A stretch of DNA of 64,000 nucleotides. It comes from Kribbella amoyensis. Lineage in GTDB: Bacteria > Actinomycetota > Actinomycetes > Propionibacteriales > Kribbellaceae. Positions 1 to 64,000 of this stretch are shown in pieces. The stretch covers positions 1,922,001-1,986,000 of the forward strand of contig NZ_VIVK01000001.1 of NCBI RefSeq assembly GCF_007828865.1, given 5' to 3'. The notes beneath the pieces were generated by a model that worked only from the letters and a program-made list of their open reading frames with translations, was not told where the DNA came from and made no database searches. Each line of letters begins with the position of its first letter. Within the stretch, counting starts at the first letter, position 1. A program made the position numbers and the translations under genes.

Positions 1-391
1 TCCGCAGGTCGGTCAGCACGAGCTGCTGGAACGGTGTCGCCAGGACCAGGTCGACCGTGACGTCGAACGTGTGCCGCCGCCCGGCCAGGTACTCGTCCAG
101 CTGGCGACGGAGGTCGTCGAGCTGACCCGGTTGGCGCAGGACGCGCGGTGAGACCGCCCGCGCCAGCCGGTTCGTCATGGTCTCCTCGTCGGCGAAGGAG
201 CTGGCCACGACCTTGCCGGCCGCGGTCGCCAGCAGCATCGTGCCGATCGGGGTGTCGTGCAGGGCGTAGGAGACGTCGGCCGCGGGCAGCACCGGCGGCT
301 TCAGGTCGGGTCCGCCGAGCCGTCCGCCGGCCGGGGCGGGATCGCCGCCGGTCAGGCCGAGCCGGGCCAGCCGGTGCTCGAGATCAGTCAT
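1..391 (-). CDS. ogt: Methylated-DNA--protein-cysteine methyltransferase, N-terminal part (3' end outside window)
   Basis: Repairs O6-alkylguanine by transferring the alkyl group to its own cysteine. Only the first 130 codons are present. They read MTDLEHRLARL at the start, then an Ada/Ogt-type N-terminal domain, and at the window edge the conserved lead-in TPFQQLVLTDLR. The PCHRV active-site motif would lie beyond position 1. The ATG at 391 overlaps the stop of the upstream sigma factor gene by 8 nt, so the two are translationally coupled. Coupling of an ECF sigma factor to an alkylation repair gene suggests co-transcription. Family call is from motif memory; the missing catalytic half keeps confidence below certainty. 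Confidence 0.85.
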   Translation of the reverse strand, partial: MTDLEHRLARLGLTGGDPAPAGGRLGGPDLKPPVLPAADVSYALHDTPIGTMLLATAAGKVVASSFADEETMTNRLARAVSPRVLRQPGQLDDLRRQLDEYLAGRRHTFDVTVDLVLATPFQQLVLTDLR

Positions 392-878
392 CGTCTACTC
401 CGAGTCGGGTACGCAGGGCGGTCAGCGCGTCGCTGACCAGTCGGCGGGAGGCGGCCGGAGTGGTTTCCAGAGCCGCGGCCACCCCGTGGTGGTCCAGGTC
501 GCCGACGTACTTCAAGGTGACGGCCACCCGCTGCCGTTCGGGCAACGCGTTCACCGCCTTCCACAGATCCGGGTCGGGCCAGTCGGCCGCGTCCGGACCG
601 TCGACCTGTACCGGTGGCGCTTCGTCCAGGGGACTCTGGGGGCGGCGTGACCGGTGCAGGTCGGTGGCGCAGCGTGCGGTGATGGTCAGCAGCCAGCTGC
701 GCAGGTTCCGCGCCGACGTCAGCTTGGGGTACGCGGCGAACGCCTTCTCCCAGGCGCGCTGGGCCACGTCGTCGCCGTCGACCGGCCCCGCCAGGGCGCG
801 GGCCAACCGGGCCACGTCGCGCCAGTGCGTGTCCACGAGCACCTGGAACGGTGGCAGTCCGACCACCTTCTCGACCAT
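384..878 (-). CDS. ECF-type RNA polymerase sigma factor
   Basis: A 164-residue sigma-70 family protein. Region 2 is seen as DDVAQRAWEKAFAAYPKL followed by LRSWLLTITARCATDL, and region 4 as ALPERQRVAVTLKYVGDL with a helix-turn-helix ending ALTALRTRLG. I chose the ATG at 878 (MVEKVVGLPPFQ) because the frame upstream of it is low-complexity Arg-rich sequence that does not resemble sigma region 1. It overlaps the methyltransferase gene downstream. No anti-sigma gene is adjacent. It is the first of five ECF genes in this window. Confidence 0.9.
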   Translation of the reverse strand: MVEKVVGLPPFQVLVDTHWRDVARLARALAGPVDGDDVAQRAWEKAFAAYPKLTSARNLRSWLLTITARCATDLHRSRRPQSPLDEAPPVQVDGPDAADWPDPDLWKAVNALPERQRVAVTLKYVGDLDHHGVAAALETTPAASRRLVSDALTALRTRLGVDDD

Positions 879-1022
879 CACGCCAGTAGAACGCACCGGC
901 CGTGCAAGGTGTGAGGGCAACCCGCTGCCGTGTCGTCCCACGGTGTGGTCAGTTCCGGACAACCGTCCCGTATCCCGAGATTGTCTACTGATCGAGTCGA
1001 CTTTGATGAGAGAGTCGTTGAC

Positions 1023-1169
1023 ATGACGACGACCGGGCCGCGCGGGACAGAGGGTGGAGTGGCGACGCGCCACGCGCACGACCACCTGCTGCCGGTGCTG
1101 ACCTCCCGGTTGCTCACCCGCCGCCGGGTCATCGATCAGATGCTCACGGCCAGCGCCACCTGTCGCTGA
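1023..1169 (+). CDS. Putative sulfur-regulon leader peptide
   Basis: A 48-codon ORF (MTTTGPRGTEGG... to ...TASATCR). Its C-terminus, LLTRRRVIDQMLTASATCR, matches the recurrent actinobacterial leader-peptide pattern (Arg-rich stretch, hydrophobic, Ala/Ser, then Cys-Arg-stop) that sits in front of cysteine, sulfate and sulfonate genes. Here it precedes an organosulfur operon. The only cysteine is the penultimate codon (TGT), suited to sensing cysteinyl-tRNA supply. A GTG at 1059 preceded by a purine-rich stretch is an alternative, shorter start. Two hairpins follow the stop. Leader identity is from pattern memory; the attenuation role is inferred. Confidence 0.7.
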   Translation: MTTTGPRGTEGGVATRHAHDHLLPVLTSRLLTRRRVIDQMLTASATCR

Positions 1170-1182
1170 TCACCCGTACCCC

Positions 1183-1235
1183 GCGGCCTGCCGAGGCCGC
1201 CGGACCGGGTCCCCGCCCACCGCCGGGCGCGGACC
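1183..1235 (+). promoter_or_regulatory. Two consecutive hairpins after the leader peptide (possible attenuator)
   Basis: Hairpin A is a perfect 7-bp stem (1183-1189 with 1194-1200) with a 4-nt loop, beginning 13 nt after the leader stop codon. Hairpin B pairs 1208-1218 with 1225-1235, two 5-bp helices separated by one C-C mismatch. There is no clear U-tract. Position between leader ORF and the first structural gene suggests attenuation or control of the 1340 gene; mechanism is inferred. Confidence 0.5.
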
Positions 1236-1339
1236 ACGCCGTACGCCGATGAGGGGCCGCTGACGGCCCGCTGAATCCCACCCACCCGGTCGCACCACCG
1301 TCGGTCGCGATCGGTTCGTCCCTGCCCCGAGGGAGTGCC

Positions 1340-1891
1340 ATGTCCGTCCATGCGTTCAACCCTGCCCAGAACGGCCGGCCCGGGCTCACCGTCGTGCCCG
1401 ACCACACCGAGGAGCGGACCGTCGACGCCGCCGTGTTCCGCTCGGTCTTCCGCCGGCACGCCGCCGGTGTCGTGGTGATCACCGCCGACGCCGGCCACGG
1501 CCCGGTCGGCTTCACCGCGACCTCGCTCGTCTCGGTCAGCCTGCTGCCGCCGCTGGTGTCGTTCTCGCTCGCCACCTCCGCGTCCAGCTGGCCGGCCATC
1601 AGCAGCACCGGCAGCCTGGTGATCAACTTCCTGGACGCCGGCCAGCGCGACCTGGCCGGCCGGTTCGCCACCAGCGGGATCGACCGGTTCGCCGAGCCGA
1701 CCCGCTGGTCCCGGCTGGGCACCGGCGAACCCGTCCTGGACGACGCCCCGAGCTTCCTGCGGGCCCAGGTCGAGCACCGGTTCGCGGTCGGCGAGAACCA
1801 CATCGTCGTGGCCCGGCTCGCCGGCCACGCCGAACGCCGCGAGCACAGCCCGCTGCTCTACCACGACGGCCAGTACGTCACCACCGCCTGA
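1340..1891 (+). CDS. Flavin reductase-like domain protein (FMN reductase partner of a monooxygenase)
   Basis: A 183-residue protein of the flavin-reductase-like (split-barrel FMN-binding) family. The core is seen as FRRHAAGVVVITAD, then GFTATSLVSVSLLPPLVSFSLA, SLVINFLDAGQ and a C-terminal SPLLYHDGQY. These proteins reduce FMN with NAD(P)H and hand it to a flavin-dependent monooxygenase. Such an enzyme is encoded in the same operon at 4544. It is the first structural gene behind the leader peptide, and the substrate-binding protein gene follows 33 nt later. Confidence 0.85.
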   Translation: MSVHAFNPAQNGRPGLTVVPDHTEERTVDAAVFRSVFRRHAAGVVVITADAGHGPVGFTATSLVSVSLLPPLVSFSLATSASSWPAISSTGSLVINFLDAGQRDLAGRFATSGIDRFAEPTRWSRLGTGEPVLDDAPSFLRAQVEHRFAVGENHIVVARLAGHAERREHSPLLYHDGQYVTTA

Positions 1892-1924
1892 CACCCCTGA
1901 CGCACGAAGGAGGGCACTCCGCCC

Positions 1925-2992
1925 ATGCCTAAGAAATCACTCGTCGCCCTCGCCGGAGCCCTGGCAGCCGCCACGCTGCTCGCGGGCTGCGGTGGTGACG
2001 CCAACGCGGGTGCCGGTGGCCCGAAGCTGGCCCTCGACGCCGCGCTCCCGACCGAGGTCCCGGACGGCGTGAAGATCGTCGTCGGCGACCCGACCACCGA
2101 GAAGGCGCTGAAGCTTTCCGGCCAACTCGGCAAGGTGGACAAGTTCGTCCAGTTCGCCAACCTGAGTGGCGGTCCGCAGACCACCGAGGCGTTCCGGGCC
2201 AAGGCGCTCGACGTCGGTTCGGTCGCCGAGATCCCGCCGATCCACGCCACCTGGACCGGGCTGCAGGTCAAGATCGTCGCCTCGAAGTTCCGCCAGGACG
2301 CGCTGAACCACCCGATCTACGAGCTCGGCATCGCGCCCGGGGTCCAGGTAAAGACACTGCCGGACCTGAAGGGCAAGAAGGTCGCGTTCAGCCCCGGCCA
2401 GGCCCAGGGCGCGCTGGTCCTCAAGGTGCTGAAGAAAGCCGGTCTGACCAAGGAGGACGTCAAGCTGGTCGAGCTGCCCAGTACGGGTGACGTCTACTCC
2501 AGCGCGTTGTCGGCCAAGCAGGTCGACGTCGCCCCGATCGGCGGCGTCCAGATCAAGCGGTACCTGAGCAAGTACGGCAAGGACGGCGCCGCCACCATCC
2601 GGCACGGCATCCGCGACGACGCGGGTCACCTGTACGTCGCGACCGAGTCGCTGGAGGACGCCGGCAAGGCCGCCGCGATCCGTGCGTACGTCGCTGCCTG
2701 GGGCGTCGCCCAGGACTGGACCGACAAGCACCCGAAGGAATGGATCGACGGGTACTACGTGAAGGACCAGGGCCTGACCGCGGCCGACGGGCAGTGGCTC
2801 GTCGACAACGCCGGGCACCCGGACATCAGCGGGGACTGGAGTGCCGCGATCGAGCGGCAGCAGGAAACGATCGAGTTGCTGGCACAGGAGACCGGCAACG
2901 ACGTGATCCAGGCCAAGGACCTCTACGACCTGCGGTTCCAGAGCGTCGCGCCCGACGCGATCAAGGCCGCCGGAGCGGGAGCAGCGAAATGA
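1925..2992 (+). CDS. ABC transporter substrate-binding lipoprotein (sulfonate/nitrate/taurine type)
   Basis: A 355-residue lipoprotein. It has a Lys-rich n-region, a hydrophobic h-region and a lipobox LLAG-C with Cys22, so it is anchored outside the membrane. The mature part resembles SsuA/TauA-like periplasmic proteins: GLQVKIVASK, LKGKKVAFSPGQAQGALVLKVL, then a second lobe ending GNDVIQAKDLYDLRFQ. It probably captures an aliphatic sulfonate or other organosulfur compound. A strong AAGGAGG lies just before the ATG. The stop overlaps the permease start by 4 nt. Confidence 0.85.
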   Translation: MPKKSLVALAGALAAATLLAGCGGDANAGAGGPKLALDAALPTEVPDGVKIVVGDPTTEKALKLSGQLGKVDKFVQFANLSGGPQTTEAFRAKALDVGSVAEIPPIHATWTGLQVKIVASKFRQDALNHPIYELGIAPGVQVKTLPDLKGKKVAFSPGQAQGALVLKVLKKAGLTKEDVKLVELPSTGDVYSSALSAKQVDVAPIGGVQIKRYLSKYGKDGAATIRHGIRDDAGHLYVATESLEDAGKAAAIRAYVAAWGVAQDWTDKHPKEWIDGYYVKDQGLTAADGQWLVDNAGHPDISGDWSAAIERQQETIELLAQETGNDVIQAKDLYDLRFQSVAPDAIKAAGAGAAK

Positions 2993-3843
2993 GCGGACAG
3001 ACAGCGACCTTGTCCGGGGTGCGCGCCGAGCGCGAGCGCACCGTCGTCACCCAGCCGGTCCGGGCCCGCAAGCGGCTCGGTCCCGGCCGGCCGATCCGGT
3101 TCGGCGCCGCGATCGGACCCGCTCTGCTGCTGGTGATCTGGAGTATCGGATCCGCCGTCGGCTGGCTCGATCCACGGGTGCTCTCGGCACCGTGGACCGT
3201 CGTCACCACCGCCGGCGACCTGATCGCCGACGGCCGGCTGCAGTCCAACCTGCTCACCTCGACGCAGCGGGCCGTCGTCGGGCTCGGCCTGGGCGTCCTG
3301 CTCGGCACGGTGCTGGCGTTGCTGTCCGGCCTGAGCCGGATCGGCGAGGCGATCCTGGACGGGCCGATCCAGATCAAGCGGGCGATCCCGTCGCTGGCGT
3401 TGCTGCCGCTGCTGATCCTCTGGCTCGGCATCGGTGAGTCGATGAAGATCACCACGATCACCCTCGGCGTCTTCGTCCCGATCTACATCCACACCCACAA
3501 CGGCCTGCGCACCATCGACAGCCGGTACGTCGAACTCGCGCAGACCGTCGGCCTGTCCCGGTCGGAGTTCATCCGCCGGGTGGTCCTGCCGGGCGCGCTG
3601 CCCGGGTTCCTGCTCGGCCTGCGGTTCGCGGTCACCGGGGCCTGGCTCTCGCTGGTCGTGGTCGAGCAGATCAACTCGACCAGCGGCATCGGCTACATGA
3701 TGGAGCTGGCCCGGACCTACGGGCAGACGGACATCATCATCGTCGGCCTGGTCCTGTACGGCATCCTCGGCCTGCTCTCCGACGGCATCGTACGACTGGT
3801 TCAGAGGAGGGCCCTGTCATGGCGACGCACCCTGGCGGACTGA
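2989..3843 (+). CDS. ABC transporter permease (SsuC/TauC-like)
   Basis: A 284-residue BPD-type inner-membrane permease with about six hydrophobic segments starting near residue 40. The EAA loop contact site is seen as ELAQTVGLSRSEFIRRVVLPGALPGFLLGLRFA, split here for length: ELAQTVGLSRSEF then VVLPGALPGFLLGLR. The ATG at 2989 is set by an ATGA overlap with the substrate-binding protein gene. It forms the channel of the importer with 1925 and 3819. Confidence 0.9.
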   Translation: MSGQTATLSGVRAERERTVVTQPVRARKRLGPGRPIRFGAAIGPALLLVIWSIGSAVGWLDPRVLSAPWTVVTTAGDLIADGRLQSNLLTSTQRAVVGLGLGVLLGTVLALLSGLSRIGEAILDGPIQIKRAIPSLALLPLLILWLGIGESMKITTITLGVFVPIYIHTHNGLRTIDSRYVELAQTVGLSRSEFIRRVVLPGALPGFLLGLRFAVTGAWLSLVVVEQINSTSGIGYMMELARTYGQTDIIIVGLVLYGILGLLSDGIVRLVQRRALSWRRTLAD

Positions 3844-4547
3844 CGACACTGGCTCCTGCGGTCGAGGTCCGTGACCTGGTCCGCTCCTACGACGGGCGGG
3901 CGGTCCTGGACCAGCTCGACCTGACCATCGCGCCGGGCGAGTTCGTCGCCCTGCTCGGCAAGAGCGGCTCGGGCAAATCCACCTTGCTGCGCGCGCTGGC
4001 CGGACTCGACCACGACGTCACCGGTACCGGCGAGCTGGCCGTCCCGGCGAACGTGTCGGTGGTCTTCCAGGACTCCCGGTTGTTGCCCTGGGCCCGTGTT
4101 CTCGACAACGTCGTGCTCGGGCTGTCCGGTGACGCGGCCGAGAAGGGGCGGCAGAGCCTGGCCGAGGTCGGGCTCGCCGGTCGCGAGAAGGCCTGGCCGA
4201 ACGAGCTGTCCGGGGGCGAGCAGCAGCGCGTCGCCCTGGCCCGCTCACTGGTCCGCGAACCGGAGCTGCTGCTCGCGGACGAGCCGTTCGGCGCCCTGGA
4301 CGCGTTGACCCGGCTGAAGATGCACGTCCTGTTGCGGAAACTCTGCGAGGCGCACCAGCCCGCGGTCCTGCTGGTCACCCACGACGTGGACGAGTCGATC
4401 GTGCTCGCCGACCGGGTGATCGTGCTGGACGAGGGCCGGATCGTCGCCGAGGAGCGGATCGAGCTGGCCGCTCCGCGCAGTCCCGCCGACCCCGGGTTCG
4501 CCGCGATCCGGGCCCGCCTTCTCGACGCTCTGGGAGTTTCGCTGTGA
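3819..4547 (+). CDS. ABC transporter ATP-binding protein (SsuB/TauB-like)
   Basis: A 242-residue ATPase. Walker A is GKSGSGKST (residues 47-55), Q-loop VVFQDSRLLPWA near 81-92, signature LSGGEQQ (130-136), Walker B LLLADEP (150-156) and the switch histidine in LLVTHDVDES. The Q-loop form with RLLPW is typical of nitrate/sulfonate/taurine importers. An AGAGGAGG Shine-Dalgarno lies inside the permease gene, whose 3' end it overlaps by 25 nt. Confidence 0.92.
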   Translation: MATHPGGLTTLAPAVEVRDLVRSYDGRAVLDQLDLTIAPGEFVALLGKSGSGKSTLLRALAGLDHDVTGTGELAVPANVSVVFQDSRLLPWARVLDNVVLGLSGDAAEKGRQSLAEVGLAGREKAWPNELSGGEQQRVALARSLVREPELLLADEPFGALDALTRLKMHVLLRKLCEAHQPAVLLVTHDVDESIVLADRVIVLDEGRIVAEERIELAAPRSPADPGFAAIRARLLDALGVSL

Positions 4548-5881
4548 CCAGACATCTGCACCTGAACGCGTTCCTGATGAGCACCGGGCACCACGAGGCG
4601 TCCTGGCGGCTGCCGGAGAGCAACCCGTTCGCGAACACCGAGGTCGAGCACTACCGGGAGCTGGCCCGGATCGCCGAACGGGCGAAGTTCGACTCGATCT
4701 TCTTCGCCGACTCCCCGGTCCTGCTCGGCGACATCGGCCGGCGGCCCGCGGGCTCGCTCGAACCCACGGTCCTGCTCACCGCGATCGCGGCCGCCACCTC
4801 CCGGATCGGCCTGATCGCGACCGCGTCCACGACGTACAACGAGCCGTTCAACCTGGCTCGCCGGTTCGCCAGTGTGGACCACGTCAGCGGTGGCCGGGCC
4901 GGGTGGAACGTGGTCACCACCGCGGGTCCCGAGGCGGCCCGGAACTTCAACCTATCCGACCAGCCCGCGCACGCGGAACGGTACGAGCGGGCGGCCGAGT
5001 TCCTGGAGATCGCCTTCAAGCTGTGGGACTCGTGGGAGGACGGTGCCGCGATCGCCGACAAGGCGGCCGGCGTCTGGGGCGACAACGAGCGGGTCCGGCC
5101 GATCGACCACCTCGGCCGGCACTTCCAGGTCCGCGGGCCGCTCAACCTGCCGCGGGCGCCCCAGGGGTACCCGTTGATCGTCCAGGCCGGCTCGTCCGAG
5201 GACGGGAAGGGCCTGGCCGCGCGGTACGCGGAGGCCGTGTTCACCGCGCAGCAGACGCTGGCGGACGCGCAGGCGTTCTACGCCGACCTGAAGGCCCGGA
5301 CGTCCGCGCTCGGCCGGGACCCGGACGGGATCAAGATCCTGCCGGGCATCGTGCCGGTGATCGGGTCGACCGAGACCGAGGCGCTCGCGCTGGAACGCGA
5401 ACTGGACGAGCTGATCAAGCCCGAGTACGCGCGGGCCCAGCTGGCCAGGACGTTGCGGGTGTCCCCGGACGACCTGCCGCTGGACCAGCAACTGCCGGCC
5501 GAGTTGCCGGACGAGGACGAAATCGAGGGCGCGAAGAGCCGGTACACGCTGATCGTCTCCCTGGCTCACCGGGAGAAGCTGACCGTGCGGGAGCTGATCG
5601 GCCGGCTGGGTGGTGGCCGCGGTCACCGTACCTTCAGCGGGACGCCGGAGCAGGTGGCGGACGCGATCCAGGACTGGTTCGACCAGGGTGCGGCCGACGG
5701 GTTCAACATCATGCCCGCGGTGCTGCCGTCGGGGTTGGTCGCGTTCGCGGAGCACGTGGTGCCGTTGCTGCAGGAGCGCGGGTTGTTCCGGCGGGAGTAC
5801 GAGGGGACGACGTTGCGCGAGCACTACGGTCTCGCCCGCCCGGTGGGCCGGACGTCTTCGTTGCAGGAGGCAACTGCCTGA
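4544..5881 (+). CDS. LLM-class FMN-dependent monooxygenase, NtaA/SnaA/DszA family
   Basis: A 445-residue bacterial luciferase-like monooxygenase, the expected length for the nitrilotriacetate/dibenzothiophene-sulfone/DMS monooxygenase group. Recognisable segments are the N-terminal LHLNAFLMSTGHHEASWR, the FFADSP strand, SGGRAGWNVVTT, and LIVQAGSSEDGK. It uses FMNH2 from a separate reductase (gene 1340) and O2 to cleave a C-S or C-N bond. The GTG start overlaps the ATPase stop (GTGA). With the importer and reductase it makes a complete uptake and desulfonation unit; the actual substrate cannot be read from sequence. Confidence 0.88.
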   Translation: MTRHLHLNAFLMSTGHHEASWRLPESNPFANTEVEHYRELARIAERAKFDSIFFADSPVLLGDIGRRPAGSLEPTVLLTAIAAATSRIGLIATASTTYNEPFNLARRFASVDHVSGGRAGWNVVTTAGPEAARNFNLSDQPAHAERYERAAEFLEIAFKLWDSWEDGAAIADKAAGVWGDNERVRPIDHLGRHFQVRGPLNLPRAPQGYPLIVQAGSSEDGKGLAARYAEAVFTAQQTLADAQAFYADLKARTSALGRDPDGIKILPGIVPVIGSTETEALALERELDELIKPEYARAQLARTLRVSPDDLPLDQQLPAELPDEDEIEGAKSRYTLIVSLAHREKLTVRELIGRLGGGRGHRTFSGTPEQVADAIQDWFDQGAADGFNIMPAVLPSGLVAFAEHVVPLLQERGLFRREYEGTTLREHYGLARPVGRTSSLQEATA

Positions 5882-5894
5882 CCTGGGTGAAGGA

Positions 5895-5922
5895 GCCCGG
5901 GACGGTGGCGGCCGTCCCGGGC
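5895..5922 (+). terminator. Intrinsic terminator of the organosulfur operon
   Basis: A perfect 11-bp GC stem (5895-5905 with 5912-5922) and a 6-nt loop, followed by CTTCTTCTGTT. It lies 14 nt after the monooxygenase stop and between convergent genes. Confidence 0.8.
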
Positions 5923-5938
5923 CTTCTTCTGTTGGACC

Positions 5939-6915
5939 TCAGACCCGGACGACGAGTTTGCCGACGGCGGCGCCGTCCTCCATCACCCGGTGCGCCGCGC
6001 CGATCTCCTCCAGCGCGAAGACCCGGTCGATCCGGATCGGCAGCCGGCCCGCGGCCACCAGGTCGACGTACCGCTGGAACGCGTCGGCGGGCAGGTCCGA
6101 GCTCTCCCCGCCGTACGCGGTGAGCCGGACGCCGTTCGGGAGATAGCCGATCGGGTAGAAGTCGGGGATCGTCCACGCGTCGCTCAGCATGCCGGTGAAA
6201 CAAACGGTGCCGTGGATCGCGGTCGCGCGCAAGGTGTCCGGCAGGGTGTTGGTGCCGACAAGCTCGAGGGCCGCGTAGACGCCTTCGGGCCGGATCGCGC
6301 GGACCTGGCCGGCGACGTCGCCGTCATCGACAAGAGGGTGGTCGACGCCGAGTTTCGCCAGCAGGGCAAGGCGATCCGGGTTCCGCGTCGTCGAGAGGAC
6401 GGTGAGGCCGGCCTCCTTCGCGAGTACGGCCGCCGCGACGCCGATCGAGGACGTGCCGCCACGGACGAGCAACGTCTGGCCGGCCTGGATACCGAGGCCG
6501 GTGTGCAGCGATCCGTGGGCGGTCTGCAGCATTCGGGGAGGGCGCCGAGCGTGGCCCAGTCGAGCTCGGTACGGACCGGGATCACGGAGCCGGCCGGGAC
6601 GACGACGTACTCGGCGTACCCGCCGTCGTACTCGCGGCCCATCCCGCCCATCATCGCGACCACCTGCTGTCCGGGCTCGAACTCGCCGCCGGGCGCGAGG
6701 TCGATCGTGCCGGTGGCCTCGATCCCGGGGATCACCGGGAACCGGGCGTTCGTCGCCAGGCCGGCCCGGAGGTGGTACTCGGACCGGTTCAGCCCGAAGG
6801 CCTCGACCTTGATCCGGACCCAGCCGGCCGGCGGGACGGGAATGGGCACCCGGGTGACGCGGAGTTCTTCGGGCGGAACGGGGCCGGTCAGGACGACGGC
6901 GCGCATCTCATTCAC
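5939..6915 (-). pseudogene. Zinc-binding/quinone oxidoreductase (MDR family), single-base frameshift
   Basis: Two overlapping frames together make one full medium-chain reductase. The N-terminal part (6915 down to about 6534) begins MNEMRAVVLTGPVPPEELRV and carries the GroES-like domain up to LDWATLGALPE. The C-terminal part (6532 to 5939) continues MLQTAHGSLHTGLG, then the NADPH-binding GGTSSIGVAAAVLA and ends GAAVGKLVVRV. At the junction the sequence is CCC-GA-ATG where GAG-ATG is expected, so one base is missing at about 6532. Either an inactivating deletion or a sequencing error. The last frame also happens to begin with ATG at 6532, but a split enzyme is unlikely. Confidence 0.85.
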
Positions 6916-7091
6916 CGGTCCAGTTTGCCGGGTGGTTTCGTATTCCCCGCGCGGAGGCCGGGACCGGCTTTGTCCGCGCGTGAATCTTTTTCGCCTTCCG
7001 GGTTTATCGGCGGCCCCGGCTGCAATCGTTTTCCCGCGACTCGGCGTGGCTGGGTGACGCGGCCCCGGACCGACGTGCCAGAGTTGACCTC

Positions 7092-7967
7092 ATGGCGAAA
7101 CGCCCGAGCGTCATTGCTCATCGCGGCGCGAGTGAGAACAGTCCCGAGCACACCCTGGCGGCGTACCGGCGCGCTCTGGACGCCGGCGCGGACGGGTTCG
7201 AGTGCGACGTCCGGCTCACCTCCGACGGCCACCTGGTCTGCGTCCACGACCGCCGGATCGAGCGCACCTCGAACGGGACCGGCGTGCTGTCGACGATGAG
7301 CCTGGAGGAGCTCGACGCCTTCGACTGGGGCTCCTGGAAGCACCCGTGGGCCGACCTCGACGAGGAGGCCGACCTGCCCGACCCGGACGTCACCAAGGTG
7401 CTGACCCTGGAAACCCTGCTCGCCACCGTCCGCGACGCCGGCCGCCCGATCGAGCTGGCGATCGAGACCAAGCACCCGACCCGGTACGCCGGGCTGGTCG
7501 AACGCCGCCTGATCGAGGCGCTGGACCGCTTCGGCTGGGCCCATCCCCGGATCGGGACCGAGTCCCCGGCCCGGGTGATGTCGTTCTCCTGGCTCTCGCT
7601 CCGCCGCGTCCGCACGATGGCGCCGGGGCTGCGGACGGTCCTGCTGATGGACCGGGTGCCGCTGCGCTTCCGCGACGGCTCGCTCCCGACCGGCGTCTCG
7701 TACGCGGGTCCGAGCCTGGAGATCGTCACCGCCCACCCCGAGTACGTCGACCGAGCGCACAAGCACGGCCACCAGGTCCACGTCTGGACCGTCAACGCGG
7801 ACGAGGACGTCCGGCACTGCCGCGACATCGGCGTGGACGCCATCATCAGCGACCGCCCGCAGCAGGCCCTGAAGACGCTCGCCGACCCCACTCCGGCCCT
7901 CCCGCTGGCCCTCCGCCGCCCCAGGACGGCCCGCCGCCCGCTCCGCCGCACTCCCCGCAAGCTTTAG
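7092..7967 (+). CDS. Glycerophosphodiester phosphodiesterase
   Basis: A 291-residue GDPD-family TIM-barrel enzyme hydrolysing glycerophosphodiesters to sn-glycerol 3-phosphate and an alcohol. The signature HRGASENSPEHTLAAY near residue 10, then FECDVRLTSDGHLVCVHD, gives the catalytic His/Glu/Asp and second His. ELAIETKHP and VHVWTVNADEDV complete the barrel. There is no signal peptide, so it is likely cytoplasmic. The C-terminal 20 residues are Arg/Pro-rich. The ATG at 7092 has only a weak ribosome binding site. Confidence 0.92.
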   Translation: MAKRPSVIAHRGASENSPEHTLAAYRRALDAGADGFECDVRLTSDGHLVCVHDRRIERTSNGTGVLSTMSLEELDAFDWGSWKHPWADLDEEADLPDPDVTKVLTLETLLATVRDAGRPIELAIETKHPTRYAGLVERRLIEALDRFGWAHPRIGTESPARVMSFSWLSLRRVRTMAPGLRTVLLMDRVPLRFRDGSLPTGVSYAGPSLEIVTAHPEYVDRAHKHGHQVHVWTVNADEDVRHCRDIGVDAIISDRPQQALKTLADPTPALPLALRRPRTARRPLRRTPRKL

Positions 7968-8277
7968 GGCGCTGCAGCTTCCTGCAAGGTTCCGGGTCGG
8001 AGGTATAGGTGGGCCCGCGCTGGGGTACATCCCTCTCGGCCGTCCGGCCGGGCGGTCGTTCAGCCGCGGCCGGAGATCCACTGGAATGAGTCCGGTTGCG
8101 TGACGAGATGAATGCGACCGGTAATTTGCACGTTCGATTTCGTCCGGTTTGTCACGGTTTCTCTGCTAAACGTGTGATGTTTCATGCCGATCTGTAACGG
8201 AATAACGGCAGGTGTTTTCAATGCCTCGATCTTGGGCAGAACTGTCAGTGCTGTTCCGATGACCGAGGAGACCCTGC
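7968..8277. other. 310-bp intergenic region
   Basis: No gene is supported. The part from about 8090 to 8230 is clearly more AT-rich than its surroundings and probably carries the promoter of the 8278 gene. I see no convincing -35/-10 pair or terminator. Confidence 0.5.
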
Positions 8278-8694
8278 TTGTCCTCTGCGACCATGCCTGC
8301 TGATGTGAGCGTTGTGGATGTCGTCCTGCCGCACGAAGTGTCCGCGGTGGCGGATGCCCGTCGCCGCCTGGCCGGCTACCTCCAGCGCCTCCGGGTCGCC
8401 GAGAACGCTCGTGACGATGCGCAACTGGTCCTCTCCGAACTGTTGTCGAACGCGATCCGCTACGCCCCCGCACTCCCCACCGGCGAGGTCCGCGCCACCT
8501 GGTGGGTCGACAAGGCCGGGATCCACCTCGAGGTCACCGACGGCCGCGGCGACACGGAGCCGCAGCGGATCGCCGACGCGCACCCCGAGTCCATCGGCGG
8601 CCGCGGCCTGGCCATCGTCGACGTCCTGACCAGCGACTGGGGCATCCGTACCGGCACCACCCATCGCACGGTCTACGCGGTCATCCCGCGCTGA
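8278..8694 (+). CDS. ATP-binding protein, RsbW/SpoIIAB-like anti-sigma kinase fold
   Basis: A 138-residue stand-alone HATPase_c_2 domain. The N-box is seen as DAQLVLSELLSNAIRYA, the G1 box as VTDGRGDTEPQR, and the G2 box as GGRGLAIVDVLTSDWG. Such small actinobacterial proteins act as anti-sigma factors or serine kinases in partner-switching networks. A TTG start at 8278 is supported by GAGGAG seven nt upstream. An in-frame ATG at 8293 is the alternative. No anti-anti-sigma or sigma gene is adjacent. Confidence 0.85.
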   Translation: MSSATMPADVSVVDVVLPHEVSAVADARRRLAGYLQRLRVAENARDDAQLVLSELLSNAIRYAPALPTGEVRATWWVDKAGIHLEVTDGRGDTEPQRIADAHPESIGGRGLAIVDVLTSDWGIRTGTTHRTVYAVIPR

Positions 8695-8731
8695 CTAACG
8701 ACCGGGTGGGGGTAGCTGCAAGACTGCGGTC

Positions 8732-9700
8732 ATGGGAAAGAAGTCGCGCAACCGCGCCAAGAACACCTCCACCGTCACGCTCGACCCGGCCGACCTGGTC
8801 GATGTCGGGCCGCGGGAGCCCTGCCCCTGTGGTTCGGGCAAGCGGTTCAAGCAGTGCCACGGGCGGGAGCAGGCGCAGGCCGCGGACACTTTCGTGGTGC
8901 GGCCGTTCGAGGGGCTGCCGGCCGAGTGCGACCTGATCGCGTTCCGCGAGATCGTCCCGGCCGGGTCCGCCGAGGTGACGCTGACCGGCGAGCACGCGGG
9001 CAAGAAGGTCAATCTGGTCACCCTGCTGCCGATGGCGATGCCGGGCCTGGTCCGCGACGACGAGTCGATCTGGATCGGCCTGCAGACGCACGCCTCCACC
9101 GGCGACCCGAGTCGCGACGTCGGCCACGCGATCACCGCCGCGCTGACCACCGAGCCGGGCAACCCGATCCAGCTCGGTGACCTGCTGAAGGACGGTCCGC
9201 GGCTGCAGGACCTGATCGACACCAGCGAGCCGATCACCGTGAAGGTGCACGAGGGCTTCGACTTCTGGGTCGGCGAGAACGTCGAGGACCCGACCGGCGA
9301 GGTCGCCGCCGGCCTCGAACGCGCCAACGCCGCCGCCTCCCCGACGGTCCGCCTGGACTCGGTCGACGCGGCGTACTGGACCCAGATCGGCGACCGCCGG
9401 TACCTGCGCTGGGTGATGCCGCACGCCGAGGACACCCTGCTCGACGCGTTGGCCCGGCTGCACGCGGCCGGCGGCTCGGCCCTCACCGACGGCAGCCGCC
9501 TGATCGGCTCGTTCCGGGCCCTCGGGGTCCTTGCCCCGGTCTGGGAGCTCCCCGCCGACGCCGAGGCCGCCGACCTGGAGAAGCCGGCCGCCGACTTCGC
9601 CGCCGCCCTCGACAAGGCGCTCGCCACCGAAGCCCCGCTCAGCACCGAAGAGCGAGCCGCCCGAGCCGGCCTGGCCAGCCGCCAGCTCACCATCCGCTGA
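8732..9700 (+). CDS. SEC-C motif protein of the DUF5926 type
   Basis: A 322-residue protein beginning with a basic segment (MGKKSRNRAKN), then a SEC-C zinc-binding motif EPCPCGSGKRFKQCHGR near residues 30-46, where the C-x-C...CH ligands are intact. The rest is an acidic domain that I recognise only as the actinobacterial family with this architecture. SEC-C motifs in SecA bind zinc and contact SecB or ribosomes; the role of this protein is unknown. It sits alone, with a strong terminator 7 nt after its stop. Confidence 0.75.
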   Translation: MGKKSRNRAKNTSTVTLDPADLVDVGPREPCPCGSGKRFKQCHGREQAQAADTFVVRPFEGLPAECDLIAFREIVPAGSAEVTLTGEHAGKKVNLVTLLPMAMPGLVRDDESIWIGLQTHASTGDPSRDVGHAITAALTTEPGNPIQLGDLLKDGPRLQDLIDTSEPITVKVHEGFDFWVGENVEDPTGEVAAGLERANAAASPTVRLDSVDAAYWTQIGDRRYLRWVMPHAEDTLLDALARLHAAGGSALTDGSRLIGSFRALGVLAPVWELPADAEAADLEKPAADFAAALDKALATEAPLSTEERAARAGLASRQLTIR

Positions 9701-9706
9701 AACCAG

Positions 9707-9740
9707 TGGTCCCCTGCTGCAGACGGGCAGCAGGGGACCA
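9707..9740. terminator. Bidirectional terminator between convergent genes
   Basis: A perfect 14-bp stem (9707-9720 with 9727-9740) and a 6-nt loop separate the SEC-C gene on + from the secreted protein gene on -. Confidence 0.85.
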
Positions 9741-9757
9741 GCTCTATCCCGCAGCGC

Positions 9758-10135
9758 TCAGACCTGGACCACAATTCGGTCCGCGGTGTTCTCGTGGGGA
9801 AGGACGTTGGCCCCCACGCCGTTGGGACCGAACACCTCGTAGATGGGGACGTACGCAGCTTTGTCTGCGTGCCAGTTGTACAGGATGATCTTTCGGGCCC
9901 GGACGGCCCGCATCGACGAGATCTTGTCCTTGTACCCGGCGGGCAGGAGGTACCCGCCGGTCGCGCGAACCACGTAGCGGTCGCCAGTGCCGTGGTAGCC
10001 GTCCCACAGGCAGCCGTAGGCGTCCGCGGGGCAGTCCCACGCCGCAGTCGTAGCGGCCTCGGCGGGCGTAAGTACTGCCGTGGCAGCAGCGACCGTCGCG
10101 AGTGCGGCGGTAGTTCTGGTCAGCGATTTCTTCAT
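9758..10135 (-). CDS. Small secreted protein, peptidase-inhibitor I36-like
   Basis: A 125-residue exported protein. MKKSLTRTTAALATVAAATAVLT is a typical Sec signal peptide (split here: MKKSLTRTTAALATVAAATA), cleaved after a PAEAA-type site near residue 28. The mature part has two cysteines in WDCPADAYGCLWDGYHGTG, resembling the beta/gamma-crystallin-like fold of Streptomyces metalloprotease inhibitors of family I36. The ATG at 10135 follows AAGGGA; the frame extends upstream without signal-peptide character. Family call is tentative. Confidence 0.6.
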   Translation of the reverse strand: MKKSLTRTTAALATVAAATAVLTPAEAATTAAWDCPADAYGCLWDGYHGTGDRYVVRATGGYLLPAGYKDKISSMRAVRARKIILYNWHADKAAYVPIYEVFGPNGVGANVLPHENTADRIVVQV

Positions 10136-10248
10136 GGAGTCCCTTCGTCGGTGTCTGCCGGCAATAGTTGCCGTCGGCACTGTCATGGAACTGCCGCGGA
10201 TCTGCCGCCAGGACCGATGCCTTCCCGGGTTGTTGCGGAGGGCCCGGA

Positions 10249-11075
10249 TTACCAGCCGGTGGCCCAGCCGGTTCGGGCTTTGCCTCGACGGACTTTGGGC
10301 AGGGGCTGGTTGGTGCCCTGGCTGGTGGGGCGGAGCAGGGCCAGCCGGGCTTGGAGACGGGTGCGGCGGGTCGGCCAGTCCTTGTCGATGATCGAGTACA
10401 TCGCGGAGTCGCGGAGGCGATCTTCCTCACCCGGGACCCAGGAGCGGGACCAGCTCCGCAGGGTGCCCTCGTAGGTGGCGCCGACGCTCTCGATGGCGGC
10501 GCGGGAGTGCAGGTTGCGGGCATCGGTCTTCAGTCGACGCGGGCGACACCCCACTGCTCGAAGGCGTGACTGAAGAGCAGGAGCTTCGCCTCGGCGTTCA
10601 CCCCCGTCCGCTGCGCCGACGCCGCGAGCCAGGTGAACCCGACCTCGATCGCGCTCAGCCCGGTACCGTCCGGCCAGGGCCGCGGATCCCAGTACGCCGT
10701 CGCGCCGATCGCCCGTCCGGTGGCCGGGTCCACCTGCGCGTACGGGGCCAGTCGCCCGGTATCGGCCCGAGCGAGCTGGGCCGCGAGGTAGTCGTCGATC
10801 TCCTGGGCCGTCGGTACCCAGGTGTACCGGTAACTGCTCCGATCCTCCTCGGCCGCGACCGCGAGATCGGCCGCGTGCCGGTACTCCAACGGCTCCAGCC
10901 GCACGAACTCCCCCACCAGCACGGGTGCCGTCAACACGAACTCGCCGGCCATCCGAGCACCGCGGCCGTCGTACCGGGCCGGATCCGCCGTCACGGAGTC
11001 GCCGGGATCCTGCTCGGGTCGTGCCGGTGTCGGGGGGCCCGCGGTGGAAGGCGGGGGAGGTTCGCCGGAGCGCAT
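10249..11075 (-). pseudogene. GNAT-family acetyltransferase, single-base frameshift, behind a SAM-IV riboswitch
   Basis: The upstream frame contains [23 protein letters not shown] (start of the GNAT fold, Met at 10952) through [24 protein letters not shown] and then stops at 10530. The expected continuation [19 protein letters not shown]...[10 protein letters not shown] lies in another frame ending at 10249. GAC-TGA occurs where GAC-CTG is expected, so one C is missing at about 10533. Start choice is uncertain. An ATG at 11075 lies 12 nt after AAGGA directly behind the riboswitch and would add a Pro-rich 41-residue leader. The ATG at 10952 fits family length. Real decay or a sequencing error. 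Confidence 0.8.
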
Positions 11076-11093
11076 GAGACGCACGGTCCTTTC

Positions 11094-11211
11094 GGGTCGC
11101 GGCTTGCCCGGTACTCGGCGTACCGGACCAGGTCATCACCCGGGGCACCCCACCCGCTGCTACGAGGGTTGCCGGCCAGCGAGCCGGGGCTTCGCGCTGG
11201 CGCTCTTGACC
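11094..11211 (-). ncRNA. SAM-IV riboswitch
   Basis: Reading the minus strand from 11211, the RNA matches the SAM-IV aptamer in order. GGTCAAGAGCGCCAGCG opens P1 and P2, then come AAGCCCCGGCTCGCTGGCC and GGCAACCCTC, then GTGGGGTGCCCCGGGTGA and TGACC closing P1 (11131-11135). A hairpin CGGTAC/GTACCG (11109-11125) and the pseudoknot strand GGCAAGCCGCGACCC follow. A GAAAGGA Shine-Dalgarno starts right after the aptamer, so translational control by S-adenosylmethionine is likely. SAM-IV normally controls sulfur/methionine genes. Confidence 0.9.
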
Positions 11212-11219
11212 TGTCGCGG

Positions 11220-11225
11220 ACCTTA
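11220..11225 (-). promoter_or_regulatory. -10 element of the riboswitch transcript
   Basis: TAAGGT on the minus strand lies 8 nt before the first aptamer base, placing the predicted transcription start at about 11212-11213, exactly at the beginning of the riboswitch. No obvious -35 box is seen. Confidence 0.55.
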
Positions 11226-11309
11226 GCACCGGATTCGCGCCGCGGCCCGTGGATTTCCTTCCGACTTCACCACACAACCGAGCCCCGGACCAGGGCGCGG
11301 CCGGAAATG

Positions 11310-11342
11310 CCGAAGGGCCCGCACGAGGTGCGGGCCCTTCGG
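11310..11342. terminator. Strong hairpin terminator downstream of arcA
   Basis: A perfect 15-bp stem (11310-11324 with 11328-11342) with a 3-nt loop. It lacks a U-tract, as is common in actinobacteria. It lies about 200 nt after the arginine deiminase stop and just upstream of the riboswitch promoter. The remainder of 11343-11539 shows only a small TCACT/AGTGA stem near 11485. Confidence 0.75.
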
Positions 11343-11539
11343 AGGCCTGGGTTGGCCCCAGGAACGTGGACGGCCCAAGTCCTGCTGACGGGGGAGCAAC
11401 AGGGCCTGGGCCTAGGCATGAAGACTACTCACAAGACGGGCCGGGGACAACCCCCGATTTCACTCCGTGTGTCGCAAGGCTTACTTCACTGTGAGTGATC
11501 GCGTTCCACGGGGTGGATCGAACGACGGTCGACAGAGCG

Positions 11540-12754
11540 TCATCGACCCGAGTCGGCCGACCTGGTGAGCGGGTCGCGAAGGATCGGGCAGGACATGCAG
11601 CGCGGGCCGCCGCGACCGGAGCCGAGCTCGGAGCCGGAGATCCGGATGACGTCGATCCCGGACTCCTCCAGGCGGGCGTTGGTCTCGACGGTCCGCTCGT
11701 AGGCGATGCAGACCCGCGGGGCCAGGGCGAGGGTGTTGTTGCCGTCGTCCCACTGCTCGCGTTCGGCCGTGACCGGGTCGAGGCCGGTGTCGATGCGACG
11801 GAGGGTGTCGATCTCGAGCGCCTTGGCCGCCGCCACCAGGAACGGCTCCGGCTCGGCCACGTGCAGCTGGTCGCCGTCGGTCGTGACGGCGAGGGCCCGC
11901 ATCTCCTCGGCCATGTTCGGGTACATCAGCACGGCGTCGACGTCGACCATCGTGCAGACGGTGTCGAGGTGCATCGTGGCCCGCTGCTGGGCGATCGGGA
12001 CGGCGAGGACGGTGTGGGCCAGGTCCTTCGCGAAGACCCGGCGGGCCAGTCGTTCGACGCCGGCCGGGGTGGTCCGCTCGCCGACACCGACCGCGAGGAC
12101 GCCGGGGCCGAGGGCGAGCACGTCGCCGCCTTCCACGTGCTCGAGTTGGTGGTCGTACACCTTGTCGGCGCCGGTGAAGCGCGGGTGGAACCTGTAGATC
12201 AGCTCGGTCAGCTGGGTCTCGCGGGACCGGGCCGGCATCGCCAGCGACGTCACCGCCACCGAATCGCGGATCCACACGCTGGAGTCGCGGGTGAAGAGCA
12301 GGTTCGGCAGCGGGTCGATGAGGAAGTCTTCGTGGGCGAGCAGCGAGGTGACGAGCCCACCGGCCCGGACCTCGTCGTTCCGCACGCCGGCCATCAGCGC
12401 TTCGGCCAGCCCGGCCGGGTCCAGCGAACTCATCGCGGTGCGCAGGTAGTCGCGCAGGGTGTCGCCGAGCCGGAGGTCCTCGCCGGCGCCGTCGATCGCG
12501 GTCTGCCGGGCGGCGGGGTCGGCCAGGGCCTCGGTGAGCAACTCGCCGAGGTAGAGCACCTCGACCTCGCGCTCCCGCAGGGCCTGGGCGAACGCGTCGT
12601 GCTCCTCCTGTGCCCGGCCGACCCACGGGATGCCGTCGAACAGCAGCTTGTCGTTGTTGCGTGGGGTCAGCCGGCGGAGCTCGTTGCCCGGCCGGTGCAG
12701 CATCACCGTCCGCAGCGGGCCGACCTCGCTGTCGACGCCGTAGGCCTCAGTCAT
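11540..12754 (-). CDS. arcA: Arginine deiminase
   Basis: A 404-residue enzyme converting L-arginine to citrulline and ammonia. Family blocks are [20 protein letters not shown] at the N-terminus, [55 protein letters not shown] and the C-terminal catalytic cysteine in [17 protein letters not shown]. Length fits the family. The ATG at 12754 follows GGAGAGGG. No arcB, arcC or arcD lies nearby, so the complete ADI energy pathway is not encoded at this locus. Confidence 0.95.
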
Positions 12755-12836
12755 GCCCGTGCCCTCTCCGTTGAGTCGCTCTCACCAAGCTACGGCAGGC
12801 TCGCTCCGAACGCGCGGACCCGCACCAATCTGTCTG

Positions 12837-12849
12837 ATTGTCCGACAAT
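12837..12849. promoter_or_regulatory. 13-bp palindrome in the arcA / DHFR-like divergent region
   Basis: ATTGTC-C-GACAAT is a perfect 6-1-6 inverted repeat between arcA (minus, start 12754) and the gene at 12993 (plus). The TTGTCnGACAA core resembles operators of FadR-subfamily GntR regulators. No such regulator is encoded nearby, so this is a site prediction only. Confidence 0.45.
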
Positions 12850-12992
12850 TTCGGGCGAACGCCAAACCGGTGCCGGACGGGTCGGCCGGCGCGGCGGAGA
12901 CAGATCGGCCAGCTGGCCGATGTTCCGGACCCGGGGCCGGGAACAGGATGGTGCCCACGCCGACCAGGGCGTACCGAACCGGAGGAACCAGA

Positions 12993-13595
12993 ATGACCCA
13001 GCAGAACGCCCGCACCGTCGTCGGCAACATCACCCTCTCGCTGGACGGGCGGGTCAACGGCGCCGGCGGCGACTTCGACATGACCTGGATCGTGCCGCAC
13101 GCGATCACCGAGGGCGCGCGGGACCACATGACGAAGGTGACCAGCCCGGCTACCACCGCAGTGCTCGGGCGGAAGAACTTCGAGGGCTTCGGCGGCTTCT
13201 GGCCGGCCGTGGCCGACGACGAGAACGCGGCCCCGCAGGACCGGGCCTTCTCCCGCTGGCTGAACGAGGTGGACAAGGTGGTCTTCTCCTCGACGCTGAC
13301 CGAGTCGCCGTGGCAGAACTCCCGGATCGTCGACGCCGACCCGGCCACCGTGGTCCGCGAGCTCCGGCAGCAGGAGGGCGGCGACATCGTCGTGCTGGCG
13401 AGCGGCAGCGTGATCAAGGCCCTGCTGGCCGCGGACGAGCTCGACCGGCTCAGCATCACCCTGGCCCCTGAACTGGTCGGCGGCGGCGACCGCCTGTTCG
13501 AGGACGGCCTCCCGGCGACGTCGTGGCGGCTCACCCACTCGGTGCCGACCGAGTCCGGCGCGCTCTGCCTCTACTACGACCGCGTCCGCTCCTGA
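12993..13595 (+). CDS. Dihydrofolate reductase family protein (RibD C-terminal-like)
   Basis: A 200-residue protein with the DHFR-like fold. NITLSLDGRVNGAGGDFDM at the N-terminus, TAVLGRKNFEGFGGFWP in the middle, and LAPELVGGGDRLFEDGLP near the end are the usual blocks of these YyaP/RibD-C-like reductases. The physiological substrate of such actinobacterial paralogues is generally unknown. GGAGGA stands nine nt before the ATG. A second, different member lies at 45560. Confidence 0.85.
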   Translation: MTQQNARTVVGNITLSLDGRVNGAGGDFDMTWIVPHAITEGARDHMTKVTSPATTAVLGRKNFEGFGGFWPAVADDENAAPQDRAFSRWLNEVDKVVFSSTLTESPWQNSRIVDADPATVVRELRQQEGGDIVVLASGSVIKALLAADELDRLSITLAPELVGGGDRLFEDGLPATSWRLTHSVPTESGALCLYYDRVRS

Positions 13596-13665
13596 TCTTT
13601 CGTACGAAAGGACGAGATATCCACAGCCGACGGGTGCGGAGGAGAGCGATCGGCTCGGGAGCAAT

Positions 13666-13681
13666 TAGGCTGCGGTGCGTG
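13666..13681 (+). promoter_or_regulatory. Leaderless promoter -10 (TAGGCT) at a GTG start
   Basis: TAGGCT (13666-13671) is followed by 7 nt and then the GTG of the glycosyltransferase gene, so transcription should begin on the start codon itself. The same layout recurs at 16002, 18488, 20677, 23969, 30400, 40949 and 56699 on the plus strand and at 27332, 28863 and 50933 on the minus strand. Confidence 0.65.
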
Positions 13682-14434
13682 TCCGGGAATGATCAGCCGT
13701 CCGTCGAGCAGCAGCGTGGAGTCGCTTGTGTGATTCCGGCGAAGGACGAGGTCGCGCGGATCGCGGCCACCGTCGACGCCGTCCGCAAGATCGTCGGGGT
13801 CGATCTCGTCGTGGTCGTCGACGACGGATCCGGTGACGGGACGGCCGAAGCCGCCGAGCGCGCGGGCGCGGTCGTGGTCCAGCACGAGCAGAACCAGGGC
13901 AAGGCCGCCGCGATGGAGACCGGAGCGGCCGAGGTCGGCCGCCGGGACGGGGCCCGGGCCCGGCACCTGCTCTTCCTGGACGCGGACCTGACCGATTCGG
14001 CCACCGGCGCGGAGCCGCTGCTGGAGCCGGTCCAGTCCGGGCGCGCCGACATGACGATCGGCACGTTGCCCGTCCAGGTCCGCGCCGACGGCAGCAAGGC
14101 CGGCGGCCACGGGTTCGTCGTGCGGCTGGCGCGGGCCGGGATCGAGGAGGCCACCGGCTGGGCGCCGGAGCAGCCGTTGTCGGGGCAGCGCTGCCTGACG
14201 CGCGCCGCGTTCGACGCCGCGCTGCCGTTGGCCGGCGGGTTCGGGGTGGAGACCGCCCTGAGCATCGACCTCGGCCGGAAGGGCTTCCGGATTCTCGAGG
14301 TCCCGATCGACGTGCGGCACCGCGCGACCGGGACCGACCTGCGCGGCCAGCTGCACCGAGGCCGGCAGTTCCTGCACGTCCGTCGTGCCCTGGCCGCCCG
14401 CAGCGCCCTGCCCGCGCGGAAGCCGGCCCGATGA
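13679..14434 (+). CDS. Family 2 glycosyltransferase
   Basis: A 251-residue GT-A fold transferase. The N-terminal VACVIPAKDEVARIAATV, VVVVDDGSGDGTAEAA, NQGKAAAMETG and the LLFLDADLT motif (DxD-type metal site) are all present. No membrane segment is seen. It ends with a 4-nt overlap into the polytopic GT-C gene, so both probably build or elongate the same polyprenyl-linked glycan. GTG start 13679 is chosen from the leaderless promoter and the beginning of the conserved domain. Confidence 0.88.
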   Translation: MSGNDQPSVEQQRGVACVIPAKDEVARIAATVDAVRKIVGVDLVVVVDDGSGDGTAEAAERAGAVVVQHEQNQGKAAAMETGAAEVGRRDGARARHLLFLDADLTDSATGAEPLLEPVQSGRADMTIGTLPVQVRADGSKAGGHGFVVRLARAGIEEATGWAPEQPLSGQRCLTRAAFDAALPLAGGFGVETALSIDLGRKGFRILEVPIDVRHRATGTDLRGQLHRGRQFLHVRRALAARSALPARKPAR

Positions 14435-15990
14435 GCTCCACCGAAGTCACCGCACCGACCGATCAGGCGAACCGGGACGGCCGCCGCGCCGTCGGGTTGT
14501 ACCTGGCCTCCGCCGCCCTGATCGTCACGGTCGGCCTGCTCGGCCCGTCGGTCGTCGTGCTCACCCTGACCAACCGGCACGCCTGGCTGCCCTCGTACTG
14601 GTTCGACAGCAAGCCGAACGACTGGCTCGTCAGCGTGCTGATCTACGTCGCGATCCTGCTCGGCGGGTACGGCGTCTTCCTGGCCGCCCGGGCGCTGAAG
14701 AACGGCTGGGCCCCCCGGCTCGACCGATTGATTGCCCTCGGCATCGGTACGATCGCGGCCATCACCGTGGTCCCGCCGATGGCCTCCGGCGACGTGCTCA
14801 TCTACGCCGCGTACGGGCGGATCATGTCGCTCGGCGGCAACCCGTACACGACGGCGCCGGCGGACACGATCCGGCTCGGCTACGACCCGGTGATCGCGGC
14901 GACCGAGCGGCCGTGGCAGGGCGCGAAGAGCGTCTACGGCCCGATCGCGACGTGGATCCAGTGGTTCTCCTCCTGGGTCGGCGGCGACTCGATGCAGCTG
15001 ACCGTGTGGATGCTGCAGCTGTCGGTCGCGATCAGCCTCGTGGTCTCCGGTCTGCTCCTGATCAAGCTCGTGGGCAAGAACCCGGCCGGCCGTCGCCGGG
15101 TGGCGATGCTCGGCCTGGCCAACCCGCTGATCCTGTGGACCGTGCTCGCCGGGGCGCACAACGACGCGATCGCGGTGATGTTCGCGGTGATCGCGCTGGT
15201 GCTGTTCCGCCGGCACGTGTTCTGGGCCGGCATCATGCTCGGCGTCGCCGGGTGTACGAAGCTGTCGATCGGCCTGGTCGGTGTGGCCATGCTCTGGTCG
15301 TTGCGCGCGGACCGACGGCGTGCGGTGATGTTCTGCCTCGGCGGCGCGGTCGCGATGGTCGGCCTGTACGCCGTGGTCGGGTTGCAGGCGTTCCAGCAGG
15401 CCCGGTCGCAGACGTCGTTCATCTCCACCGGCACCCCGCACAAGGTGCTGCTGAGCCTTTTCGACCTGTTCCTGCCCGGCGCGTTGGTCCGGACGCTGCT
15501 CGCGATCGCGGCCTGGGTCGGTCTGGTCTTCGTGGCGATCCTGATCTCCCAGGTGTTCCCGAAGTCGCTGGTCCCGCAGACGCATCCCGAGGACCGCACC
15601 CCCGACGCGATCCGGTACACCGCGATCTATGCCGTCGCCTGGCTGCTCACCTCGATGTACACGCTGCCCTGGTACGACCTGATCGCGTGGATCGCGCTCG
15701 CGGCGGTGGCGTCCTCACAAGTGGACAAACTGATGGTGGTCCGGACGACGATGCTCGCGATCGCCTACGTACCGGGCCGCGATCCGAACGCGCGCCAGGT
15801 CGCCGCCTCGTTGTCGGACTCGCTGGAGTGGTTCTCCGCGCGGCTGCGGGACACGATCTGCCCCGCGATCGAGCTGGCGGTGCTGATCGGCCTGATCATC
15901 TGGGCCCGTCGGGGCGGCGCTCAGTGGTGGCCGTACGACTGGCCGAAGCGCAAAGCGAAAACTGCCCCGGAAAAGGCCTCCGCGCACTAA
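14431..15990 (+). CDS. GT-C mannosyltransferase, MptB-like polyprenol-phosphomannose-dependent
   Basis: A 519-residue polytopic membrane protein with roughly a dozen hydrophobic segments. The signature region SGDVLIYAAYGRIMSLGGNPY (split: SGDVLIYAAYGR, GGNPYTTAPAD) followed by SVYGPIATWIQ is typical of alpha-1,6-mannosyltransferases MptA/MptB. These extend lipomannan-type chains from decaprenyl-phosphomannose. The long loop with NPLILWTVLAGAHNDAIAVMF is also characteristic. The Lys-rich C-terminus is cytoplasmic. It is coupled to the GT2 gene by ATGA. Confidence 0.8.
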   Translation: MSSTEVTAPTDQANRDGRRAVGLYLASAALIVTVGLLGPSVVVLTLTNRHAWLPSYWFDSKPNDWLVSVLIYVAILLGGYGVFLAARALKNGWAPRLDRLIALGIGTIAAITVVPPMASGDVLIYAAYGRIMSLGGNPYTTAPADTIRLGYDPVIAATERPWQGAKSVYGPIATWIQWFSSWVGGDSMQLTVWMLQLSVAISLVVSGLLLIKLVGKNPAGRRRVAMLGLANPLILWTVLAGAHNDAIAVMFAVIALVLFRRHVFWAGIMLGVAGCTKLSIGLVGVAMLWSLRADRRRAVMFCLGGAVAMVGLYAVVGLQAFQQARSQTSFISTGTPHKVLLSLFDLFLPGALVRTLLAIAAWVGLVFVAILISQVFPKSLVPQTHPEDRTPDAIRYTAIYAVAWLLTSMYTLPWYDLIAWIALAAVASSQVDKLMVVRTTMLAIAYVPGRDPNARQVAASLSDSLEWFSARLRDTICPAIELAVLIGLIIWARRGGAQWWPYDWPKRKAKTAPEKASAH

Positions 15991-16014
15991 CCGTCCGGTA
16001 CTACCCTCGGGCGG

Positions 16015-16332
16015 ATGCAGAAGCTTTCAGGGGCGGGCGTCTTCGAGCACGCGGACCCGAACAACTACGTCGAACAGCTCCGGACCTCCTCGCTGTCGGT
16101 CGGCACGTACTCCATCCCGGCCGGCGGCGTCGACGACCAGGCGCCGCACCACGAGGAGGAGATCTACGTCGTCACGACCGGGCGCGCGACCTTCGTGACG
16201 CCGGACGGGGCCGAGCCGGTCGGTCCCGGTGACGTGCTGTTCGTCGCGGCCGAGGAGGAGCACCGCTTCACCGACGTCACCGAGGACCTCGCCCTGCTCG
16301 TCTTCTTCGCGCCGCCGTACTCCGGCCGCTGA
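16015..16332 (+). CDS. Cupin domain protein
   Basis: A 105-residue single-domain cupin. Metal ligands appear in the first motif as PHHEEEIYVVTTGRATF and the second as PGDVLFVAAEEEHRFTDV. Its substrate is not apparent. TACCCT lies 7 nt before the ATG, so it is probably leaderless. It is convergent with larC, three nt apart. Confidence 0.8.
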   Translation: MQKLSGAGVFEHADPNNYVEQLRTSSLSVGTYSIPAGGVDDQAPHHEEEIYVVTTGRATFVTPDGAEPVGPGDVLFVAAEEEHRFTDVTEDLALLVFFAPPYSGR

Positions 16333-16335
16333 CCG

Positions 16336-17646
16336 TCAGTCCCAGAGCTCGCGGGCCGCGGCGATCGCCTGGGCGAGTACCGACTTGACCGGCTGCTTCA
16401 GCTCGGCCGCGGCCGCCACCACGTCGTCGTACTCCGGTTGCACGTTGACCACGCGACCGGAGTACCGGGCGATCTTCACGCTGATCCGCTGGCCCCGCAC
16501 CTGGACGCTCTCGAAGGACCGCTCGGCCGCGTGCTTGCTGATCGGGAACTCGCGCAACCCGATCGCGGACGTCTCGGTCAGCACCACCGCGCGCACCGCG
16601 TCGGCGTTCGCGCTGCCGACCAGCACCGACAACGTGTACGCGGGCCGGCCCTTCTTCATCAGGATCGGCGTCAGCCACGCGTCGGCGGCGCCCGCCTCCA
16701 GCAACCGGGCCAGCACCTGCGGCCAGATCCGCGGGTCCAGGTCGTCCACGTTGGTCTCGTAGACGAGCTCGGTGGCCGGCCGGTCGGCGGTCTCGCCGAT
16801 GATCACCCGGACGATGTTCGGTACCTCGACCGGATCCCGGCCGCCCGCGCCGACGCCGGTCCGGACGATCCGCATCGGCGGCATCATCCCGAACTCGTCG
16901 GCCAGCGTGGCGAGCAGCGCGGCACCGGTCGGCGTGGTCATCTCGTACGGCGCGGTCCCACCGACCACCGGCGCCTCCGCCTCGGTCAGCAGGTGCAGGA
17001 CCGCGGGGCCCGGGACCGGGATCCCGCCGTGCTGACCGCGGACCTGGCGGCCGCCGCCGAGCGTGATCGTGGAGACGACGATCCGGTCCAGCCCGAGCGA
17101 CACGGACGCGGCCGCGACGCCGACGATGTCCGCGATCGCGTCGAGCGCGCCGACCTCGTGGAAGTGCACGGCGTCCGGCTCGACCCCGTGCGCGTTCGCC
17201 TCGGCCCGGGCCAGCCGCGCGAACGTGTCCAGCGCGCGGTCGCGGACCGCCGGATCCAGCCCGGCCGCCTCGATCACCCCGCGCACCTCGGCCCACGACC
17301 GCGTCCCGCCGCCCTCACCACCGGGCGCGTGACCGTGGCCGTGCCCATGACCAGCGTCGTCGTGACCGTGCCCATGGCCGTGCCCGTGGTTCTGCGCAGC
17401 GTCGGCGGGATCGGCGTACGCGGCCTCCGGGTCGTTCTCCGGATGCGGGCTGTCCCCGACGAACACCGAGGCCTTCGTCGCCGCGATCTGGTGCCGCAGC
17501 GCCGCCTCGGTCCGGACCGACAGGGACGGGTCCACCGAACCCACGGCCGCGTTCACGACGTCGCGATCGGCGCCCGCGTCCAGGAAGGCGCCGAGCAGCA
17601 TGTCCCCGGACGCGCCCGCGGAGCAGTCGATCCAGGCGACCCTCAC
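16336..17646 (-). CDS. larC: Nickel-pincer cofactor biosynthesis protein LarC
   Basis: A 436-residue CTP-dependent nickel cyclometallase that inserts nickel into the pyridinium-dithiocarboxylate mononucleotide cofactor of lactate racemase-type enzymes. The N-terminal signature is AWIDCSAGASGDMLLGAFLDAG, split as AWIDCSAGASGDM and LLGAFLDAG. FHEVGALDAIADIVG and TPTGAALLATLADEFG follow. A His-rich loop at residues 87-106 holds nine histidines alternating with Gly, suited to nickel binding or storage. GTG start overlaps the larB stop. LarC1 and LarC2 are in one frame, so no frameshift is required. Confidence 0.93.
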   Translation of the reverse strand: MRVAWIDCSAGASGDMLLGAFLDAGADRDVVNAAVGSVDPSLSVRTEAALRHQIAATKASVFVGDSPHPENDPEAAYADPADAAQNHGHGHGHGHDDAGHGHGHGHAPGGEGGGTRSWAEVRGVIEAAGLDPAVRDRALDTFARLARAEANAHGVEPDAVHFHEVGALDAIADIVGVAAASVSLGLDRIVVSTITLGGGRQVRGQHGGIPVPGPAVLHLLTEAEAPVVGGTAPYEMTTPTGAALLATLADEFGMMPPMRIVRTGVGAGGRDPVEVPNIVRVIIGETADRPATELVYETNVDDLDPRIWPQVLARLLEAGAADAWLTPILMKKGRPAYTLSVLVGSANADAVRAVVLTETSAIGLREFPISKHAAERSFESVQVRGQRISVKIARYSGRVVNVQPEYDDVVAAAAELKQPVKSVLAQAIAAARELWD

Positions 17647-18359
17647 CGCTCCTTCACCTCCGCGGGAACCGACTGCCGCGCGACCCGGGCCGCGAACACC
17701 CCGGCGCCGAACCCGTTGTCGATGTTCACCACCGAGACCCCCGGCGCGCACGAGTTCAGCATCCCCAGCAACGCGGCCAACCCACCGAAGGACGCCCCGT
17801 ACCCGACCGACGTCGGTACGGCGACCAGCGGTACCCCGACCAGTCCGCCGACGACGCTCGGCAGCGCACCCTCCATCCCGGCCACCACGATGAGGCAGTC
17901 GGCCGCGGCCAGCCGCTCGCGGACACCCATCACCCGGTGCAGCCCGGCCACCCCGACGTCGGTGATCAGGTCGACGCCCGCACCGAAGACCTGCGCGGTG
18001 GTCGCCGCCTCGGCAGCGACGGGCGCGTCGGACGTCCCCGCGGACACCACGGCGACCGTGCCGCTCGAGACCGGGGGCGTACCCAGGACCGCGGTCCGGC
18101 CGACCGGGTCGACGGTCGCGTCGGGCAGTTCGACGGCGACCAGCTCCTGCGCCTCCGCGGTCAGGCGGGTGGCGAGGACGGCGTGGCCGGGGTGGTTCGC
18201 GTGCAGGGTGCGGAGCAGTTCCACGACCTGGGCGGGCGTCTTACCGGCGCCGTAGACCACCTCGGCGTCACCGGTACGTTCCAGCCGATCGGTGTCGAGC
18301 CGGGCGTACCCGAGGTCGTGCACGCCGGGTTGCGGGCCGGGGTCAGGCAGATGAGTCAC
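17643..18359 (-). CDS. larB: Nickel-pincer cofactor biosynthesis protein LarB
   Basis: A 238-residue AIR-carboxylase-like enzyme that carboxylates and hydrolyses nicotinic acid adenine dinucleotide in the first step of the pincer cofactor. The PurE-like core is VVSAGTSDAPVAAEAA, CLIVVAGMEGALPSVVGGLV and VPTSVGYGASFGGLAALL. The N-terminal segment DLGYARLDTDRLERTGDAEVVY is also typical. It begins the larB-larC pair. Neither larE nor larA is in the window. Confidence 0.93.
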   Translation of the reverse strand: MTHLPDPGPQPGVHDLGYARLDTDRLERTGDAEVVYGAGKTPAQVVELLRTLHANHPGHAVLATRLTAEAQELVAVELPDATVDPVGRTAVLGTPPVSSGTVAVVSAGTSDAPVAAEAATTAQVFGAGVDLITDVGVAGLHRVMGVRERLAAADCLIVVAGMEGALPSVVGGLVGVPLVAVPTSVGYGASFGGLAALLGMLNSCAPGVSVVNIDNGFGAGVFAARVARQSVPAEVKER

Positions 18360-18500
18360 GCTGCGAATCTACGTGCCCGCACCCCGATCCGCCGATTCCG
18401 GCCCAGCCGGCGGTGCCAAGCCACGCGGCGTCGCACCCCGAGGCCCGCCCGGGCGACGCACCGCACTCGGCCGGACACGGCACCCGTTAGGCTGCAGTGC

Positions 18501-18995
18501 GTGTCTTCGACGTTAGCCGGTGCCTTCGGGATCGCCGCCCTCTTCGTGGCGGTGCTCGCGCTCGTGTTCGCCATCCAGGCGTTGCGAGCGCAGTCCGACC
18601 CGGCCAAGTCCGCGCCGGCACCGCCCGTACCGCGGCCCGAACCGCAGGACACCCAGCCGGAGCCCAAGCCGGGCACCGTGAAAGCCGAGCTGCGTAAGCT
18701 CACCAAGGACCTGGACAAGACCCGCGGCGAGGTCCGCGAGACGCTGCAGCACCTCGCCGTCGTCCGGTACGACGCGTTCGGCGACAGCGGCGGCCAGCTG
18801 TCCTGGTCGATGGCGCTGCTGGACGACAAGGGGGACGGTGTGGTTCTGACGTCGATCAACAGCCGCAACGACGCCAGGTCGTACGCCAAGGAGGTCAAGG
18901 GGTTCGCGAGCGACGCGAAGCTCTCCCCCGAAGAGCAGGAGGCACTCGACACCCTGCGCAAACGAGCCGCCGGCACTTCCGACGCGGGGCACTAG
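18501..18995 (+). CDS. DUF4446 family membrane-anchored protein
   Basis: A 164-residue protein with one N-terminal membrane helix (AFGIAALFVAVLALVFAI), a Pro/Glu-rich linker, a short coiled coil (AELRKLTKDLDKTRGEVRETL) and the conserved block HLAVVRYDAFGDSGGQLSWSMALL followed by DGVVLTSI. I recognise this as DUF4446, of unknown role. TAGGCT 7 nt before the GTG marks a leaderless start. It is convergent with the PAP2-kinase gene, overlapping by 4 nt. Confidence 0.85.
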   Translation: MSSTLAGAFGIAALFVAVLALVFAIQALRAQSDPAKSAPAPPVPRPEPQDTQPEPKPGTVKAELRKLTKDLDKTRGEVRETLQHLAVVRYDAFGDSGGQLSWSMALLDDKGDGVVLTSINSRNDARSYAKEVKGFASDAKLSPEEQEALDTLRKRAAGTSDAGH

Positions 18996-20584
18996 CGTTG
19001 TCTGGGCACTCGCACGATGAGGGTGCCCGGCTCCACCTCGGCCGTGAGTGACCGGCCGGGGCCGATCCCGTCACCGTCGAGCTGGCGCTGGACGTCCACC
19101 GACGCGGTGATCTCGACCTTCCGCCCGGTGAACCGCTCCAGGTAGAGCTCGGTCCGGGTCGTCCGGGTCATCACCCGCCAGAACACCAGCGGCCACTGGG
19201 TCACCCGGCGCGGCGCGATCACCACGACGTCGATCAGGCCGTCGTCGGGCCGGGCGTCCGGGAGCAAGGGGATGTTGGCCTGCAGCATGCCGACGTTGCC
19301 GACCACGACCGTCCGGACCCGGCGCTCCACCGGCTCCTGGTCGTCGAGCGTGATCCGGACCTTCACCGACGGGTGGTTGATGTTCTTCGCCGCCGAGACC
19401 AGGTATGCGGTCCAGCCGATCTGCGCCTTCAGGTGCGGCGGCGCGTCGGAGATGATCGCCGCGTCCAGGCCGAGCCCGGCCATCACCGCGAACCGGTCCG
19501 TGTCCAGGCCGTCCCCGTGCACCTTGACGAGGTCGATCCGCCGGTCCCGCCCGTCCAGGATCCGCTCCAGCGCGTCGTCCAGGTCGAGCGGGACGTGCAG
19601 GTTCCGGGCCAGCAGGTTGCCGGTCCCGGCCGGGATCACGCCGACCGGGATCCCGGTGGACGCGAGCGCCGCGGTGACCACCCGGACGGTACCGTCGCCG
19701 CCCGCCACCAGGACCAGGTCCGACTCGTACTCGATCGCGCGCTTGGCCATCGCGTTGCCCGCGTCGTCCTCCCGGGTCTCCAGCCACAACGGCTCCTCGA
19801 ACCCGCGGACCGCGAGCGCCCGGGTCACCTTGCGCCGGAACGCGACCCCGTCACCGACTTTGATCGGGTTCACGATCACGGCGGCCCGGGGTGGCGTGGT
19901 CCCGTCGTCGTCCCCCGACGGCGTACTCCGGCGGCGCCGGCGCAGCCCTGGCCGGAGGCCGAAGCAGATCGAGGTGGTCGTCAGGATCGCCAGGCCGAGG
20001 GCCCAGCCGCCGAGGACGTCGGACACGTAGTGCACGTTCAACGCGATCCGGTCCACCGACACGAGCAGCACGATCGCGATCGTCGGCAGGGTCACCAGCA
20101 ACCGGAACCGGCGTCGCCAGCCACGGACCGACGGCAGGACGACACCGAGCGCACCGGCCATCACGAACGCGGCGGTGGCGTGCCCGGACACGTAGGACCA
20201 GCTGTCGGTCTCGACCAGGAAATCGGCCGGCCGGGGCCGCTCGAAGATGTTCTTCACCACGAACACGAGGATTAGCTCGGACGCCGCCGTGACGACCAGC
20301 CAGACGGTGAGCAGCCGGGCCCGTCGATGCCAGAGGTAGATCGCGACCCCGAGGATGACGGCTCGTGAGACCCACGGGAGGATCACCGCGCCCAGCACCT
20401 GCCACAGGTCCACCCAGTCCGGCCGGGTCGCGCCGTACTCCGCGGCGCGGGCGGCGACGGACAGGTCCCAGCGGCGGAGCGGGGGCCAGTCCTCGAAGAC
20501 CAGGATGGTGATCACCGCGAACGGCAGGGCCCCCAGCACCACGGTCAACGCGCGTCCGAGGTGGCTGGGTGGATGGTGGTTCAT
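18992..20584 (-). CDS. PAP2 phosphatase fused to diacylglycerol kinase-like lipid kinase
   Basis: About 530 residues with two enzymes in one chain. The N-terminal half is a polytopic PAP2 phosphatase: KNIFERPRPADF, SYVSGHATAAF and DRIALNVHYVSDVLGG are the three phosphatase motifs. After an Arg-rich linker, the C-terminal half is a DAGK catalytic domain: VIVNPIKVGDG, LVLVAGGDGTVRVV and VIPAGTGNLLARNL, then a C-terminal ITASVDVQRQLDGDG block. The pair could interconvert a lipid and its phosphate at the membrane. Start is set at the ATG 20584; an ATG at 20641 is possible. Confidence 0.88.
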   Translation of the reverse strand: MNHHPPSHLGRALTVVLGALPFAVITILVFEDWPPLRRWDLSVAARAAEYGATRPDWVDLWQVLGAVILPWVSRAVILGVAIYLWHRRARLLTVWLVVTAASELILVFVVKNIFERPRPADFLVETDSWSYVSGHATAAFVMAGALGVVLPSVRGWRRRFRLLVTLPTIAIVLLVSVDRIALNVHYVSDVLGGWALGLAILTTTSICFGLRPGLRRRRRSTPSGDDDGTTPPRAAVIVNPIKVGDGVAFRRKVTRALAVRGFEEPLWLETREDDAGNAMAKRAIEYESDLVLVAGGDGTVRVVTAALASTGIPVGVIPAGTGNLLARNLHVPLDLDDALERILDGRDRRIDLVKVHGDGLDTDRFAVMAGLGLDAAIISDAPPHLKAQIGWTAYLVSAAKNINHPSVKVRITLDDQEPVERRVRTVVVGNVGMLQANIPLLPDARPDDGLIDVVVIAPRRVTQWPLVFWRVMTRTTRTELYLERFTGRKVEITASVDVQRQLDGDGIGPGRSLTAEVEPGTLIVRVPRQR

Positions 20585-20688
20585 GGCCCGCCCGTGACCC
20601 CCTCGACGTTCCCCGGCAGATGGCTGGTGCAAGCTCATCATCCCGAATAAAATTCCGCGGCCCCGACACACCCCGATAACCTGACGGT

Positions 20689-21963
20689 GTGATCGACGCG
20701 AAACTCCTCCGTGAGAACCCCGATGCCGTCCGTTCCGCGCTGACCAAGCGCGGCGAGAATCCGGACCAGGTCGACCAGATCCTGGTGGCCGACAGTGAGC
20801 GTCGATCGTCCATCGCGTCCTTCGAATCGCTGCGGGCCGAGCAGAAGGCGCTCGGTAAGCAGGTCGCCCAGGCCAAGGGCGACGACCGCACCGCGCTGCT
20901 GGAGCGGACCAAGGCGCTGGCCGCCGAGGTGAAGGCGCACGAGAGCGCGGCGAACGACGCCGAGGCCCGGTTCGAGGAGCTGACCAAGGCGCTGCCGAAC
21001 CTGGTCTCCGACGAGGCCCCGGTCGGCGGCGAGGACGACTACCGGGTGGTCGAGGAGATCGGCAAGCCGCGCGACTTCGCCGCCGAGGGCTTCGAGCCGC
21101 GGGACCACCTGGAGCTCGGCGAGCTGCTCGGCGCGATCGACATGGAGCGCGGCGCCAAGGTCTCCGGGGCCCGGTTCTACTTCCTCAAGGGCGTCGGCGC
21201 GCTGCTCCAGCTCGGCATGCTCCAGCTGGCGATCCAGCAGGCGGTGGCGAACGGCTTCACCCCGATGATCACGCCCTCGCTGGTCAAGCCGGAGGTGATG
21301 GGCGGTACCGGGTACCTGTCCGCCCACGACGACGTGTACCGGCTGGACGACCCGGAGCTCTACCTTGTCGGGACCTCGGAGGTTCCGCTGGCCGGGTTCC
21401 ACATGGACGAGATCGTCGACCTGTCGGCCGGCCCGTTGCGGTACGCCGGCTGGTCGTCCTGCTACCGCAAGGAAGCCGGCTCGTACGGGAAGGACACCCG
21501 CGGGATCATCCGGGTCCACCAGTTCGACAAGGTCGAGATGTTCTCCTACTGCAGCCTGGACGAGGCGGAGGCCGAGCACCAGCGGCTGCTCGGCTGGGAG
21601 AAGGAGATGCTCGACAAGATGGAACTGGCCTACCGGGTGATCGACACCGCGACCGGCGACCTCGGCGTCTCGGCGTACCGGAAGTTCGACTGCGAGGCGT
21701 GGGTGCCGACCCAGGGCCGGTACCGCGAGCTCACCTCGACGTCGAACTGCACCGACTTCCAGGCCCGCCGGCTGAACATCCGGCACCGGGAAGCCGACGG
21801 CCGGACCCGCCCGCTCGCGACGCTGAACGGCACCCTGGCCACCACCCGCTGGATCGTCGCCATCCTGGAGACGCACCAGCAGGCGGACGGCTCGGTCCGG
21901 GTGCCGGTCGCGCTGCGCCCGTTCCTCGGCGGACGTGAGGTCCTCGAACCGGTCCGCGGATGA
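20689..21963 (+). CDS. serS: Seryl-tRNA synthetase
   Basis: A 424-residue class II synthetase charging tRNA-Ser. The N-terminal coiled-coil arm runs from about residue 27 to 105 ([20 protein letters not shown] onward). Motif 2 is [20 protein letters not shown] and the ATP/serine site is [23 protein letters not shown] (motif pieces [12 protein letters not shown] and DFQARR). Motif 3 is [18 protein letters not shown] lies 6 nt before the GTG. The HAD gene overlaps its stop by 4 nt. Confidence 0.97.
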
Positions 21964-22751
21964 CCGGCGGCTGGCGGCCCAAGGCCGTTGCCCTGGACAT
22001 CGACGGCACGCTGATCGACCACGACGAGAACATCTCGCCGGCCGTCGTCGAGGCGGTCCGCCGGGCCGCCGCCGAGGTCCCGGTCGTGCTGGCCACCGGC
22101 CGGTCCTGGCAGGCCACCGCGCCGGTCGCCGAACTGCTCGGGCTGACCGGCGGGTTCGTTGTCTGCAGCAACGGCGCGCGTACGTTGCGTCATCCGGGCG
22201 GCGAGGTGGTGGACGAGCGGACCTTCGACCCGAGCACGGTGATCGCGTCGGTCCGCGAGCACGCCCCGAACGCCCGGATGGCGGTCGAGGAACACGACTT
22301 CGGCTACCGGGTGACCGCGCCGTTCCCGGCCGGAGACCTCGGTGACGGCACCGGGATCCGGGTGGTCTCGGACGCCGAGCTCGCGCCGGAACCGGTGACC
22401 CGGCTGATCATCCGCGACCCGGAGAAGTCCGAGGCCGACTTCGTCGAACTGGCCGAACGCCTCGGCCTGCACGGGGTCAGCTACTTCGTCGGCTGGACCG
22501 CCTGGCTGGACATCGCGCCGGAGGGCGTGGACAAGAGCACCGGCCTGAAGGTGGCGCTGGCCCAGCTCGGCGTGGACGCCGCGGACCTGGTCGCGATCGG
22601 GGACGGACGCAACGACATCGAGATGCTCGTCTACGCCGGCCTCGGCGTCTCGATGGCGTCCGCGCCGGACGAGGTCAAGGTCGCGGCCGACGAGGTGACC
22701 AAGTCGGTCCAGGACGACGGCGTCGCGGCGGTCCTGAACCGCTGGTTCTGA
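21960..22751 (+). CDS. HAD-superfamily hydrolase, Cof-type
   Basis: A 263-residue HAD phosphatase of the Cof/type IIB class. Motif I is [13 protein letters not shown] (Asp nucleophile), motif [12 protein letters not shown], and motif [26 protein letters not shown]. The large cap lies between. Substrate is probably a sugar phosphate but is not deducible. Translationally coupled to serS by ATGA. Confidence 0.9.
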
Positions 22752-22785
22752 CCTGGCGGCCCGGCGCAATAGTTAATCAAGGCAA

Positions 22786-22826
22786 CAAAAAGGCCCGGAA
22801 CTCCTGCTGGTGCAGGGTTCCGGGCC
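22786..22826 (-). terminator. Rho-independent terminator of the whiB-like gene
   Basis: A perfect 10-bp stem (22792-22801 with 22817-22826) and a 15-nt loop. On the minus strand it is followed by TTTTTGTT (22791 downward), the canonical U-tract. It also closes the serS-HAD operon from the other side. Confidence 0.9.
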
Positions 22827-22872
22827 TCGTGCTTGCGGTGAGTGACAGTCCGCTGGCGGGCCGAGTGTCAGC

Positions 22873-23511
22873 TCAGGCAACCCGGGTGCCACCCGCGCGC
22901 GGGGGCGCGCACGGCTGGTCCACCACGGTGTCGAACGCGTCCAGGACGGCGCTGACCTCGGGGCGGGTACGCGGAGCCTTGGCCGCGGGGCTCTGCCCCC
23001 GGCGGGCCCGGCGCAGGTGACGCTTGACCGTCGACAGCGAGCATCCCAGCCGCATGGCCAGCGATTCCAAGCTGTCGTTCGGGTACTGCGTGCGCAGCCG
23101 CAGTACTTCTTCGTGGCTGACCGGCCGGCGGGTCCCGCGGGCCCCGGCGAGCTGGTCGAAATCATCGGCCTGAACCTCGACGTCGAGCAGGTTGCGCATC
23201 GAGCGTCGCTGTACCGCGGTCGTGCCGGCGACGAAGCCGCTGACATCGTGCTCGGCCACGGCGTTGAACAGGCAGTCGGTGAACATCGGGCACGAAGCGC
23301 ACAACTTCTTGGCCTCACGGACCAGTTGGTCGTAACGCTCCCGGGTCCGCCGCGTCGCCGAAGCGGGCGGCGGCTCTTCCATCAGTCGGTGCTGAAAAAT
23401 CTCCGGTCGTGCAGTACAGCCCGTCATGGCCCCTTCCATGATGGAAGATGTGTCGACAGCCGCTCGGGAGGTGCCGGCGCTGGGCCGTGCGAGAGTGGTG
23501 TTGACAGTCAT
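22873..23511 (-). CDS. WhiB-family transcription factor with extended C-terminal HTH-like domain
   Basis: A 212-residue Wbl-type protein. The four [4Fe-4S] cysteines are C32, C71, C74 and C80 (CASCPMFTDC). The usual GVWGG turn is replaced by SGFVAGTT. After the Wbl core comes an acidic linker and a segment HEEVLRLRTQYPNDSLESLAMRLGC, then SLSTVKRHLRRARRG, which looks like a sigma-region-4 type helix-turn-helix. This makes it about twice the length of ordinary Wbl proteins. GGGGAG precedes the ATG at 23511. Confidence 0.85.
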   Translation of the reverse strand: MTVNTTLARPSAGTSRAAVDTSSIMEGAMTGCTARPEIFQHRLMEEPPPASATRRTRERYDQLVREAKKLCASCPMFTDCLFNAVAEHDVSGFVAGTTAVQRRSMRNLLDVEVQADDFDQLAGARGTRRPVSHEEVLRLRTQYPNDSLESLAMRLGCSLSTVKRHLRRARRGQSPAAKAPRTRPEVSAVLDAFDTVVDQPCAPPRAGGTRVA

Positions 23512-23980
23512 CGTGGCTCCCCAAGTTCCAGGACCCGTGTGAACGAACGATGAACGTCGTTCGAACACGCAGGCCCGATAGCTGATGGACCGACCCGTCT
23601 GTTGCCGACCCACCCGTGTCGTCCGGCGCTAGGCGCACCGATCCATAACTGTTGACGTCGCCGGTGAGTTTTTGGTTGCACCCAAATTCCCATCGGTTTA
23701 CCGACGCTTTCCTGGCGAGGGTCGCACCAGACTTGAGGGTCCGGAACAAGGCGTACGACGCGGCCGAACAGCCCCCGGTTCCCCGCCAGCCTCCGCATGA
23801 AATCATGCACAAACAGGGCAGTGCACGGGAACTTGCTGCCTTTGCAGGATCCTGCCGTAACGGTCTGATGACGTTGTTCAACGGTCAATCAGATCAAGAG
23901 GAAACCGATCTCCAAGTGCTTGCGCGATGACGGTTCGGGAGGGTAAAGGGCGCTGTCTGCCGAGCGGCTACGGTAGGGGG
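23512..23980. other. Regulatory region upstream of the WhiB-like gene
   Basis: About 470 bp without a convincing gene. It contains a 7-6-7 inverted repeat CGAACGA...TCGTTCG at 23544-23563, 33 bp upstream of the WhiB-like start, and an AT-richer stretch around 23665-23705. Long 5' regions are usual for whiB genes. TACGGT at 23969-23974 is the -10 for the following HAD gene. Confidence 0.5.
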
Positions 23981-24784
23981 GTGCCGCACCGTAGAACACC
24001 CCGCCTGGTGGCTACCGATCTCGACGGAACGCTGGTCCGCAGCGACGGATCGATCGCGCCCCGGACCAAGAGAGCAGTGCTCGCTGTCCAGGATGTGGGC
24101 ACCGTCTTCGTGATGGTCACCGCTCGGCCGCCGCGCTGGTTGCATGACCTGTCCGACCTGGTCGGCGCGCACGGGATCGCGATTGTTGCCAACGGCGCCA
24201 TTTTGTACGACGTCGGCGCGCGCCGGCCGATCCGGACCAGCCTGATCGATCCCGCGGTCGCTCTCGAAGTGGCACAGGCGATCCGGGCCGAGATTCCCGA
24301 GGTGGAGTTCGCCATCGAGCGACCGGACCGCTACGGACAGGAGCCGCGGTACGTGAACCGCTGGCCTACGCCGGATGACACGTTGGTGGCCGAGTTGGAG
24401 ATTCTGCTCGCCGAACCGACGGCGAAGTTGCTCGTCCGGCATCCGAGCTGGCACTCCGACGAACTGCTGGCGAAGATCTCGCCGGTGGTCGGCGGACGTG
24501 TCGCCGCGAGTCACAGCGGTGGGCACAGCCTGGTCGAGATCTCCGCGGACGGTGTCTCGAAGGCGACGATGCTCGCCGATTTCGCCGCAGAGCAAGGGAT
24601 CGCGGCCGACGAGACGATCGCGTTCGGTGACTCGCTCAACGATTTGCCGATGCTCGCCTGGGCCGGGACGTCGTACGGCGTGGCCAACGCGCACGCGGAG
24701 GTGCTCGCGGTGGTCGACGAGGTGTGCCCCACAAACGACGAGGACGGTGTCGCCACCGTCCTCGAGCAACTCTTCGACCTCTGA
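23981..24784 (+). CDS. HAD-superfamily hydrolase, Cof-type (second copy)
   Basis: A 267-residue HAD phosphatase. Motif I is VATDLDGTLVRSDG, motif II VMVTARPPRW, then GIAIVANGAILYDVG, and motif IV TIAFGDSLNDLPMLAWAGTSYGVANA. It is a distinct paralogue of the 21960 gene. The GTG at 23981 is chosen because TACGGT stands 6 nt before it and because the domain starts there; an in-frame ATG at 23927 lies upstream of the promoter. Convergent with the Bpa gene, four nt apart. Confidence 0.88.
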   Translation: MPHRRTPRLVATDLDGTLVRSDGSIAPRTKRAVLAVQDVGTVFVMVTARPPRWLHDLSDLVGAHGIAIVANGAILYDVGARRPIRTSLIDPAVALEVAQAIRAEIPEVEFAIERPDRYGQEPRYVNRWPTPDDTLVAELEILLAEPTAKLLVRHPSWHSDELLAKISPVVGGRVAASHSGGHSLVEISADGVSKATMLADFAAEQGIAADETIAFGDSLNDLPMLAWAGTSYGVANAHAEVLAVVDEVCPTNDEDGVATVLEQLFDL

Positions 24785-24788
24785 CCGG

Positions 24789-25403
24789 CTACAGGTACAT
24801 GCCTCCGCTGCCGGGGCCGTCGGTCGTGCCGTTGGCCTGCGGGGCGCCGGGGAACGGAGCGCCTTCCTCGCCGTGCACCTGCTGGCCGCCGGGCAGTGCG
24901 CGCCGCATCTGCTCGAGCTGCTGACGCGCCGCCATCTGCTGGGCGAACAACGCCGTCTGGATGCCGTGGAACAGCCCCTCCAGCCAGCCGACCAGCTGGG
25001 CCTGCGCGATCCGCAGCTCGGCCTCGGTCGGGGTGCTGTCGTCGGTGAAGTCGAGGCTGAGCCGCTCCAGCTCCTCGACCAGCTCCGGTGCGAGCCCGCT
25101 CTCGAGCTCCTTGATCGACGCCTCGTGGATCGCCTTCAGGCGCTGCCGGGACGCCTCGTCCAGCGGTGCGGCCTTCACCTCCTCGAGCAGCTGGCGAATC
25201 ATGTTGCCGACCCGCATCACCTTGGCCGGCTGTTCGACCAGCTCGGTGACGGAGCGTGGCTCGTCGCCCTGCTCGGTGTCGTCGTCGCCGCGCGGCGGAC
25301 CCTCCACGGCCATCCCGTCCGGCCCGACGATCAGCACCTTGCCGTCCTCGGTCCGTGCGCCCGCCATCGGGGCTTCCCTGCCCTCGCTGCTGCTCTCGGT
25401 CAT
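24789..25403 (-). CDS. bpa: Bacterial proteasome activator (Bpa/PafE family, DUF2587)
   Basis: A 204-residue helical protein. The core EQPAKVMRVGNMIRQLLEEVK, DEASRQRLKAIHEASIKELES, LAPELVEELERLSLDF and EAELRIAQAQLVGWLEGLFHGIQ forms the four-helix bundle of the Bpa ring, an ATP-independent activator that opens the 20S proteasome gate. The C-terminus is GGMYL, matching the position of the GQYL gate-opening motif of Mycobacterium Bpa with Met in place of Gln. It supports the presence of a proteasome in this organism. Confidence 0.9.
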   Translation of the reverse strand: MTESSSEGREAPMAGARTEDGKVLIVGPDGMAVEGPPRGDDDTEQGDEPRSVTELVEQPAKVMRVGNMIRQLLEEVKAAPLDEASRQRLKAIHEASIKELESGLAPELVEELERLSLDFTDDSTPTEAELRIAQAQLVGWLEGLFHGIQTALFAQQMAARQQLEQMRRALPGGQQVHGEEGAPFPGAPQANGTTDGPGSGGMYL

Positions 25404-25405
25404 CT

Positions 25406-25936
25406 TCACATCGTACGGGCGCGGTGCCGGCGGACGGCGTCCCGGTTGGAGCAGGCGGGGCTGCAGTACCGCTGGCGTCCACCGCGCGACAGGTCGGCGT
25501 ACACGTTGTCGCAACCGTCCGTGCAGCAGCGGCCGAGGCGGGTGATGCCGCGTCCGGCCAGGTGCAGCGCGGTACCGGTGCTGATCAGCGTCGCGACCAG
25601 TCGCCCGACCGGTACGTGGTCCGGCCGGTAGTGCATGTGCCAGCCGTCGCCCGCGTGGTTCGTGAGCCGGGGATGCTCGGTGTACTTGGCCAGCATCGCG
25701 TTCACCAGCTCGACCCGGGTGAGCTCGTCGCTCGCGTCGACCACGGCGAGCCACTCGTCCAGCGCGACCCGGACCGCGGCCAGGTCGGCCTCGGTCACCT
25801 CGCGCTCGCGGACCAGCCGATTCTCCACGCCGTTCTGCTCGCAGCGTTCGGCCAGCTCGACCGTACTGGTCGCGGGCTGGTTGACCAGGTTCACCGCGAG
25901 CAGGACCGCGTCGGCGCCGTAAGGGTTGAGATGCAC
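25406..25936 (-). CDS. CGNR zinc-finger / ABATE-domain protein
   Basis: A 176-residue putative regulator. The N-terminal ABATE-like part includes AVLLAVNLVNQP and the C-terminal zinc finger RLGRCCTDGCDNVYADLSRGGRQRYCSPACSNRD (ligand pieces CCTDGCDNVYAD and RYCSPACSNRDAVRRHR). The family is predicted to bind DNA under stress. A GTG at 25936 fits a TGTAAT -10 box 6 nt upstream (minus strand), so it is probably leaderless. The divergent small gene starts 26 bp away, so the two promoters overlap. Confidence 0.85.
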   Translation of the reverse strand: MHLNPYGADAVLLAVNLVNQPATSTVELAERCEQNGVENRLVREREVTEADLAAVRVALDEWLAVVDASDELTRVELVNAMLAKYTEHPRLTNHAGDGWHMHYRPDHVPVGRLVATLISTGTALHLAGRGITRLGRCCTDGCDNVYADLSRGGRQRYCSPACSNRDAVRRHRARTM

Positions 25937-25961
25937 AATGCCATTACAGCACGATGGCCGC

Positions 25962-26132
25962 ATGCCCACCAGAGAAGAAGTACACCGGCATCGCTGGCAG
26001 GTCTCGTCCTCCCATCAGGTCAGCGAGGGGCTGCTCGTGTACCTGCGCTGCGCGTGCGGGCGATGGCGGGTGACCAGCACCCCCGCGTACCCGGTGGCGT
26101 ACCCCGAGGTGGCCGGCGAGATCGGGGCCTGA
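25962..26132 (+). CDS. Small conserved hypothetical protein with Cys-x-Cys
   Basis: A 56-residue protein, MPTREEVHRHRWQVSSSHQ then VYLRCACGRWRVTS. The C-x-C-G-R-W block looks like half of a zinc or treble-clef motif. I do not recognise a function. CACGAT lies 6 nt before the ATG. It is divergent from the CGNR gene. Confidence 0.6.
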   Translation: MPTREEVHRHRWQVSSSHQVSEGLLVYLRCACGRWRVTSTPAYPVAYPEVAGEIGA

Positions 26133-26142
26133 GGCAACGGAA

Positions 26143-26730
26143 TTACCGGAACAGCCGGCCGAGGTGGGCGTCCAGTGAGCGAGTCAGGAAGGCCGGCCGC
26201 TCGGCCCCCGGGAGCGTGAGCCCCTGGATCACCAGGCCGTCCAGGACCGCGAGCAACACGGCCGCCTCGGTCTCCGTGTCGTCCACCTCGGCCAGGTCGC
26301 CGTCGGCCACGGCTGCGTCGAGCAAGCGGGCGAAGGCGATCCGGAGTTCGGCGTCGGTGGCGGCCGCGATCTGCTGGAGTGCGGGCGAGGTCGCCGCGGC
26401 CGCGCTGAACGCGAGCCAGACCCGGGCGTCGCGGGCGCGGTCCTCGTCCAGGGGAAGCCAGAGTTCCAAGGCGGAGCGGAGGACCTTGCGGGGCGGTCCG
26501 GCGAGGTCGATCGTCGCGAGCTTCTCGTCGAAACGCTCCGTGACGTACTGGAACGCGGCGGCGACCAGTTCGTCCTTGCTGCGGAAGTAGTACTGGACCT
26601 GGGCCAGTGAGATGTTGGCCGCGGCCGCCACCGTACGCATCGTCGCCGCCTCGAGCCCGCGCTCGGCGATGACGTCCTGGACCGCTTCGAGGATGTGCGC
26701 GCCTCGCCGCCCGTGGTGTTCCCCAGTCAC
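26143..26730 (-). CDS. TetR-family transcriptional regulator
   Basis: A 195-residue TetR protein. The helix-turn-helix is seen in ILEAVQDVIAERGLEAATMR, TVAAAANISLAQVQYYFRSKDELV. The C-terminal ligand domain looks like the BetI-type. The GTG at 26730 is followed by MTGEHHGRRGA. No target gene is obvious; it is read away from the next TetR gene. Confidence 0.88.
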   Translation of the reverse strand: MTGEHHGRRGAHILEAVQDVIAERGLEAATMRTVAAAANISLAQVQYYFRSKDELVAAAFQYVTERFDEKLATIDLAGPPRKVLRSALELWLPLDEDRARDARVWLAFSAAAATSPALQQIAAATDAELRIAFARLLDAAVADGDLAEVDDTETEAAVLLAVLDGLVIQGLTLPGAERPAFLTRSLDAHLGRLFR

Positions 26731-26751
26731 GTGCTGACGGTAACCCCGACG

Positions 26752-27324
26752 TCAGTCCGCGCGGACCAACCGGCGGACCAGGCGCGCCGTGATCGCGTCC
26801 ACGTCGTACTCCCGGCCGATTCCCGGGGTCAGCTGGTCGAGCATCATGCCGTCGACCGCGAACCGCAGCAGCCGGACCTCCTCCGCGCCGCCGGGCAGAC
26901 CGGCCTGGACGTGGAACGAGACGTCGGCGTCGAATCCCTGCCGCAGGGTGCGGGAGAGGATCTCGTGCAGTCCGGGGCGACGGGCCGCCTCGAGCCGCAG
27001 TTCGATCAGGGCGAGGGTGAGCTCGGGCTGGCCGAGCAGCCGCTCGACGATGTACCGGACATAGTCGACGACCAGGTCCACCGACGGCTCCCGCGCGGCG
27101 AGTGGGGCCAGCCGCGCCTCGTCCGGGGTGAACCGCTCGAAGATGCGCTCGCCGAGTGCGCCGAGCAGGGCGTCACGGGTGCGGAAGTAGTTCGACGCGG
27201 TCCCGGCGGGCAGGCCGGCCGCGGCGTCCACGGCGCGATGGGTGAGCCCGCGCGCACCTGCCTCGGCCAGGACGGTGAGGCCGGCGTCGGCGAGTTGGGT
27301 GCGTCGTTCCGGGTTTCTCGGCAT
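26752..27324 (-). CDS. TetR-family transcriptional regulator, divergent from a VOC protein
   Basis: A 190-residue TetR protein: LADAGLTVLAEAGARGLTHRAVD, then AGLPAGTASNYFRTRDALL forms the HTH. The ATG at 27324 is chosen over 27345 because TAGGCT lies 7 nt before it. Divergent to the VOC gene at 27401, with a perfect 11-bp inverted repeat between them, it probably represses both. Confidence 0.9.
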   Translation of the reverse strand: MPRNPERRTQLADAGLTVLAEAGARGLTHRAVDAAAGLPAGTASNYFRTRDALLGALGERIFERFTPDEARLAPLAAREPSVDLVVDYVRYIVERLLGQPELTLALIELRLEAARRPGLHEILSRTLRQGFDADVSFHVQAGLPGGAEEVRLLRFAVDGMMLDQLTPGIGREYDVDAITARLVRRLVRAD

Positions 27325-27347
27325 GTTGACAAGCCTAGCAGCCATCC

Positions 27348-27383
27348 ACTACAGATGTCGTACTCAACCACAACATCTGTAGT
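27348..27383. promoter_or_regulatory. Inverted-repeat operator between tetR and the VOC gene
   Basis: ACTACAGATGT (27348-27358) and ACATCTGTAGT (27373-27383) are perfect 11-bp inverted repeats separated by 14 bp. They lie between the divergent start codons and upstream of the tetR -10. The position fits a TetR operator, although the spacing is larger than a standard single palindrome. Confidence 0.7.
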
Positions 27384-27400
27384 GCTAGTCAGGAGAATGT

Positions 27401-27814
27401 ATGCAACCCGCGGCTTTCGGCGCCACCGTCATCACCGCCCGCCCGGCGGAGGTGGCCGCCTTCTACGAGCAGTACTTCGACCTGAAGATCACCGTCGACC
27501 TGGGCTGGTTCATCTGCCTGCGCCGGGGTGAGGCGGAATGGGAGATCGCCGTCACCGAACGAGGACACGCGTCCGTCCCGGCGGCGGTGTCCGCGACCAC
27601 GGCCAGCTCGAACGTGTTCGGGTTCGTCGTCGAGGACGTCGACGAGGTGGCCCGGCGGCTGACCGAGTCGGGCGTGAAGCTGGACACCGAGGTGGTCACC
27701 GAGCCCTGGGGTCAGCGGCACTTCTTCGTCCGCGATCCGGAGGGGACCCACCTGGACGTGATCCAGCTGGTCGCGCCGGATCCCGAGTGGCTCGCCGCCA
27801 ACCTGCCGTCGTGA
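27401..27814 (+). CDS. VOC-family protein (glyoxalase/bleomycin-resistance fold)
   Basis: A 137-residue protein with two beta-alpha-beta-beta-beta modules: ATVITARPAEVAAFYEQYFDL at the start, VFGFVVEDVDEVARRLTESG in the middle and RHFFVRDPEGTHLDVIQLV at the end. Members range from glyoxalases to antibiotic-binding proteins. A CAGGAGA site precedes the ATG. Regulation by the divergent TetR is likely. Confidence 0.85.
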   Translation: MQPAAFGATVITARPAEVAAFYEQYFDLKITVDLGWFICLRRGEAEWEIAVTERGHASVPAAVSATTASSNVFGFVVEDVDEVARRLTESGVKLDTEVVTEPWGQRHFFVRDPEGTHLDVIQLVAPDPEWLAANLPS

Positions 27815-27826
27815 CCGGCAGCCGGC

Positions 27827-27860
27827 GTACCGCGGATCCGGGCGGCCGGGTCCGCGGTAC
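27827..27860. terminator. Terminator between VOC and quinone reductase genes
   Basis: A perfect 10-bp stem (27827-27836 with 27851-27860) with an internal CCGG/CCGG helix in the 14-nt loop, placed between convergent genes. Confidence 0.7.
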
Positions 27861-27877
27861 CGGAAAGGCCTTGGCGG

Positions 27878-28855
27878 TCAGAGGGTGAGCAGGACCTTGC
27901 CGATCTGGGCGGACTGCTCGAGCGTCTCGTGCGCCCGGGCAACCTCGGCCAGGGCGAAGGTGCTGTGCACGATCGGGCGGACCTTCTTCGCCTCGATCAA
28001 CGGCCAGACGTGGCCGACCACGTCGGTCAGGATCCTGCCCTTGTCCTCGACCGAGCGGAACCGCAGCCCGGTCCCGGTGATCGAACCGCGGCGCGACATC
28101 AACCGGCCGAGATCGAGCTCGCCCTTGGTGCCGCCCTGCATCCCGATCACGACCAGCCGGCCGTCGAAGGCCAGCGACTTCACGTTGTCGGTCAGGTACT
28201 TCGCGCCCATGATGTCCAGGATCACGTCGGCGCCGGCGCCCGCGGTGGCTTCCTTCACCACCGAGGCCCACTCGGCTTCCTTGTAGTTGATCGCGACGTC
28301 CGCGCCCAGCCGGGTACAGAAGTCCATCTTCTCGGTGTTCCCGACCGTGCAGAGCGCCCGCGCACCGTGGGCGACCGCGAGCTGGATCGCCATCGTGCCG
28401 ATCCCGGACGAGCCGCCGTGCACCAGCAGGGTCTCGCCCTCCTTGAGCTGCGCGGTCATGAACACGTTCGACCAGACCGTGGCGACCACCTCGGGCAACG
28501 CCGCCGCGCTGACCAGGTCCACGCCCTCCGGTACCGGCATGACCTGCGCGGCCGGGACGAGCACCTTCTCCGCGTAGCCACCGCCGGCCAGCAACGCGCA
28601 GCACTCGTCGCCGACCTTCCAGCCGTCGACGTCCGGTCCGACCTCGGCGATCCGCCCCGACACCTCGAGCCCGATCGTCCCCGGAGCACCCGGCGGCGGT
28701 GGGTAGAAGCCCTGCCGCTGCAGCAGATCCGCGCGGTTCACCCCGGCGGCGACCACCTCGATGACGACCTCACCGGCCCCGGCCGCCGGATCCTCGATCT
28801 CCCCGACGGTCAGAACCTCGACGCCACCCGCACCCTCACACACGACAGCTCGCAT
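27878..28855 (-). CDS. NAD(P)H:quinone oxidoreductase (zeta-crystallin/PIG3-like)
   Basis: A 325-residue zinc-free medium-chain reductase. N-terminal GroES-like domain: AGVNRADLLQRQGFYPPPPG and GLEVSGRIAEVG. NADPH-binding domain: TLLVHGGSSGIGTMAIQLA. The GFYPPPPG signature is typical of PIG3-like quinone reductases. ATG at 28855 is supported by TACCGT 7 nt upstream. It is intact, unlike the related gene at 5939. Confidence 0.92.
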   Translation of the reverse strand: MRAVVCEGAGGVEVLTVGEIEDPAAGAGEVVIEVVAAGVNRADLLQRQGFYPPPPGAPGTIGLEVSGRIAEVGPDVDGWKVGDECCALLAGGGYAEKVLVPAAQVMPVPEGVDLVSAAALPEVVATVWSNVFMTAQLKEGETLLVHGGSSGIGTMAIQLAVAHGARALCTVGNTEKMDFCTRLGADVAINYKEAEWASVVKEATAGAGADVILDIMGAKYLTDNVKSLAFDGRLVVIGMQGGTKGELDLGRLMSRRGSITGTGLRFRSVEDKGRILTDVVGHVWPLIEAKKVRPIVHSTFALAEVARAHETLEQSAQIGKVLLTL

Positions 28856-28979
28856 GCGAGCCACGGTACTGCGTTCGATCGGCAGGCGCTCGCCGTCATC
28901 CACAGCGCCGGTGTCGGCCGATCGGCATCGCCTATCGAACCGAGCCGCATCCATAGATGCTGGTTGTTGCCCAAGGCAC

Positions 28980-29516
28980 TTAGTCGTCGAGATCGGACCA
29001 GGTGTCCACGTCGTCGCCTGCTCTGGTGGGGTTCGTCCAGGTCAGGGCGAGGGGGCTCAGGAAGCGGCGGACGGACTTGTCACGGGGGTCGCCGATGGAT
29101 TTCAGGGCTTCGGCGAGGGCTTCGCGGCGGTAGGCGGCAACCAGGTACTGTTCGCGGCCGTCGGTGTCGCGAAGCCCGTGGCCGTCTCCGGTGAGGTCTT
29201 GGACGAGGGTGGTCACGTCCGAGTCGGTCAGCCAGGGCAGGTCGCAGGAGAGGATCACGACGATCGGGGCGTCCCCGTGAGCGAGGCCGGCGGCGATACC
29301 GGCGACCGGGCCGCCTGACGGGGGTTGCTCGGTGGTCCACTCGACCGGGCGGACGGTGGAGCGTTGTGGGCCGACGACGACCGTGGTACCGGCGTTCTTG
29401 GTTGCCGTGAGCACTCGATCGAGCAGGCTGACGCCTTCGAGCACGAGCATCGCCTTGTCCACCCCGCCGAACCGGGTCGAGCCGCCGCCGGCCAGGACGA
29501 TCGCGTCGAACGTCAC
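28980..29516 (-). CDS. MobA-like molybdenum cofactor guanylyltransferase
   Basis: A 178-residue nucleotidyltransferase. The P-loop-like motif is IVLAGGGSTRFGGVDKAML, with GGPVAGIAAGL and LSCDLPWLTDSDV. These fit MobA, which attaches GMP to molybdopterin, or a related MobA-like NTP transferase. GTG start at 29516 lies 5 nt after the nitrilase stop, so the genes form one operon. No other molybdenum genes are nearby. Confidence 0.82.
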   Translation of the reverse strand: MTFDAIVLAGGGSTRFGGVDKAMLVLEGVSLLDRVLTATKNAGTTVVVGPQRSTVRPVEWTTEQPPSGGPVAGIAAGLAHGDAPIVVILSCDLPWLTDSDVTTLVQDLTGDGHGLRDTDGREQYLVAAYRREALAEALKSIGDPRDKSVRRFLSPLALTWTNPTRAGDDVDTWSDLDD

Positions 29517-29521
29517 GGTGG

Positions 29522-30313
29522 TCAGCGGGGAGTCACCGTGAAGCGGCGGTTCTGCAGCGAGGGATTGCGCTTGCGCACCTCGGTCAGACGGTCCGCGGAC
29601 AGCTCGGCGGTGGCGTACCCGTCGTCCTCGCCGACCGCGGCGACTCCGACGCCCTGCGGATCGACGATCTGGCTGAGACCGCAGTACTTCTTGCCGTTCT
29701 GCGCGGCGGCGGCGACGTAGCAGGTGTTCTCGATCGCGCGCGCCGTGAGGAACGTCGACCAGTGGAACTCCTTCAGCGGGCCACGGACCCACGCCGCCGG
29801 GACGACGAGCACCTCGGCGCCCGCGTCGACCAGGGCCCGGGACAACTCGGGGAACCGCAGGTCGTAACACGTCATCAGACCGAACTTGTGCGCCCCGATC
29901 TCGACGACCACGGGTGAGACGTCACCAGGGGTCAGCTGGTCGGACTCCTTGTACCCGAACGCGTCGTACAGGTGGATCTTGCGGTACGCACCGAGCAGCT
30001 CGCCGTCGGCGCCGACCGCGAGCAGCGTGTTGTACGGGCGGTCCTCGTCGCAGCTGCGTTCGAACATGCCGGCCACGATCGCGGTCCCGTGCTCGGCGGC
30101 CGCCTTGCGCAGGACGCCGACGAACTCCCCGTCGAGCGCCTCGGCCAGTGCACCGACCGAACCACCCGCGACCGCGAAGTCCGCCATCATCGCCTCCGGC
30201 AGCACGACCAGATCGGGTCTGTCCCGCGCGGCCTCGCCGACCAGCCGCGCCACGGCCTCCCGATTGGCGGCTTTGTCGTCGGAGCTGGCGGTCTGCACCA
30301 CGGCGATCTTCAC
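29522..30313 (-). CDS. Carbon-nitrogen hydrolase (nitrilase superfamily)
   Basis: A 263-residue nitrilase-superfamily amidase. The catalytic triad is visible as Glu40 (LVVLPEAMM), Lys112 (YRKIHLYD) and Cys149 (MTCYDLRFPE). The YRKIHLYDAFG signature and length fit the Nit/omega-amidase branch, which may repair deaminated metabolites. The GTG at 30313 follows GGAGAG. Upstream partner of the MobA-like gene. Confidence 0.9.
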   Translation of the reverse strand: MKIAVVQTASSDDKAANREAVARLVGEAARDRPDLVVLPEAMMADFAVAGGSVGALAEALDGEFVGVLRKAAAEHGTAIVAGMFERSCDEDRPYNTLLAVGADGELLGAYRKIHLYDAFGYKESDQLTPGDVSPVVVEIGAHKFGLMTCYDLRFPELSRALVDAGAEVLVVPAAWVRGPLKEFHWSTFLTARAIENTCYVAAAAQNGKKYCGLSQIVDPQGVGVAAVGEDDGYATAELSADRLTEVRKRNPSLQNRRFTVTPR

Positions 30314-30412
30314 CTCTCCATGGTGCCGCATCCGTCGTCGGCGCAACCCTGCCCCGTGACCAGGATTCTGCCTCGCCGACTCCGCAGGCGACCACGGGTT
30401 AGCCTGCTGCGC

Positions 30413-31447
30413 GTGGCTGCGGACGGGTTCGACCTGGATCATCACGGGGACGTCGAGGTGGGGGACGGCCTCGTCGATCTCGCCGTCAACGTGCGAGCGG
30501 GGACTCCACCCGCCTGGCTGGTCGACGAGATCGCCGGCAGCCTCACCGACCTCGCGGCGTACCCACGGCAGGACGCCGCGGTCGCCGCGGTCGCCGCGCG
30601 CCACGGGTGCGACCCCGACCAGGTACTGCTGACGGCGGGGGCGGCCGAGGCGTTCGTGCTGATCGCTCGCGCGTTCCGTCCGCGCCATGCCGTCGTCGTG
30701 CATCCGCAGTTCACCGAGCCGGAGGCGGCGCTGAGGTCCGCGGGGCACCTGGTCGACCGGGTCGTGCTGCGTCCCGACGAGGGGTTCGTCCTCGATCCGC
30801 GGCGGGTGCCCGACGACGCGGACCTGGTCGTCATCGGCAACCCGACCAACCCGACCTCGGTCCTGCATCGTGCCGACGACCTGCGCGAACTCGCCCGGCC
30901 GGAGCGGATCCTCGTGGTCGACGAGGCGTTCATGGACGCCGTTCCGGGCGAACCGGAGTCGCTCGCCGGCGCGTCCGTCCCGGGTCTCGTGGTGATCCGG
31001 AGCCTCACCAAGACGTGGGGACTCGCGGGTCTCCGCGTCGGGTACGTGGTCGCCGCTGCCTCGTTGATCGAGCAACTGGCCGCTGTCCAGCCGCACTGGC
31101 CGGTCTCCACACCCGCCTTGGCTGCCGCTCTCGCCTGTATGAGCCCGCGAGCACAGGCCGAATCCGACCAGGCCGCCGTGGAGCTGGACCGCCAACGCGA
31201 CCACCTGGTCGAAGGCTTGACCGGCGGACCAGGTGGCGTCCGCATGTACGGCGTACCGCGCGCGCCGTTCGTACTGGTCCAGGTGCCCGAGGCCGACGTC
31301 CTCCGGGAACGCCTGCGCGAGCGCGGGTTCGCCGTACGGCGGGGGGACACGTTTCCTGGGCTGGACGGGAGCTGGCTGCGAATCGCGGTTCGTCCGGAGG
31401 CGACCACGGACGCGTTCCTCAAGGTCTGGTACGACCTGCTCGGCTGA
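30413..31447 (+). CDS. Class I/II PLP aminotransferase, CobC / Rv2231c-like
   Basis: A 344-residue fold-type I enzyme. NPTNPTSVLH is the cofactor-contact motif, LVVDEAFMDAVPGEPESL the Asp side, and SLTKTWGLAGLRVGY carries the PLP lysine. The N-terminal part LAVNVRAGTPPAW resembles CobC/threonine-phosphate decarboxylase-like enzymes, which neighbour cobalamin genes; none is here. TAGCCT 7 nt before the GTG marks a leaderless transcript. Confidence 0.82.
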   Translation: MAADGFDLDHHGDVEVGDGLVDLAVNVRAGTPPAWLVDEIAGSLTDLAAYPRQDAAVAAVAARHGCDPDQVLLTAGAAEAFVLIARAFRPRHAVVVHPQFTEPEAALRSAGHLVDRVVLRPDEGFVLDPRRVPDDADLVVIGNPTNPTSVLHRADDLRELARPERILVVDEAFMDAVPGEPESLAGASVPGLVVIRSLTKTWGLAGLRVGYVVAAASLIEQLAAVQPHWPVSTPALAAALACMSPRAQAESDQAAVELDRQRDHLVEGLTGGPGGVRMYGVPRAPFVLVQVPEADVLRERLRERGFAVRRGDTFPGLDGSWLRIAVRPEATTDAFLKVWYDLLG

Positions 31448-31593
31448 CCCATCATCGGAGGAGGGAGTGCGCTGGAGGGGGTCCGTCGATCGCGGCGGAA
31501 CCGTGTACTGGCTGTAACCCGGACGGGGGTTTACCGCCGATCTACTTTGCGCACTGGGATGGCACCGAAAAGCCTCTCGAAGGGAGCAGCATC

Positions 31594-32112
31594 ATGGGCT
31601 TGAACGACGACGACATGACCACTTCGTCCGGTGATGGCGAGGGTCTGGCGGACGGGGGCGCGACGCCCGGCGCGACCGACGGAGGCGCTGACGGTGGTGC
31701 TGACGGGGGCGCCGGCGGGTCCGGCCAGGAAGGTCCTGCGGACGGTGGGGCCGCTGCCGGGGTGAGTGACGGCGGCGCGGACGGTGGAGCGGACAGCGGT
31801 GCGGGCGGCGAGGGTCCGGCCGACGGCGGGGCGACGCCCGGCGCGACCGATGGCGGCGCCGACGGCGGCGCGGAGGGCCCCGCGGACGGCGGTGCGTCGC
31901 CCGGTGTGAGTGACGGCGGCGCCGATGGCGGCGCCGGCGGAGGCGGCTCGGAAGGGCCGGCGGACGGCGGCGCCTCGCCTGGTGTCAGCGATGGCGGCGC
32001 TGACGGAGGAGCCGACGGTGGTGCGGAAGGACCGGCCGACGGTGGCGCGAATCCACGCGGTACCGATGGCGGGGCCGACGGCGGTGCCGGCGGGAACTCC
32101 GGAAGTTGGTGA
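31594..32112 (+). CDS. Asp-Gly-Gly-Ala repeat protein, candidate substrate of the adjacent oxygenase
   Basis: A 172-residue protein with a short N-terminus (MGLNDDDMTTSSGDGEG) and then six imperfect repeats of about 21-29 residues. Each starts E-G-P-A-D-G-G-A, passes a PG(V/A)(S/T)-like step and ends in one to three D-G-G-A units. I count 20 DGGA tetrads. There is no Lys and no Cys, one Arg, and one aromatic residue, the C-terminal Trp. It has no signal peptide or membrane helix. AAGGGAG precedes the ATG. Its stop overlaps the GTG of the JmjC-type oxygenase gene. The periodic Asp residues look like a multi-site modification substrate; I know no named family. Confidence 0.8.
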   Translation: MGLNDDDMTTSSGDGEGLADGGATPGATDGGADGGADGGAGGSGQEGPADGGAAAGVSDGGADGGADSGAGGEGPADGGATPGATDGGADGGAEGPADGGASPGVSDGGADGGAGGGGSEGPADGGASPGVSDGGADGGADGGAEGPADGGANPRGTDGGADGGAGGNSGSW

Positions 32113-33353
32113 CCCCGGTGCCGGAGACCGGGCCGCCGCCGGACCGGCGCCCGGCTCTCCGGCGCTGCGTCGCGGGGGACGCTGACGAGTTCGCGCGCAA
32201 CTACTGGGGGTTGCGCGCGCTGTTGTCCCCTGCGGCCGAGCTGGCCGGTCCCTTCGACGACCTGTTCACGCTGGACGACGCGGACGAGCTCCTGTCGCGC
32301 CGCGGCCTGCGGACGCCGTTCCTGCGCATCGCGAAGAACGGTGCGGTCGTCGGCGACAACCAGTTCACGGGGCCGGGCGGTGTTGGAGCGGAGATCGGTG
32401 ACCAGGTCCGCGACGACAAGGTCGCCGCACTGTTCGCCGACGGGCACACAGTGGTACTGCAGGCTCTCCACCGCACCTGGCCGCCGCTGGTCGACTTCGC
32501 GACGCAACTGTCGACGGATGCGGGCCACCCGGTCCAGATCAACGCGTACATCACTCCTGCGCAGTCGCAGGGCTTCTCCTCGCACTACGACGTGCACGAC
32601 GTGTTCGTCCTGCAGGTAGCGGGCGAGAAGCACTGGACGGTGCACGAACCGGTGCACGTCGACCCACTGCGTAACCAGCCGTGGACAGACCACTCCGATG
32701 CGGTCGCCGAGGCTGCCCGCGATCAGCAGCCCGTCGTGGATGCCGTACTACGGCCCGGGGATGCGCTGTACGTACCGCGCGGCTTCCTGCATTCGGCGAG
32801 GGCGCTGGGTGGGGTGAGTGCCCATCTGACGGTCGGGCTGCACACGATGACGCGGTACCTGCTCGTCCAGGAGCTGGCTGCGCTTGCGGCAGAGCACGGC
32901 GAGCTTCGGACCGCGTTGCCGCTCGGCTTCGATCCAGGTGATCCGTCGCAGGTGGCGGGTGAGCTGGAGCAGGTGGCGAAGCTCTTCACCGACTACCTCG
33001 ACACGGCGACCCCGGAGAAGCTGGCGAGCCGCCTCCGTCGCCGTACGTGGTCCGGCAACCGTCCCGCTCCACTTGCACCGCTTGCGCACGCAGCTGCTCT
33101 GGCGGACCTGGCTGTTGGTACGCCGGTGCGCCTGCGGGCTGGTTTGCGGGTACACCTGGTGCCGGGGGATCCGGTGCGGCTGCAGTTGTCGGATCGGACG
33201 ATCACTTTTCCGTCGTCGACCGGGGCTGCTGTGGCGAGGGCGGTGTCGGGGGAACCGTTCGAGGTGGGTTCACTGCCGTCGCTGGATGAGTCTGATCAGG
33301 TCGTGTTGGTGCGGCGCTTGATGAAGGAAGGCGTCCTGGTCGCGGGGCTGTGA
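32109..33353 (+). CDS. JmjC/cupin-fold Fe(II)/2-oxoglutarate oxygenase (ribosomal-oxygenase-like)
   Basis: A 414-residue cupin-superfamily protein related to YcfD/NO66/MINA53-type hydroxylases. The iron ligands are His159 and Asp161 in SSHYDVHDVFVLQV and His228 in GDALYVPRGFLHSA. QINAYITPAQSQGFSSHYD and GEKHWTVHEP are the conserved surrounding strands. A helical dimerisation-type region and winged-helix-like C-terminus (LVRRLMKEGVLV) follow. It starts with GTG overlapping the repeat-protein stop by 4 nt (a TTG one codon earlier is possible). Such enzymes hydroxylate protein side chains; coupling points to the DGGA protein as substrate. Confidence 0.88.
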   Translation: MTPVPETGPPPDRRPALRRCVAGDADEFARNYWGLRALLSPAAELAGPFDDLFTLDDADELLSRRGLRTPFLRIAKNGAVVGDNQFTGPGGVGAEIGDQVRDDKVAALFADGHTVVLQALHRTWPPLVDFATQLSTDAGHPVQINAYITPAQSQGFSSHYDVHDVFVLQVAGEKHWTVHEPVHVDPLRNQPWTDHSDAVAEAARDQQPVVDAVLRPGDALYVPRGFLHSARALGGVSAHLTVGLHTMTRYLLVQELAALAAEHGELRTALPLGFDPGDPSQVAGELEQVAKLFTDYLDTATPEKLASRLRRRTWSGNRPAPLAPLAHAAALADLAVGTPVRLRAGLRVHLVPGDPVRLQLSDRTITFPSSTGAAVARAVSGEPFEVGSLPSLDESDQVVLVRRLMKEGVLVAGL

Positions 33354-33419
33354 CCGGGCCTGCTCGTGGGGTGGACGGGCGGCGAGGGGTTGTTGGAGGC
33401 GGGCGTAGGGTCGGGTGGT

Positions 33420-34454
33420 GTGGACCGCGGATCCGGTGATGCTCTGACGGCCGGCTTCGGGTCTTCCGACGCGGGCGATCCCGCGAGGTACCGACCGGAG
33501 ACGGGCTGCGCCGCCTCCGCCGAACGCCGCGGCGATCTGCTGCTCGCCTCCGCCCCACCCGCCGAACGCTGGCTCCTCATCGAAACCAATCGGCCCTGGC
33601 CGCGCGTCGCCCTGGAAGCTCTGCAGTACTCGTCGGCTCTCGCGGACGACCAACCCGTCACCGCGCAGGGCGTACCCACGGACGGTGGTCGTCCGCGGGT
33701 ACGGGCCGCTGGTCTGGGGGCCGAGGTCGCACGGTTGTGTGCGGAGCTGCGGTGCCGGCCGGTGCTGATCCGCCGGCATGGCCGCACGGACCGAGACCTT
33801 CCACGCCGTTGGGCCCTGATCGACAGCCGGCCGGGCAGCGAATCCATCCGCTGGGGCGAACTCCCCACCGACGAGCACGTCCTGAAGGTCCTCGCCGGCA
33901 CCGACCCCGGGACCCCGAGCACCGAACCGATCTACCTCGTCTGCACCCACGGCCGCCACGACGCGTGCTGCGCCGTCCGCGGCCGCCCGGTCGCCTCCGC
34001 CCTCGCCGCCGCGTACCCGGAGCGCACCTGGGAAAGCAGCCACGTAGGCGGCGACCGCTTCGCCCCCAACGTGGTGCTGCTCCCCCACAGCCTCTACTAC
34101 GGCCACGTCACGCCACCCGGCGCCGTCGCCATCGCGAACGCGTACGACAAAGGCGAGGTGGTCCCGAAGTCCTTCCGTGGCTCGGGCGCCCTGCCACCCC
34201 ACGTCCAAGCAGCCCAGCACTTCGCCCGCGCCGCGGGTCACCCCACGACGCTCGATTCCCTCCGCCCGTCGGCCGTCGTCCCGCTGGCCGGCAGCCGCTG
34301 GTCGATCAAGCTCACCACAGACATGACAGAGCTCGAGGTCGAGGTCGAATCCCACCAGATCACCATCGACGGCCAGATGACCTGCGCGGCCCAACCCCCA
34401 GGCGTAGTCCGTCAGTTCACCCTCAACTCGCCTGTTCCCACACCCAAAAATTAG
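33420..34454 (+). CDS. Sucrase/ferredoxin-like family protein (thioredoxin-like [2Fe-2S] fold)
   Basis: A 344-residue protein. The family's cysteine motif is VCTHGRHDACCAVRGRPVA, followed by WESSHVGGDRFAPNVVLLP and YYGHVTP. Family members bind [2Fe-2S] and are of uncertain role. It begins with GTG 33420 (TAGGGT lies 8 nt upstream) or further upstream at 33366. It is 66 nt after the oxygenase and in the same direction, so it could supply electrons to it. Confidence 0.82.
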   Translation: MDRGSGDALTAGFGSSDAGDPARYRPETGCAASAERRGDLLLASAPPAERWLLIETNRPWPRVALEALQYSSALADDQPVTAQGVPTDGGRPRVRAAGLGAEVARLCAELRCRPVLIRRHGRTDRDLPRRWALIDSRPGSESIRWGELPTDEHVLKVLAGTDPGTPSTEPIYLVCTHGRHDACCAVRGRPVASALAAAYPERTWESSHVGGDRFAPNVVLLPHSLYYGHVTPPGAVAIANAYDKGEVVPKSFRGSGALPPHVQAAQHFARAAGHPTTLDSLRPSAVVPLAGSRWSIKLTTDMTELEVEVESHQITIDGQMTCAAQPPGVVRQFTLNSPVPTPKN

Positions 34455-34490
34455 TTGCCCTCAGCCCTGAAAAGTCAGCCTGGCTGAAGG

Positions 34491-35084
34491 TCAGTCGATG
34501 CGGCGGTCGGATTGGTGGTGGGCGTAGAAGGCTGATTGGCGGGCCATGATTTCGCGCAGGGGAGTGCCTCGGGGGACGCCGTAGACGGTGCCTGGGAAGT
34601 CCAGGGGTTCTTGGGTTTGCCAGAGGGCTTCGTGTTGGTCGGGGGAGTAGAGGGTGGCCGGGTTGCCTGCTGCGATCCAGCCGATGGGGAGGACCGCGCC
34701 CGCGGGCAGGTGGGAGTTGACGTGGAGGACGCTGTTGATGCGCAGTTCCGCGCCCTCGCCGGCGACTGAGCCTGGGAAGAGCGAGGCGCCCGTGGCGATG
34801 AAGACTTCGTTCTCGACCGTGGCGCCGTTGACGTGGGCGTGCGGACCGACCAGGACCGCGTCGCCGATCAGGGCGGGGTGGTCTTCGCGACCGCGGACCA
34901 GGGCGTTCTCCATCACCACGCTGTTCTCACCCAGGTGGACCTCGCCGTTCTCCGCGGTGAGTACTGCTCCGTGCAGGACTCTGCTGCCCTCGCTCAGGAC
35001 GACGGCGCCGCAGAGTACGGCGGACGGTGCGACGTACGCGGATTCCGGCACGACCGGTTGACGGCCGCGGTGTTCGAGCAACAT
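34491..35084 (-). CDS. Hexapeptide-repeat transferase / gamma-carbonic-anhydrase-like protein
   Basis: A 197-residue left-handed beta-helix protein. Hexapeptide repeats run from about residue 17 to 130 (YVAPSAVLCGAVVLSEGS, VHLGENSVVMENALV, AVLVGPHAHVNGATVENEVFI). His82 and His87-type ligands in GPHAHVNGA suggest a metal site, although the full three-His set of active gamma-carbonic anhydrase cannot be confirmed by eye. Convergent with the sucrase/ferredoxin gene. Confidence 0.8.
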   Translation of the reverse strand: MLLEHRGRQPVVPESAYVAPSAVLCGAVVLSEGSRVLHGAVLTAENGEVHLGENSVVMENALVRGREDHPALIGDAVLVGPHAHVNGATVENEVFIATGASLFPGSVAGEGAELRINSVLHVNSHLPAGAVLPIGWIAAGNPATLYSPDQHEALWQTQEPLDFPGTVYGVPRGTPLREIMARQSAFYAHHQSDRRID

Positions 35085-35161
35085 CGGGCTGTTCCTTTCC
35101 CTGCTGCATCACCTCGACATTCCTGTCTGTTCTACCGGTTGGCGGTCTGCGGTACTCCACA

Positions 35162-35186
35162 GCCCGGGGCGCCTCACTCCCCGGGC
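35162..35186 (-). terminator. Hairpin terminator after the MFS gene
   Basis: A perfect 8-bp GC stem (35162-35169 with 35179-35186) and 9-nt loop, between the MFS gene stop (35329) and the hexapeptide gene start (35084) on the minus strand. The rest of 35085-35328 shows no gene. Confidence 0.55.
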
Positions 35187-35328
35187 CGGCCGTCGCCCGG
35201 TCCGCCGGCCGGCCACATCGGAGGTGGGAGGTTCGGCCGTCGGTGGTCAACGGGAGGGTGGAGCAACCGCTGGCTACACCGAAAACATTAGAACATCTGT
35301 TCGAAGAGCCGCAACAAATCCTGACGAA

Positions 35329-36549
35329 TCAGTCACGCCGTGTCGTGGCGTGCGGGAGCTTCTGGTCCAGGACGTAGATCGTCCCCGCGGCGACCAGGGC
35401 GAGGGCCGAGATCGCGAGCCACGGGAACTCGTGCCGTACCTCGAAGAGTTGCGCGAAGAACGCCGGGACCAGGACGCTCGCGAAGGTGAACGAGTACTGC
35501 CAGTACGACAGGTACTTCCCGTGCCCGCGGACCGGCGCGACCGCGGCCGCCAGCGCGTTGGAGGTCGCCGCGTGCAGCACGTCGGCAGCTGCGAAGACCG
35601 CGGTCGCCAGCAGTAGGCCAGGGACGACCGCCCACACCGGGATGTGCAGCAGTCCGGCCATCAGGACGCCCCACACCGCCCAGAGCACGCCGGCCAGGAT
35701 CAGTACGTTGGTCCGCCGCCGCTTCTCCGTGTGGCGCACCACCAGCGTCTGACCCGTCGCGAGCACGATGGAGATCGCGGCGAGCAGTACGCCGACCAGC
35801 CACTTCGGAGCGGGCAGCGCTTCCGTCACATACACGGGGAGCCCGATGCCCATCACCATCGTGCACAGGGCGAGCACCGTGTTGGCGGCGATCAGGACGA
35901 GGAACGGCTTGTCCTTGCGCAGCAGGGGGGCCGGTCCGCCGATGTTGTCCGCCGCCCGCTTGGCATGGCTGGCGCGGATCCGCATCAGGAGCAGTCCGGC
36001 GAGGAAGAAGGACACCGCGTTCAGCGCCATCGCCACGAGGAAGGGTTCGTCCCCGGGGATGGTGAGCAGCGCACCGGCGGCCAGTGCGCCCAGTCCGAAG
36101 CCGCCTGCCTGCATCATGCCGCCGAGCCCGAACCACCGGTCCCGGTCACCCTCGTCCGCGATGTCCGACAGCAGGCTGAAGATCGACGACCAGAACACGC
36201 GTTGCCCGGTCGTCATGACCAGGGCGCAGAGGAAGAGCAGCCAGGTCGCCCGGCCGACGAAGAACCCGGCGAACGCGAGCCCTTGCGCGAATTGCGCGCC
36301 GATGACCAGGTTGCGCGGGCCCACTCGGTCGATCACCACCCCGACCACCGCCGGGGCAGCCAGGGAGAACAGGGTCGCAACGGTCAGCAACAGACCCGCG
36401 GTACCGAGTGGGATGTCCCCCACGCGCACGAAGAACAACAGCAGCAGCGGTCCGGCGCAGCCGCCGCCGAAGGAGTCGATGGCGAGGCCGACGAGGAGAG
36501 GAACGCGGCCGCGCACGTTTGGCAGGCCAAGGGACATGGCTGTAGGCAT
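35329..36549 (-). CDS. Major facilitator superfamily transporter
   Basis: A 406-residue MFS protein with about twelve hydrophobic segments. The loop 2-3 motif is seen as GVVIDRVGPRNLVIGAQ. The N-terminus MPTAMSLGLPNVRGRVPLLVGLAID is cytoplasmic (an ATG at 36537 is the alternative). It lies downstream of a second MFS gene in the same direction with a 65-nt gap, so the two may be co-transcribed. Substrate unknown; likely drug or metabolite efflux. Confidence 0.85.
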   Translation of the reverse strand: MPTAMSLGLPNVRGRVPLLVGLAIDSFGGGCAGPLLLLFFVRVGDIPLGTAGLLLTVATLFSLAAPAVVGVVIDRVGPRNLVIGAQFAQGLAFAGFFVGRATWLLFLCALVMTTGQRVFWSSIFSLLSDIADEGDRDRWFGLGGMMQAGGFGLGALAAGALLTIPGDEPFLVAMALNAVSFFLAGLLLMRIRASHAKRAADNIGGPAPLLRKDKPFLVLIAANTVLALCTMVMGIGLPVYVTEALPAPKWLVGVLLAAISIVLATGQTLVVRHTEKRRRTNVLILAGVLWAVWGVLMAGLLHIPVWAVVPGLLLATAVFAAADVLHAATSNALAAAVAPVRGHGKYLSYWQYSFTFASVLVPAFFAQLFEVRHEFPWLAISALALVAAGTIYVLDQKLPHATTRRD

Positions 36550-36614
36550 GGCAGAGGGCTCCGATCGCAGCCGTCGAGCGTAACAAGGGGATCGGGAGCC
36601 CTCCACCCGTTTTC

Positions 36615-37853
36615 TCAGCGCTGCGGTGTCTCCGTTCGGACAGAGACATGCCGCAGCGGCCTCCACCCGACAACGGTCATCACGACCATCCCCACGAACG
36701 CGAACGTGAACGGCGCGACCAGACCGAACCGCTGCGCCAGTACGCCACCCAGCAACGATCCCAGGGCCGCACCACCGACAGAGGCCAGCAGGTACACGCT
36801 GTTCACGCGGCCCAGCAGCGCGTCCGGTGTCGCGAGCTGCCGTGCCGTCGTCGAAACGATGCCCCAGACAACAGCGTGGACACCGAAGACGGCCATCGTC
36901 ACGCCGGCGATCCACGGGTTCCTGGTCAGCGCGAGGATCAGGTGCACCGCCGTCTCGATGACGAGGCCCGCGCGGAGCAGGGTCAGACTGCCGACGCGGG
37001 GCTCGAGTACGTGGTACACCGGCGTCCCCGCGATCGCACCGATCGCTCCCGCCGAGATCAGCAGCCCGTACTGCGTGTCGGTGAGGCCAAGGCGTTCCCG
37101 CGCGAACAGTACCCACGTCGCGAACGCAGCGCAGAAGGTGATGTTCATGATGAGGATCGCCCACGCCAACGTGCGTACGCCGGAGTGGTTCCACAACCAA
37201 TGGATCCCCTCGCGCACGTCGTGCCAAAGCGCGGTACGGGGCTCGTCGCGGACCGCGGGTGGGCGGACAGAGACCCGGGAGATGAGTGCGGCCGCAGCGG
37301 CGAACGTGATCGCGTCGAGGAACAACGGCACACTCGCGCCAACGGCGAACAACAGCGCGCCGATTGGCGGACCACCTAGCTGGTTCAGTACGGTCGCGGC
37401 CGCGTAGAGCCGGGCGTTCGCCTTACCGAGATGCTCCTTGGGGACGGCGGTGACGAGCAACGCCCCGGCCGCGTTGTCGGCGAGTGTCTCGGCCGATCCG
37501 AGCAGGAAGAGCGCCAGGTACACCGCCCACAACGGCGAGGCGTCCAGCAGTACGGCGAGACCGAGCGCGGCCAGTACCGCGGCCCGGAAGACGTCCGCGA
37601 CGACCACCATCAACCGGCGGTCCAGCCGGTCGGCCAGGGCGCCGCTGAACAACGCGAACAGCAGCCAGGGCAGTTGCTGAACGAAGACGGCCGCACCGAC
37701 GGCCGCTGGCTGGTCCGTGATCGAGGCGACGAGCAGCGGACCGGCGGCGAGCAGAGCGCCGTCGCCGAGGTTCGAAATGGCCGCGGCGGGCCAGATCCGG
37801 CGGAAGTCCCGGCCCAGTTCGGGCGGCAGGACGAGGGTACGGAGGGATCGCAT
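36615..37853 (-). CDS. MFS efflux transporter (EntS-like)
   Basis: A 412-residue MFS protein. ISNLGDGALLAAGPLLVASIT, then LFSGALADRLDRRLMVVVAD is the motif A loop, followed by DNAAGALLVTAVPKEHLGKANARLYAA, which is typical of the EntS/antibiotic-exporter branch. About twelve membrane segments. The ATG at 37853 follows GGAG. A 16-codon upstream ORF and overlapping hairpins precede it, which suggests drug-inducible attenuation. Confidence 0.88.
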   Translation of the reverse strand: MRSLRTLVLPPELGRDFRRIWPAAAISNLGDGALLAAGPLLVASITDQPAAVGAAVFVQQLPWLLFALFSGALADRLDRRLMVVVADVFRAAVLAALGLAVLLDASPLWAVYLALFLLGSAETLADNAAGALLVTAVPKEHLGKANARLYAAATVLNQLGGPPIGALLFAVGASVPLFLDAITFAAAAALISRVSVRPPAVRDEPRTALWHDVREGIHWLWNHSGVRTLAWAILIMNITFCAAFATWVLFARERLGLTDTQYGLLISAGAIGAIAGTPVYHVLEPRVGSLTLLRAGLVIETAVHLILALTRNPWIAGVTMAVFGVHAVVWGIVSTTARQLATPDALLGRVNSVYLLASVGGAALGSLLGGVLAQRFGLVAPFTFAFVGMVVMTVVGWRPLRHVSVRTETPQR

Positions 37854-37944
37854 GCGTGAGCTCCAGAGGGCATGACGGCAAGACAGGACAGCCGGCGTAC
37901 GCACACACCGGCGACTCCGGTCGACGCCCGGGATCAGGAACTGA

Positions 37945-37995
37945 TCAGCGGGCGGACCGGAAGCTGCGGGCCACGTCCTCGAACAGCCGAGACAT
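37945..37995 (-). CDS. Short upstream ORF (leader peptide) of the MFS efflux gene
   Basis: ATG at 37995 with GGGAGGTGG five nt upstream encodes MSRLFEDVARSFRSAR, then TGA at 37945. It stands 91 nt before the MFS start. Two mutually exclusive stems follow on the minus strand (ACCGG/CCGGT overlapping GCCGG/CCGGC between about 37930 and 37896). TAGGGT near 38053-38058 could be its -10. The coding and regulatory role is inferred. Confidence 0.5.
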   Translation of the reverse strand: MSRLFEDVARSFRSAR

Positions 37996-38160
37996 CGAAC
38001 CCACCTCCCGTCCTCGTCAGACCAGGCGGTCCGTCCGCCTCGTCACCGCCAGACCCTAACCGCCACCCCGCCACCCCGCCACCCCGCACCACATTTCGCC
38101 CGCGGCAGACCGAGCCCGCTATCCTCGACGCCGAGTGGAAGGGCCGAAGCCCACCCACCA
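37996..38160. other. Intergenic region before tRNA-Ser
   Basis: Holds the predicted promoter of the MFS leader (minus), a short run of CCACCCCG repeats near 38060-38090, and the tRNA promoter area. CGAGCCCGCTATCCT around 38112-38126 could include the tRNA -10 (GCTATCCT). Confidence 0.4.
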
Positions 38161-38249
38161 GGAGGGTTCGCATAGCGGCCGAGTGCGCTGGTCTTGAAAA
38201 CCGGTAGGGCGGGTGACCGTCCTCGTGGGTTCGAATCCCACACCCTCCG
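38161..38249 (+). tRNA. tRNA-Ser (anticodon UGA)
   Basis: An 89-nt class II tRNA. The acceptor stem pairs GGAGGGT (38161-38167) with ACCCTCC (38242-38248), with discriminator G at 38249. The anticodon loop is CTTGAAA with TGA anticodon. A long variable arm (GGGCGGGTGACCGTCC) and the T-loop GTGGGTTCGAATCCCAC are present. No CCA is encoded. A 23-bp copy of its 3' end recurs at 39625. Confidence 0.97.
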
Positions 38250-38260
38250 CCTTGTGATGT
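38238..38260. repeat. 23-bp direct repeat, copy 1 (tRNA-Ser 3' end)
   Basis: Starts CCACACCCTCCG (last 12 nt of the tRNA) and continues CCTTGTGATGT. The identical second copy is at 39625-39647. The two flank the whole IS481-type element. Confidence 0.9.
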
Positions 38261-38276
38261 CTCAAGACATAGGCGA

Positions 38277-38311
38277 CAGCTGAACCTACGATTCGTGGGT
38301 TCGGCTGTTTT
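38277..38311 (+). terminator. Strong hairpin with T-run just inside the left IS end
   Basis: A 14-bp stem (38277-38290 with 38294-38307, two G-U pairs) and 3-nt loop followed by TTTT. It would stop transcription running from tRNA-Ser into the IS. Confidence 0.75.
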
Positions 38312-39527
38312 CATTTGGGGGGGTCGTTTGGGGGCTGGGCCGGGCGGTCTTCCGGTGCGTTGGTAGTCCTTGGTGGGGTCGAGGACCAGTTCGCGCAGGA
38401 GTTCGCCGGTCGCGGCGTCGACGACCCTGATTTGAAGGTCGTGGATGAGGAGCAGGACGTGGGTTCGGGCGTGGGTTCGCCCGATGCCGATGTGGTGCAG
38501 CCGACCGTTGACCCGCAGTGTGACCACGCCGGTGTCGTCGATACGGTCGGTGCGGACCCGGTGGTGGACCTCACCGGTCCGGTCCGTGGTCGGGCCGGCT
38601 TTCGGGCGGGCGTGGTAGGCGGCCGCGGGGGTGGCGCGGTGGGGCAGTGACCGGTGCGGGCGGCGCTGGTTGTACTCCTCGGTGAAGGCGTCGAGCAGCA
38701 TCTGGAGTGCGGCGATCGTGGTCGGCTGGTCCGGCTGGGCGCGCAGCCATTTCTTCATCGTCTGCTGGAACCGCTCCACCTTCCCGCAGGTGGTGGGGTG
38801 GTTCGGGCGGGAGTTCTTCTGCACCACGTTCAGGTTGCGTAGTTCGGTCTCGAGGCCGTTGCGGCCGCCTTTCCCGCCCGCCAGCCTCGTGGTGTAGACC
38901 ATGCCGTTGTCGGTGAGCGTGGAGGCCGGGGATCCCGTACTGGGCAACGGTTTCGCAGAAGCTGCTCAGCACGATCGGGCCGGTGATCCGCGGATGCGCG
39001 GTCACGGAGAGGGCGTAGCGGGAGTGGTCGTCCAGCCAGCTGATGACCTCCACATCGGTGCCGGCACGCCCGTCGGGGCGGGTGAGGCGGTAGTGGGTGA
39101 AGTCGGACTGCCAGCACTCGTTCGGCTGCTCGGCGGCGAACCGCAGATACGACGACCGCGGCCGCTTGCCCGGATCCGGCACCACGGCGCCCGCCCGGAC
39201 CAGGATCCGGTGAATTGTGGCCCGCGACAGCCTCACCTGATGGTGGTGCAGTAGGTGCCAGCCGATCGTGTCCGCCCCGGCGTCCAGGCCCTGCTCGGTT
39301 AGTTGCTTGCGCAGCCGCAGTACCAGCTCCACCGTCTCGACCGCAGTGGCTCGCGGTGAGGTCTTCGGCCGCCGTGACCGTGGCTCGAACTCCGCCTCGC
39401 CCTCCGACTCGTAACGGGCCCTCAGCTTGTAGACCCACGCCCGGTGTACGCCGTACCGCCGGGCCACCTCAGAGGCCGATTGACCCTCCACAACCAACGC
39501 GGTGATAACCAACCGAGCCTTCGACAT
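38311..39527 (-). pseudogene. IS481-family transposase, frameshifted
   Basis: MSKARLVITALVVEGQSASEVARRYG starts an HTH domain; the DDE core follows with QSDFTHYRL and WLDDHSRYALSV, then LTDNGMVYTTRL and TTCGKVERFQQTMKKWLRAQP. Between GIP and STLTDNG the frame changes: four C (38928-38931 on plus as GGGG) occur where three are needed. Near the 3' end a run of seven G (38317-38323) removes the expected stop PPK-TGA, so the frame reads out across the IR and antisense through tRNA-Ser. Two homopolymer expansions in one gene. Confidence 0.85.
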
Positions 39528-39624
39528 GCCCGAGCGTCCAGCCCGACAGCCCTGTCGCCGATCACCCGAGACACGTGTCGCCTATGTCTTGAGACATCTG
39601 TCGCCTATGTCCTGAACCACAACA

Positions 39625-39647
39625 CCACACCCTCCGCCTTGTGATGT
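39625..39647. repeat. 23-bp direct repeat, copy 2 (tRNA-Ser 3' end)
   Basis: Identical to 38238-38260. Lies between the right end of the IS481-type element and the left end of the IS3-type element. Far longer than an ordinary IS target duplication, it looks like an att-type or recombination-derived repeat. Confidence 0.85.
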
Positions 39648-39711
39648 GGAGGGGACTGCCCCGGGTTCGGTTGACTCCTGATCTGTGAGGACTTGGGTCC
39701 TTGCTGGAAGG

Positions 39712-40005
39712 ATGTCTGTCGTGCCGAAAGCGTTTCCGTTGGAGTTCCGTCGTGATGTGGTCGCGGTTGCCCGCAAGGGTGAGGCGCCGATCGCGCAGGT
39801 CGCGAAGGACTTCGGGATTTCCGTGTCGTGTCTGCAGCGCTGGCTGAAGCTGGCCGATATCGAGGACGGTCACCAGTCGGGCGCCACTCGGGAGGAGTCG
39901 GCTGAGCTGCGCGAGGTGAAGAAGCGCAACCGGCAGTTGGAGCAGGAGAACGAGATCTTGCGGCGCGCCGCGGCCTACTTCGCCCGCGACGTCAACCCAA
40001 AATGA
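39712..40005 (+). CDS. IS3-family transposase OrfA
   Basis: A 97-residue DNA-binding subunit. The HTH is FPLEFRRDVVAVARKGEAPI, AQVAKDFGISVSCLQRWLK, followed by a leucine-zipper-like coil ELREVKKRNRQLEQENEILRRA. ATG 39712 follows GGAAGG directly; a GTG lies at 39721. It ends with AAAATGA overlapping orfB. Confidence 0.9.
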   Translation: MSVVPKAFPLEFRRDVVAVARKGEAPIAQVAKDFGISVSCLQRWLKLADIEDGHQSGATREESAELREVKKRNRQLEQENEILRRAAAYFARDVNPK

Positions 40006-40868
40006 TGTACCCGCTGGTCCTTGACCTCGCCGCCGACGCGATCCCTGTCGCGGTGACCTGCCGGGTACTCGGCTTCACCACCCAAGCCTTCTACAAGTGG
40101 CGCAAGAATCCTGTCACGCAAAGAGATTTCGACGATGCGCACCTGATCAACGTCGCCATCGACATTCACGCCGATGACCCGACGTTCGGGTACCGGTTGA
40201 TCGCCGACGAGCTCGCCGACGCCGGAGTCGCCGCGGGTGAGAACCGGGTCGCCAGGTTGTGCTCGCAGGAGCGGATCTGGTCGATCCACGCCAAGAAACG
40301 CGGCCTGACCCGCAAGGCCGGCCCACCGGTGCACGACGACCTGGTGAAACGCGGGTTCAGCGCGGCCGGACCGAACCTGATCTGGCTGACCGACATCACC
40401 GAACACGCCACAGCTGAGGGCAAGCTCTACCTCTGCGCGATCAAGGACGTCTACTCCAACCGGATCGTCGGTTACTCGATCGGGTCACGAATGAAGGCGT
40501 CCCTGGCGGTGTCAGCGCTGCGGAACGCGATCGCCTTGCGGGCACCAACTGCCAATCTGATCGTGCACTCGGATCGCGGCAGCCAGTTCCGGTCCACGAA
40601 ATTCGTCCGGGTCTTGAAGGCCTACCAGCTGCGCGGATCAATGGGCCGCGTCGGAGCTTGCGGCGACAACGCCGCGATGGAGTCATTCTTCGCCCTGCTG
40701 CAGAAGAATGTTCTGGACCGACGACGCTGGACCACCAGACACGAACTGCGTCTGGCGATCGTGTCCTGGATCGAGACCACCTACCACCGCCGACGCCGCC
40801 AACGCGGCCTCGGCAAACTCACACCCATCGAGTTTGAGACACTTCAACCGGTCGTACTCGCGGCCTGA
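40002..40868 (+). CDS. IS3-family transposase OrfB
   Basis: A 288-residue integrase-core protein. HTH_21 region GYRLIADELADAGVAAGENRVARL, then the DDE triad: TDIT (Asp), HSDRGSQFRS (Asp) and NAAMESFFALLQ (Glu). All catalytic residues are present. It could be translated by ATGA coupling or by -1 frameshifting from orfA. Confidence 0.93.
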   Translation: MMYPLVLDLAADAIPVAVTCRVLGFTTQAFYKWRKNPVTQRDFDDAHLINVAIDIHADDPTFGYRLIADELADAGVAAGENRVARLCSQERIWSIHAKKRGLTRKAGPPVHDDLVKRGFSAAGPNLIWLTDITEHATAEGKLYLCAIKDVYSNRIVGYSIGSRMKASLAVSALRNAIALRAPTANLIVHSDRGSQFRSTKFVRVLKAYQLRGSMGRVGACGDNAAMESFFALLQKNVLDRRRWTTRHELRLAIVSWIETTYHRRRRQRGLGKLTPIEFETLQPVVLAA

Positions 40869-40962
40869 ACCACCACACCCCACGAGTCAACTGAACTCGG
40901 GGCAGTCCCGAGCTTGGGACGAGTCGGTGAACCGTTCGCGGTGCTCAATACGATGAGTGTGC

Positions 40963-41508
40963 GTGGATGGAACGAGCAGCGACGGCGAGGTGCTGCGCGC
41001 GGTCGCTCGCGGTGACCGTGCCGCCTTCGCGCTGCTGTACGAGCGGCACGCGGGCTGGCTCCTGCTCCGGTTGCGGCACCGCTGTGCCGATGCTCAACTC
41101 GTCGAGGATGTCGTCCAGGAGACCTTTCTGGCGGTCTGGCACGGCGCTGACCGGTACCGGGAGCAGTCGGGCGCCGACGTAGCCGGCTGGCTTTGGCGCA
41201 TCGGTCAGCGGCGGCTGGTCGACGCGTTGCGACGTACCGGTGCCCGTGACCGGCTGTGGCGAGTACTGCGCGGACGCCCCTCCAAGGATGAGCCGTCAGC
41301 AGAGGACCAGGTACTGCTCGGTGTCGAGCACGGTGATCTCGGAGCTGCTCTGGACAGGCTGCCACCGGAGCTGCGTGCGGTGCTCCAAGCAACCGTCCTG
41401 GACGGCCTGACCACCCGTGAAGCCGCCGCTCTGCTCGGCGTGCCACCTGGAACCGTCAAAACCCGGGCCATGCGCGCCCGCCGCGAGCTTCGGAGCCGAT
41501 TCTCATGA
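40963..41508 (+). CDS. ECF-type RNA polymerase sigma factor
   Basis: A 181-residue sigma factor. Region 2: FALLYERHAGWLLLRLRHRC, DAQLVEDVVQETFLAVWHGA; region 4: ALDRLPPELRAVLQATVLDGL, TTREAAALLGVPPGTVKTRAM. The second GTG (40963) is chosen because TACGAT stands 8 nt before it; a GTG at 40957 is too close to that box. It heads a tightly overlapping five-gene operon, suggesting autoregulation. Confidence 0.92.
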   Translation: MDGTSSDGEVLRAVARGDRAAFALLYERHAGWLLLRLRHRCADAQLVEDVVQETFLAVWHGADRYREQSGADVAGWLWRIGQRRLVDALRRTGARDRLWRVLRGRPSKDEPSAEDQVLLGVEHGDLGAALDRLPPELRAVLQATVLDGLTTREAAALLGVPPGTVKTRAMRARRELRSRFS

Positions 41509-42353
41509 ACGCGAGCGAGGACCTGTGGCACCCCAACGACGACCTGCTCGCGCTGTACGCGCGCGGAGTACCGACGGACAGCGTCCGCTGGTCCATCGAG
41601 GCGCATACTGCCAAGTGCGCCAACTGCCGCTCGGCCCTGGCCCGCTTGGTCGGTGAGCCGATGGGCCGGATCTGGGACCGCCTGGACGCGGAGATCGACG
41701 CACCGCGAGTAGGGCTGATCGAGCGCCTGTTGGGCCGTCTGGGCGTTCGGGAGTCCACAGCCCGGCTCCTCGTCGCTACTTCGACACTGCGGACCTCCTG
41801 GCTGCTGGCCGTACTCCTGACCCTGCTGGCTGCCGCGGCCGTTTCAGTCTTGGCGCCCGGCCTCGCCACCCCCTGGCCCTTCCTCGCCATCGCGCCACTC
41901 GTACCCCTCGCCGGAGTCGCCGCCGCCTTCGGACCCGGTATCGACCCCGCCTATGAACGCAGCCTGGCTACGCCGTACGACTCCTTTCGCCTGGTGCTCC
42001 TGCGCGCCACGGCCGTCCTCACCGCATCCGCTGGGCTGATCGGTCTTGTCACGCTCCTGCTGCCCGCCGCCGGGCTGGCTGCCCTCGCTTGGCTGCTTCC
42101 GGCGCTCGCGCTGACAGCGACCATGCTCGCGCTGGCCGGCTGGACAGGCCCAGTACCGGCGGCTGTCTGCGTAGGGCTCGGCTGGATTCTCACGGTCGCG
42201 GTAACCCTCGACCGGAATGCCTCGGTGCTCTTCACCCCTATCGGCCAGGTCCTGGCCGCACTTCTGGCCGTACTGGCCACCCTGGTCCTCCTAGCGACCC
42301 GCAGGCGCTTCGACGCCGGCCGTCTGCCACGTAATCCCTGGAGCCACGCATGA
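41505..42353 (+). CDS. Zinc-finger membrane protein, candidate anti-sigma factor
   Basis: A 282-residue protein. The N-terminal 60 residues hold the ZAS motif HTAKCANC (His-x3-Cys-x2-Cys), preceded by LLALYARGVPTDSVRWSIEA. Six or so membrane helices follow from about residue 95. It overlaps the sigma gene by 4 nt, as expected of an anti-sigma factor that sequesters it at the membrane. The many helices are unusual; typical ZAS anti-sigmas have one. Confidence 0.85.
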   Translation: MNASEDLWHPNDDLLALYARGVPTDSVRWSIEAHTAKCANCRSALARLVGEPMGRIWDRLDAEIDAPRVGLIERLLGRLGVRESTARLLVATSTLRTSWLLAVLLTLLAAAAVSVLAPGLATPWPFLAIAPLVPLAGVAAAFGPGIDPAYERSLATPYDSFRLVLLRATAVLTASAGLIGLVTLLLPAAGLAALAWLLPALALTATMLALAGWTGPVPAAVCVGLGWILTVAVTLDRNASVLFTPIGQVLAALLAVLATLVLLATRRRFDAGRLPRNPWSHA

Positions 42354-43213
42354 CCTCGACAGTTGCCCTCGCCGGCATTCACGTCCGTTTCGGCCGCACC
42401 GTCGCTCTCGATGACGTGTCGGTCCAGCTGGAGCGAGGAGTGACCGGACTGCTCGGCCCGAACGGTGCGGGCAAGACCACCCTGCTGCGGGTCCTGGCCA
42501 CCGCGCTCGCGCCGGACAGCGGTACCGTGCGCGCCTTCGGGACGGACGCGGGCGACTCGGCCGGCCGCCTCGCGCTGCGCCGACGCCTGGGATACGCCCC
42601 CCAGGAACCGGGGCTGCACCCACGCTTCACCGCGTTCGAGTTCGTCGACTACGTCGCGATCCTCTGCGAACAGGTCGATCGCCGCGCCAGGCATGCCGAG
42701 GTACGACGGGTTCTGCACGAGGTCGGCCTCGACGACCGCCGTTCAGCCCGGATCAAGACCTTGTCGGGCGGTATGCGGCGTCGGGTGGCCCTGGCTGCCG
42801 CACTGATCGGCAACCCCGACCTGCTGGTGCTCGACGAACCCACGGTCGGCCTCGACCCGGAGCAGCGGCTGCGCTTCCGCGAGCTCATCGCCTCACTCGG
42901 CCAGCAGCGGACCGTACTGCTGTCCACGCACCAGACCGAAGACGTCCAGGCCTTGTGCAACCGAGTGGTCGTCATGCACGGCGGCCGAGTGCGGTTCGAC
43001 GGCACTCCCGCGGGGCTCGTCGAGGTCGCTCAAGGCCGCGTCTGGACCAGTACGAGACCGCCGGTGGCCGCGCTGGCGTCCTGGCAGACCGGTACCGGTG
43101 TGTTCCGCAACGTCGGCAGCGCGCCCGCAGAGGCAGACCTGGTCGAGCCCACGCTGGAAGACGGCTACCTGCTCCTGCTCGACGGTGCGCCGGCCGCGGG
43201 GGTGACCGCGTGA
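42350..43213 (+). CDS. ABC transporter ATP-binding protein
   Basis: A 287-residue ATPase. Walker A GPNGAGKTT (36-44), Q-loop YAPQEPGLHPRFT, signature LSGGM (138-142), Walker B LLVLDEP (158-164) and H-loop LLSTHQTEDV. The form matches CcmA/export-type ATPases. It overlaps the anti-sigma candidate and the next membrane gene by 4 nt each. Confidence 0.92.
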   Translation: MTSTVALAGIHVRFGRTVALDDVSVQLERGVTGLLGPNGAGKTTLLRVLATALAPDSGTVRAFGTDAGDSAGRLALRRRLGYAPQEPGLHPRFTAFEFVDYVAILCEQVDRRARHAEVRRVLHEVGLDDRRSARIKTLSGGMRRRVALAAALIGNPDLLVLDEPTVGLDPEQRLRFRELIASLGQQRTVLLSTHQTEDVQALCNRVVVMHGGRVRFDGTPAGLVEVAQGRVWTSTRPPVAALASWQTGTGVFRNVGSAPAEADLVEPTLEDGYLLLLDGAPAAGVTA

Positions 43214-44832
43214 CGACCGCTCAGCATCCTGCTCCGGTGATCGCCCCGGTAGCGCCGCAGACGGGCGGTGCCGTGTTCGCCTTGACGCGGATCGAGGCGG
43301 TCCGCCTGCTGCGTCACCCCGTGGTGCTGCTTGCTCTTGTCGCTCTGGCCGCCTGGTGGCTGCTGCCCTGGATCCTCGGAACGGCGCAGAACAGCTTTCC
43401 GGTGCTTCACGAACAGGATCAGGCCACCGCCTTTCCTGCCATGGTCGTGGGGTTCGCCGCGCTGGTGGCCGCGAACCGCGCTGTCCTGAGGGCGCACCGC
43501 CACGGTACGGAGGAGCTGTACGGAGTGCGGCTGGTCCCGCGCTGGGGACGTACCGCCGCACATCTCCTCGCGGTAGTACCGCTTGCAGTACTGGTCAGTG
43601 GCGCAGCAATTGCCCACGTCGCCGCGCTGAGCACGGTCCCCGCAGCAGTGGGCCGGGTGAACCCTGCTGAGCTGGCAACCGCACCGGCCCTGGTCCTGCT
43701 TCTCGGCGCGTCCGGGGTGCTGCTCGGCAGGCTGGTGCGCTCTCCGGCCGGGGCGCCTCTGGCGGTGGTCCTGCTGCTGTTCGGCAGCTTCGCGGGTGAC
43801 ATAATCCGCGCGTCCGCCGACGGGTCGGCGCGGTGGCTCGGCCTGGTCGGACTGCAACTCGGCAACGAGCAGGCATTCACCCCTGATCTACTGGCTCGCC
43901 CGGCCGGCTGGCACGCCCTGTACCTCGTCGGCCTCGCCCTGTTCGTCGCTGGCGCGGTGCTACTACGTGACCGCGGCCCGTGGGTTCCGGTAGCGGGCAT
44001 GCTGGTGGTCGCGGTGTTGGGTACGGTGGTCGCCGGTTCCGCGCAGCTGCGCCCGTTGCCTGAGCAGGTTCGCCTCGCGCGAGTGGCCGCTACAGAGCAA
44101 CCAGCGTCACGGCAGACCTGTGTAGTCGCCGGTGGGGTGAAGTACTGCATGTTCGCCGGGTACGAGGCGCGGGTCGCTCAGTGGCAGCCGGTCGTGGAGG
44201 GCGTGCGCAAGCTCATGCCACCTCAGGCGGCGCAGCAGCCGTTGACCGTGCGTCAACGAGTTGCTGCCACCAACCCACCGCCACAAGGCGGCAGCTGGGT
44301 AGTAGGACCCGCGCCGGTCGAGTCCTGGCGCGCCGATGACCTCGCCGCTGGTACGCCGGGTGCTGTCAGCGTGAGTACGACCTGGCGCCCAGGCAGCGAA
44401 GGCCGGGCGGACTTCCCGCTTGGTCTGGCGTACGCGGTGGCTGCCCGAGCTGTCGGCACCAGCGACGTCGAGTTCGCTCATGGAGTGCAGTGCGGCGGCC
44501 GCGCGATCGTCGCACTCTGGCTGGCCGCCAGCTCCCGCCCGGACGGTGTGGCGGCGATCAAGACACAGCTGGCGATGTCGATGGGAAGCTCGCTCGCACT
44601 CCCGGTCGTCGACGGCGGACAGTCGCTGCTCATCGACTCGCGGGACGTGACGGTGGTGCAAGGCATGCTCGGTCTGCCGACTGACCGGGTGCAGGCGCAA
44701 GTTCACAGGGACTGGGCCCAGCTGACCGGTCCTGGAGTTCGCACAGCCGACATTGCGGCCCGCTTCGGTCTCCCCGAGCCGCCTCCGCTACCGCCTGTCG
44801 GAGAGCGCTCTGTCGGTACCGAGGACTGCTGA
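43210..44832 (+). CDS. ABC transporter membrane protein with large extracytoplasmic domain
   Basis: A 540-residue membrane protein. The first 290 residues contain about seven hydrophobic segments (LLALVALAAWWLLPWILG; VVPLAVLVSGAAIAHVAAL; MLVVAVLGTVVAG). The remaining 240 residues are soluble, with two cysteines in RQTCVVAGGVKYCMFAGY that could form a disulfide outside. I do not recognise a substrate. Start GTG 43210 is set by the GTGA overlap. Confidence 0.8.
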   Translation: MTTAQHPAPVIAPVAPQTGGAVFALTRIEAVRLLRHPVVLLALVALAAWWLLPWILGTAQNSFPVLHEQDQATAFPAMVVGFAALVAANRAVLRAHRHGTEELYGVRLVPRWGRTAAHLLAVVPLAVLVSGAAIAHVAALSTVPAAVGRVNPAELATAPALVLLLGASGVLLGRLVRSPAGAPLAVVLLLFGSFAGDIIRASADGSARWLGLVGLQLGNEQAFTPDLLARPAGWHALYLVGLALFVAGAVLLRDRGPWVPVAGMLVVAVLGTVVAGSAQLRPLPEQVRLARVAATEQPASRQTCVVAGGVKYCMFAGYEARVAQWQPVVEGVRKLMPPQAAQQPLTVRQRVAATNPPPQGGSWVVGPAPVESWRADDLAAGTPGAVSVSTTWRPGSEGRADFPLGLAYAVAARAVGTSDVEFAHGVQCGGRAIVALWLAASSRPDGVAAIKTQLAMSMGSSLALPVVDGGQSLLIDSRDVTVVQGMLGLPTDRVQAQVHRDWAQLTGPGVRTADIAARFGLPEPPPLPPVGERSVGTEDC

Positions 44833-45503
44833 TGGCAGCGAAGGTCCGCGTGACCATCGCCTACCAGTTGGTGCGTCCGACCGCCCGTGCCGTGCGCTGG
44901 CCTCCTCTGGTCGCAGGGGCACTGCTTGGCCTGATCGCCGTCGCCCTGCCCGCCGCCCTGGTCGAGCTCAGGCCGGAGGGCTGGTCGACCGTTCTCCGCC
45001 TTGCAGCCCTGGCCGGAGCCACCGGGGCCGCCTTCATCCTCGACGACCCCTCCTATCCCTCCACGTCGGTGGTGCCGACCCCGAGCCTGCTCCGACGGAC
45101 GGTCGCGGTAGCGCTGCTGCTACCCCTGGCGGCCCTCTGGTGGGTCGCTGCACTGCTCACTCTGCCTGACGACGCTGCAACTGGTCTGCCGTTGGCTGGA
45201 CTCACCATCGAAGCCGCGGCCTTGTTCGCCATCGCAATCGCCGTGGCTGCCGGCCGCAAAGGTGACGGCGGCCTCGCCGGAGCCGTTGCGACGTTGGTCA
45301 CCGGCCTGCTTGCCCGCCTACCGCAGCTCGATCTCGTCCTGCCGCCCGGCGATCCGCAGTGGAACCGGGCTCACCTGATCTGGGCTGTGCTCGCCGCCGC
45401 GGCGTGCTCGGCCTTCGTGGCCGGGCCGATCGTCCCTGCGCGTCGCCTGCGCTGTGAGAATTTCCGCCGACGACTTGTCGGATCCGGAGTGAGGCGTTCG
45501 TAG
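44832..45503 (+). CDS. Membrane protein, last gene of the sigma/ABC operon
   Basis: A 223-residue protein with about six hydrophobic segments (LVAGALLGLIAVALPAALVE; TVAVALLLPLAALWWVAAL; TIEAAALFAIAIAVAAG). Likely a second permease half for the ATPase at 42350. TGATG overlap couples it to the preceding gene. Function unknown. Confidence 0.75.
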   Translation: MAAKVRVTIAYQLVRPTARAVRWPPLVAGALLGLIAVALPAALVELRPEGWSTVLRLAALAGATGAAFILDDPSYPSTSVVPTPSLLRRTVAVALLLPLAALWWVAALLTLPDDAATGLPLAGLTIEAAALFAIAIAVAAGRKGDGGLAGAVATLVTGLLARLPQLDLVLPPGDPQWNRAHLIWAVLAAAACSAFVAGPIVPARRLRCENFRRRLVGSGVRRS

Positions 45504-45559
45504 TAGGGGTGACGGGCGGCTCGACGCAGGTCGCCGGACTGACAGAAAGGCATGGCCTC

Positions 45560-46123
45560 ATGCGGAAACTGGTCTACGGCATGAACGTGTCCCTGGACGG
45601 CTTCGTTGCCGCGCCCGGGGACGACCTCGGGTGGAGCGCGCCGAGCGACGAGCTGTTTCGGTTCTGGCTCGACCAGGAGCTGGCAATCGGTCTGTTCCTC
45701 TACGGGCGCGGGCTGTGGGAGAACATGAGCTCCTACTGGCCGACCGGCGATCAGCAGCCGGGCGCCACGCCGGCGCAGGTCGAGTTCGCGCGGAACTGGC
45801 GGGATACGCCGAAGGTGGTGTTCTCCTCGACGATCGACAAGGTCGACTGGAACGCCCGGGTGGTCGCCGGCGACGCGGTCGAGGAGATCGCCCGGCTCAA
45901 GGCCGAGGACGGCGAGCCGATGAGGGTCGGTGGCGCCACGCTCGCCGGCGCGGCCATGCGGGCCGGGCTGGTCGACGAGTACGAGATCGTCACCCATCCG
46001 GTGCTGCTGGGCGGCGGCAAACCGTTCTACACCGCGGTGGACAGCTGGGTGAACCTGAACCTGGTGGAGACGCGGACCTTCCCCGGCGGCGCGCTCCTGA
46101 CCAGGTACGAGGTAAGGCGCTGA
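45560..46123 (+). CDS. Dihydrofolate reductase family protein
   Basis: A 187-residue RibD-C/DHFR-like protein. KLVYGMNVSLDGFVAAPGDD, LYGRGLWENMSSYWPTGD, KVVFSSTIDKVDWNARVV and HPVLLGGGKPFYTAV are the standard blocks. AGAAAGG lies 9 nt before the ATG at 45560. It is a paralogue of the 12993 gene with low apparent identity. Confidence 0.88.
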   Translation: MRKLVYGMNVSLDGFVAAPGDDLGWSAPSDELFRFWLDQELAIGLFLYGRGLWENMSSYWPTGDQQPGATPAQVEFARNWRDTPKVVFSSTIDKVDWNARVVAGDAVEEIARLKAEDGEPMRVGGATLAGAAMRAGLVDEYEIVTHPVLLGGGKPFYTAVDSWVNLNLVETRTFPGGALLTRYEVRR

Positions 46124-46249
46124 GCGCTGCTTGTCGGCCTTGTAATGCAAGGGTTTGGGCAGGGTTGTGGGCGGTGGGTGTTACTGGGTGCGGCCGGATC
46201 GCTACGATGTGGTTCTCCCGCGACGACGCTGTGGATTGGACTTTCATCG

Positions 46250-47083
46250 ATGAGTGACAGCACGGACACCAACATCGACGAGCGGCTGATGCTCGACCGG
46301 CCGCACGGCGCGCGGGTCTACGACTACTTCCTCGGTGGCAAGACGAACTTCGCGATGGACCGGCAGGCCGCCGAGCACCTGCTGGAGGCGTTCCCGGGGT
46401 TCCGGACGGCCGCGCTGTCGAACCGGATGTGGATGCACCGCGCCGCCAAGTTCGCCGCCGAGCGGGGCATCACGCAGTTCCTCGATGTCGGCACCGGTAT
46501 CCCGACCAGCCCGAACCTGCACGAGGTGGTCCAGGAGATCACGCCCGAGGCGCGGGTGGTCTACGTCGACAACGACCCGATCGTGCTCGCCCACTCGCGG
46601 GCGCTGCTGCGGAGCGGGCCGCAGGGCAAGACCGCGTACCTCGAGGCCGACGTCACCGATCCGCGGGCGATCCTGTCCTCGGACGAGGTGAAGCAGACCC
46701 TCGATCTCAGCAAGCCGGTCGCGTTGAGCGTGGTCGGGGTGTTCCACTACCTGCCGGATGCGCTGAAGCCGTACGACCTGATCAAGGAACTGGTCGACGC
46801 GGTCGCGCCCGGCTCGTACTTCATCTTCTCGCACTGCACGCCCGACTTCGCGCCGGAGCTGTGGAAGCGCGCGATGCAGGTCTACAAGGCCGACGGCGGC
46901 GACGCGCAGGTCCGCAGCAAGGAGGAGGTGACGCGCTTCTTCGACGGGCTCGAGCTGGTCGAGCCGGGGGTCGTGTCGCCGTTCCGCTGGCATCCGGACG
47001 CGGAGACCGACCGGCTCGTCGCGAAGGGCGACTTCACCGACATCATGTGCAGCCTCTGGGTCGGCGTCGCCAAGAAGCCCTGA
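46250..47083 (+). CDS. SAM-dependent methyltransferase of the DUF574 / PF04672 type
   Basis: A 277-residue protein. RPHGARVYDYFLGGKTNFAMD is the hallmark N-terminus of the actinobacterial S-adenosyl methyltransferase family. QFLDVGTGIPTSPNLHEVVQ is the SAM-binding loop, with VVYVDNDPIVLAHS as the acidic strand. These families are greatly expanded in actinomycetes with unknown substrates. TACGAT at about 46204 could drive it with a 40-nt leader. Confidence 0.92.
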   Translation: MSDSTDTNIDERLMLDRPHGARVYDYFLGGKTNFAMDRQAAEHLLEAFPGFRTAALSNRMWMHRAAKFAAERGITQFLDVGTGIPTSPNLHEVVQEITPEARVVYVDNDPIVLAHSRALLRSGPQGKTAYLEADVTDPRAILSSDEVKQTLDLSKPVALSVVGVFHYLPDALKPYDLIKELVDAVAPGSYFIFSHCTPDFAPELWKRAMQVYKADGGDAQVRSKEEVTRFFDGLELVEPGVVSPFRWHPDAETDRLVAKGDFTDIMCSLWVGVAKKP

Positions 47084-47234
47084 CGACAGCACCGGGCAGC
47101 CCGGACAGCACCAGCCGGCCCCGACTGTACGAGCAAGCCCCGACTGACCCGATCAGCGCCCGGTCGTCTGGTTCGACGCGCTGCTGGGAGTGAGTGGGAG
47201 CGCAGTGTGGCCGGAGTGATGTCACTGTGGGGGC

Positions 47235-48032
47235 ATGGACTTCAAGGTTCCGGGCGGGGTCGTCTGGGGTGAGGACAGCGGGGGCGACGGGCTGCCGCTG
47301 GTCTTCCTGCACTCGGGCGCCGGGGATTCGCGCGGCTGGGACGCCGTGGTGCACCGGCTGCCGCAGCGCGTGATCCGGTACGACGTCCGCGGTTACGGCC
47401 GGTCCCCGCGTCCGACCACCCCGTTCACCATGCAGGGCGACCTCGCGGCCGTGCTCGAGTACTGCGGGGTCGAACGCGCCGTACTCGTCGGGTGCAGCCT
47501 GGGCGGCAGCACGGCGATCTGCCAGGCGCTCGTGGATCCACAGAGCGTCGCCGGGCTCGTCCTGCTCTGTCCCGGGCTCACCGGCTACCCCTGGCCCGAC
47601 GAACCCGAGCTGGACAAGGTGTACGACGAGCTGGCCGCGGCCGGGGACGTGGAAGGGCTCGTGCGGTTCGGCCTGGATCTCTGGGCCGCCGCGGGATCCG
47701 ACGGCGAGGTGGCGGAGCAGGTGCGCGCCGCGGTTCCCGGGTGGCTGGCGCAGTCGGACTTCCGCCGGCCCGACGTCGCGGCGTACGGGCGGCTGGGCGA
47801 GATCCGGGTACCGACCGCCGTGCTGGTCGGGGACCGGGACCGGCCGATCCTGGCGGCGTGTGCGGGCGCGATCGCCGCCAGAATCGAGGGCAGCCGGTTG
47901 GTCTGGGCGCCGGGGGTCGATCACTTCCCGGCGCTGCGCGCTCCCGACCTGGTCGCCCGGACGATCCTCGACGTCATCGCGGAAACGACAGATGCTGGTG
48001 CACCAGCTCCCAGCCACGAGGGCCGTGCCTGA
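47235..48032 (+). CDS. Alpha/beta hydrolase
   Basis: A 265-residue alpha/beta hydrolase. The oxyanion region is VFLHSGAGDSRGWDAVV, the nucleophile elbow GCSLGGS (Ser), and the histidine APGVDHFPALRAP. Asp is likely in VLVGDRDRP. Substrate unknown. Its 3' end overlaps that of the convergent SnoaL gene by 59 bp. Confidence 0.9.
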   Translation: MDFKVPGGVVWGEDSGGDGLPLVFLHSGAGDSRGWDAVVHRLPQRVIRYDVRGYGRSPRPTTPFTMQGDLAAVLEYCGVERAVLVGCSLGGSTAICQALVDPQSVAGLVLLCPGLTGYPWPDEPELDKVYDELAAAGDVEGLVRFGLDLWAAAGSDGEVAEQVRAAVPGWLAQSDFRRPDVAAYGRLGEIRVPTAVLVGDRDRPILAACAGAIAARIEGSRLVWAPGVDHFPALRAPDLVARTILDVIAETTDAGAPAPSHEGRA

Positions 48033-48756
48033 ACACCCGGGTCGCCCGCGACTCGCTCAGTACCGGTCCGTCCTCGGTCTCCACCGTGACCTGGTCGATC
48101 CCCCAGGCGACCGCGAGGTCGTTGCTCGCAGCAACTTCCATCGCGGGGACGGTGAAGCTGACCTCGCCCGTCCCGGAGGCCAGGCCCGCCTCGCACACCT
48201 CGCGGACGGCCGGCTTTCCGACGTACTGCAGCGGTCCCTCGTGCTCGTAGGACACGACGTCGTCGGCGATCCCCTCCATCAGCCCGTCGAGGTCCTTGGC
48301 GGCGGTCCGGTCCGACCAGTGCGCGATCAGGTCCCGGACCGCGGACTCTGCCACGGCTCGCGGGATGTCGTCGTGCGGGAACGAGTGGTGTTCGTGGGTG
48401 ATCACCCACTCGCCTTCCACCTTGCGCAGCCCGATCGTCAGGCGGAGCCGGTTGTCCGGGTTCTCGTCCGCCGTCCCGCAGCGCAGCAGGGCAACGGCGA
48501 ACGCCACGTCGGTCCCGGCGGTCACATCGAGCGACAGCAGGTCGAACGACGCCCCGGACGCCTGCCACTCGAAGAACCCGGGCCAGGTCGCGCGGTACGC
48601 GTCCAGCCCGCGCACCCCGTCGTGCGGCGGCGGCACGTCGAACATCACCACGTCGTCGGAGTGGTGCGCGAGCACGGTGTCCAGATCGCCGACGTGGACC
48701 GCGGCGGCCCAGCGCTCGATCAGATCGCGGATCAGTTGCTCGTCCTTCGTCATCAC
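47974..48756 (-). CDS. SnoaL-like / NTF2-fold protein with two domains
   Basis: A 260-residue protein with two consecutive NTF2-like domains. The first spans RDLIERWAAAVHVGDLDTVL to WVITHEHHSFP and the second RDLIAHWSDRTAAKDLDGLM to GWELVHQHLSFP. Each would form a cone-shaped pocket. It lies downstream of an ECF sigma factor that itself carries a SnoaL domain. Convergent overlap with the hydrolase. Confidence 0.88.
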   Translation of the reverse strand: MMTKDEQLIRDLIERWAAAVHVGDLDTVLAHHSDDVVMFDVPPPHDGVRGLDAYRATWPGFFEWQASGASFDLLSLDVTAGTDVAFAVALLRCGTADENPDNRLRLTIGLRKVEGEWVITHEHHSFPHDDIPRAVAESAVRDLIAHWSDRTAAKDLDGLMEGIADDVVSYEHEGPLQYVGKPAVREVCEAGLASGTGEVSFTVPAMEVAASNDLAVAWGIDQVTVETEDGPVLSESRATRVFRHGPRGWELVHQHLSFPR

Positions 48757-48827
48757 GGGATTCCTTTCAGCGGGGATGCGTTCACCACCTAGAACCCGGG
48801 CCGGCGCGGAAACTCATCGCACGTGGC

Positions 48828-49751
48828 TCAGAAAAGTTCGGCCGGCAGCCCGAACGCGGGGAAGTCGGCCGCCAGGAACGACACCACCTCGGCGATCCCG
48901 GTCCCTCGGACCATCACCAGGTCGAGCCCGGACGGGATGTACCGGCCGCCCTCCCACCGGTACGTCGCGAACGCGAGCTGGCCGTTCGCCCGGGTCGGCA
49001 GGAACCGCCACTTGTCCTGCAACGGCCCCTCCACCAGGAACTCGCGGATCTCCGCCCGCCCCGCGAACCACTGCGGCAGCGGCGGCATCGAGTACCGCGC
49101 GTCCTCGGTCAGCATCGCCACGATCGCGTCGATGTCACCCGCCTCCCACGCGGTGAGGTACCGGCGAGCCACCTCGCGCTGACCGTCCTCGCCGAGTGCG
49201 GCCAGCTCGGCCTGTTGCGAACTGGTCCCGCCGACGACCTTCCGTGCTCGCTGCAACGCGCTGTTGACCGCGGCGACCGTGGTGTCGAGCAACTCGGCCA
49301 CCTCCTGCGCGGGGTACGACAGCACGTCGCGCAGGAGGAGCACGGCGCGTTGCAGCGGGGACAGGTGCTGCAGTGAGGCGACGAAGGCGAGCTCGACACT
49401 TTCCAACGCGACCACGCGCGCCTCGGGGCTCAGCTGGGCCGTCCAGGTGAGCCGGTGCTCGGGGTACGGCTCCAGCCAGGTCACCTCGGTCTGCGGTGCA
49501 CTCAGGTCGGTCGGGAGTTCCCTGCGTCCATGCCGTTCGATCAGGGTGAGGCAGCGGTTCGTGGCGATCTTGTAGAGCCAGGCCCGCACCGTACCGCGGT
49601 CCTCGTAGCGCTCCCGGTGGTTCCACGCGCGCAGCAAGGTCTCCTGGACGGCGTCCTCTGCGTCGTGGTCGGACCCGAGCATCCGGTAGCAGTGCGCGTG
49701 CAGCTCGCCCCGAAGCGGTCCGACCAAGCGGGCGAAGGCGTCCTCGTCCAT
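48828..49751 (-). CDS. ECF sigma factor with C-terminal SnoaL domain (SigG/X5-like)
   Basis: A 307-residue sigma factor. Region 2: [34 protein letters not shown]; region 4: [44 protein letters not shown] fused NTF2/SnoaL-like domain follows from about residue 190 ([19 protein letters not shown]), which in these families replaces an anti-sigma factor by regulating activity in cis. The following SnoaL gene is 71 bp downstream. Confidence 0.92.
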
Positions 49752-49755
49752 CCGT

Positions 49756-50793
49756 TCAGGCTACGGCCACCCAGCGCTCCAACGTGGCCGCTGCAGCACC
49801 ACTGTCGACAGCTGCGGCGCACTGCTCCAGACAGACCTCGATCGGCGCCGCATCCGGCAACGTGCTCAACGCCGCAGCTGCATTGAGCAGTACTACGTCC
49901 CGCACGGCGCCCCGTTCGCCCGCGAGGAAACGCCGCGCAACCCCAACGGCGTCAGGGCTCCGCAGCTCATCCACCGAGCGCAGCGGCAGACCAAGGGACC
50001 GCGGATCGAGCACGGTCTCCACGACCGCGCCGTCCCGCACGACGAAGACCCGTGACGGGCCGGTCGTCGTCAGCTTGTCCAGGCCGTCCTCCCCACGAAC
50101 CACGAGCGCCGACCGGCCTTGCGCAGCGAGTACTCCAGCAACGACCGGCAACAGCCGCGCATCCGCCACCCCGACCAGCCCGTATCCGGGATCCGCCGGG
50201 CTGATCAAAGGAGCGAGCACGTTGAACGCGGTCGGTACCGCGAGTTCCCGGCGTACCGCGGCCACCTGCCGCAGGCTCGGGTTGTACTGCGGCGCGTGCA
50301 GGAACGCGATCCCGGCCGCCGACGCGACGCGGGCCGCTTCGGCGGGAGAGTGGTCCAGCCGGATCCCCAGCGCCTCGACCAGGTCCGCCGCACCGCCCGT
50401 CGGCGACGAGGCCGCGCGACCGCCGTGCTTGACCACCGTGACCCCGGTGGACGCCACCACGATCGCCGCCATCGTGGACACGTTCACCACGCCGAGCCGG
50501 TCCCCGCCGGTCCCCACGATGTCGACGACCGGGCCCGGGATCTCGACCGGCGTCGCCTGCGCGCGGACGGCGGCCGCTAGTCCGGCGATCTCGGCCGCGG
50601 TCTCGCCCTTGGCCCGGAGCGCGACCAGGAACCCGGCGATCTGCGCGGACGTCGCCTCGCCGCGGACCACGCGCTCCATCGCCCACCCGGTGTCCGCCGT
50701 CCGCAGGTCCCGGCCGTCGAGCAGGTCGACGATGAGTCCGGACCAGGTCCGGCCGGCGGGACGCGCGGGGGAAGGCGGGGCAGCCAGTGTCAT
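49756..50793 (-). CDS. trpD: Anthranilate phosphoribosyltransferase
   Basis: A 345-residue enzyme joining anthranilate and PRPP in tryptophan synthesis. PRPP/Mg motifs GTGGD (94-98), NVST (104-107) and KHGGRAAS (122-129) are intact, with [19 protein letters not shown] later. The ATG at 50793 is chosen since the upstream residues belong to the attenuator region. It stands alone, without trpE or trpG next to it, yet has its own transcription attenuator. Confidence 0.96.
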
Positions 50794-50834
50794 CGGTACT
50801 CCTCGGGATGCGGGTCGCCCCACCGAGGACCAAC

Positions 50835-50901
50835 GAAAACGGCCGCCTCGACGAGACGGCCGGTGAACGCACGAACAACTGGACCGTCTAGGAGACGGCC
50901 C
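50835..50901 (-). promoter_or_regulatory. trp transcription attenuator (hairpins 1:2 and terminator 3:4)
   Basis: On the minus strand, hairpin 1:2 pairs the leader-peptide end around 50894-50901 with 50881-50888. The terminator pairs 50853-50861 with 50841-50849 (9 bp, one G-U, 3-nt loop) and is followed by GTTTTC. AGACGG of segment 2 can instead pair with CCGTCT of segment 3, giving the antiterminator when ribosomes stall at the Trp codons. Confidence 0.88.
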
Positions 50902-50926
50902 ACCAGCTGCTCAGGCGCGTGGTCAT
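50888..50926 (-). CDS. trpL: trp leader peptide
   Basis: MTTRLSSWWAVS, 12 residues, with tandem Trp codons (TGG TGG) and TAG stop. TAGAGT (50933-50938) lies 6 nt before the ATG, so the leader mRNA is probably leaderless. Scarce charged tRNA-Trp would stall the ribosome at the WW pair and let trpD be transcribed. Confidence 0.9.
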   Translation of the reverse strand: MTTRLSSWWAVS

Positions 50927-50935
50927 GTCCTGACT

Positions 50936-51244
50936 CTAGTACCTCGGCGCGGTCCGACCGCGAACGGAGTCCACGAAGAACTCGGCCCTGTCGGCGGTCC
51001 AGTCCACGGCGTACGTGTGGAAGTCGGCGACGTCGATCGGCAGCCGGACCACCTCGAAGTCCTCGGGTGTCGAAGGATCGCGGAACTGGTGCAGCCCCAT
51101 CCCGATCGCGGTGGACCCTGGTTCGACCGCAGTGCCGAAGACCTCCATCACGCAGATCTCGGCGCACCGGTCCGGCCGGTCGTCCAGGCCGACCAGCCCG
51201 GGTCCGTCGAAGTCGTCCTCGAAGACCTGCAGGGGCCCCATCAT
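50936..51244 (-). pseudogene. Remnant of a family 16 glycoside-hydrolase-like gene
   Basis: A 102-codon ORF beginning MMGPLQVFEDDFDGPGLVG, then DRCAEICVMEVFGTAVEPG, GMGLHQFRDP and DFHTYAVDWTADRAEFFVDS before ending. These are blocks of GH16-type laminarinase-like proteins, but the roughly 100 residues normally between FDGP and the ICVMEVFG block are gone and the C-terminus is cut. Probably a degraded gene. Confidence 0.6.
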
Positions 51245-51325
51245 CGAGGGGACCCGGCCGGCCTGTCACACCTTGGCGACCGGGTCCGTCATCAGGGTGA
51301 AGGCTGTCGACAGGAGAATGTGACC

Positions 51326-52222
51326 GTGGATCACCAGGACCAGCTTGCTGCCCAGTTCGAGCGGAACCGCGGCCACCTGCGCGCGGTGGCGTACCGCATG
51401 CTCGGATCGGTCAGCGAGGCCGAGGACGCGGTCCAGGAGGCGTGGTTGCGGCTGAGCCGGGCCGACGTGAGCGAGGTCGCGAACCTGGCCGCCTGGCTCA
51501 CCACGGTCGTCTCCCGGGTCTGCCTGGACCAGCTCCGCACCCGCAAGTCGCGTCGCGAGGACTCCTACGACACCTTCGTCCCGGACCCGATCGTGACCCG
51601 GATCGAACCGGCCGGCGCGCCCCGCGTCGACCCGGAGGAGGAGGCCGTCCAGGCCGACGCGGTGGGCCTGGCGATGCTGGTCGTCCTGGAGACCCTGGCC
51701 CCGGCAGAGCGGCTGGCCTTCGTCCTGCACGACCTGTTCGGCGTGAGCTTCGACGAGATCGCGGCCATCGTCGGCAAGACCCCCGTCGCCACCAGGCAAC
51801 TCGCGAGCCGCGCGCGCCGCCGGGTCCAGGGCGCTCCGCAGGGCGACGGCGACGTCACTCGCCAGCGCGAGGTGGTCAACGCCTTCCTCGCCGCGTCCCG
51901 CAGCGGCGACTTCGAGGCCCTCCTGTCGCTGCTCGACCCGGACGTGGTCCTCCGCGCCGACGCCGGCAACATCCCCGCCGACGCCCTCGCGGCCTCCCGC
52001 CTCATCCGCGGCGCCGAGGACGTCGTCCGCCAGGCCCTCCTCTTCGCCAAGCTCTCCCCGCACTCCCAGCCGGCCGAGGTCAACGGCCTCCCCGGCGCGG
52101 TCACCGTGGTCAATGGCAAGCTCTTCGGCGTCATGTCGCTCGAGGTCCGCAACGGCCGCATCACCGAGATCAACATCCTCGCCGACCCCGACCGCCTCAA
52201 CCACCTCCCTCTTCCTGCCTGA
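51326..52222 (+). CDS. ECF sigma factor with C-terminal SnoaL domain (SigJ-like)
   Basis: A 298-residue sigma factor. Region 2: QFERNRGHLRAVAYRMLGSV, SEAEDAVQEAWLRLSRAD; region 4: LETLAPAERLAFVLHDLFGV, SFDEIAAIVGKTPVATRQLAS. The SnoaL-like domain starts at about residue 190 (VVNAFLAASRSGDFEALLSLL). This is the SigJ/ECF41-type architecture. GTG 51326 lies 9 nt after AGGAG; GTG 51320 is too close. Its stop overlaps the convergent phosphotransferase by 26 bp. Confidence 0.92.
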   Translation: MDHQDQLAAQFERNRGHLRAVAYRMLGSVSEAEDAVQEAWLRLSRADVSEVANLAAWLTTVVSRVCLDQLRTRKSRREDSYDTFVPDPIVTRIEPAGAPRVDPEEEAVQADAVGLAMLVVLETLAPAERLAFVLHDLFGVSFDEIAAIVGKTPVATRQLASRARRRVQGAPQGDGDVTRQREVVNAFLAASRSGDFEALLSLLDPDVVLRADAGNIPADALAASRLIRGAEDVVRQALLFAKLSPHSQPAEVNGLPGAVTVVNGKLFGVMSLEVRNGRITEINILADPDRLNHLPLPA

Positions 52223-52958
52223 TCAGCGTCAGTACTCGCTCGGCCTGCGCTTCGGCGGTCCCCGGCGGATTCCGGTCCGCGGACGGACCACCGGGGCGGA
52301 TGAGCGTCAACCAGAAGGTCGCCCACAACACGCGGGCGATGGCGTACCGCTCACGGTCGACGGCGAACCGGTCGGCGAACTTGGTCCAGTCCGTCTGCCG
52401 GGACGCCAGGTGTTCAACCAGGTTCGCGAGCTCGACGGCCCGGTCGCTCAGGCCGGCGTCCTCGAAGTCGACGATCCGGATGCGCTGCCCGTCCCAGAGG
52501 TAGTTCGCGAGGTTCGGATCGCCGTGACCAACGACGGGATCGGCCGGCCGGACGAGCACCTCTGCCCGGGGTAACCACTCGCCGGCCACCGCGTTCGCCT
52601 CCCCGAGGACCCCGCCGCCGGTCCAGCTCGAGACAGCAGACGTGATCCGCTGGATCACGCCGGTCAGAGAGATCGGCCGCAGGCCGGCCGGACGGGCTGA
52701 CCACAGCTCGTGAAGGGCTCGCTCCAAGGCGTCGAGCTGTTGCTCGGTGAGGCTGCCGCCGAGCGGGCTTCCGGGCAGCCGGGTCATCGTGATCGACGGA
52801 TCCCCGGTGCGGCGGAGGGGTGTCGGGACTAGGCCCGGCGTTGTTTCGGTGAGAGCGGTGAGGGCTTCCCACTCGCGGTGGTGCTCACCTCGGGCGTGGT
52901 CGACGTATGTCTTCGTGACGACGTCTCCGGTGACGGCCACCTGGTGCGTCTGGCTCAT
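52197..52958 (-). CDS. Aminoglycoside-phosphotransferase-like kinase
   Basis: A 253-residue protein-kinase-fold enzyme. The catalytic loop is VGHGDPNLANYLWDG (His-Gly-Asp with Asn) and the metal Asp is in IRIVDFEDAGLSDRAVEL. Substrate may be an antibiotic, choline-like or other small alcohol. The N-lobe is short. Function beyond the kinase fold is unknown. Confidence 0.85.
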   Translation of the reverse strand: MSQTHQVAVTGDVVTKTYVDHARGEHHREWEALTALTETTPGLVPTPLRRTGDPSITMTRLPGSPLGGSLTEQQLDALERALHELWSARPAGLRPISLTGVIQRITSAVSSWTGGGVLGEANAVAGEWLPRAEVLVRPADPVVGHGDPNLANYLWDGQRIRIVDFEDAGLSDRAVELANLVEHLASRQTDWTKFADRFAVDRERYAIARVLWATFWLTLIRPGGPSADRNPPGTAEAQAERVLTLIRQEEGGG

Positions 52959-53055
52959 TCCACGGACCCTTCCAGAAAGTTTCTGGGGGAGGTGTCAATT
53001 CTGGGTGGGCTCCTTCGACGTCTTGGTGACGGGCGAACACGTGAGGGAGATTCCG

Positions 53056-54342
53056 ATGAGCTTGCAGGTTGTTGTTCCGGTGGGGGCGGATGTTGTTGCG
53101 GGGCTGCTGGGGAACGGGTTCTGCGGGGCGGTTCATCGGCCTGGGGACTCGCGGTACGACGAGTTGCGGAAGGCGATCGTGCCGACCTTCGAGTCGCGCC
53201 CGCTGGTCGTGGCCGAGGCGGCTGGGCGGACCGATGTGCAGGCTGCGGTGCGGACGGCCCGGGAGTACGGGTTGCCGCTCGCTGTGCAGGCGACCGGGCA
53301 CGGGACGCGGGTTCCGGCGGACGGTGGGATTCTGCTGCGGACCTCGGCGATGACCTCTTTGCTGATCGATCCCGAGCGGCGGATCGCGAAGGTCGGTCCC
53401 GGGGTCCGGTGGGGTGCGGTGATCGACGCGGCCGGGAAGTTCGGGCTCGCGCCGCTGGCCGGGTCCTCGCGGGACGTCGGGGTGGTCGGGTACACGCTCG
53501 GTGGCGGACTCGGCTGGATCGCGCGGAAGTACGGGTTCGCCGCGGACAGCGTGGTCCGGGCCGAGGTGATCACCGCGGACGGACGCGTCGTCACCGCGAG
53601 CGCGGACGAGCACCCGGAGCTGTTCTGGGCGATCCGCGGCGGCAGCGGGAACTTCGGCATCGTCACGTCGCTCGAGTTCCGGCTGTACCCGGTCCGCCAG
53701 GTGCACGCCGGCATCGTGTACTTCGGGATCGACCGCGCCGCCGAGACGCTGCGGTACTACCGCGAGTGGACCACCACGATCCCGAACGAGCTGAGCACCG
53801 CGATCGTCCTGACCAAGCGCCCGGACGGGACCCGCGTCCTGGGCGTCAAGGTGATGTACGCCGGGGAAGCGGAGCTGGCCGAGCACCTGCTCAAGCCGCT
53901 GTTCGACGTGGCCGGACCGGTCGTCGCCGGTGAGCTGACCACGACGGAGTTCGGCGCGGCCGCGATGGGCGGGACCCCGGCCCGGTACCTCGACCTGGTC
54001 GACGCGCTGCCGGACGACCTGATCGACGCGCTCGCCGGGCTGACCGACGCGGACGACCCGACCGTGGAACTCCGGCACTGGGCCGGCGCGATGGCGAACC
54101 CGGGTCCGGACGCGGGGCCGGTCGGGCATCGCGACGCGCCGTACTCGCTGATCATCGACCAGGAGGTCCCCGGCCTCGCCCCGGTACTGCGGACCAGCGG
54201 GCGGACGTTCGTCAACTTCCTGGCCGACCCGGGCCGCACCGCCACGGCGTACGCCGAGCGTGACCTGGCCCGGCTCCGCACGGTGAAGCGGGCCTACGAC
54301 CCGGAGAACTTCTTCCACCTGAACCACAACATCCGCCCCTGA
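53056..54342 (+). CDS. FAD-linked oxidase, berberine-bridge-enzyme type
   Basis: A 428-residue FAD-binding PCMH protein. RPLVVAEAAGRTDVQAAVRTA, then QATGHGTRVPADGGI holds the histidine usually bound to FAD, and GSSRDVGVVGYTLGGGLGWIARKYG (pieces DVGVVGYTLGGGLGW) the FAD loop. The C-terminal BBE motif is YDPENFFHLNHNI. The usual second cysteine of bicovalent members is not evident. Substrate unknown. Confidence 0.9.
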   Translation: MSLQVVVPVGADVVAGLLGNGFCGAVHRPGDSRYDELRKAIVPTFESRPLVVAEAAGRTDVQAAVRTAREYGLPLAVQATGHGTRVPADGGILLRTSAMTSLLIDPERRIAKVGPGVRWGAVIDAAGKFGLAPLAGSSRDVGVVGYTLGGGLGWIARKYGFAADSVVRAEVITADGRVVTASADEHPELFWAIRGGSGNFGIVTSLEFRLYPVRQVHAGIVYFGIDRAAETLRYYREWTTTIPNELSTAIVLTKRPDGTRVLGVKVMYAGEAELAEHLLKPLFDVAGPVVAGELTTTEFGAAAMGGTPARYLDLVDALPDDLIDALAGLTDADDPTVELRHWAGAMANPGPDAGPVGHRDAPYSLIIDQEVPGLAPVLRTSGRTFVNFLADPGRTATAYAERDLARLRTVKRAYDPENFFHLNHNIRP

Positions 54343-54349
54343 CGTGACG

Positions 54350-54390
54350 GAAGGGCCCGGTCTCGCCTGGTGGTGGAGACCGGGCCCTTC
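54350..54390. terminator. Bidirectional terminator
   Basis: A perfect 15-bp stem (54350-54364 with 54376-54390) and 11-nt loop between the FAD oxidase (plus) and the SH3 protein (minus). Confidence 0.88.
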
Positions 54391-54451
54391 GGCAGGGCGG
54401 TGCTGGGCGGTGCCCCGAGCTTTGTCAGGCAGTGCCGTGTCAGAGGTCCTG

Positions 54452-55429
54452 TCAGGCGGTGCCGCGGTTGCCGTAGACCGTGACGTGCACGTGGTCGTAG
54501 TGGTTCGCGGTGGCGCCGCCGCGGTCCTCCATGCCACGCCAGCCCTCGCTGCTGCGCTGCACGGTCCAGATCCGCTGCTCCCAGATGACCTCGCTGACGC
54601 CGAGCTCCTTGTAGTGCGAGCGCACGTACGCCGCGATCTCGTCGCCGGTCGAGCCGCTGACCATGATGTCGAGCGCCTGGCCGGTGCCGTGCTCGCCGCC
54701 GTCGCCGCTGCGGACGCCGCCGTAGGAGGAGACCGACGGGAACAGCGCGCAGACGGCCCGGTGCACCCGGATCGCGTCCTCGGTCAGGCCGTCCTCGACG
54801 CCGGAGCCGGACTTGCAGGCCGCCGCGGACGGGCCGCTGTCGACCACGGGCTCCGCGACCGGCTTGGTCGCGGCCAGGTACTCGGCCTTGACCCAGCGGG
54901 CCACGCCGTCCCGGACGATCTCGGCCCAGATGCCCTGCACCTCGCCGGTGATCGAGACCTTGCTGCCCTTCGAGAGCACGGTGAGGAGCGTGCCCTTCTG
55001 CTCGGGCGCGGACCACACGTTGAGGTCGGTGGTCGTGTACTTGCTGCCGGTGATCTTCGGCGGCTGCGTCTTCGCGGTTTCCGCGGCGCGGGTCTTCGCC
55101 GTCGTCGGCTTCGGGATCGGAGCCTGCTTCTTCAGGTGCTTCGCGACCGGCGGCGCCTTCGGCTTCGCCGACGGGGTGACGCTGGGGAGGTTGACCGGCG
55201 GCCGGAGCGCGTCCCGGCTGGTTTTCGCTTCGCGCGCCAGCTGCAGGGACGAGCTGGCGAGCGGTGCGTCGGTCATCGTCTGGACCGGCTGGTCGGGCTG
55301 GAGGGCCACCGCCGAGCCGGTGGCCACCAACGCCACCGTCGCTCCGGGGATCGCGACCTTCACGAGGCCGGGGCCGACCTTTCGGCGCGGTTGACGGTGC
55401 CGCGCCTGCCTATGCCGTCCTTCTGCCAC
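54452..55429 (-). CDS. Secreted or membrane-anchored SH3-domain protein
   Basis: A 325-residue protein. An Arg/His-rich N-terminus and hydrophobic VKVAIPGATVALVATGSAVAL form a signal or anchor. A long Pro/Lys/Thr linker runs to about residue 125. A bacterial SH3 domain follows (TTTDLNVWSAPEQKGTLLTVL, WVKAEYL). The last 120 residues contain HRAVCALFPSVSSYGGVRSG, DGGEHGTGQALDIMVSG and ANHYDHVHVTVYG, a form seen at the ends of actinobacterial cell-wall proteins with a D-Ala-D-Ala peptidase-like fold (His/Asp/His ligands). Likely acts in the cell wall. Confidence 0.82.
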   Translation of the reverse strand: MAEGRHRQARHRQPRRKVGPGLVKVAIPGATVALVATGSAVALQPDQPVQTMTDAPLASSSLQLAREAKTSRDALRPPVNLPSVTPSAKPKAPPVAKHLKKQAPIPKPTTAKTRAAETAKTQPPKITGSKYTTTDLNVWSAPEQKGTLLTVLSKGSKVSITGEVQGIWAEIVRDGVARWVKAEYLAATKPVAEPVVDSGPSAAACKSGSGVEDGLTEDAIRVHRAVCALFPSVSSYGGVRSGDGGEHGTGQALDIMVSGSTGDEIAAYVRSHYKELGVSEVIWEQRIWTVQRSSEGWRGMEDRGGATANHYDHVHVTVYGNRGTA

Positions 55430-55486
55430 TGGAACTTCCCATCTGCCGAGACCAAACCGTTATCGACCGGTGGAGTCAAACACACA

Positions 55487-55520
55487 TCGCGGCGACTCGG
55501 CCAACTCGCCGCGAGTTTTA
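55487..55520 (+). other. Perfect 9-bp inverted repeat with T-run upstream of the SH3 gene
   Basis: TCGCGGCGA (55487-55495) and TCGCCGCGA (55506-55514) flank a 10-nt spacer, followed by GTTTTAA. No plus-strand gene ends just before it, so it may be an operator or a terminator guarding the divergent region between the SH3 gene and the enoyl-CoA hydratase. Confidence 0.5.
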
Positions 55521-55613
55521 ACGCATTACGAACATGGCTGTGAGTGTTCGTACGCTCAGCGAATGTGATCTACCCAGCGGTACCGGGGCGGTCGATCTGT
55601 TTGACTGCGCGTC

Positions 55614-56387
55614 ATGAGCGCGGGACTGCGGGTCGTCGCCGGGGAGGTGTCCCGGCTCGTGATCGACCGGGCCGAGAAGCGGAACGCGCTCACCCGCGCG
55701 ATGTGGGCGGCGCTGCCGGGCCTGCTCACGCCGCTGGCCGCCGATCCCGCGGTCAAGGTCCTGCTGGTCACCGGCGCCGGACCGACGTTCTCGGCCGGGG
55801 CGGACATCGGCGAGCTGGTCTCCGGGGCGGATCCGCGGGACCCGATGGCGGAGCTGCGGGCGGCCAATCTGGACGCTCAACGGGTGCTGCGGGAGTTCCC
55901 GAAGCCGACTGTCGCCGTGGTCCGCGGGCACTGCATCGGCGGTGGGCTGGAGCTCGCGGTGAACTGCGACTTCAGGTTCGCGGCGCACGGCAGCACGTTC
56001 GGGGTGACACCGGCCCGGATCGGCGTGGTGTACCCGCCGGTCGCGATCAAGGTCCTGCTCGACCTGGTCGGGCCCGCGACCGCGAAGTACCTGCTGTTCA
56101 GCGGGGAGTTCCTGACCGCCCAGCAGGCCGAACTCCGCGGGCTGGTGGACCGCGTGGTCGCGGCCGACGACCTGGACGCCGAGGTGGACGCGTTCGCGGC
56201 GAAGCTGGTCGCGCGGTCCCAGCTGACGATCCGGTCGGTGAAGGAGTCGGTGACCGCGTTGCTGGCCGGCGTCGACGCGGACGAGGCGGCGGTCGCGCGG
56301 TACGCCGAGACGATCGCGAGCGGCGAACTGCGCGAGGGTGTGGCCGCGTTCCAGGAGAAGCGGGCGCCGGTCTTTCCCTGGCGCTGA
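55614..56387 (+). CDS. Enoyl-CoA hydratase/isomerase family protein
   Basis: A 257-residue crotonase-fold protein. FSAGADIGELVSG and RGHCIGGGLELAVNCDFRFAA (pieces GHCIGGGLELA) form the oxyanion hole. Asp/Glu positions in the second motif are GVTPARIGVVYPP, where one of the usual catalytic Glu residues is replaced, suggesting an isomerase or a different substrate. It acts on acyl-CoA. No beta-oxidation genes are adjacent. Confidence 0.88.
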   Translation: MSAGLRVVAGEVSRLVIDRAEKRNALTRAMWAALPGLLTPLAADPAVKVLLVTGAGPTFSAGADIGELVSGADPRDPMAELRAANLDAQRVLREFPKPTVAVVRGHCIGGGLELAVNCDFRFAAHGSTFGVTPARIGVVYPPVAIKVLLDLVGPATAKYLLFSGEFLTAQQAELRGLVDRVVAADDLDAEVDAFAAKLVARSQLTIRSVKESVTALLAGVDADEAAVARYAETIASGELREGVAAFQEKRAPVFPWR

Positions 56388-56480
56388 AGGTCAAACGGTC
56401 GTTGGAGGTTCGGGCCGGAGGCGGCCGGGCACTGGTCTGCTGCCGCCGCCGCCCTGGTGGCGTTCTGAGAAGGAGGCTCC

Positions 56481-56636
56481 ATGCTCATCCTCGGCCTGAT
56501 CCTGCTGTTGCTGGGATTCCTGCTGAAGGTCTCGATCCTGTGGACGATCGGCATCGTCCTGCTGGTGATCGGCGCGGTTCTGTTCGTGCTCGGCTCCACC
56601 GGCCGTGCCGTCGGAGGCCGGAAGCACTGGTACTGA
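56481..56636 (+). CDS. Small two-helix membrane protein (DUF6131-like)
   Basis: A 51-residue protein: MLILGLILLLLGFLLKVSIL, WTIGIVLLVIGAVLFVLG and the tail STGRAVGGRKHWY. Two hydrophobic segments and the GRxVGGRxHWY end match a conserved actinobacterial small membrane protein family. AGAAGGAGG seven nt before the ATG gives strong translation. Function unknown. Confidence 0.85.
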   Translation: MLILGLILLLLGFLLKVSILWTIGIVLLVIGAVLFVLGSTGRAVGGRKHWY

Positions 56637-56650
56637 TCGGCTGAGAGCCC

Positions 56651-56683
56651 AGAACCCCCGCGACCTCGGTTCGCGGGGGTTCT
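56651..56683. terminator. Terminator after the small membrane protein gene
   Basis: A perfect 13-bp stem (56651-56663 with 56671-56683) and 7-nt loop, 14 nt after the stop. Confidence 0.88.
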
Positions 56684-56711
56684 GTCCGTTCAGAGCACTA
56701 ACATCCGGAAG

Positions 56712-57062
56712 ATGAAGTACCTGGTACTCATCTACGGCACCACCGACGACACCTGGACGGGGTCCGCCGAGGACGTCGCCGCGATCCGGGCGTTGACGGC
56801 GCTCAAGCAGGAGCTGGCCGAGTCCGGCGAGCTGGTCAGCTCGGAGGGGCTCAGCCTCCCGGCCGACGGACGGGTGGTGCAGATCCGCGACGGCGTGCGG
56901 GTCGTCACCGACGGGCCGTTCGGCGAGGCGAAGGAGTTGCTGGCCGGCTACTTCATGGTCGACGTCGCGGACGACGAACGCGCCCAGCAGATCGCCGGAC
57001 GCGTCGCCGCCCTGGTCAAGGACCGAGTCGAACTGCGGGGGACTCTGCTGTCGGCTCCGTGA
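56712..57062 (+). CDS. YciI/DGPF-family protein
   Basis: A 116-residue ferredoxin-like-fold protein. MKYLVLIYGTTDDTW and VVTDGPFGEAKELLAGYFMVDV carry the DGPF motif. Such proteins accompany ECF42-type sigma factors, of which one lies at 58976, although an MFS gene intervenes. TAACAT lies 7 nt before the ATG. Its 3' end overlaps the convergent MFS gene by 47 bp. Confidence 0.9.
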   Translation: MKYLVLIYGTTDDTWTGSAEDVAAIRALTALKQELAESGELVSSEGLSLPADGRVVQIRDGVRVVTDGPFGEAKELLAGYFMVDVADDERAQQIAGRVAALVKDRVELRGTLLSAP

Positions 57063-58449
57063 CCTCACCCTCCACGGTCTGCTTGCGGCCGATGAGCAGT
57101 GCGGTCCCCACGAGCCCGGCGGCGACGAACACCCAGCACCACAGGTACGCGACCTGGTACCCCTCGGTCAGCGCGGCCGGGGTCGTCCCGCTCGTGTGCG
57201 AGACGGCGATGGCGGACAGGATCGCGATCCCGATCGCACCGCCGATCTGGAAGCTCGCGTTCTGCAGCCCGGACGCCACACCCGCGTCGTCGCCCGTCAC
57301 GTCCCGCAGCGCCGCGATCGCGCCGGCCACCGTGCCCGCACCGAGCCCCGCACCGAAGATCGCGAGTCCCCAGAACGCCACCTCGAAGTACGCCGAGTCG
57401 ACGGCGGACCGGCTCATCACGGTCGCGCCGATCCCGCTCAGCAGCAGCGACACCGCGGCGACCGGGCGCATCCCGATCCGCGTGACCAGGTGCTGCCCGG
57501 CGATCGACCCGGCCACGGCCGTCGCCGCCAGGACCGACGACATCAGCCCGTACTCCACCGCGGAGTACCCGCGCGCCAGCTGCGCGTACTGGGTGTAGAC
57601 GAAGTTCAGCCCGAACGCGCCGAGGCCGAAGGCGATCGTGATCAGGTTCCCGCCGACCAGCGCGCGGGAGCGGAACAGGCGCAGCGGGAGAAGCGGGGCC
57701 GCGGACCGTTGCTCGATGCGGACGAACACCGCGAACAGGGCGACCGAGACCAGCGCGAGAACCGTGGTCCTCCCCGCGGACGACTCGGGTGCCTCGATCA
57801 CGGCGTACACGAGCACGATCAACGCGGCCGTCACGGTGATCGCACCGGCAACGTCGAAGCCGCGCCGGCCGGGTCCACGGCTGTCCTGGAGGAGGACGGG
57901 CGCCAGTACCAGGACCAGCAGGCAGACGGGCACGTTGATGAAGAAGATCCACTGCCAGCCGAGTCCGTCCGTGACGGGGCCGCCGATCAGCGAGCCCGCG
58001 GTCCCGCCGACGCCGCTGGTCGCGCCCCAGATCCCGAGCGCCTTGTTGCGTTCCGCGCCGTCCGGAAACGTCGTCATCACGATCGACAGCGCACTCGGTG
58101 CCAGGACCGCGGCCGCGATCCCCTGCAGCCCGCGGGCCAGCACGAGCGCGTCTCCGGTCCACGCGAACCCACAGAGCAGCGACGACGCCGCGAACAGGCC
58201 CAGTCCGGTCATGAAGACCCGACGTCGTCCGAGCAGGTCGGAGACCCGGCCGCCGAGCAGCAGCAGGCCGCCGAACATCAGCCCGTAGCCGCTCGGTACC
58301 CACTGCACGCCACCCGCCGAGAAGGTCAGGTCGCGCTCGATCGACGGCACCGCGACCAGCACGATCGACGCGTCCAGGATGATCATGAACCCGGTCAGGC
58401 AGAGCAGCGCCAGGGCGTACCAGCGCTTCGGGTCAGGTGCGTTCCGCAT
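57016..58449 (-). CDS. MFS efflux transporter, DHA2/EmrB type
   Basis: A 477-residue protein with about fourteen hydrophobic segments. DASIVLVAVPSIERDL is the DHA2 motif D1, GRVSDLLGRRRVFMTGL motif A, and LGIWGATSGVGGTAGSLIGG, split WGATSGVGGTAGSLIGG, motif C of antiporters. Likely exports a drug by proton exchange. Sits between two DGPF genes, reading opposite to them. Confidence 0.92.
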   Translation of the reverse strand: MRNAPDPKRWYALALLCLTGFMIILDASIVLVAVPSIERDLTFSAGGVQWVPSGYGLMFGGLLLLGGRVSDLLGRRRVFMTGLGLFAASSLLCGFAWTGDALVLARGLQGIAAAVLAPSALSIVMTTFPDGAERNKALGIWGATSGVGGTAGSLIGGPVTDGLGWQWIFFINVPVCLLVLVLAPVLLQDSRGPGRRGFDVAGAITVTAALIVLVYAVIEAPESSAGRTTVLALVSVALFAVFVRIEQRSAAPLLPLRLFRSRALVGGNLITIAFGLGAFGLNFVYTQYAQLARGYSAVEYGLMSSVLAATAVAGSIAGQHLVTRIGMRPVAAVSLLLSGIGATVMSRSAVDSAYFEVAFWGLAIFGAGLGAGTVAGAIAALRDVTGDDAGVASGLQNASFQIGGAIGIAILSAIAVSHTSGTTPAALTEGYQVAYLWCWVFVAAGLVGTALLIGRKQTVEGEVTEPTAESPAVRLGP

Positions 58450-58613
58450 GACTCCTCCAGTACTGCGGGCGCCCGGGCCGGGCGCCGTTCCACCGGGGAC
58501 GTCGGTACCGGGGGACGTTGGTTCGACAAATCTGTCGAGATTCGGGACCGCTGATCCGACGTCCCGGGTACGAGGGGGTCACAGCGGCCTCCTGGGACGT
58601 CAGGATGGTGACC

Positions 58614-58979
58614 GTGAAGTACATGCTGCTGATCTACTCGAACCCGGAGAGCTGGGCGAGCCTGTCGGCCGAGCAACGGGACGACCTGACCCGTTCGCAC
58701 CAGGAGCTGACCCGCGAGCTGACCGAACAGGGCCAGCTGGTGAGCGCGGCCGGGCTGGCCGACCCGATCACCACGCGGACCGTGTCGGTCGGCGAGGACG
58801 ACACCCGGACCACCACCGACGGGCCGTACGCGGAGGCGAAGGAGCACCTGGCCGGGTTCTACCTGGTCGAGTGCGACGACATCGACGAGGCGATCGAGTA
58901 CGCGGCCCGGATGCCGGACGCGAAGTACCTGGCCGTCGAGGTGCGGCCGGTGATGGACGCTTCCGGGCTGGAGATGTGA
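58614..58979 (+). CDS. YciI/DGPF-family protein coupled to an ECF42 sigma factor
   Basis: A 121-residue DGPF protein: MKYMLLIYSNPESWASLS, TTTDGPYAEAKEHLAGFYLVE and the C-terminal AVEVRPVMD. The GTG at 58614 fits the family start and has AGGA 8 nt upstream; an ATG at 58605 is the alternative. Its stop overlaps the sigma gene start (GTGA). Confidence 0.92.
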   Translation: MKYMLLIYSNPESWASLSAEQRDDLTRSHQELTRELTEQGQLVSAAGLADPITTRTVSVGEDDTRTTTDGPYAEAKEHLAGFYLVECDDIDEAIEYAARMPDAKYLAVEVRPVMDASGLEM

Positions 58980-60205
58980 GCGACTTCGAGCTCCTGCTCC
59001 GGGAGGAGACGCCGCAGGTCCTGAGTGCGCTGGTCCGGCACTACGGGCACTTCGACCTCGCCGAGGAGGCGGTCCAGGAGGCGCTGCTGGCCGCGTCTCA
59101 GCAGTGGCCGAGCGAGGGCGTACCGTCGAACCCGCGCGGCTGGCTGATCCGGGTCGGGTCCCGCCGGCTGACCGACCTGCTGCGCAGCGAGTCGGCCCGG
59201 CGCAAGCGCGAGGAGAACGTCGCCTCGCTGTCCGCGCCCGAGGAATTCGTTGCCTCCGGCCCGGAGATCGGCGACCACGGCGGCCGGGACGACACGCTCA
59301 CGCTGCTGTTCCTGTGCTGTCACCCGTCGTTGTCGGCGGCGTCCCAGATCGCGTTGACGCTGCGGGCCGTCGGTGGTCTGACCACGGCGCAGATCGCGGC
59401 CGGATTCCTGGTGCCCGAGGCAACGATGGCGCAACGGATCAGCCGCGCCAAAAGAAGTATCAAGCAAGCCGGCTCCACCTTCGAGATGCCGCCGGAGTCC
59501 GAGCGGGACGCGCGGATGGGCGTCGTCCTGCACGTGCTGTACCTGATCTTCAACGAGGGCTACACCGCGTCCTCCGGGGTCGCCCTGCACAGCGCCGAGC
59601 TGACTACGGAGGCGATCCGCCTGACCCGCGGGGTACGCCGGCTGCTGCCCGACGACGGCGAGGTCGCCGGATTGCTCGCACTGATGCTCCTCACCGACGC
59701 GCGCCGCCCGGCCCGTACGGACGCGGACGGCGCTCTGGTTCCGCTGTCCGACCAGGACCGCTCGCTGTGGAACAAGGACGCCATCGTCGAGGGCGAGGCG
59801 CTGGTCACGGACGCGCTGTCGCGGAGCCAGCTCGGCCCGTACCAGGTCCAGGCCGCGATCGCCGCCGTCCACGGCACCGCGGAACGCGCGGAGGACACCG
59901 ACTGGCGGCAGATCGTCGCGCTGTACCAGGTGCTCGAGCAGATCTCCGACAACCCGATGGTCCGGCTCAACCACGCGGTCGCGGTGGCGATGGCGAGCGG
60001 TCCGAAGGAAGGGCTCGCGCTGCTCGAACCGCTCGACACCGACGGCCGGATGAAGGATCACCACCGGCTGGAGGCGGTCCGCGCGCACCTGCTGGAGATG
60101 TCCGGCGAGAAGGAGGCGGCCCGGGCGAGCTACCTGCTGGCGGCCCGCCGGACCACGTCCGTCCCGGAGCAGAACTACCTCAAGTCCCGCGCCGACTCGC
60201 TCTGA
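58976..60205 (+). CDS. ECF42-type RNA polymerase sigma factor with long C-terminal domain
   Basis: A 409-residue sigma factor. Region 2: LVRHYGHFDLAEEAVQEALL; region 4: LTLRAVGGLTTAQIAAGFLVP, EATMAQRISRAKRSI. The 200-residue C-terminal extension (VLHVLYLIFNEGYTASSGV, LYQVLEQISDNPMVRLNHAVAVA) is the helical TPR-like domain of the ECF42 group. Members are linked to DGPF proteins and lack anti-sigma factors, as here. Confidence 0.93.
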   Translation: MSDFELLLREETPQVLSALVRHYGHFDLAEEAVQEALLAASQQWPSEGVPSNPRGWLIRVGSRRLTDLLRSESARRKREENVASLSAPEEFVASGPEIGDHGGRDDTLTLLFLCCHPSLSAASQIALTLRAVGGLTTAQIAAGFLVPEATMAQRISRAKRSIKQAGSTFEMPPESERDARMGVVLHVLYLIFNEGYTASSGVALHSAELTTEAIRLTRGVRRLLPDDGEVAGLLALMLLTDARRPARTDADGALVPLSDQDRSLWNKDAIVEGEALVTDALSRSQLGPYQVQAAIAAVHGTAERAEDTDWRQIVALYQVLEQISDNPMVRLNHAVAVAMASGPKEGLALLEPLDTDGRMKDHHRLEAVRAHLLEMSGEKEAARASYLLAARRTTSVPEQNYLKSRADSL

Positions 60206-60257
60206 CCCGACCGGGTTCCGGTCGCCGACGCACCCCCGGTATGTCACGGTTGGAGCC

Positions 60258-60929
60258 GTGGACCTCACCAAGGCGTCGATGCTGCGCGAGATGATCACCG
60301 GCACCGAACTGGGCACCAGGACCACCGATTTCGCCCACTCCTTGCGCCGCTACACCACCCGCAGGGGTGGGTTGTTGCTGTTCGGCCCGGCCGAGGACGA
60401 GCCGTGGCACCTGACCGCGCACCTGGACGACGAGCTGCACCGGGCCGGGGTTGAGGACGTCCGCCCGTCCCTGGTCCGCTGGGCGCCGCCGCCGGACGCT
60501 CCGCCGCATCTCGCGATCGGCCTGGACCGGTTGCGCGACTCCGGCAAGGGCGAGTCGCTGCTGGTCGTCAGCGAGGCGAATCCGGCGGACACGCTGCTCG
60601 AGCGGATCGACGACGTCCGCCGCCGCGGCACCACGATCTTCAGCATCGACAACGGCAGCAAGGAGCTCGCGTCGCTGTCGCACGAGTCCCTGGTCCCCGA
60701 GCTGCTGATCCCGTCCGGCTTCGGCTCCGGCTGGGTGAGTCACCCGGTCCCGCAGGACGACGGCGTACCGGACGAGACGCTCACCCTGATCCGCGACGCG
60801 GTGGCCGGCTTCGAGATGACCCAGCACCTGGTCAGCCTGGCCGCCGCCGACCCGGAAGCGGGCCAGGCCGGCTGGCGCCGCTCCCTGCGCACCTTCATCG
60901 ATCGCCTCGGCGGCGAACCGGGAGCTTAG
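60258..60929 (+). CDS. Conserved hypothetical protein
   Basis: A 223-residue soluble protein. Visible blocks are TTRRGGLLLFGPAEDEPWHLTAH (piece GGLLLFGPAEDEPWH), GKGESLLVVSEANPADTL and RRRGTTIFSIDNGSKEL, reminiscent of a Rossmann-like alpha/beta fold with SIS-type sugar-phosphate binding. I cannot name a family. GTG start, no clear ribosome site. Convergent with the DUF4240 gene. Confidence 0.65.
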   Translation: MDLTKASMLREMITGTELGTRTTDFAHSLRRYTTRRGGLLLFGPAEDEPWHLTAHLDDELHRAGVEDVRPSLVRWAPPPDAPPHLAIGLDRLRDSGKGESLLVVSEANPADTLLERIDDVRRRGTTIFSIDNGSKELASLSHESLVPELLIPSGFGSGWVSHPVPQDDGVPDETLTLIRDAVAGFEMTQHLVSLAAADPEAGQAGWRRSLRTFIDRLGGEPGA

Positions 60930-60935
60930 GGCAAG

Positions 60936-61487
60936 TCACTCCTCCAGGTACAACGCCGCCAGCCGCGGGAACCGGGAGTGCATCTCGCCCTCGTCGTCGA
61001 AGTCGAACGTCTGCCCGCCCGGGACGTCGGGTGCCTCCGGCGTCGCCGCGTCCACGGCACCCCAGAAGTCCTTCGCCGACCCGGCCCCGGCGGCGTACGC
61101 CTCACTGCCGACCGCGAGCAGCGCCTCGCCGTCGAACCCCTCGAAGTCCTCGTCCAGGTCCTCGTCGATCACGTCGGCCAGCGAGTCCGGGTCGGCCAGC
61201 GCGGCGTCCCAGGTCTCCTGCCCCTGCGCGACCAGCCAGCCACGGAAGTAGTCGAACGAGTCGTCCGAGGCGCCACCGTTGATCAGATAGGCCGCACCCC
61301 ACAGGTCCCACCGGTACGCCTCGGCCTGCAACAGGTCGAACTGCACCCCGAACCCGACGATCTCCTCCGCGCCCATCCCGCTCAGCGCCTTCACCAGCGC
61401 GTCCGCGACGCCATCAGGATCCGCGACGGTGTCGTCCACCATCGCCCGAGCCGCTTCCACGAGCCCCCAGAACCGATCCCTGTCCAC
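60936..61487 (-). CDS. DUF4240 domain protein
   Basis: A 183-residue acidic protein. DRFWGLVEAARAMVDDT, YRWDLWGAAYLINGGASDDSF and YFRGWLVAQGQETWDAAL are typical DUF4240 blocks. Function unknown. GTG 61487 is preferred over a TTG at 61493. Confidence 0.85.
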   Translation of the reverse strand: MDRDRFWGLVEAARAMVDDTVADPDGVADALVKALSGMGAEEIVGFGVQFDLLQAEAYRWDLWGAAYLINGGASDDSFDYFRGWLVAQGQETWDAALADPDSLADVIDEDLDEDFEGFDGEALLAVGSEAYAAGAGSAKDFWGAVDAATPEAPDVPGGQTFDFDDEGEMHSRFPRLAALYLEE

Positions 61488-61531
61488 CTTCAAAGCGTGT
61501 CACGAATAACCCCCGACGAGGATGCTTCGGC

Positions 61532-62478
61532 TCACCAGGGTTCGTCGAGTTGGGTGCGGAGTTCGGTGGGGAGGCTCAGGTGGGCGCCTGACAGGGCTGT
61601 GCGGAGCTGGGTTGGGGTGCTCATGCCGACGATGGGGATGATGTCGGGGTGCCGCCGGTGAGCCAGGCGATGACCACTTCGCTCTTGCTGACGCCTAGTT
61701 CGGCTGCGGCTTTGGCGAGGGCTTCCTGGCGGCGGGTGGTGCCTGGGTGGTCGAAACCTTCGTGGATGGGGCGGTCCTGGCGTTCGTAGCTGCCGGACAT
61801 CAGGGGGCTGTACGCGAAGAGTTGCTGCTCGGGATTGCGGTCGGCGTAGTCGAGCATCTCGTCGGTGATCCAGCCGAACCGGTGGTCGTGGGTGTGGTCG
61901 CGGACGAACGGGCGCGGCTGGAGGTACGAGTAGCGCATCTGCAGCGCGGTCGGGCCCATCACGTTCTGCTGTTCCGCGAGGCCGCGCATCCGCTCGACCC
62001 GCCACAGCGCGTAGTTCGACAGGCCGAGCCGGCCGATCCTTCCCCCGGTCGCGTGCCGGCCGAAGGCCTCGACCGTCTCCTCCAACGGCGTGGTCAGGTC
62101 GTCGCGGTGCGCCCAGTACAGGTCGATGTGGTCGATGCCCATCCTGCGCAGCGACGTCTCCACGGCCGCGTCGATCGCTTGCCGGCCGAGGCCCTCGGTG
62201 TGCTCGGGAAAGCTGCCGGGCCAGAGCGGTTCGCAGCCGACCTTCGTGGCCAGCTTGACCCGGTCGCGGACGCCGGGGCGCGCCGCGAACCAACGGCCGA
62301 GCAGCTCCTCGCTCTGTCCACCGCGGCCGCTCTCGTCCTGCCAGAACGCGTAGCAGTTGGCCGTGTCGATCCACTCGCCACCACCGTCGACGTACTCGTC
62401 GAGAAGGGCGAACGAGGTCTTCTCGTCGATCCGGGTGCCGAATTCCATCGCGCCGAGCGCGAGCTTCAGTTTCGTCAT
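61532..62478 (-). pseudogene. Aldo/keto reductase, single-base frameshift near the C-terminus
   Basis: The main frame MTKLKLALGAMEFGTRID runs through WIDTANCYAFWQDESG (Asp, Tyr), LATKVG (Lys), DLYWAHRDD (His) and YSPLMSGSYER to VVIAWLTGGTP. It then shifts to a short wrong tail ending at 61621. The natural tail DIIPIVGMSTPTQL...LRTQLDEPW continues in another frame to 61532. One C is missing in the four-C run (GGGG at 61646-61649 on plus). All catalytic residues precede the shift. A MerR-type promoter drives it. Confidence 0.85.
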
Positions 62479-62485
62479 ACCCGCC

Positions 62486-62516
62486 ACGATCTGATCTGGA
62501 GTGGACTCCAGGTCAA
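62486..62516 (-). promoter_or_regulatory. MerR-type promoter/operator of the aldo/keto reductase
   Basis: On the minus strand TTGACC (62511-62516) is followed by the palindrome CTGGAGT-CC-ACTCCAG (62496-62511) inside a 19-bp spacer, and GATCGT (62486-62491) as -10. An over-long spacer filled by a dyad is the hallmark of MerR/SoxR activators. No MerR gene is in the window. Confidence 0.75.
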
Positions 62517-62524
62517 GTCAGGAC

Positions 62525-62621
62525 CTAGTGTCCTGAGTCGGAAGTTCGCCGGCGCTCTCGGCGCCCAGGCACGCACCTGAACACCGAAATCTCACGCCGA
62601 ACTTCCGACTCAGGACACTAG
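62525..62621. mobile_element. 97-bp MITE-like element with perfect 24-bp inverted repeats
   Basis: CTAGTGTCCTGAGTCGGAAG... (62525-62548) is repeated in perfect inverse at 62598-62621, enclosing 49 bp without coding. Both ends read CTAG, fitting TA-target insertion of an IS630/Tc1-type element. It lies between the aldo/keto reductase promoter and the lacI-like gene, and its right edge supplies that gene's TAG stop codon. Confidence 0.82.
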
Positions 62622-63799
62622 CGGGCGGTCTTTCCTCGGGTCGACGTGCGGACGACGAGCTCGGGGGTGAAGGTGACTCGCTGGTGTTCGTGATCGGGGT
62701 TCGACGACTCGTCCAGCAGCAGTTCGGCCGCGGTCTTGCCGAGGAGCTGGCGTGGCTGGCGGACCGACGTCAGCGGTACCGCGGCGGCCGCGGCGAACTC
62801 GATGTCGTCGTACCCGACGATCGCGAGATCCTCCGGTACCCGCAGCCCCAGGCTCACGCACTGTTGCAGCAATCCCAACGCCAGCAGGTCGTTCGCGCAG
62901 AAGGCGGCCGTCGGACGCCGGTCCGCGGGCAGCCCGGCAAGTCGTTGCCCAGCGCCCCTACCCTCGGCCACGGTGAGTGCCTTGGTGGTCAGTTCGACCA
63001 GGTTCGCGGCGGGCAGACCGGCCCGTTCGAGCGCCTGCCGGGCCCCCTGGCGTCGATCGGTCACCTGGCCGATCGTGGTAGGCCCACCGACGAACGCGAT
63101 CCGCTCGTGCCCCAGCTCGATCAGGTGGGCCAGCGCGACCTCGCCACCGAGGACGTCGTCGACCGCGACCGAACAGTGCTGCGCGTCGTCGAGCGAACGG
63201 TCCACCAGTACCACCGGGGTGCCACGCATCGGCAAGGTACGCAGCCGGGTCGAGTCGGAGTCGATCGGCGTGATCAGGACGCCCTGGACGCGTTGCTGCT
63301 CGAGCAGGTCGAGGTAGTCGGCCTCACGGGCGGCGTCCTCGTTGCTCGTGCACAGGAAGACCGACAACCCGGCATCGGTCGCCGCCTCCTCGACCCCGCG
63401 GGCCACGTCGGTGAAGAACGGGTTGCCCGCGTCGAGCATGAGGTACGCGAGGATCCGGCTGCTCCCGGCCCGGAGCTGGCGGGCCGACTCGTTCCGGACG
63501 AAGCCGAGGGACTGCATCGCCGCCTCGACCTTGGCCCGGGTGGCCGGGCTGACCATCTCGGGCCGGTTCAGCACGTTCGAGACGGTGCCGAGCGAGACCC
63601 CGGCCGCGGCGGCGACGTCCTTGACCCCGGCGGCCGCCCGGACCTGACGCGACTTGCCCGGCTTGCCGGACTTCTGCACCGGGACCCGGCGGCCGGCGAC
63701 GCGGGCTCCCGGCCGGGCCGTGGTGCGCGCGCCCGGGGACGGTACCGGCTCCTTGGGATCGGGCAGGCGGCCGGCGCGCCCTGCGCTGGATGGTGCCAC
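62618..63799 (-). CDS. LacI-family transcriptional regulator
   Basis: A 393-residue repressor. The HTH is GVKDVAAAAGVSLGTVSNVLN at about residues 58-78, followed by the hinge and periplasmic-binding-like domain (GVLITPIDSDSTRLRTL, AIVGYDDIEFAAAAAVPLTSVRQP). A 57-residue Arg/Pro-rich N-extension precedes the HTH and is unusual. GTG 63799 is backed by GGGGAGG four nt upstream; a GTG at 63679 is the shorter option. The stop TAG falls inside the MITE end. Probably controls a sugar operon beyond 64000. Confidence 0.92.
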   Translation of the reverse strand: MAPSSAGRAGRLPDPKEPVPSPGARTTARPGARVAGRRVPVQKSGKPGKSRQVRAAAGVKDVAAAAGVSLGTVSNVLNRPEMVSPATRAKVEAAMQSLGFVRNESARQLRAGSSRILAYLMLDAGNPFFTDVARGVEEAATDAGLSVFLCTSNEDAAREADYLDLLEQQRVQGVLITPIDSDSTRLRTLPMRGTPVVLVDRSLDDAQHCSVAVDDVLGGEVALAHLIELGHERIAFVGGPTTIGQVTDRRQGARQALERAGLPAANLVELTTKALTVAEGRGAGQRLAGLPADRRPTAAFCANDLLALGLLQQCVSLGLRVPEDLAIVGYDDIEFAAAAAVPLTSVRQPRQLLGKTAAELLLDESSNPDHEHQRVTFTPELVVRTSTRGKTAR

Positions 63800-63810
63800 G
63801 CGGCCTCCCC

Positions 63811-63823
63811 GGTTTGAAACGTG
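63811..63823. promoter_or_regulatory. LacI-like half-operator near the lacI start
   Basis: GGTTTGAAACGTG contains the GAAACG half-site seen in LacI-family operators, about 12 bp before the start codon; possible autoregulation. Confidence 0.4.
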
Positions 63824-63873
63824 ATAGCGGTCGAAGCGTACCCGCCGAACCTGTGGTTGTCCGCCAGGTCCAC

Positions 63874-63912
63874 CTGCGGATTTCCGCAGCAGGTGCCTGC
63901 GGATGTCCGCAG
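63874..63912. promoter_or_regulatory. Tandem perfect palindromes upstream of the lacI-like gene
   Basis: Two copies of CTGCGGA-NN-TCCGCAG at 63874-63889 (TT centre) and 63897-63912 (TG centre), centres 23 bp apart, about two helical turns. They look like a paired operator for a dimeric regulator binding cooperatively on one face. Not a LacI consensus, so another regulator may act here. Confidence 0.7.
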
Positions 63913-63970
63913 ACTTGCCGGCCAGGCCTTGACGCGCCGGGCCGCCCGCCCGTACTTTCGTGCAATCTTC

Positions 63971-63986
63971 TTGAAACCTTTCAGCA
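63971..63986. promoter_or_regulatory. LacI-type operator at the window edge
   Basis: TTGAAACCTTTCAGCA contains the palindrome TGAAA-CC-TTTCA, a LacI-family operator form. It lies upstream of whatever gene reads rightward past 64000 and may be the target of the lacI product. Confidence 0.6.
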
Positions 63987-64000
63987 ATCGGCCCGGAACC

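Follow-up and report, generated by a model that had tools for sequence, protein, structure and literature searches.

A candidate RiPP-like cassette of Asp-rich repeat proteins and a ROX-like JmjC oxygenase in Actinomycetota

FIH, an enzyme with the JmjC fold, hydroxylates Asn and Asp residues in repeat proteins. The ribosomal oxygenases (ROX) NO66, MINA53 and YcfD combine the JmjC domain with a helical region and a C-terminal winged helix. RiPP pathways with JmjC hydroxylases are already known, as are RiPP recognition elements (RREs) fused to JmjC domains, the latter as RRE-like domains noted in PMC12710340. In the biphenomycin-type RiPP clusters an enzyme of the JmjC type or a related 2OG/Fe(II) cupin (BipG/BpmG, PbsQ) acts on a ribosomal precursor; BipG is reported to hydroxylate Orn at its gamma carbon (PMC12707348), and PbsQ to add 16 Da (PMC12257519). 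BipG is a precedent for JmjC-catalysed hydroxylation of a side chain in a RiPP precursor. In such clusters the JmjC enzyme is one of several (MNIO, B12 radical SAM, arginase) that act on a short core. Aim32 and Apd1 are PF06999 proteins with a paired Cys motif and a downstream SHxGG motif, and Aim32 is described as binding [2Fe-2S], with the motifs CX8C and HX3H (PMC8482512).

The cassette presented here differs from the biphenomycin-type clusters in that the JmjC enzyme is, apart from a Suc_Fer protein, the sole conserved candidate modifier, and in that the precursor is long, acidic and composed of many repeats. It is set apart from NO66, MINA53 and YcfD, the best sequence and fold matches of its oxygenase, by an adjoining acidic repeat protein as substrate candidate and by the Suc_Fer gene. 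A search of the open-licence literature revealed, among the top matches listed, no paper on a JmjC gene whose neighbour encodes a DGGA or Asp-repeat protein.

The locus lies in a stretch of 64,000 nt (the window) of the Kribbella amoyensis contig NZ_VIVK01000001.1, and all coordinates are positions within it. On the plus strand, an ORF for a 172-aa DGGA-repeat, precursor-like protein (31594..32112) is followed by the gene of a 414-aa JmjC_2 (PF08007) 2-oxoglutarate/Fe(II) oxygenase (32109..33353) and by a gene for a 344-aa Suc_Fer-like protein of the thioredoxin-like ferredoxin type (PF06999; 33420..34454). The TGA of the repeat ORF (32110-32112) and the GTG of the JmjC gene (32109-32111) form a 4-nt overlap, and 66 nt separate the JmjC stop from the Suc_Fer GTG at 33420. 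This layout, already given in a preliminary description of the locus, was re-read in the sequence and recurs across the phylum. The ORF list also contains alternative starts for the JmjC ORF (TTG, 3 nt earlier) and the Suc_Fer ORF (GTG at 33366). Upstream of the repeat gene, a CTTTGCGCAC box (31545..31554, plus strand), which may be a promoter or operator, is conserved among Kribbella, its TTTGCGCAC part being almost invariant in an alignment of 37 Kribbella upstream regions. The AAGGGAG ribosome-binding site (31580..31586, plus strand) is likewise conserved in the Kribbella alignment.

A re-count of the repeat protein confirmed its earlier portrayal as a protein of six repeats that contains 20 DGGA tetrads, lacks Lys and Cys and ends in Trp; the six EG[PL]ADGGA units comprise five EGPADGGA and one EGLADGGA. 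Since the sequence is GC-rich and of low complexity, one could suspect a spurious frame beside a real gene. This is highly improbable and, as far as sequence allows, refuted: the genus as a whole retains the start, the ribosome site and the sequence of the units, the N-termini of repeat proteins are alike between families, the adjacency extends across the phylum, and the 20 identical tetrads are written in 17 different nucleotide spellings, which indicates that the protein sequence has been kept and that this is not a recent DNA repeat. A strict DNA pattern for DGGADGG found no match in the window's own genome because codon use varies. In the 37-ORF Kribbella comparison one locus (L025, Kribbella G017) was missed by a search pattern; its repeat ORF is present. 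None of 8 repeat proteins tested gave a credible Pfam/NCBIfam profile match, and the sole Pfam match among seven precursors (PF08017, E 0.024) is below the cut-off and due to chance.

To survey the distribution of the cassette we used 396 Actinomycetota genomes sampled at the level of the phylum and 296 sampled at class level. The oxygenase group occurs in 52 of the 396 (49 assessable loci, two at contig ends and the window's own) and in 60 of the 296 (46 new, 13 already in the first sample and the window's own). Strong and weak oxygenase matches were divided at 125 bits, a value set after viewing the first sample and left unchanged for the second. Loci at contig ends (L088 and L127 in the first sample, L197 and L211 in the second) and second copies in one genome (L128, L130, L132-L134, L138, L140) were left out of the counts. 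At 48 of the 49 assessable loci an ORF upstream of the oxygenase gene has an Asp content of 12% or more over its final 60 aa; the 49th (L085) has 11.7% and the repeats ADGTDQGV..GPRDA. This criterion also yields an upstream ORF at 45/45 assessable strong loci new in the class sample. Taken together, this amounts to 93 of 94 loci outside the window's family against a background of 10/318 ORFs. A query with the DGGA precursor matched 10/396 genomes, all of them oxygenase-bearing, and 0/338 oxygenase-negative ones. The preliminary description had staked its proposal on conservation of the repeat ORF beside the oxygenase, and the 93/94 adjacency does not refute it. Because the same gene arrangement recurs phylum-wide, the trio in the window is not a chance grouping.

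We propose, with a probability of roughly 0.6, that these genes form a RiPP-like cassette in which the JmjC enzyme would repeatedly hydroxylate the repeats, most likely on Asp. Among the neighbours of 47 loci (ORFs of at least 100 aa, blastp clusters present in at least four loci, some stretches being short) no secretion, protease, transport or radical SAM gene is conserved beside the cassette. A cassette-wide radical SAM enzyme, transporter or protease was rejected on this ground, and a cytoplasmic modified protein thus appears likelier than an exported small peptide, for which distant protease or export genes could serve.

The repeat types follow the subclades of the oxygenase, with DGGA in one and mostly DADGTD/DGDA in the other. 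DGGA, earlier taken as the defining repeat, therefore holds for the window and is one of at least two types; the common feature is Asp, mostly followed by Gly or Ala. In 34 representative cores, picked among precursors in which the leader motif (see below) had been found, Asp has the highest mean share of all residues, and in 79% of cases Gly or Ala comes next. The units vary freely in number and sequence, while the density of D-[GA] is mostly kept. The last 60 residues are Cys-free in 94/94 precursors, Lys-free in 80/94 and aromatic-free in 83/94, so that of the absences first reported that of Cys is strict and that of Lys is not. Similarly, the terminal Trp is common in Kribbella (32/37 ORFs) and does not end the other-genus precursors inspected. 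Two of the 94 upstream ORFs (L072, L186) are acidic and non-repetitive.

This composition also bears on the idea that the repeat protein is modified otherwise, through a cross-link, desaturation, an aspartimide-prone product or hydroxylation of another residue. The cores are dominated by Asp-Gly and Asp-Ala, the former of which readily forms aspartimide, and 2OG enzymes can reportedly cyclise RiPPs, to judge by the title of a 2025 paper. We regard such a modification as unlikely, given that no partner residue is kept in both repeat types (all 94 tails lack Cys, and aromatics and Lys are few) and that the solved PF08007 relatives are named hydroxylases, NO66 and MINA53 being named demethylases as well. 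A His target as in NO66 was rejected, because numerous Kribbella units have T, S or Q in place of the H in GHDGG.

The oxygenase matches JmjC_2 with an E value of 2.4e-27. It had been compared with FIH-type oxygenases; FIH shares the JmjC fold, yet NO66, MINA53 and YcfD rank far higher by sequence and fold (fold match E 4e-24 for ROX enzymes versus 8e-9 for FIH), and the FIH-type assignment was dropped in favour of a ROX-type fold. The iron ligands H159-x-D161 (32583..32591, plus strand) and H228 (32790..32792, plus strand) are intact, as first noted. In an alignment of 127 rows, from which 4 that were too short were left out, they are found in 99/99 rows of the cassette group and 24/24 paralogue rows, and K174 is kept in 99/99 cassette rows. 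Relative to actinobacterial paralogues, Arg or His at positions 68, 140 and 343 is specific to the cassette group: position 68 is Arg in 97/99 cassette rows versus Glu in 16/24 paralogues, and position 343 is Arg in 95/99 and mostly Val or Leu in paralogues.

The C-terminal domain of the oxygenase (residues 329-414; 33093..33350, plus strand), with conserved R343, R363, R402 and R403, was assigned as a winged-helix, RRE-like domain by AF2 modelling, fold search and alignment. Its AF2 model (pLDDT 93.6) resembles RiPP recognition elements and at the same time corresponds to the winged helix that ribosomal oxygenases normally carry: the VIA-align Z score is 12.3 for MINA53, compared with 7.6 for MccB, 6.8 for the PbtF RRE and 6.5 for PqqD. 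RREs share with the predicted domain a winged helix of strands followed by helices, and RRE chains (MccB, PbtF, TigE, PqqD, MibB, TbiB1) match at a middling Z of 6-7.6; the cassette domain is closer to the ROX winged helices. Whereas the RRE fold is defined as PqqD-like, with three beta strands and then three helices, DSSP assigned to the predicted domain strands at 11-14, 21-23, 28-31 and 36-39 and then only two helices (41-50, 66-78). A PqqD assignment by sequence was rejected because five such domains gave no PF05402 match at E 10. Among the 37 matches listed below the 13 top rows (MINA53, NO66), 21 are protein chains that belong to RiPP pathways, some of them presumably so; 7 are YcfD-type and 6 GdmN, neither of which are RiPP proteins.

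A possible ligand of this domain is the leader-like N-terminus of the repeat protein, MGLNDDDMTTSS (MGLNDDDMTT..., 31594..31629, plus strand), whose L-x-D-[DE]-[DE]-[IM]-x-T-like motif is shared with precursors outside the family. Its strict form, [LIVF]x?D[DEQ][DE]?[IM]x[TS], is present in 53/94 precursors outside the window's family, and one group of DGGA-repeat precursors lacks it. In 11 rows chosen by eye as lacking the leader motif R363 is absent throughout, an indirect hint of leader binding, while R402 is kept in 8/11 and R403 in 6/11. Since the four of these rows that are present in the tree make up one clade, the R363 pattern may be one event.

Broken loci provide a further clue. In Kribbella G002 the JmjC and Suc_Fer genes are remnants and the precursor ORF is still open, with a single DGGA versus 7-25 in the 36 other Kribbella ORFs, although 28 Asp remain. 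In G669 the JmjC gene is split over two frames beside an intact precursor, a break that may be recent or a sequencing error. The G002 locus is pertinent to the notion that the repeat protein accompanies the oxygenase as an acidic partner that is left unmodified (e.g. an inhibitor, chaperone or metal buffer), while the enzyme targets, for example, a ribosomal protein. Mimicry and buffering are possible roles of polyanionic proteins, and the oxygenase has the fold of the ribosomal oxygenases NO66, MINA53 and YcfD. We nevertheless consider this improbable, even more so than a different modification, because variable repeats with a mostly kept D-[GA] density are expected of a multi-site substrate, because in one case the loss of DGGA accompanies a broken enzyme, and because several weak paralogues also lie beside short precursor-like ORFs. 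The proposal that the repeat protein is the substrate of the oxygenase is likely from the sequence data, owing to the Asp-rich ORF at 93/94 loci, the DGGA loss in G002 (one case) and the recognition-type C-terminal domain.

In the hydroxylation scheme, the repeat protein would dock through its short N-terminus on the winged-helix domain of the oxygenase. With Fe(II), O2 and 2-oxoglutarate, the enzyme would then proceed from repeat to repeat along the flexible chain and hydroxylate one side chain per unit, the D-[GA] Asp being the likeliest site. This would yield a soluble polyanionic protein dense in hydroxy-aspartate and best suited to metal-ion binding. Counted against a RiPP-like cassette are the leader motif in only 53/94 precursors, the gaps in Suc_Fer occurrence, G669, the non-repetitive ORFs L072 and L186, and the paralogue ORFs. 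Put more boldly, a dedicated JmjC enzyme with a built-in leader-binding domain might make a poly(beta-hydroxyaspartyl) protein from Asp-Gly/Asp-Ala repeats, a cytoplasmic, oxygen-dependent metal-binding polymer that would be encoded in about one-eighth to one-fifth of the sampled Actinomycetota genomes and represent a RiPP class of its own; this version we advance tentatively, at somewhat less than even odds. The cassette occurs in many actinobacteria and apparently encodes a modified bacterial protein of a kind not yet described. If the repeats do carry many hydroxylations, a widespread type of protein modification would have gone unnoticed, one whose enzyme and substrate are both defined. 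The scheme, if true, would also supply ROX-like JmjC enzymes with a family of bacterial substrates and open a route to programmable hydroxy-aspartate polymers.

The weak JmjC paralogues (below the 125-bit split) were rejected as a clean negative control, and the 318 background ORFs serve instead: an upstream ORF passing the 12% Asp rule occurs in 0/6 of them in the first sample and in 7/13 assessable ones in the second. There, 8/13 lie beside a short conserved ORF ending in D-[SN]-D-G-T-D-[SG]-SSDFI; six of these eight ORFs pass the Asp rule, the seventh pass (L198) being part of a larger protein. In the tree, paralogues and cassette group are not cleanly separated, and the paralogue label changes three times: L131 and L149, two long-branched paralogues, group with the DGGA side, and L137 falls within the other. 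L149 is a Kribbella paralogue (190 bits, 38% identity) without a repeat ORF.

The Suc_Fer-like protein scores 78.9 bits against PF06999 (E 6.7e-22; cut-off 34.9), and 8/8 relatives tested exceed the cut-off as well. By sequence it has no meaningful solved structural relative, the two matches having E values of 0.18 and 0.86. The Cys motif CTHGRHDACC (33942..33971, plus strand) represents a CX7CC pattern kept in 43/44 distinct motif pairs, the exception being the G002 remnant. In SHVGGD (34038..34055, plus strand), HX3D stands where Aim32 has HX3H; four distinct motifs have Cys at this position (HX3C). The Aim32-type combination of CX8C and HX3H is therefore replaced by CX7CC, which is CX8C to the second Cys, with HX3D or HX3C, and the substitution of the second His suggests that cluster ligation may differ from that in Aim32/Apd1. 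The putative [2Fe-2S] protein could play an auxiliary role, perhaps re-reducing the iron. It is missing from the stretch seen at 8/49 and 8/45 loci, counting L114, where there is no room for it downstream. The iron-sulfur gene, proposed from the outset as part of the cassette, follows the JmjC gene at 41/49 loci of the phylum sample and 37/45 of the class sample (78/94), and wherever it is found it lies downstream on the same strand.

The DGGA-repeat ORF of the window (31594-32112, plus strand) encodes a putative precursor of 172 residues, and its composition is as the preliminary description had it, i.e. 20 DGGA tetrads, no lysine, no cysteine and a carboxy-terminal tryptophan. The 20 tetrads are written with 17 distinct nucleotide spellings. 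The gene arrangement proposed there holds as well: the stop codon overlaps the GTG of a 414-residue JmjC_2 oxygenase (PF08007, E = 2.4e-27 in a Pfam profile search), and 66 nt further on follows the gene for a Suc_Fer-like iron-sulfur protein (PF06999, E = 6.7e-22). No Pfam model matched the repeat protein, and no NCBIfam model any of the three proteins. The cassette is flanked by a CobC-like aminotransferase gene upstream and by a hexapeptide-repeat protein gene on the opposite strand downstream; a CTTTGCGCAC box kept in Kribbella lies upstream of the repeat gene (31545-31554). The window also contains an ORF on the minus strand (38571-39527) that we take to be integrase/transposase-like.

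The family search covered 38 genomes, in effect one genus (the named relatives are nearly all Kribbella). All 38 have a JmjC match, and in 37 the upstream ORF encodes a DGGA-repeat protein, with 7-25 tetrads in 36 measured Kribbella ORFs, window included; the 37th, at locus L025, was read individually and stands outside this count. In the 38th, the Kribbella genome G002 (locus L148), the oxygenase and Suc_Fer genes are present at the same site only as short remnants, and the upstream ORF is still open, with intact amino and carboxy termini and a single DGGA tetrad. In this one case, the ORF looks as a substrate freed from its enzyme would be expected to look.

The co-occurrence search suggested in the preliminary description was extended beyond the family, and an Asp-rich ORF proved to lie upstream of the oxygenase in 48/49 and 45/45 loci of two samples. 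The first comprised 396 Actinomycetota genomes, 58 of which, including the window's own, have an oxygenase match. One JmjC locus was read for each of the other 57; six genomes hold weak paralogues only and two loci are cut at contig ends, leaving 49. In 48 of these, Asp makes up 12% or more of the last 60 residues of the upstream same-strand ORF, a proportion reached by 10 of 318 other ORFs in the window and the long loci. The 49th (L085) has 11.7% Asp and ADGTDQGV..GPRDA repeats. The second sample, 296 genomes at class level searched with a different query, gave 98 matches, from which 60 loci new to the analysis were fetched; the identical rule was applied, and the 45 are its assessable strong loci (split from paralogues at 125 bits). 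Pseudonocardia, Saccharopolyspora, Actinoplanes, Symbioplanes and Mycobacterium gordonae are among the named carriers of the repeat ORF.

A tree of 67 oxygenases contains two branches (support 96/98 each); the precursors of one carry EGPADGGA..HDGGADG units, and those of the other for the most part DADGTD or DGDATD. Three paralogues blur this picture: L137 falls inside the second branch, and the long-branched L131 and L149 group with the DGGA oxygenases. Besides Gly and Ala, Asp is the residue abundant in both repeat types; in 34 representative cores it makes up 28% of residues on average, with Gly or Ala directly after it in 79% of cases. Among 94 precursor tails, all lack Cys, 80 lack Lys and 83 lack aromatics. 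At the amino terminus, 53 of the 94 precursors fit a strict form of the motif L-x-D-[DE]-[DE]-[IM]-x-T; in the others it is varied (LDDSDIT, LDDDTTT) or absent. The precursor at L109 (genome G150) is built on another unit, EDDENLDAPGEHSQDTGDE, present twice, and has a leader-like start, ITDNDITS. At L072 and L186 (G176 and G668, one genus) the acidic upstream ORF lacks repeats and ends GADL.EDQ..G.GPT.EPGA, with no Suc_Fer gene seen in the stretch read; these loci represent a diverged cassette variant. L158 (G669) has JmjC matches in two frames adjoining an intact precursor, which may reflect a recent break or a sequencing error.

By sequence and by fold (model mean pLDDT 74.4), the window oxygenase is nearest to NO66, MINA53 and YcfD. 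All 99 cassette and 24 paralogue rows of the alignment keep H159, D161, H228, K174, N145 and Y147. Other residues, R68, H140 and R343 among them, distinguish the cassette group. Position 68 is Arg in 97/99 cassette rows and Glu in 16/24 paralogues; position 140 is His in 93/99 and Glu in 11/24. The carboxy-terminal 86 residues are well modelled (pLDDT 93.6), and winged helices of MINA53 and NO66 fill the 13 top places among the fold matches listed for this domain (Z 12.3 to 9.2). Among the remaining 37 listed, 21 are chains that we take to belong to RiPP pathways (Z 5.3 to 7.6): MccB, the PbtF RiPP recognition element (RRE), TigE, PqqD, ThcOx, MibB, TbiB1, TruD and related heterocyclases, the McbB complex and TbtB. 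The rest are seven YcfD-type, six GdmN carbamoyltransferase, two BmdC and one other. Taken alone, such Z scores are middling. Within this domain, Arg occupies position 343 in 95/99 and position 363 in 72/99 cassette rows. R363 is gone in 11/11 picked rows without leader motif, where R402 is Arg in 8 and R403 in 6; since the 4 of these 11 present in the tree form one clade, the independent losses of R363 are few. We infer that basic residues of the carboxy-terminal domain contact the acidic leader.

PF08007 relatives hydroxylate protein side chains. The simplest account of the cassette is that a ROX-type enzyme, guided by the leader, would hydroxylate the repeat protein at many Asp residues; that the hydroxy-aspartyl polymer might bind metal is a guess from chemistry. 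The JmjC enzyme BipG hydroxylates Orn of a RiPP precursor (PMC12707348), and JmjC-fused RRE-like domains are reported from fish and algae, with nearest bacterial homologues in RiPP-like contexts (PMC12710340); the cassette itself is not described in the parts of the latter covered. Searches of open-licence papers listed no published description of the gene pair or trio. Since RRE domains fused to JmjC proteins, and JmjC enzymes acting in RiPP pathways, have been described before, we regard the cassette as a variation on an existing type; it could rank as a separate class if the modification is shown.

A Suc_Fer gene follows the oxygenase in 35/38 family loci; it is absent from L145 despite 3 kb of room, L147 lies at a contig edge, and L148 holds the remnant. 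Outside the family, it occurs in 37/45 class-sample loci (same strand, <1 kb downstream) and is missing from the stretch seen in 8/49 and 8/45 loci, and is therefore auxiliary. All eight Suc_Fer relatives tested match PF06999, and the CX7CC motif is retained. Whereas the [2Fe-2S] motif pair of Aim32 includes HX3H (PMC8482512), the cassette proteins have HX3D (at 34038-34055 in the window), replaced by HX3C in four distinct motifs. The fourth ligand of a cluster here may be Asp or Cys.

Weaker JmjC paralogues at L199, L200, L202, L204, L205, L206, L208 and L209 adjoin a different short conserved ORF ending EVTSRD[VI]TAG.-D-[SN]-D-G-T-D-[SG]-SSDFI, which seems to define a second class of precursors for JmjC enzymes, each having one acidic core. 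At L135, L139 and L207, JmjC paralogues of two families have small upstream ORFs ending ..GRSDGND, ..GGRSDGND or ..GRSDLNDNAHH, possibly another precursor class.
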